In this document: positions 1 through 8,404 of the stretch, one piece after another
Numbering within the stretch: position 1 is the first letter of the stretch
Layout: every line of letters begins with the position of its first letter
Made by a program: the position numbers and the translations under genes
The notes under the pieces: model-generated
Databases searched by the model: none
The model's input: only the letters and a program-made list of their open reading frames with translations
What the model was told of the DNA's origin: nothing
Assembly (NCBI GenBank): GCA_003023535.1
Contig: PXSC01000133.1
Coordinates: forward strand, 1 to 8,404
Direction of reading: 5' to 3'
Source of the DNA: Halobacteriales archaeon QS_9_70_65
Lineage (GTDB): Archaea > Halobacteriota > Halobacteria > Halobacteriales > Haloarculaceae
DNA: 8,404 nucleotides

Positions 1-513
1 ACGGAGGCGACCGTCGAGCGACGGGTCATCGTCTCCCAGGAGGGCGACTCCGAGGAGGCGTTCGTCGAGATCCCGCCCGACGAGGAGCCGTCGACCGGCG
101 ACGAGTTCCTCGTCGAGACCGAGACGGCGCTGCTCACCGCCCGGGTCACGTCGCTGGAGACGACCGACGGCGCCCGCGTCGAGACGGCCGCCGCCGCCGA
201 CCTCAAGACGTTGTGGACCCGCGCGGTCGGCAACGTCGCGGTGAACCTGACGCTGCACCCGAAGGACGGCGGCCACGACGAGACCCGGAGCGTGAAGCTC
301 CAGGTGCCCGGCGACGAGTCGTTCGTCGTCGGCGAGACCCACGAGTTCGGCGGCGAGGAGTTCACCGTCGAGCGGCTGCTCGTCCGCGAGGACGCCACCG
401 GTTACGACCGAACCGGCTACGACCACCCCGGCGACGGCGCCCCCGCGAAGGACCTCAAGCGGGCCTACGCCCGCGACGAGGACGCCCGGAGCCGAGCCTG
501 GTCGGGCTGGTAG
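1..513 (+). CDS. HVO_0476-like (zinc finger family) protein, 5' end outside window
   Basis: The frame is open from base 1 to a TAG at 511-513, giving 170 residues of the C-terminal part. The visible portion reads as an acidic beta-rich domain (VERRVIVSQEGDSEEAF, then DEFLVETETALLTARVTSLE) followed by a segment with TLWTRAVGNVAVNLTLHP and an Arg/Trp-rich tail ending RSRAWSGW. This resembles the haloarchaeal family annotated as HVO_0476 zinc finger protein, which I recall beside pimT genes. In that family the metal-binding cysteines are near the N-terminus, which is not in this window; no Cys is visible here, so metal binding cannot be confirmed. No biochemical role is known to me. The next gene starts four bases after this stop, so the two are probably co-transcribed and translationally coupled. 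Confidence 0.75.
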   Translation, partial: TEATVERRVIVSQEGDSEEAFVEIPPDEEPSTGDEFLVETETALLTARVTSLETTDGARVETAAAADLKTLWTRAVGNVAVNLTLHPKDGGHDETRSVKLQVPGDESFVVGETHEFGGEEFTVERLLVREDATGYDRTGYDHPGDGAPAKDLKRAYARDEDARSRAWSGW

Positions 514-517
514 GCGG

Positions 518-1165
518 ATGTTCAATCGCGACCGCGCCGGCGACCCGGAACGGCGGCGCGAGGAGCTGGTCGACCGGCTCGCCGAGGCCGGCCACGTCGA
601 GGGCGACGCCACCGCCGAGGCCATGCGATCCGTCCCGCGCCACGAGTTCGTCCCCGAGGGGCGCCGCGACGCCGCCTACGCCGACCGGCCGCTGCCCATC
701 GGCGCCGGCCAGACCATCTCGGCGCCGCACATGGTCGCCGTCGTCTGCGACCTGCTCGACGTCGGCGCCGACGACCGCGTACTGGAGGTCGGCACCGGCT
801 GCGGCTACCACGCCGCCGTCACCGCCGAGCTCGCCGACGACGTCTACAGCGTCGAGTACGTCGATCGACTGGCCGAGCGCGCCCGCCGCCGGCTGCAATC
901 GCTCGGCTACGACGCCGTCGACGTCCGCGTCGGCGACGGCCGCCACGGCTGGCCGACGCACGCGCCGTTCGATGCCGCCTACCTCACCTGTGCGGCGCCG
1001 TCGCTGCCGGATGCGGTCGTCGACCAGCTCCGGGCGGGCGGCCGGCTGGTCGCCCCGGTCGGCACCGACGACCAGCGGCTGGTGGCGGCGACCCGGACCG
1101 CCGACGGCCTCAACCGCGAGGACCACGGCGCCGTCCGGTTCGTCCGGATGCAGGGAGGCGACTGA
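518..1165 (+). CDS. pimT1: Protein-L-isoaspartate O-methyltransferase (first copy, intact)
   Basis: This 215-residue cytosolic enzyme is predicted to transfer a methyl group from SAM to L-isoaspartyl residues in aged proteins, starting their repair to aspartate. The length fits the family. Residues 54-57 (YADR) and 60-71 (PIGAGQTISAPH) match the conserved substrate-side region, including the Gly-Gln-Thr-Ile-Ser-Ala-Pro signature. Residues 88-101 (VLEVGTGCGYHAAV) are SAM motif I, with the GxGxGY core intact. Residues 174-182 (GGRLVAPVG) are the conserved late strand. The ATG at 518 lies four bases after the upstream stop and gives the expected N-terminal helix; no Shine-Dalgarno is obvious, so coupling to the upstream gene is likely. 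The symbol follows haloarchaeal usage for a tandem pair; the second copy downstream is broken, so this is probably the only working copy here. Confidence 0.93.
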   Translation: MFNRDRAGDPERRREELVDRLAEAGHVEGDATAEAMRSVPRHEFVPEGRRDAAYADRPLPIGAGQTISAPHMVAVVCDLLDVGADDRVLEVGTGCGYHAAVTAELADDVYSVEYVDRLAERARRRLQSLGYDAVDVRVGDGRHGWPTHAPFDAAYLTCAAPSLPDAVVDQLRAGGRLVAPVGTDDQRLVAATRTADGLNREDHGAVRFVRMQGGD

Positions 1166-1166
1166 C

Positions 1167-1630
1167 GTGTCCGAGGGGCCGCCGTGGCGCGAGCTGGCGC
1201 TGCTGTGGGCCGCCCGGCGCTGCGGCGCCCTGGAGGCGCTGACGACGACGGCCGGCACCGCGGGGGTAGTCCGGCGGCCGCCGTGCTCGGGGGCACGCTC
1301 GCGGTAGTTCGCCACCCATGGCCGGACGGTCGTCCTACCGGTGCCCGCCGAACGCGCCGAGGCCGTCGCCCTGCCGCTGCGGTCGACGGCCGTCGACGTT
1401 CGGTCCGGCGGCGCGACCGACCTCCCGGCGTGCGACCCCGTGTCGGTGTCCTCCTCGAGACCCTCGGCGGGGAGACGGCCGACGCCAAGTTGCGCGGCGT
1501 CGGGGCGCCGGCGGCCGGCGCGGTTCGGGTCCACGATGCCAGGACGGTCCGGTCATGGCTCGGATCAGCCTTCGCCGGCAGCCGTCGAGTCGGCCCCCGG
1601 AACCCCGCCGTCGGTCGCGCGATTGAATAG
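1167..1630 (+). pseudogene. Decayed class I SAM-dependent methyltransferase
   Basis: A GTG at 1167, one base after the pimT1 stop, opens a frame reading VSEGPPWRELALLWAARRCG and then an ALEALTTTAGTAGVV stretch, like the N-terminal winged-helix or dimerisation segment of haloarchaeal methyltransferases. It ends at TAG 1305-1307. Later pieces fall in other frames. Frame 3 (about 1320-1440) gives HGRTVVLPVPAERAEAV and VDVRSGGATDLPA, resembling the second and third Rossmann strands plus the acidic G-D-A-type loop. Frame 2 (about 1440-1600) gives VLLETLGGETADAKLRG and then DARTVRSWLGSA, resembling the C-terminal 'wL.daGF' part, stopping at TAG 1628-1630. An intact member would be about 750 bases; only 464 remain, and the SAM motif I region is missing. 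I infer a large internal deletion plus several frame changes. The assignment rests on pattern similarity; no single frame encodes the protein. Confidence 0.6.
1624..1630 (+). promoter_or_regulatory. Possible TATA box of the second pimT
   Basis: TTGAATA is centred 26 bases before the ATG at 1653, the spacing expected for a leaderless haloarchaeal transcript. It stands out in otherwise GC-rich sequence. It also overlaps the last codons of the preceding methyltransferase remnant. Confidence 0.4.
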
Positions 1631-1652
1631 GCTCCGGAACCGAGCCGAGAAC

Positions 1653-2316
1653 ATGGACCCGGCGGTGCTCCGAGACGACATGGTCGACAGCCTGCGACAC
1701 GAGTCGAAGGCCGTCGTCGGCTCCGAGCCGGTCGACGCCGCGATGCGGACGGTCCCCCGGGAGCCGTTCGTCGAGGAGGAGTCCGCCGCCTACGCCGACC
1801 GCTCCTTCGAGCGGCTCGGCACCCGGGTGCTGTCGCCGCTACACCGCCGCGGTCGTCGCCGAGATCGCCGGCGAGGCCAACGTCCAGGGTGTCGACATCG
1901 CCCGCCGACTCGTCCACGAGGCCCGCTCGAACCTCGAGCGGGCGGGCTATCCGGGCGTGCTGGTCGACCGCCGGGACGGCGCCCGCGGGTTCGACGAGTA
2001 CGCTCCCTACGATTGCATCCTGCTGGAGGCGGCCGCCGTCGAGCCGCCGGCGGCGCTCGTCGACCAACTGGCGCCCGGCGGCCGGCTCGTGATGCCGCTC
2101 GGTACGACCGCACAGGAGCTCGTCGTCGTCGAGGACGGCGAGCCGGTCGCGGAGTTCGGCACCGTCGCCTACCAGCCGATGCTGGTCGAGGGCGAACAGC
2201 CCCACGGCGTCGAGCGCAACCGGACCCACCGCGAGGACCGCCAGCGGGCCCGCCGGGACGCCGAGCGCCGGAAGGGCTGGGAGCAGTCCTGGATCGACTG
2301 GGACGAGCGCATCTAA
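1653..2316 (+). pseudogene. pimT2: Second protein-L-isoaspartate methyltransferase, broken by internal deletion and frameshift
   Basis: The ATG at 1653 starts MDPAVLRDDMVDSLRHESKA and runs to ERLGTRVLSP (62 residues), matching the N-terminal part of the haloarchaeal PimT2 type. At 1838-1840 the sequence jumps: the family continues in the +1 frame with YTAAVVAEIAG and runs 158 residues to TAA 2314-2316. That part contains VDIARRLVHEARSNLERAGY, DGARGFDEYAPYDCILLEAA, GGRLVMPLGT and the lineage tail ERNRTHREDRQ...WIDWDERI. What normally lies between VLSP and YTAAV, about 26 residues carrying the first SAM-binding strand and the GxGxGY loop, is absent, and the net length is not a multiple of three. 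Restoring the frame would therefore still give a protein unable to bind SAM in the usual way. The rest is well preserved, so the deletion looks recent. The stop overlaps that of the opposing gene by four bases. Confidence 0.85.
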
Positions 2317-2762
2317 TCACGGACCACCAGCAGCGCGGTGTTTTCCCGCTCGTCGGCGTACTCGCTGCCGGCCGGCGGCTTGACGCCGAACTCGACGGTG
2401 CCGTCCCGCTGGTTGGCGCCGAGTTCCGGCGACAGCTCCAGCGTCGCGGTCCCGTTCGCGTCCGTGGTGTTCGTCCGGACGCCGTCCAGCCGCGCCGAGC
2501 CGCCGCGGGCGACGACCGTCGCGTCGGCGACGCCCGCCCCGTCCGGGTCGACGACCGTCACCTCGACGGTGTGGTTGCCGGGCGACACCACCTCCGGCGT
2601 CGGCCGCACGTCCAGCTCCGTCACCGCCAGCCCCGAGATGCCCGACAGCATGCTCATCATCACCGAGAGGCTGGCGACGCCGACGACCAAGGCGATGACG
2701 AGCCGGACCGGCAGCCCTTCGATCGCCCGTTCGTCGCCATGGAATCGCTCACGTTGACGCAT
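2313..2762 (-). CDS. Membrane-anchored protein with Ig-like/carboxypeptidase-regulatory-like domain (function unknown)
   Basis: This 149-residue protein has a short charged N-terminus (MRQRERFHGDERAIEGLPVR) and one hydrophobic segment at about residues 19-42 (LVIALVVGVASLSVMMSML). An extracellular beta-rich domain follows, with PTPEVVSPGNHTVEVTVVDP, then GVADATVVARGG and TNTTDANGTATLELSPELG, the pattern of Ig-like domains that carry a (G/A)VxDAxV motif and a 'TDANG' turn. The end is ENTALLVVRD. I recall a haloarchaeal DUF family (DUF7382, from memory) of this shape next to pimT genes. The N-terminus loosely resembles archaeal pilin-like leaders, but the usual peptidase site is not clear. The ATG at 2762 is preferred over an in-frame upstream ATG because TTTATG lies about 28 bases before it, giving a leaderless start. 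The TAG overlaps the stop of the opposing pimT2 remnant. Confidence 0.82.
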   Translation of the reverse strand: MRQRERFHGDERAIEGLPVRLVIALVVGVASLSVMMSMLSGISGLAVTELDVRPTPEVVSPGNHTVEVTVVDPDGAGVADATVVARGGSARLDGVRTNTTDANGTATLELSPELGANQRDGTVEFGVKPPAGSEYADERENTALLVVRD

Positions 2763-2786
2763 AGGGGTGGTGGTCCCGCACTCGTA

Positions 2787-2792
2787 CATAAA
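2787..2792 (-). promoter_or_regulatory. TATA box for the membrane-anchored protein gene
   Basis: On the minus strand this reads TTTATG, centred about 27-28 bases before the ATG at 2762. The spacing matches leaderless haloarchaeal promoters and decides the start codon. Confidence 0.6.
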
Positions 2793-2805
2793 CTCGGGGA
2801 ACCGC

Positions 2806-2813
2806 AAGCTACC
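2806..2813 (+). promoter_or_regulatory. Weak candidate TATA box for the crcB pair
   Basis: AAGCTACC is centred about 29 bases before the ATG at 2839. It is a poor TATA match but sits at the right distance in a 76-base divergent intergenic region. No fluoride-riboswitch-like fold or long leader fits in that gap. Confidence 0.3.
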
Positions 2814-2838
2814 TCCGGCCGCCGGTGGACGCTCGACC

Positions 2839-3189
2839 ATGGACACACGGACCGTCGTGCTGGTCGGGGTCGGCGGCTTCGCGGGCGCCGGCAGCCGCCA
2901 CGCGATCGCCGTCTCGCTGCCGGCGACGTTTCCGTGGGGCACGCTCGCGGTCAACGTCGCCGGTGCGTTCCTGCTCGGACTGTTCGTCGTCGAATCGGGC
3001 GGCCGTCCCCGGGCGGTCCGGCTCGCCGTCTCGGCCGGCTTCCTCTCGTCGTTCACCACCTACAGCACCTTCGCCGCCGAGACGGCCGCCCTCCCGCCGG
3101 CGCTCGCGGCGGTCAACGTCGCCGCCACGTACCTGCTCGGGGTCGTCGCCGTGGTCGCCGCGATGGGGGTGTCGTCGTGGCGCTCGTGA
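2839..3189 (+). CDS. crcB1: Fluoride ion channel subunit, CrcB/Fluc family (first of pair)
   Basis: This 116-residue protein is predicted to have four membrane helices and, as a dimer, to let fluoride leave the cell. Visible family motifs are GFAGAGSRH at the end of helix 1, WGTLAVNVAGAFLLG (residues 33-47, with pore Asn39), SSFTTYSTFAAE (residues 70-81, the helix-break region whose aromatic and Thr/Ser residues line the pore and bind the central sodium), and AVNVAATYLLG in helix 4. A Tyr replaces the second Phe of the usual FTTFSTF. The start at ATG 2839 gives the standard N-terminus; the longer in-frame start at 2767 would add a non-family extension. Some prokaryotes encode two Fluc proteins that work as a heterodimer, and the overlap with the next gene fits that arrangement. 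Confidence 0.93.
   Translation: MDTRTVVLVGVGGFAGAGSRHAIAVSLPATFPWGTLAVNVAGAFLLGLFVVESGGRPRAVRLAVSAGFLSSFTTYSTFAAETAALPPALAAVNVAATYLLGVVAVVAAMGVSSWRS
3165..3171 (+). promoter_or_regulatory. Shine-Dalgarno site deciding the second crcB start
   Basis: GGGGGTG, one mismatch from the haloarchaeal GGAGGTG, ends five bases before GTG 3177. The alternative GTG at 3186, which overlaps the upstream stop as GTGA, would be 14 bases away. The site therefore favours 3177. Confidence 0.5.
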
Positions 3190-3530
3190 CCGCGCTCGCG
3201 GTCGGGCTCGGGGGGTCGGCCGGCGCCGTCGCCCGCCACGGGGTGAGCGAGCGGCTCGAGCGGCGCGCCCTCGACACCCTCGTCGTCAACGTCGCCGGAA
3301 GCCTGCTGCTGGGGGTCGTCCTCGGCGCGTCCGTCGGCGGCCCCGCGGCCCTCGCCGCCGGGACCGGCTTCTGCGGCGCGTTCACGACGTTCTCGTCGTT
3401 CGCCGTCGAGACCGTCGGGCTCGCCGCCGAAGGTCGTCGCCGCGTCGCCGCCGCGAACGCCGCCGGCACGCTCGGGCTGGCCGTCGCCGCCGTCCTGTTC
3501 GGGCGCGCGCTCGGGGCCGCGGTCGGCTGA
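3177..3530 (+). CDS. crcB2: Fluoride ion channel subunit, CrcB/Fluc family (second of pair)
   Basis: This 117-residue paralogue of the preceding gene overlaps it by 13 bases if GTG 3177 is the start, or by 4 if GTG 3186 is used. Motifs are GLGGSAGAVARHG (helix 1), LDTLVVNVAGSLLLG (residues 32-46, pore Asn38), TGFCGAFTTFSSFAVET (residues 63-79, canonical aromatic/Thr region) and ANAAGTLGLAVAAVLFG (helix 4). Unlike its partner it keeps Phe at the FTTF position. It has an Arg-rich loop after helix 1 (ERLERR) and another before helix 4 (EGRRR). Fluc dimers are antiparallel, so two charge-biased subunits encoded together would form a heterodimer; that is inference. Translation is probably coupled to crcB1. 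Confidence 0.92.
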   Translation: MALVTALAVGLGGSAGAVARHGVSERLERRALDTLVVNVAGSLLLGVVLGASVGGPAALAAGTGFCGAFTTFSSFAVETVGLAAEGRRRVAAANAAGTLGLAVAAVLFGRALGAAVG

Positions 3531-3564
3531 ACGGCCGCGACGCTCGCGGTGCGGCTCGCACTTG

Positions 3565-3591
3565 CTGAGAACCCCTCGTGTCCGGTCTCAG
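3565..3591. terminator. Inverted repeat between convergent crcB2 and HalX genes
   Basis: CTGAGA at 3565-3570 pairs with TCTCAG at 3586-3591; the stem nearly extends with ACC/GGT if one A is bulged. It lies in the 57-base convergent gap and overlaps the stop codon of the HalX gene, so it could act in ending either transcript. No T-run follows. This is a modest structure and a weak call. Confidence 0.3.
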
Positions 3592-4136
3592 TCGACGTTC
3601 AGCTGCCGCAGTTCGACCTCGAAGTCGCGTTCGGTCAGCCGGTCGGCGGTCCGGTCGACCTCCTCGCGGAGCTCGTTGAGCCGGGCGGTCAGCTCCTGGT
3701 AGGAGTCGCTCTGTTCGAGTTCCTGCGGCGTCTTCTGTGTCTTCAGGGCGGCCACCTTCGAGGCGACGGAGAACATCTCCCGCAGCTTGTCGTCGTACGC
3801 CGACCGCGACAGCAGCGTCTCGACGATCTCCGAGAGCCGCTCCTGCTCGACCGGCTTGACGATGTACTCGTCGAAACCCATTTCGATGATGTCGAAGTCG
3901 GGTTCGACGGCCGTGACCATCGAGACGCCGCAGTCGTACCCCGCCCGGCGGATGTGCTCGACGACGTCGCCCCCCGACGTCTGCGGCATCAGTCGGTCGA
4001 CGAGCGCGACGTCGACCGACCCGTCGACCATCTCGATGGCCTCCTCTCCCCCGTACGCCGTCCGCACGTCGTACTTCTCGGAGAGCCACGCCGTGTAGAG
4101 GTCCGCGAGGTCGTTACCGTCTTCGGGTCCGGACAA
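3588..4136 (-). CDS. HalX-domain response regulator with receiver lacking its first strand
   Basis: This is a phosphoreceiver plus HalX helical domain, a haloarchaeal signalling architecture with no visible DNA-binding domain. Residues 10-30 (LADLYTAWLSEKYDVRTAYGG) match receiver helix 1 and strand 2. Asp47 in VALVDRLMPQTSGG is the phosphoacceptor, Thr75 in MVTAVEPDFDIIEMGFDEY and Lys94 in YIVKPV are the conserved switch residues. The HalX part (about 103-150) has LLSRSAYDDKLREMFSVASK, then a charged coiled-coil-like tail. The N-terminus is odd: the only in-frame start is a TTG at 4136 giving MSGPEDGNDLADLY, so the usual first strand (ILVVDDE type) is missing and the acidic pair would be Glu5-Asp6. 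Asp47 falls several residues earlier than normal. Either the 5' end is deleted or frameshifted, or the protein is a divergent short form. The body is intact with no internal stops. Confidence 0.8.
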   Translation of the reverse strand: MSGPEDGNDLADLYTAWLSEKYDVRTAYGGEEAIEMVDGSVDVALVDRLMPQTSGGDVVEHIRRAGYDCGVSMVTAVEPDFDIIEMGFDEYIVKPVEQERLSEIVETLLSRSAYDDKLREMFSVASKVAALKTQKTPQELEQSDSYQELTARLNELREEVDRTADRLTERDFEVELRQLNVD

Positions 4137-4357
4137 ATAAGGAGTTGTGGGTTTTTTCGCCCTCCGAAATCGCCGACGATTCCCGGTCGACGCCGACGGC
4201 CGAGCTCACCCGCAGAAATGGTTCGTCGTCCCGCCGAAGCCCGGCAGTTCGACGGCCGAGAGACGCCCGCTCGGCGACGACTGTCCGCGTCTTCGTCCTG
4301 GTAGGTCGGCCGGACCGACCCCTCGATAGGACGGTTTCTCCGGCTTTCATCCCTCGA
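4137..4357. other. Intergenic region, no supported gene
   Basis: The 220 bases between the HalX start and the FKBP remnant contain open frames in several phases, but none shows a recognisable domain or a good start. A six-T run lies at 4153-4158, and TTATTT on the minus strand just before the TTG start could be a TATA box. If it is, the transcript would begin near 4112, inside the annotated HalX frame, which adds to doubt about that 5' end. Confidence 0.4.
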
Positions 4358-4834
4358 ATGCGCACGATGATCGCCGATGGCGACTCCGTCACGCCGGAGT
4401 ACGCCGGTTGACTCACCGACGGGACAGTCCTCGACACCTCCCGGGCGCCCGTCGCCGAGGAGACGGGGTTGGCCGAGACGTAGCCCGACCGCGAATACAC
4501 CCCGCTGACCGTCGAGGTCGGCGCTGGGCGGGTCGTCGAGGGAACTGGGGGCCGGTCTCGAGGTCGGCGAGACGACGACGCTGACGATTCCCCAGAGCCC
4601 ACGGCGAGCGGACCGACGAGAGTTCAAAAGTACGAGACCGACCGAATCCGGGGGATGCCCGACGGACGGGTGCCCGAGGAGGGTGCCCATCGAGGCACGG
4701 GACGGCCAGCAGGGCGAGATCGTCCACGTCGACGAGGCGGTCGTCCGGGTCGACTTCGACCCCGAACTCGCCGGCGAGACGCTGGAGTTCGAGGTCGAGG
4801 TCGAGGCCGAGGCCGAGATCGTCGAGTCAGCTGA
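4358..4834 (+). pseudogene. SlyD-like FKBP-type peptidyl-prolyl isomerase, multiply broken
   Basis: Translating across frames recovers a haloarchaeal SlyD/FKBP in order. Frame 2 from ATG 4358 gives MIADGDSVTPEYAG, then TGA at 4409-4411 where Arg (CGA) is expected, LTDGTVLDTSRAPVAEETG, TAG at 4481-4483 where Gln (CAG) is expected, then PDREYTPLTVEVGAGRVVEG. An extra base near 4543 shifts to frame 3 (GLEVGETTTLTIP), then frame 1 near 4603 (GERTDE), frame 2 near 4622 (VQKYETDRIRGMPDGRVPEE), and frame 3 from 4683 (PIEARDGQQGEIVHVDEAVV, then DPELAGETLEFEVEVE). Comparison with the family suggests a few residues are also deleted near 4545. Intact, it would be a cytosolic proline isomerase and chaperone with FKBP and inserted-flap domains. 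Both nonsense codons are single C-to-T changes. The native stop is lost; a TGA at 4832-4834 in another phase is taken as the approximate end. Confidence 0.88.
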
Positions 4835-4933
4835 CGTCCCTGCCGGCCGCCGACGGTCCCGGTTCTCACGCCTCGACGGCGAGACGGCGCGAGCGCCGCC
4901 CGGACGGCCGTGCCCGCCGCTTCGACCGGCGCG

Positions 4934-5198
4934 TCAGAACGCGTCGAGCGAGGCGTCGAGGTGGTGTCGTGCCCGCAGTCCGGCGCCGAACTGGCCGACG
5001 AGCTCCGACCGGTGGTCCGGACAGGCCAGCACCGCCAGCTGCCCGTCGCCGACCGGGACGACCGGCTGCTGTACCCGCTGTGGGGCCCGGCGACACCCCG
5101 GGCAGGTGATCCCGCCGGCCGGCCGGTGGGCGAGCAGCGAGACGTCGCCGTCGGCCGCGAGGTCCCGCTTCCGGCGGCCGGAACGTGGGTTCTCTCAT
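4934..5198 (-). pseudogene. Small Cys-pair protein, 5' frame disrupted (function unknown)
   Basis: The minus strand encodes KRDLAADGDVSLLAHRPAG, ITCPGCRRAPQRVQQPVVPV, GDGQLAVLACPDHRSELVGQ and HHLDASLDAF before TGA at 4936-4934. The CPGC and CPDH pairs could bind zinc, and the codon use is gene-like. Upstream in this frame there is no ATG, GTG or TTG before an in-frame TGA about 12 codons before DLAADG. An ATG at 5198 in the next phase (MREPTFRPPE) lies about 30 bases after a CTTACC TATA-like element, so I infer one frame change around 5165-5175 joining MREPTFRPP to KRDLAADG. It could be a recent mutation or a sequencing error. I recall similar small haloarchaeal Cys proteins without known function but cannot name the family with confidence. 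It converges on the dead FKBP. Confidence 0.5.
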
Positions 5199-5250
5199 CT
5201 CACGGATCCTTGGCGGGCCAGGCGGGTAAGTGGTGGGACCACGTCGGCCC

Positions 5251-5295
5251 GCGGCCCCGCGAGCGGCGGCCCCGCGGACGGCGGCTCCGCGGGCG
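5251..5295. repeat. Three tandem copies of a 15-base GC-rich repeat containing a hairpin
   Basis: GCGGCCCCGCGAGCG (5251-5265), GCGGCCCCGCGGACG (5266-5280) and GCGGCTCCGCGGGCG (5281-5295) follow without gaps. Within them CCCGCGGA (5271-5278) pairs perfectly with TCCGCGGG (5286-5293) around a seven-base loop. The array lies 17-62 bases beyond the nadE stop, so it may end that transcript or be a slippage-prone satellite. Confidence 0.85.
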
Positions 5296-5312
5296 GTACG
5301 ACCGGGCCCGTG

Positions 5313-6989
5313 TCACTCCTCGAACAGCGGCTCGTAGGACGCCGCGATCGGGTAGCGCCACCCGCTGTCGAAGGCCTTCGTCGTGACGCGGAGCGCCGGC
5401 GGCGACTGCTCGCGCTTGAACTCCGAGCGGGTCAGCCGCCGGATCACCGTCTCGACCTGCTCGCGGTCGGCGCCGGTCGCCGCGACGATCTCGTCGACCC
5501 GGCGCTTCCCGCCGACGTACGCCCGCACCACCGGGTCGATCACCTCGTACGGCGGGATCTCGTCGGCGTCGGTCTGGCCCTCGGCCAGCTCCGCCGTCGG
5601 CTCTTTCTCCAGCACGGACCGCGGAATCGGGGCCTCGTCGCCGACGGGCGGGTCGTCGTTGAACGCGCGGGCGAGGGCGTACACCCGCCGTTTCGTGCAG
5701 TCGCCCAGCGGCGCCAGCGCGCCGACCGCGTCGCCGTACAGCGTGCAGTAGCCGACCGCCGCCTCGCTTTTGTTGTCCGGCGTCAACACGAGCGCCCCGC
5801 GGTCGTTGGCCACCCCCATCAGGAGCAGCCCCCGGACGCGGGCCTGGACGTTCTCGCGGGTGAGCCCGGCGACGGCGCCGTCGGTCAACCCGTCGATGGC
5901 CGCGACGGCGTCGGCGGCGATCCCCTCGATGTCCCGTTCGCCGAATTCGATGCCGAGGCCTCGGGCCACCCGTTCGGCGTCGCTGCGGTTGGCCTCGGCG
6001 GTGACGTGACTCGGCAGCGTCACGCCGTAGACGTGCCCCGGGCCGACCGCGTCGACGGCGATGGCCGCGGCGACCGCCGAGTCGATCCCGCCCGAGAGTC
6101 CGACGACGACGTCCTCGAAGCCGGTCTTGTCGAGGTAGTCGCGAACCCCGACGGCCAGCATCCGCCTGAGCCCTCCGACCCCCTCCTCTTCCGGGAGCGC
6201 CGGTGTCGCGTCGTCGCCGTCCCACCGCTCGACGACGACGTCGGCCTCGCCGAGCGCCCCCATCGCGGTGACCTCGCCCGAGGGGTCGGCGACGAACGAG
6301 ACGCCGTCGAACAGGATGTCGTCGTTGCCGCCGACCTGGTTGGCGAACACCACCGGCGCGTCGACCGCCGCCGCGTGGCCGCCGAACCGTCCGACCCGGT
6401 CGGCCGGCTTGCCGACGTGGAACGGGCTCGCCGATAGGTTCAAGAGTAGATCGACGCCCTCGTACGGCGCGATCGGGTTGGCCGCGTGGCGCCGCTGGCC
6501 CGTCACCGCCTGGTCGTACCAGGCGTCCTCGCAGACCGTGAGCCCGACCGTCGCCCCGTCGATCTCGACCGTCGTCGGCGACCCGCCGGACGAGAAGTAG
6601 CGGTGCTCGTCGAAGACGTCGTACGTCGGGAGCAGCCGCTTGGCGTAGGTGGCCCGCGCCTCGCCGTCGGCGAAGACGGTCGCGCTGTTGGTCAGCGGCG
6701 GCCCTTCCCCGGCGTTCCGCGCGGTGTGGCCGACGACCAGCGCCGGCCCGTCGGCGGTGGCCCGCCGGAGGGCCGACAGCGCCTCCCGCTCGGCGTCCAG
6801 CACCGCCTCCCGGTGGAGGAGGTCCCGCGGCGGGTAGCCCAGAAGTGCCAGTTCCGGCGTGACGACGACCGCCGCCCCGGCGTCGGCGGCCCACTCGAAC
6901 CGCTCGAGAATCGCCTCGCGGTTGCCCGCGACGTCGCCCACCGTCGGGTCGTGCTGGACGACCGCGACGGGCGGCAGGTCCCGCTGCAT
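5313..6989 (-). CDS. nadE: Glutamine-dependent NAD+ synthetase (nitrilase-like amidase plus synthetase)
   Basis: This 558-residue two-domain enzyme makes NAD+ from nicotinic acid adenine dinucleotide and ATP, using ammonia released from glutamine and channelled between domains. The N-terminal carbon-nitrogen hydrolase domain (about 1-260) has the expected triad: Glu46 in TPELALLGYPPRDLL, Lys117 in TYAKRLLPTYDVFDEHRYF and Cys153 in GLTVCEDAWY. The C-terminal synthetase domain has the PP-loop SGGIDSA (299-305), TLPSHVT, LTPDNKSEAAVGYCTLYGD (402-420) and the late signature SEFKREQSPPALRVTTKAFD. Length and ending match the bacterial two-domain form. From memory, many haloarchaea have a shorter ammonia-dependent NadE, so this copy may come from bacteria; that is inference. 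ATG 6989 is supported by a TATA-like element about 26 bases upstream and an in-frame stop just before it. Confidence 0.95.
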   Translation of the reverse strand: MQRDLPPVAVVQHDPTVGDVAGNREAILERFEWAADAGAAVVVTPELALLGYPPRDLLHREAVLDAEREALSALRRATADGPALVVGHTARNAGEGPPLTNSATVFADGEARATYAKRLLPTYDVFDEHRYFSSGGSPTTVEIDGATVGLTVCEDAWYDQAVTGQRRHAANPIAPYEGVDLLLNLSASPFHVGKPADRVGRFGGHAAAVDAPVVFANQVGGNDDILFDGVSFVADPSGEVTAMGALGEADVVVERWDGDDATPALPEEEGVGGLRRMLAVGVRDYLDKTGFEDVVVGLSGGIDSAVAAAIAVDAVGPGHVYGVTLPSHVTAEANRSDAERVARGLGIEFGERDIEGIAADAVAAIDGLTDGAVAGLTRENVQARVRGLLLMGVANDRGALVLTPDNKSEAAVGYCTLYGDAVGALAPLGDCTKRRVYALARAFNDDPPVGDEAPIPRSVLEKEPTAELAEGQTDADEIPPYEVIDPVVRAYVGGKRRVDEIVAATGADREQVETVIRRLTRSEFKREQSPPALRVTTKAFDSGWRYPIAASYEPLFEE

Positions 6990-7011
6990 ACGTTACATAT
7001 CGCCCGCACGA

Positions 7012-7017
7012 TGTTAT
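7012..7017 (-). promoter_or_regulatory. TATA box of nadE
   Basis: On the minus strand this reads ATAACA, centred about 26 bases before ATG 6989, indicating a leaderless transcript. No Shine-Dalgarno is present before the ATG. Confidence 0.5.
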
Positions 7018-7364
7018 GGCTGTTGCAGGCGACACCCGGTCGCGGCTCGAACGCTCCGGGTCGTCACTGCCGGTCGGCGTCGGCGATTCTGTGCTCACCC
7101 GTGGAGTGCGACGATCGGGGAGGTCGAAAAACGCCGTGGCGTCTCTTGGGACTGAACGAACGCCGAAGGCATTCGCAGAGGTCGGCCGGCGCAGAGCGCC
7201 GGCCGGGATTCCGACGCGCTGTTTCGAAGAACCCGTTCAGTACCCGTGCACTCTACCGATTAACTGATAATCAATCACGGTGATGTGACAGCGCTCGCTC
7301 GCAACGTTTGGCTGACGAGTGGCAGGCTCCGATAGATTCGATGGAACGAAACCGCGCCGTCAGA
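7018..7364. other. Intergenic region between nadE and the toxin-antitoxin pair
   Basis: I see no convincing gene here; open frames show no domain. It holds a small stem ACGCC-GT-GGCGT (7131-7142), the motif GGCGTCTCTTGGGAC (7138-7152) that recurs at 8274, a strong hairpin at 7183-7205, and an AT-rich patch at 7258-7280 carrying one arm of a 10-base inverted repeat. Composition drops in GC from about 7230 onward, suggesting that the left edge of acquired DNA lies near there. Confidence 0.5.
7183..7205. repeat. Perfect 9-bp hairpin
   Basis: CGGCCGGCG (7183-7191) and CGCCGGCCG (7197-7205) are exact reverse complements around CAGAG. There is no T-run on either side. It lies about 190 bases upstream of both flanking genes' starts, so it is not an obvious terminator; its role is unknown. 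Confidence 0.7.
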
Positions 7365-7372
7365 GTTATTGA
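7365..7372 (+). promoter_or_regulatory. TATA box of the toxin-antitoxin operon
   Basis: GTTATTGA is centred about 27 bases before ATG 7395, which fits a leaderless start and favours this ATG over the in-frame ATG at 7341. Confidence 0.6.
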
Positions 7373-7394
7373 TACACACTCGGCACACATTACT

Positions 7395-7631
7395 ATGGAA
7401 CGAAAGAACGTCACAATCCGGAAAGATCAGTCAGAGTGGGTTGACGAAACAGGGGTCAACCTCTCTCGACTCGTCCAGGAAGCGATTGACGAGCGGATGG
7501 AGCCGACAGAACCGGAGCTCGCAAAGGCGTACAAAGAGAACACTGCCCACGCGGCCGAGACGAACGCCGAGTGGAGTGGCGTCTCGACTGAAGCGGACGA
7601 ACAGCTCGGCGACCATCCGGACCACGAATGA
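7395..7631 (+). CDS. Antitoxin of a MazE/MazF-like pair, ribbon-helix-helix type
   Basis: This 78-residue acidic protein begins MERKNVTIRKDQSEWVDETG, followed by VNLSRLVQEAIDERME: a short beta strand (NVTI) and two helices, the order of ribbon-helix-helix DNA-binding dimers. Residues 38-78 are acidic and probably disordered when free (PTEPELAKAYKENTAHAAET, then STEADEQLGDHPDHE), which fits a tail that wraps and neutralises the toxin. By analogy with known systems it would also repress its own promoter. The final codons overlap the toxin start as ATGA, so translation is coupled. The same frame extends upstream to ATG 7341 and beyond, but the TATA spacing supports 7395. GC is clearly lower than in the neighbouring nadE gene, consistent with acquisition by transfer. 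Confidence 0.85.
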   Translation: MERKNVTIRKDQSEWVDETGVNLSRLVQEAIDERMEPTEPELAKAYKENTAHAAETNAEWSGVSTEADEQLGDHPDHE

Positions 7632-7981
7632 GAGTCCGGAGAGGGGACGTAGTCAGCATTGATCTCGGTGGTCCGAACGACGACGACACCCGAGGTGGAG
7701 AGATTTACAAAACCCGTCCGGCAGTCGTCGTTCAGAATGACGTCGGAAACGAACACTCAGTAACGACCATCGTTGCACCGATCTCGGGCGGGCATACGAG
7801 TTACCCGTTCCACGTCAACCTTCCGGGGTCGATGGACGAACTCAGTAAGGACTCGCATATTCAACTGGATCAAATCCGCACAGTTGACACCCAAGAACGA
7901 ATCGTAGACACGCACGGGACTGTCTCCCCGTCTCAGATGGAGGAAATCGACGACGCGATTCGCATCTCACTGGGACTGTAG
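7628..7981 (+). CDS. MazF/PemK-family endoribonuclease toxin
   Basis: This 117-residue protein is predicted to cleave RNA when freed from the antitoxin, stopping growth. The MazF/PemK fold is visible in order: RRGDVVSIDLGGP (residues 4-16), IYKTRPAVVVQNDVGN (26-41) with the conserved Arg30-Pro31, TTIVAPISG (46-54) with the Thr/Ser positions of the active site, PFHVNLP (60-66), and KDSHIQLDQIRTVD (74-87), then a C-terminal helix EEIDDAIRISLGL. Length is normal for the family and no key motif is missing. ATG 7628 overlaps the antitoxin stop by four bases, making a bicistronic operon. Base composition is more AT-rich than upstream genes. The cleavage sequence cannot be read from the protein alone. 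Confidence 0.93.
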   Translation: MRVRRGDVVSIDLGGPNDDDTRGGEIYKTRPAVVVQNDVGNEHSVTTIVAPISGGHTSYPFHVNLPGSMDELSKDSHIQLDQIRTVDTQERIVDTHGTVSPSQMEEIDDAIRISLGL

Positions 7982-8068
7982 GGTATCGTATCGAGAGCAA
8001 CGACCGATTGATTATTTCGTCTGTTCCCGAGCCGGAAAGCGCAAATCCACCCCTAATAACCCCCATCG

Positions 8069-8096
8069 GGACTCGTAATGAATTCTGCCCGAGTCC
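8069..8096. repeat. 7-bp inverted repeat downstream of the toxin gene
   Basis: GGACTCG (8069-8075) pairs with CGAGTCC (8090-8096) around a 14-base loop, about 90 bases past the toxin stop. It is a candidate transcript end, but no T-run follows. Confidence 0.5.
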
Positions 8097-8260
8097 GGTT
8101 TCGCTATCATTAGCAGAGGTCAGAGGCTCTGAGACGCCTGAAACGATGATACGGAGATAATAGACTCATCGGGCGACTCACTTCGTTCGCCTCCCGGACC
8201 CACGCTCGCTCCGCTCATATGGACGCCGGAACTAAGCACCGTCAGAGACGGCGCAAGGGT

Positions 8261-8284
8261 CGAGAGACGCAACGGCGTCTCTCG
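8261..8284. repeat. Perfect 10-bp hairpin with tetraloop
   Basis: CGAGAGACGC (8261-8270) and GCGTCTCTCG (8275-8284) are exact reverse complements around AACG. The right arm is part of the motif shared with 7138-7152. Confidence 0.85.
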
Positions 8285-8318
8285 GGACCGAGCCGATATC
8301 AAAGACGTTCGCGAACAC

Positions 8319-8345
8319 CGGGAGACTCGCGCTGCTCGTCTCCCG
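8319..8345. repeat. 8-bp inverted repeat
   Basis: CGGGAGAC (8319-8326) pairs with GTCTCCCG (8338-8345) around an 11-base loop, the second of three hairpins in 112 bases. Confidence 0.75.
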
Positions 8346-8347
8346 AG

Positions 8348-8372
8348 GTTCCGCTCGCTCCGCTCGCGGAAC
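8348..8372. repeat. 7-bp inverted repeat
   Basis: GTTCCGC (8348-8354) pairs with GCGGAAC (8366-8372); the loop holds the second copy of the CGCTCGCTCCGCTC repeat. Confidence 0.7.
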
Positions 8373-8404
8373 GGTCGGCTCGTCCATTTCTTCACTGCGT
8401 TCAG

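Follow-up and report, generated by a model that had tools for sequence, protein, structure and literature searches.

A haloarchaeal cluster of broken genes: two old pseudogenes and three genes probably clipped in assembly

The five broken genes that lie between positions 1167 and 5198 of the window (our name for the whole stretch of DNA analyzed, 8,404 nucleotides long) are not a single phenomenon. Probably they are two things side by side: a pair of long-dead pseudogenes, namely a methyltransferase and an accessory SlyD-like FKBP, and three healthy genes, those of PIMT2, a HalX response regulator, and a small Cys-containing protein, that were clipped by short-read assembly. The cluster is ordinary. 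The genes of the window are the following, with dN/dS ratios taken against the closest relative, L001, described below.

1–513, forward strand: CPxCG zinc-finger protein, intact, its 5' end cut at the window edge (PF19769; dN/dS 0.20)
518–1165, forward: PIMT1, protein-L-isoaspartate methyltransferase, intact (PF01135, 206 bits; dN/dS 0.18)
1167–1652, forward: methyltransferase remnant, a real and older pseudogene
1653–2316 (ATG at 1653), forward: PIMT2, probable assembly gap (77 nt absent after 1837)
2313–2762, reverse: DUF7382 protein, intact (PF24107; dN/dS 0.02)
2839–3189, forward: CrcBa, intact (PF02537)
3177–3530, forward: CrcBb, intact (PF02537; dN/dS 0.11)
3588 to about 4110–4136, reverse: HalX response regulator, probable assembly gap (PF00072, PF08663)
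About 4360–4835, forward: accessory SlyD-like FKBP, a real pseudogene
4934–5198, reverse: small Cys-containing protein, probable assembly gap (146 nt absent after 5164, frame shifted)
5313–6989, reverse: two-domain NadE, intact in the window (PF02540, PF00795)

The window and its sister locus

The window is haloarchaeal, with a G+C content (in 500-base bins) of 0.65–0.78 up to about position 7000 and 0.55–0.59 thereafter. A PIMT1-based scan of genome contigs gave 80 loci for comparison, the nearest being L001, L002, and L003, whose PIMT1 proteins are 96%, 86%, and 70% identical in amino acids, respectively. L001 is contig PXRZ01000069.1 of a metagenome-assembled genome (MAG), Halobacteriales archaeon QS_8_69_73 (genome G001). 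It is collinear with the window over positions 1–7109, in blastn pieces of 90–98% identity, and the window derives from the same species as QS_8_69_73 or from a sister species. All five lesions picked out in the initial annotation are present where it placed them and, because they can be read against a collinear sequence of this similarity, they are no chance resemblance. One description needed amending. The Cys protein had been said to lack a start; an ATG does exist at 5198, but in a frame other than that of the remainder.

Pairwise alignment with L001 gives 83–93% identity, with many small indels, in the 200-base bins from 1201 and 4201–4800. Outside these bins, identity is mostly 92–99%, broken by five single large gaps. 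Three are on the window side (77 nt after 1837, 59 nt after 4110, and 146 nt after 5164) and two on the L001 side (84 nt after window position 3819 and 95 nt after 6644). The block losses are thus reciprocal, three found solely in the window and two solely in its sister. Both real pseudogenes are common to the two sequences, but L001 retains the three blocks absent from the window, has gaps of its own in the regulator and in nadE, and bears a different toxin–antitoxin-like pair downstream.

Two pseudogenes shared with L001

The decay of the methyltransferase and the FKBP is real, because their lesions are common to the window and L001. What is left of the methyltransferase amounts to about 486 nt (at least about 900 nt in intact homologues), interrupted by stops and frame changes. 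It aligns with the N terminus of the protein at L016 (E 2e-4, three-sequence search), and a four-homologue profile matches it both in the window (E 7e-8) and in L001 (E 3e-5; nine-sequence search). Intact methyltransferases of about 300–345 aa occupy the position between PIMT1 and PIMT2 in L016, L024, L011, and L051, and L002 has about 100 nt remaining between its two PIMT genes. The remnant is a pseudogene, then: its homologues are whole at the syntenic position, and a close relative shares the truncated form. It has diverged from its L001 counterpart by 13.1%, with codon-position mismatches of 17/26/17 and so without third-position bias.

The window's copy of the FKBP has no open FKBP domain. 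Its frame contains a TGA at 4409–4411 (found in the window alone), a TAG at 4481–4483 (found also in L001), and several small indels. The L001 copy has a full-length frame interrupted by just one TAG, identical to that of the window. This inactivating stop, common to the window and an independent sequence from a close relative, identifies the gene as a pseudogene. It sits at a glutamine codon, CAG or CAA in L081 and in six relatives (the codon was looked for in eight, L090–L097, and located in six). L081 is the accessory SlyD-like FKBP of Natronomonas aquatica, which over its whole length shares about 60% identity with the L001 copy; it is intact and matches PF00254, whereas the window and L001 copies carry their common TAG. 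Divergence between these last two is 7.7%, spread over the codon positions as 12/12/11 with no bias. In their divergence, the FKBP and the methyltransferase resemble the five intergenic stretches, which have mismatch rates of 8.3–13.3% against L001. Accessory FKBP copies at E ≤ 1e-30 occur in 25 of 60 genomes (only G001's has a stop, among the matches listed), and some FKBP match is found in 58 of the 60.

Both genes were dispensable accessory genes that were dead before the window strain and QS_8_69_73 split, and both appear to have drifted neutrally afterward. That all five lesions, these two included, are assembly errors is vanishingly improbable. The sister draft assembly is clearly faulty, as described below, but both the TAG of the FKBP and what is left of the methyltransferase are found in two sequences, whose divergence looks neutral all along these stretches, which contradicts such an explanation.

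Block losses in the window and in the QS_8_69_73 assembly

The 77-nt block absent from PIMT2 spans the SAM-binding loop, and its absence shifts the frame; the window gene has no such loop in an open frame. The block, loop included, is present in L001, and L002 has the block as well. The two PIMT2 pieces are 96.8% and 98.7% identical to P0121 (246 aa, from a cluster of 20 members), and relatives are 234–309 aa long among the 120 of 1766 matches listed. The 59 nt absent from the regulator take with them the start codon and first β strand. L001 has this block but lacks 84 nt at another place, in frame. What remains in the window is 95.5% identical over 178 aa to the intact P0001 (189 aa, 18 members). 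Among the 120 of 574 matches listed, the only short regulator is P0015, QS_8_69_73's own, at 161 aa; the others are 186–233 aa. As for the Cys protein, L001 has an intact 136-aa frame, for which no Pfam match was found. Stop-free copies at E ≤ 5.1e-31 occur in 10 of the 60 genomes, G001 included, with two more that are weak, one of them with a TAG.

In the sequence that remains, these three genes differ from L001 by just 2.1–2.5%. Their dN/dS ratios, each from a small number of changes, are 0.34–0.35 for PIMT2 (16 changes), 0.09 for the regulator (9), and 0.10 for the Cys protein (5); their remaining sequence shows purifying selection. None of the three window junctions recurs in L001, and that of PIMT2 is absent from L002 too. 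The window's three junctions have microhomology of 1, 3, and 0 bp, and the two of L001 have 6 and 1 bp. With only 0–6 bp, there is no long repeat at the block junctions, and we rejected repeat-mediated deletion as their source; biological deletion in general is neither proved nor excluded by this.

Is this kind of lesion common in the sister assembly? We sampled 40 stretches of QS_8_69_73 (728,044 bases, the contig of L001 included) and, as a control treated by identical steps, 40 stretches (800,000 bases) from the main contig of a relative, G008. The reference came from another relative, G009: 1.2 Mb of its main contig (2.9 Mb) supplied 3278 mechanical ORFs no shorter than 120 aa, which were matched by best non-overlapping tblastn chains. 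(G008 and G009 count here as complete, since in each a single contig makes up the whole or nearly the whole of the stated genome size.) Frame-shifting net deletions of 46–128 nt were found in 19 of 205 matched proteins of QS_8_69_73 and in 0 of 181 of G008 (Fisher p 4.3e-6), scored against G009 alone, so that single entries may be G009 insertions. If in-frame deletions of 48 nt or more are counted as well, the numbers become 29 of 205 and 4 of 181 (p 1.5e-5). The remaining tallies, QS_8_69_73 given before G008, are 3 and 5 for frame changes by small indels, 0 and 3 for frame-changing insertions of at least 36 nt, 12 and 5 for in-frame deletions and 3 and 5 for in-frame insertions (both counted from 48 nt upward), and 14 and 31 for internal stops in matches.

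The QS_8_69_73 genes with block deletions include those for ribosomal protein L11, chorismate synthase (AroC), HisB, methenyltetrahydromethanopterin cyclohydrolase (Mch), and diphthine synthase, all named through NCBIfam matches of their G009 homologues. Further frame-shifting deletions lie in what we take, from sequence, to be a TFB and an EPSP synthase, and in-frame losses in what are presumably a thermosome subunit and ATP synthase subunit E. A search of the whole QS_8_69_73 genome found L11 as two pieces only, in different frames; G002, G006, G008, and G009 have one whole copy each. So many simultaneous losses from housekeeping genes are not credible biology, and the frame-shifting block lesions of QS_8_69_73 are thus most likely an artefact.

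Going by its name, QS_8_69_73 would come from the site called Qs in Finstad et al. 2017 (PMC5532433; BioProject PRJNA351262), a study that used 100-base paired reads, a 600–1000 bp library, and IDBA_UD assembly. Chen et al. 2020 (PMC7111523) describe local assembly errors in short-read MAGs that lead to incomplete or incorrect protein-coding genes. The likeness lies in damaged protein-coding genes in short-read metagenome-assembled genomes; their account of these errors concerns read support and not block deletions of 50–150 nt.

A study-wide fault behind L001 was considered and rejected. Among the 80 loci are nine of the QS_/QH_ naming scheme, with 42 matched proteins, and a frame-shifting block deletion was found in L001 alone and in none of the other eight. 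Nine control loci (77 proteins) gave one such deletion, of 37 nt, in L016, and nine other MAG loci (60 proteins) gave three, all in L017. The last of these is a locus of Halorientalis sp. LUM.68, in which deletions of 161, 73, and 40 nt relative to isolate genomes fall within 11603–12941 and 14183–15903.

The reciprocal losses, together with the excess of deletions in QS_8_69_73, make the window's three block losses look most like local assembly errors. By analogy, they are likeliest to be a fault of the QS_8_69_73 sort, having a similar size range and clean junctions and affecting conserved genes: blocks of 59–146 nt in PIMT2, the regulator, and the Cys protein would most likely have been skipped by a short-read metagenome assembler, with a like fault seemingly at work on other genes of the sister assembly. 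The missing blocks had initially been read as favoring decay. They point the opposite way, since the sister has them and lacks others, in nadE and the regulator. Real decay, favored for at least three loci, is shown for the methyltransferase and FKBP, through lesions shared with L001, and probably does not extend to PIMT2, the regulator, or the Cys protein; a draft-quality assembly, offered as the other option, is probably the answer for these three and not for the two that have truly decayed. It had been said that an artefact pattern recurring in unrelated regions of the assembly would overturn the case for decay, and such a pattern does occur, but what we found concerns the sister's assembly only.

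An unlikely rival is that all five lesions are real: besides its two older pseudogenes, the strain would have recently lost PIMT2, the HalX regulator, and the Cys protein through small deletions. In its favor, the record does contain these lesions, they are clean, and two neighboring genes are certainly dead. A recent deletion would leave the rest of a gene conserved, with which the low divergence is compatible. The assembly fault is not study-wide, given eight other loci of the same naming scheme without a frame-shifting block deletion; the QS_8_69_73 artefact bears on the window as an analogy and not as a direct test; and the G008 control has more internal stops than QS_8_69_73 and some in-frame deletions of its own. 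Against all this, the window and its sister divide five block losses between them in about 7 kb, and each gene hit is kept by the other sequence, except for the regulator, which is damaged in both at different sites. Housekeeping genes of QS_8_69_73 bear the same type of lesion. A related idea is that the block losses are real because the species is unusually prone to losing some 50–150 nt from conserved genes, as an ongoing deletion-prone population. We regard this as a long shot; a true loss of the blocks would make the species an example of rapid decay by small deletions.

Clipping in assembly, our preferred explanation for the three genes, carries a caution for claims of gene loss from draft metagenome assemblies. 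About 9% of the conserved proteins matched in one sampled MAG have a block deletion that shifts the frame and is probably not of biological origin, and claims about the gene content of QS_8_69_73 call for care. Reciprocal comparison with a sister contig tells old, shared pseudogenes from assembly faults.

Neighboring genes and selection

PIMT1, the two CrcB proteins, and NadE had been judged healthy, and so they are: their frames are open and match their Pfam families. PIMT1 is intact in L001 as well. In nine of ten gene segments, dN/dS against L001 is 0.02–0.35. The exception is CrcBa, at 0.71, from 19 changes (12 nonsynonymous and 7 synonymous), next door to CrcBb at 0.11. The neighboring genes are under purifying selection, with one CrcB unclear, and a relaxation of selection across the lineage, or an erosion of its genome, is therefore unsupported. 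Several broken genes in 4 kb and the CrcBa ratio would fit it, but the other nine segments and the codon-position counts speak against it, and we hold it to be very improbable indeed. A theme of protein repair or folding, also proposed, turns out to be weak: QS_8_69_73 has an intact, longer FKBP at another place in its genome, and the window and L001 both have their PIMT1.

The nadE of L001 has a frame-shifting loss, the 95 nt absent after window position 6644. We saw the two-domain NadE solely in the window, in QS_8_69_73 (in two pieces), and in G002 (partial, at a contig end). Of six other genomes, five have weaker matches only (31–46% identity) and one has no match. The lineage has possibly acquired this protein.

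Downstream of nadE, in DNA of lower G+C, lies a CcdA-like/PemK-like pair at 7395–7981 (the CcdA match, at 21.6 bits, falls slightly below the cut-off of 22.4). In L001, a DUF7387/HicA pair at 16658–17413 replaces the window's pair (window 7110–8218), with both flanks collinear. The region looks like an exchange site for toxin–antitoxin cassettes. The stretches 7122–7220 and 8258–8359, which bracket the CcdA/PemK pair in the window, resemble each other (64%, E 4e-7).
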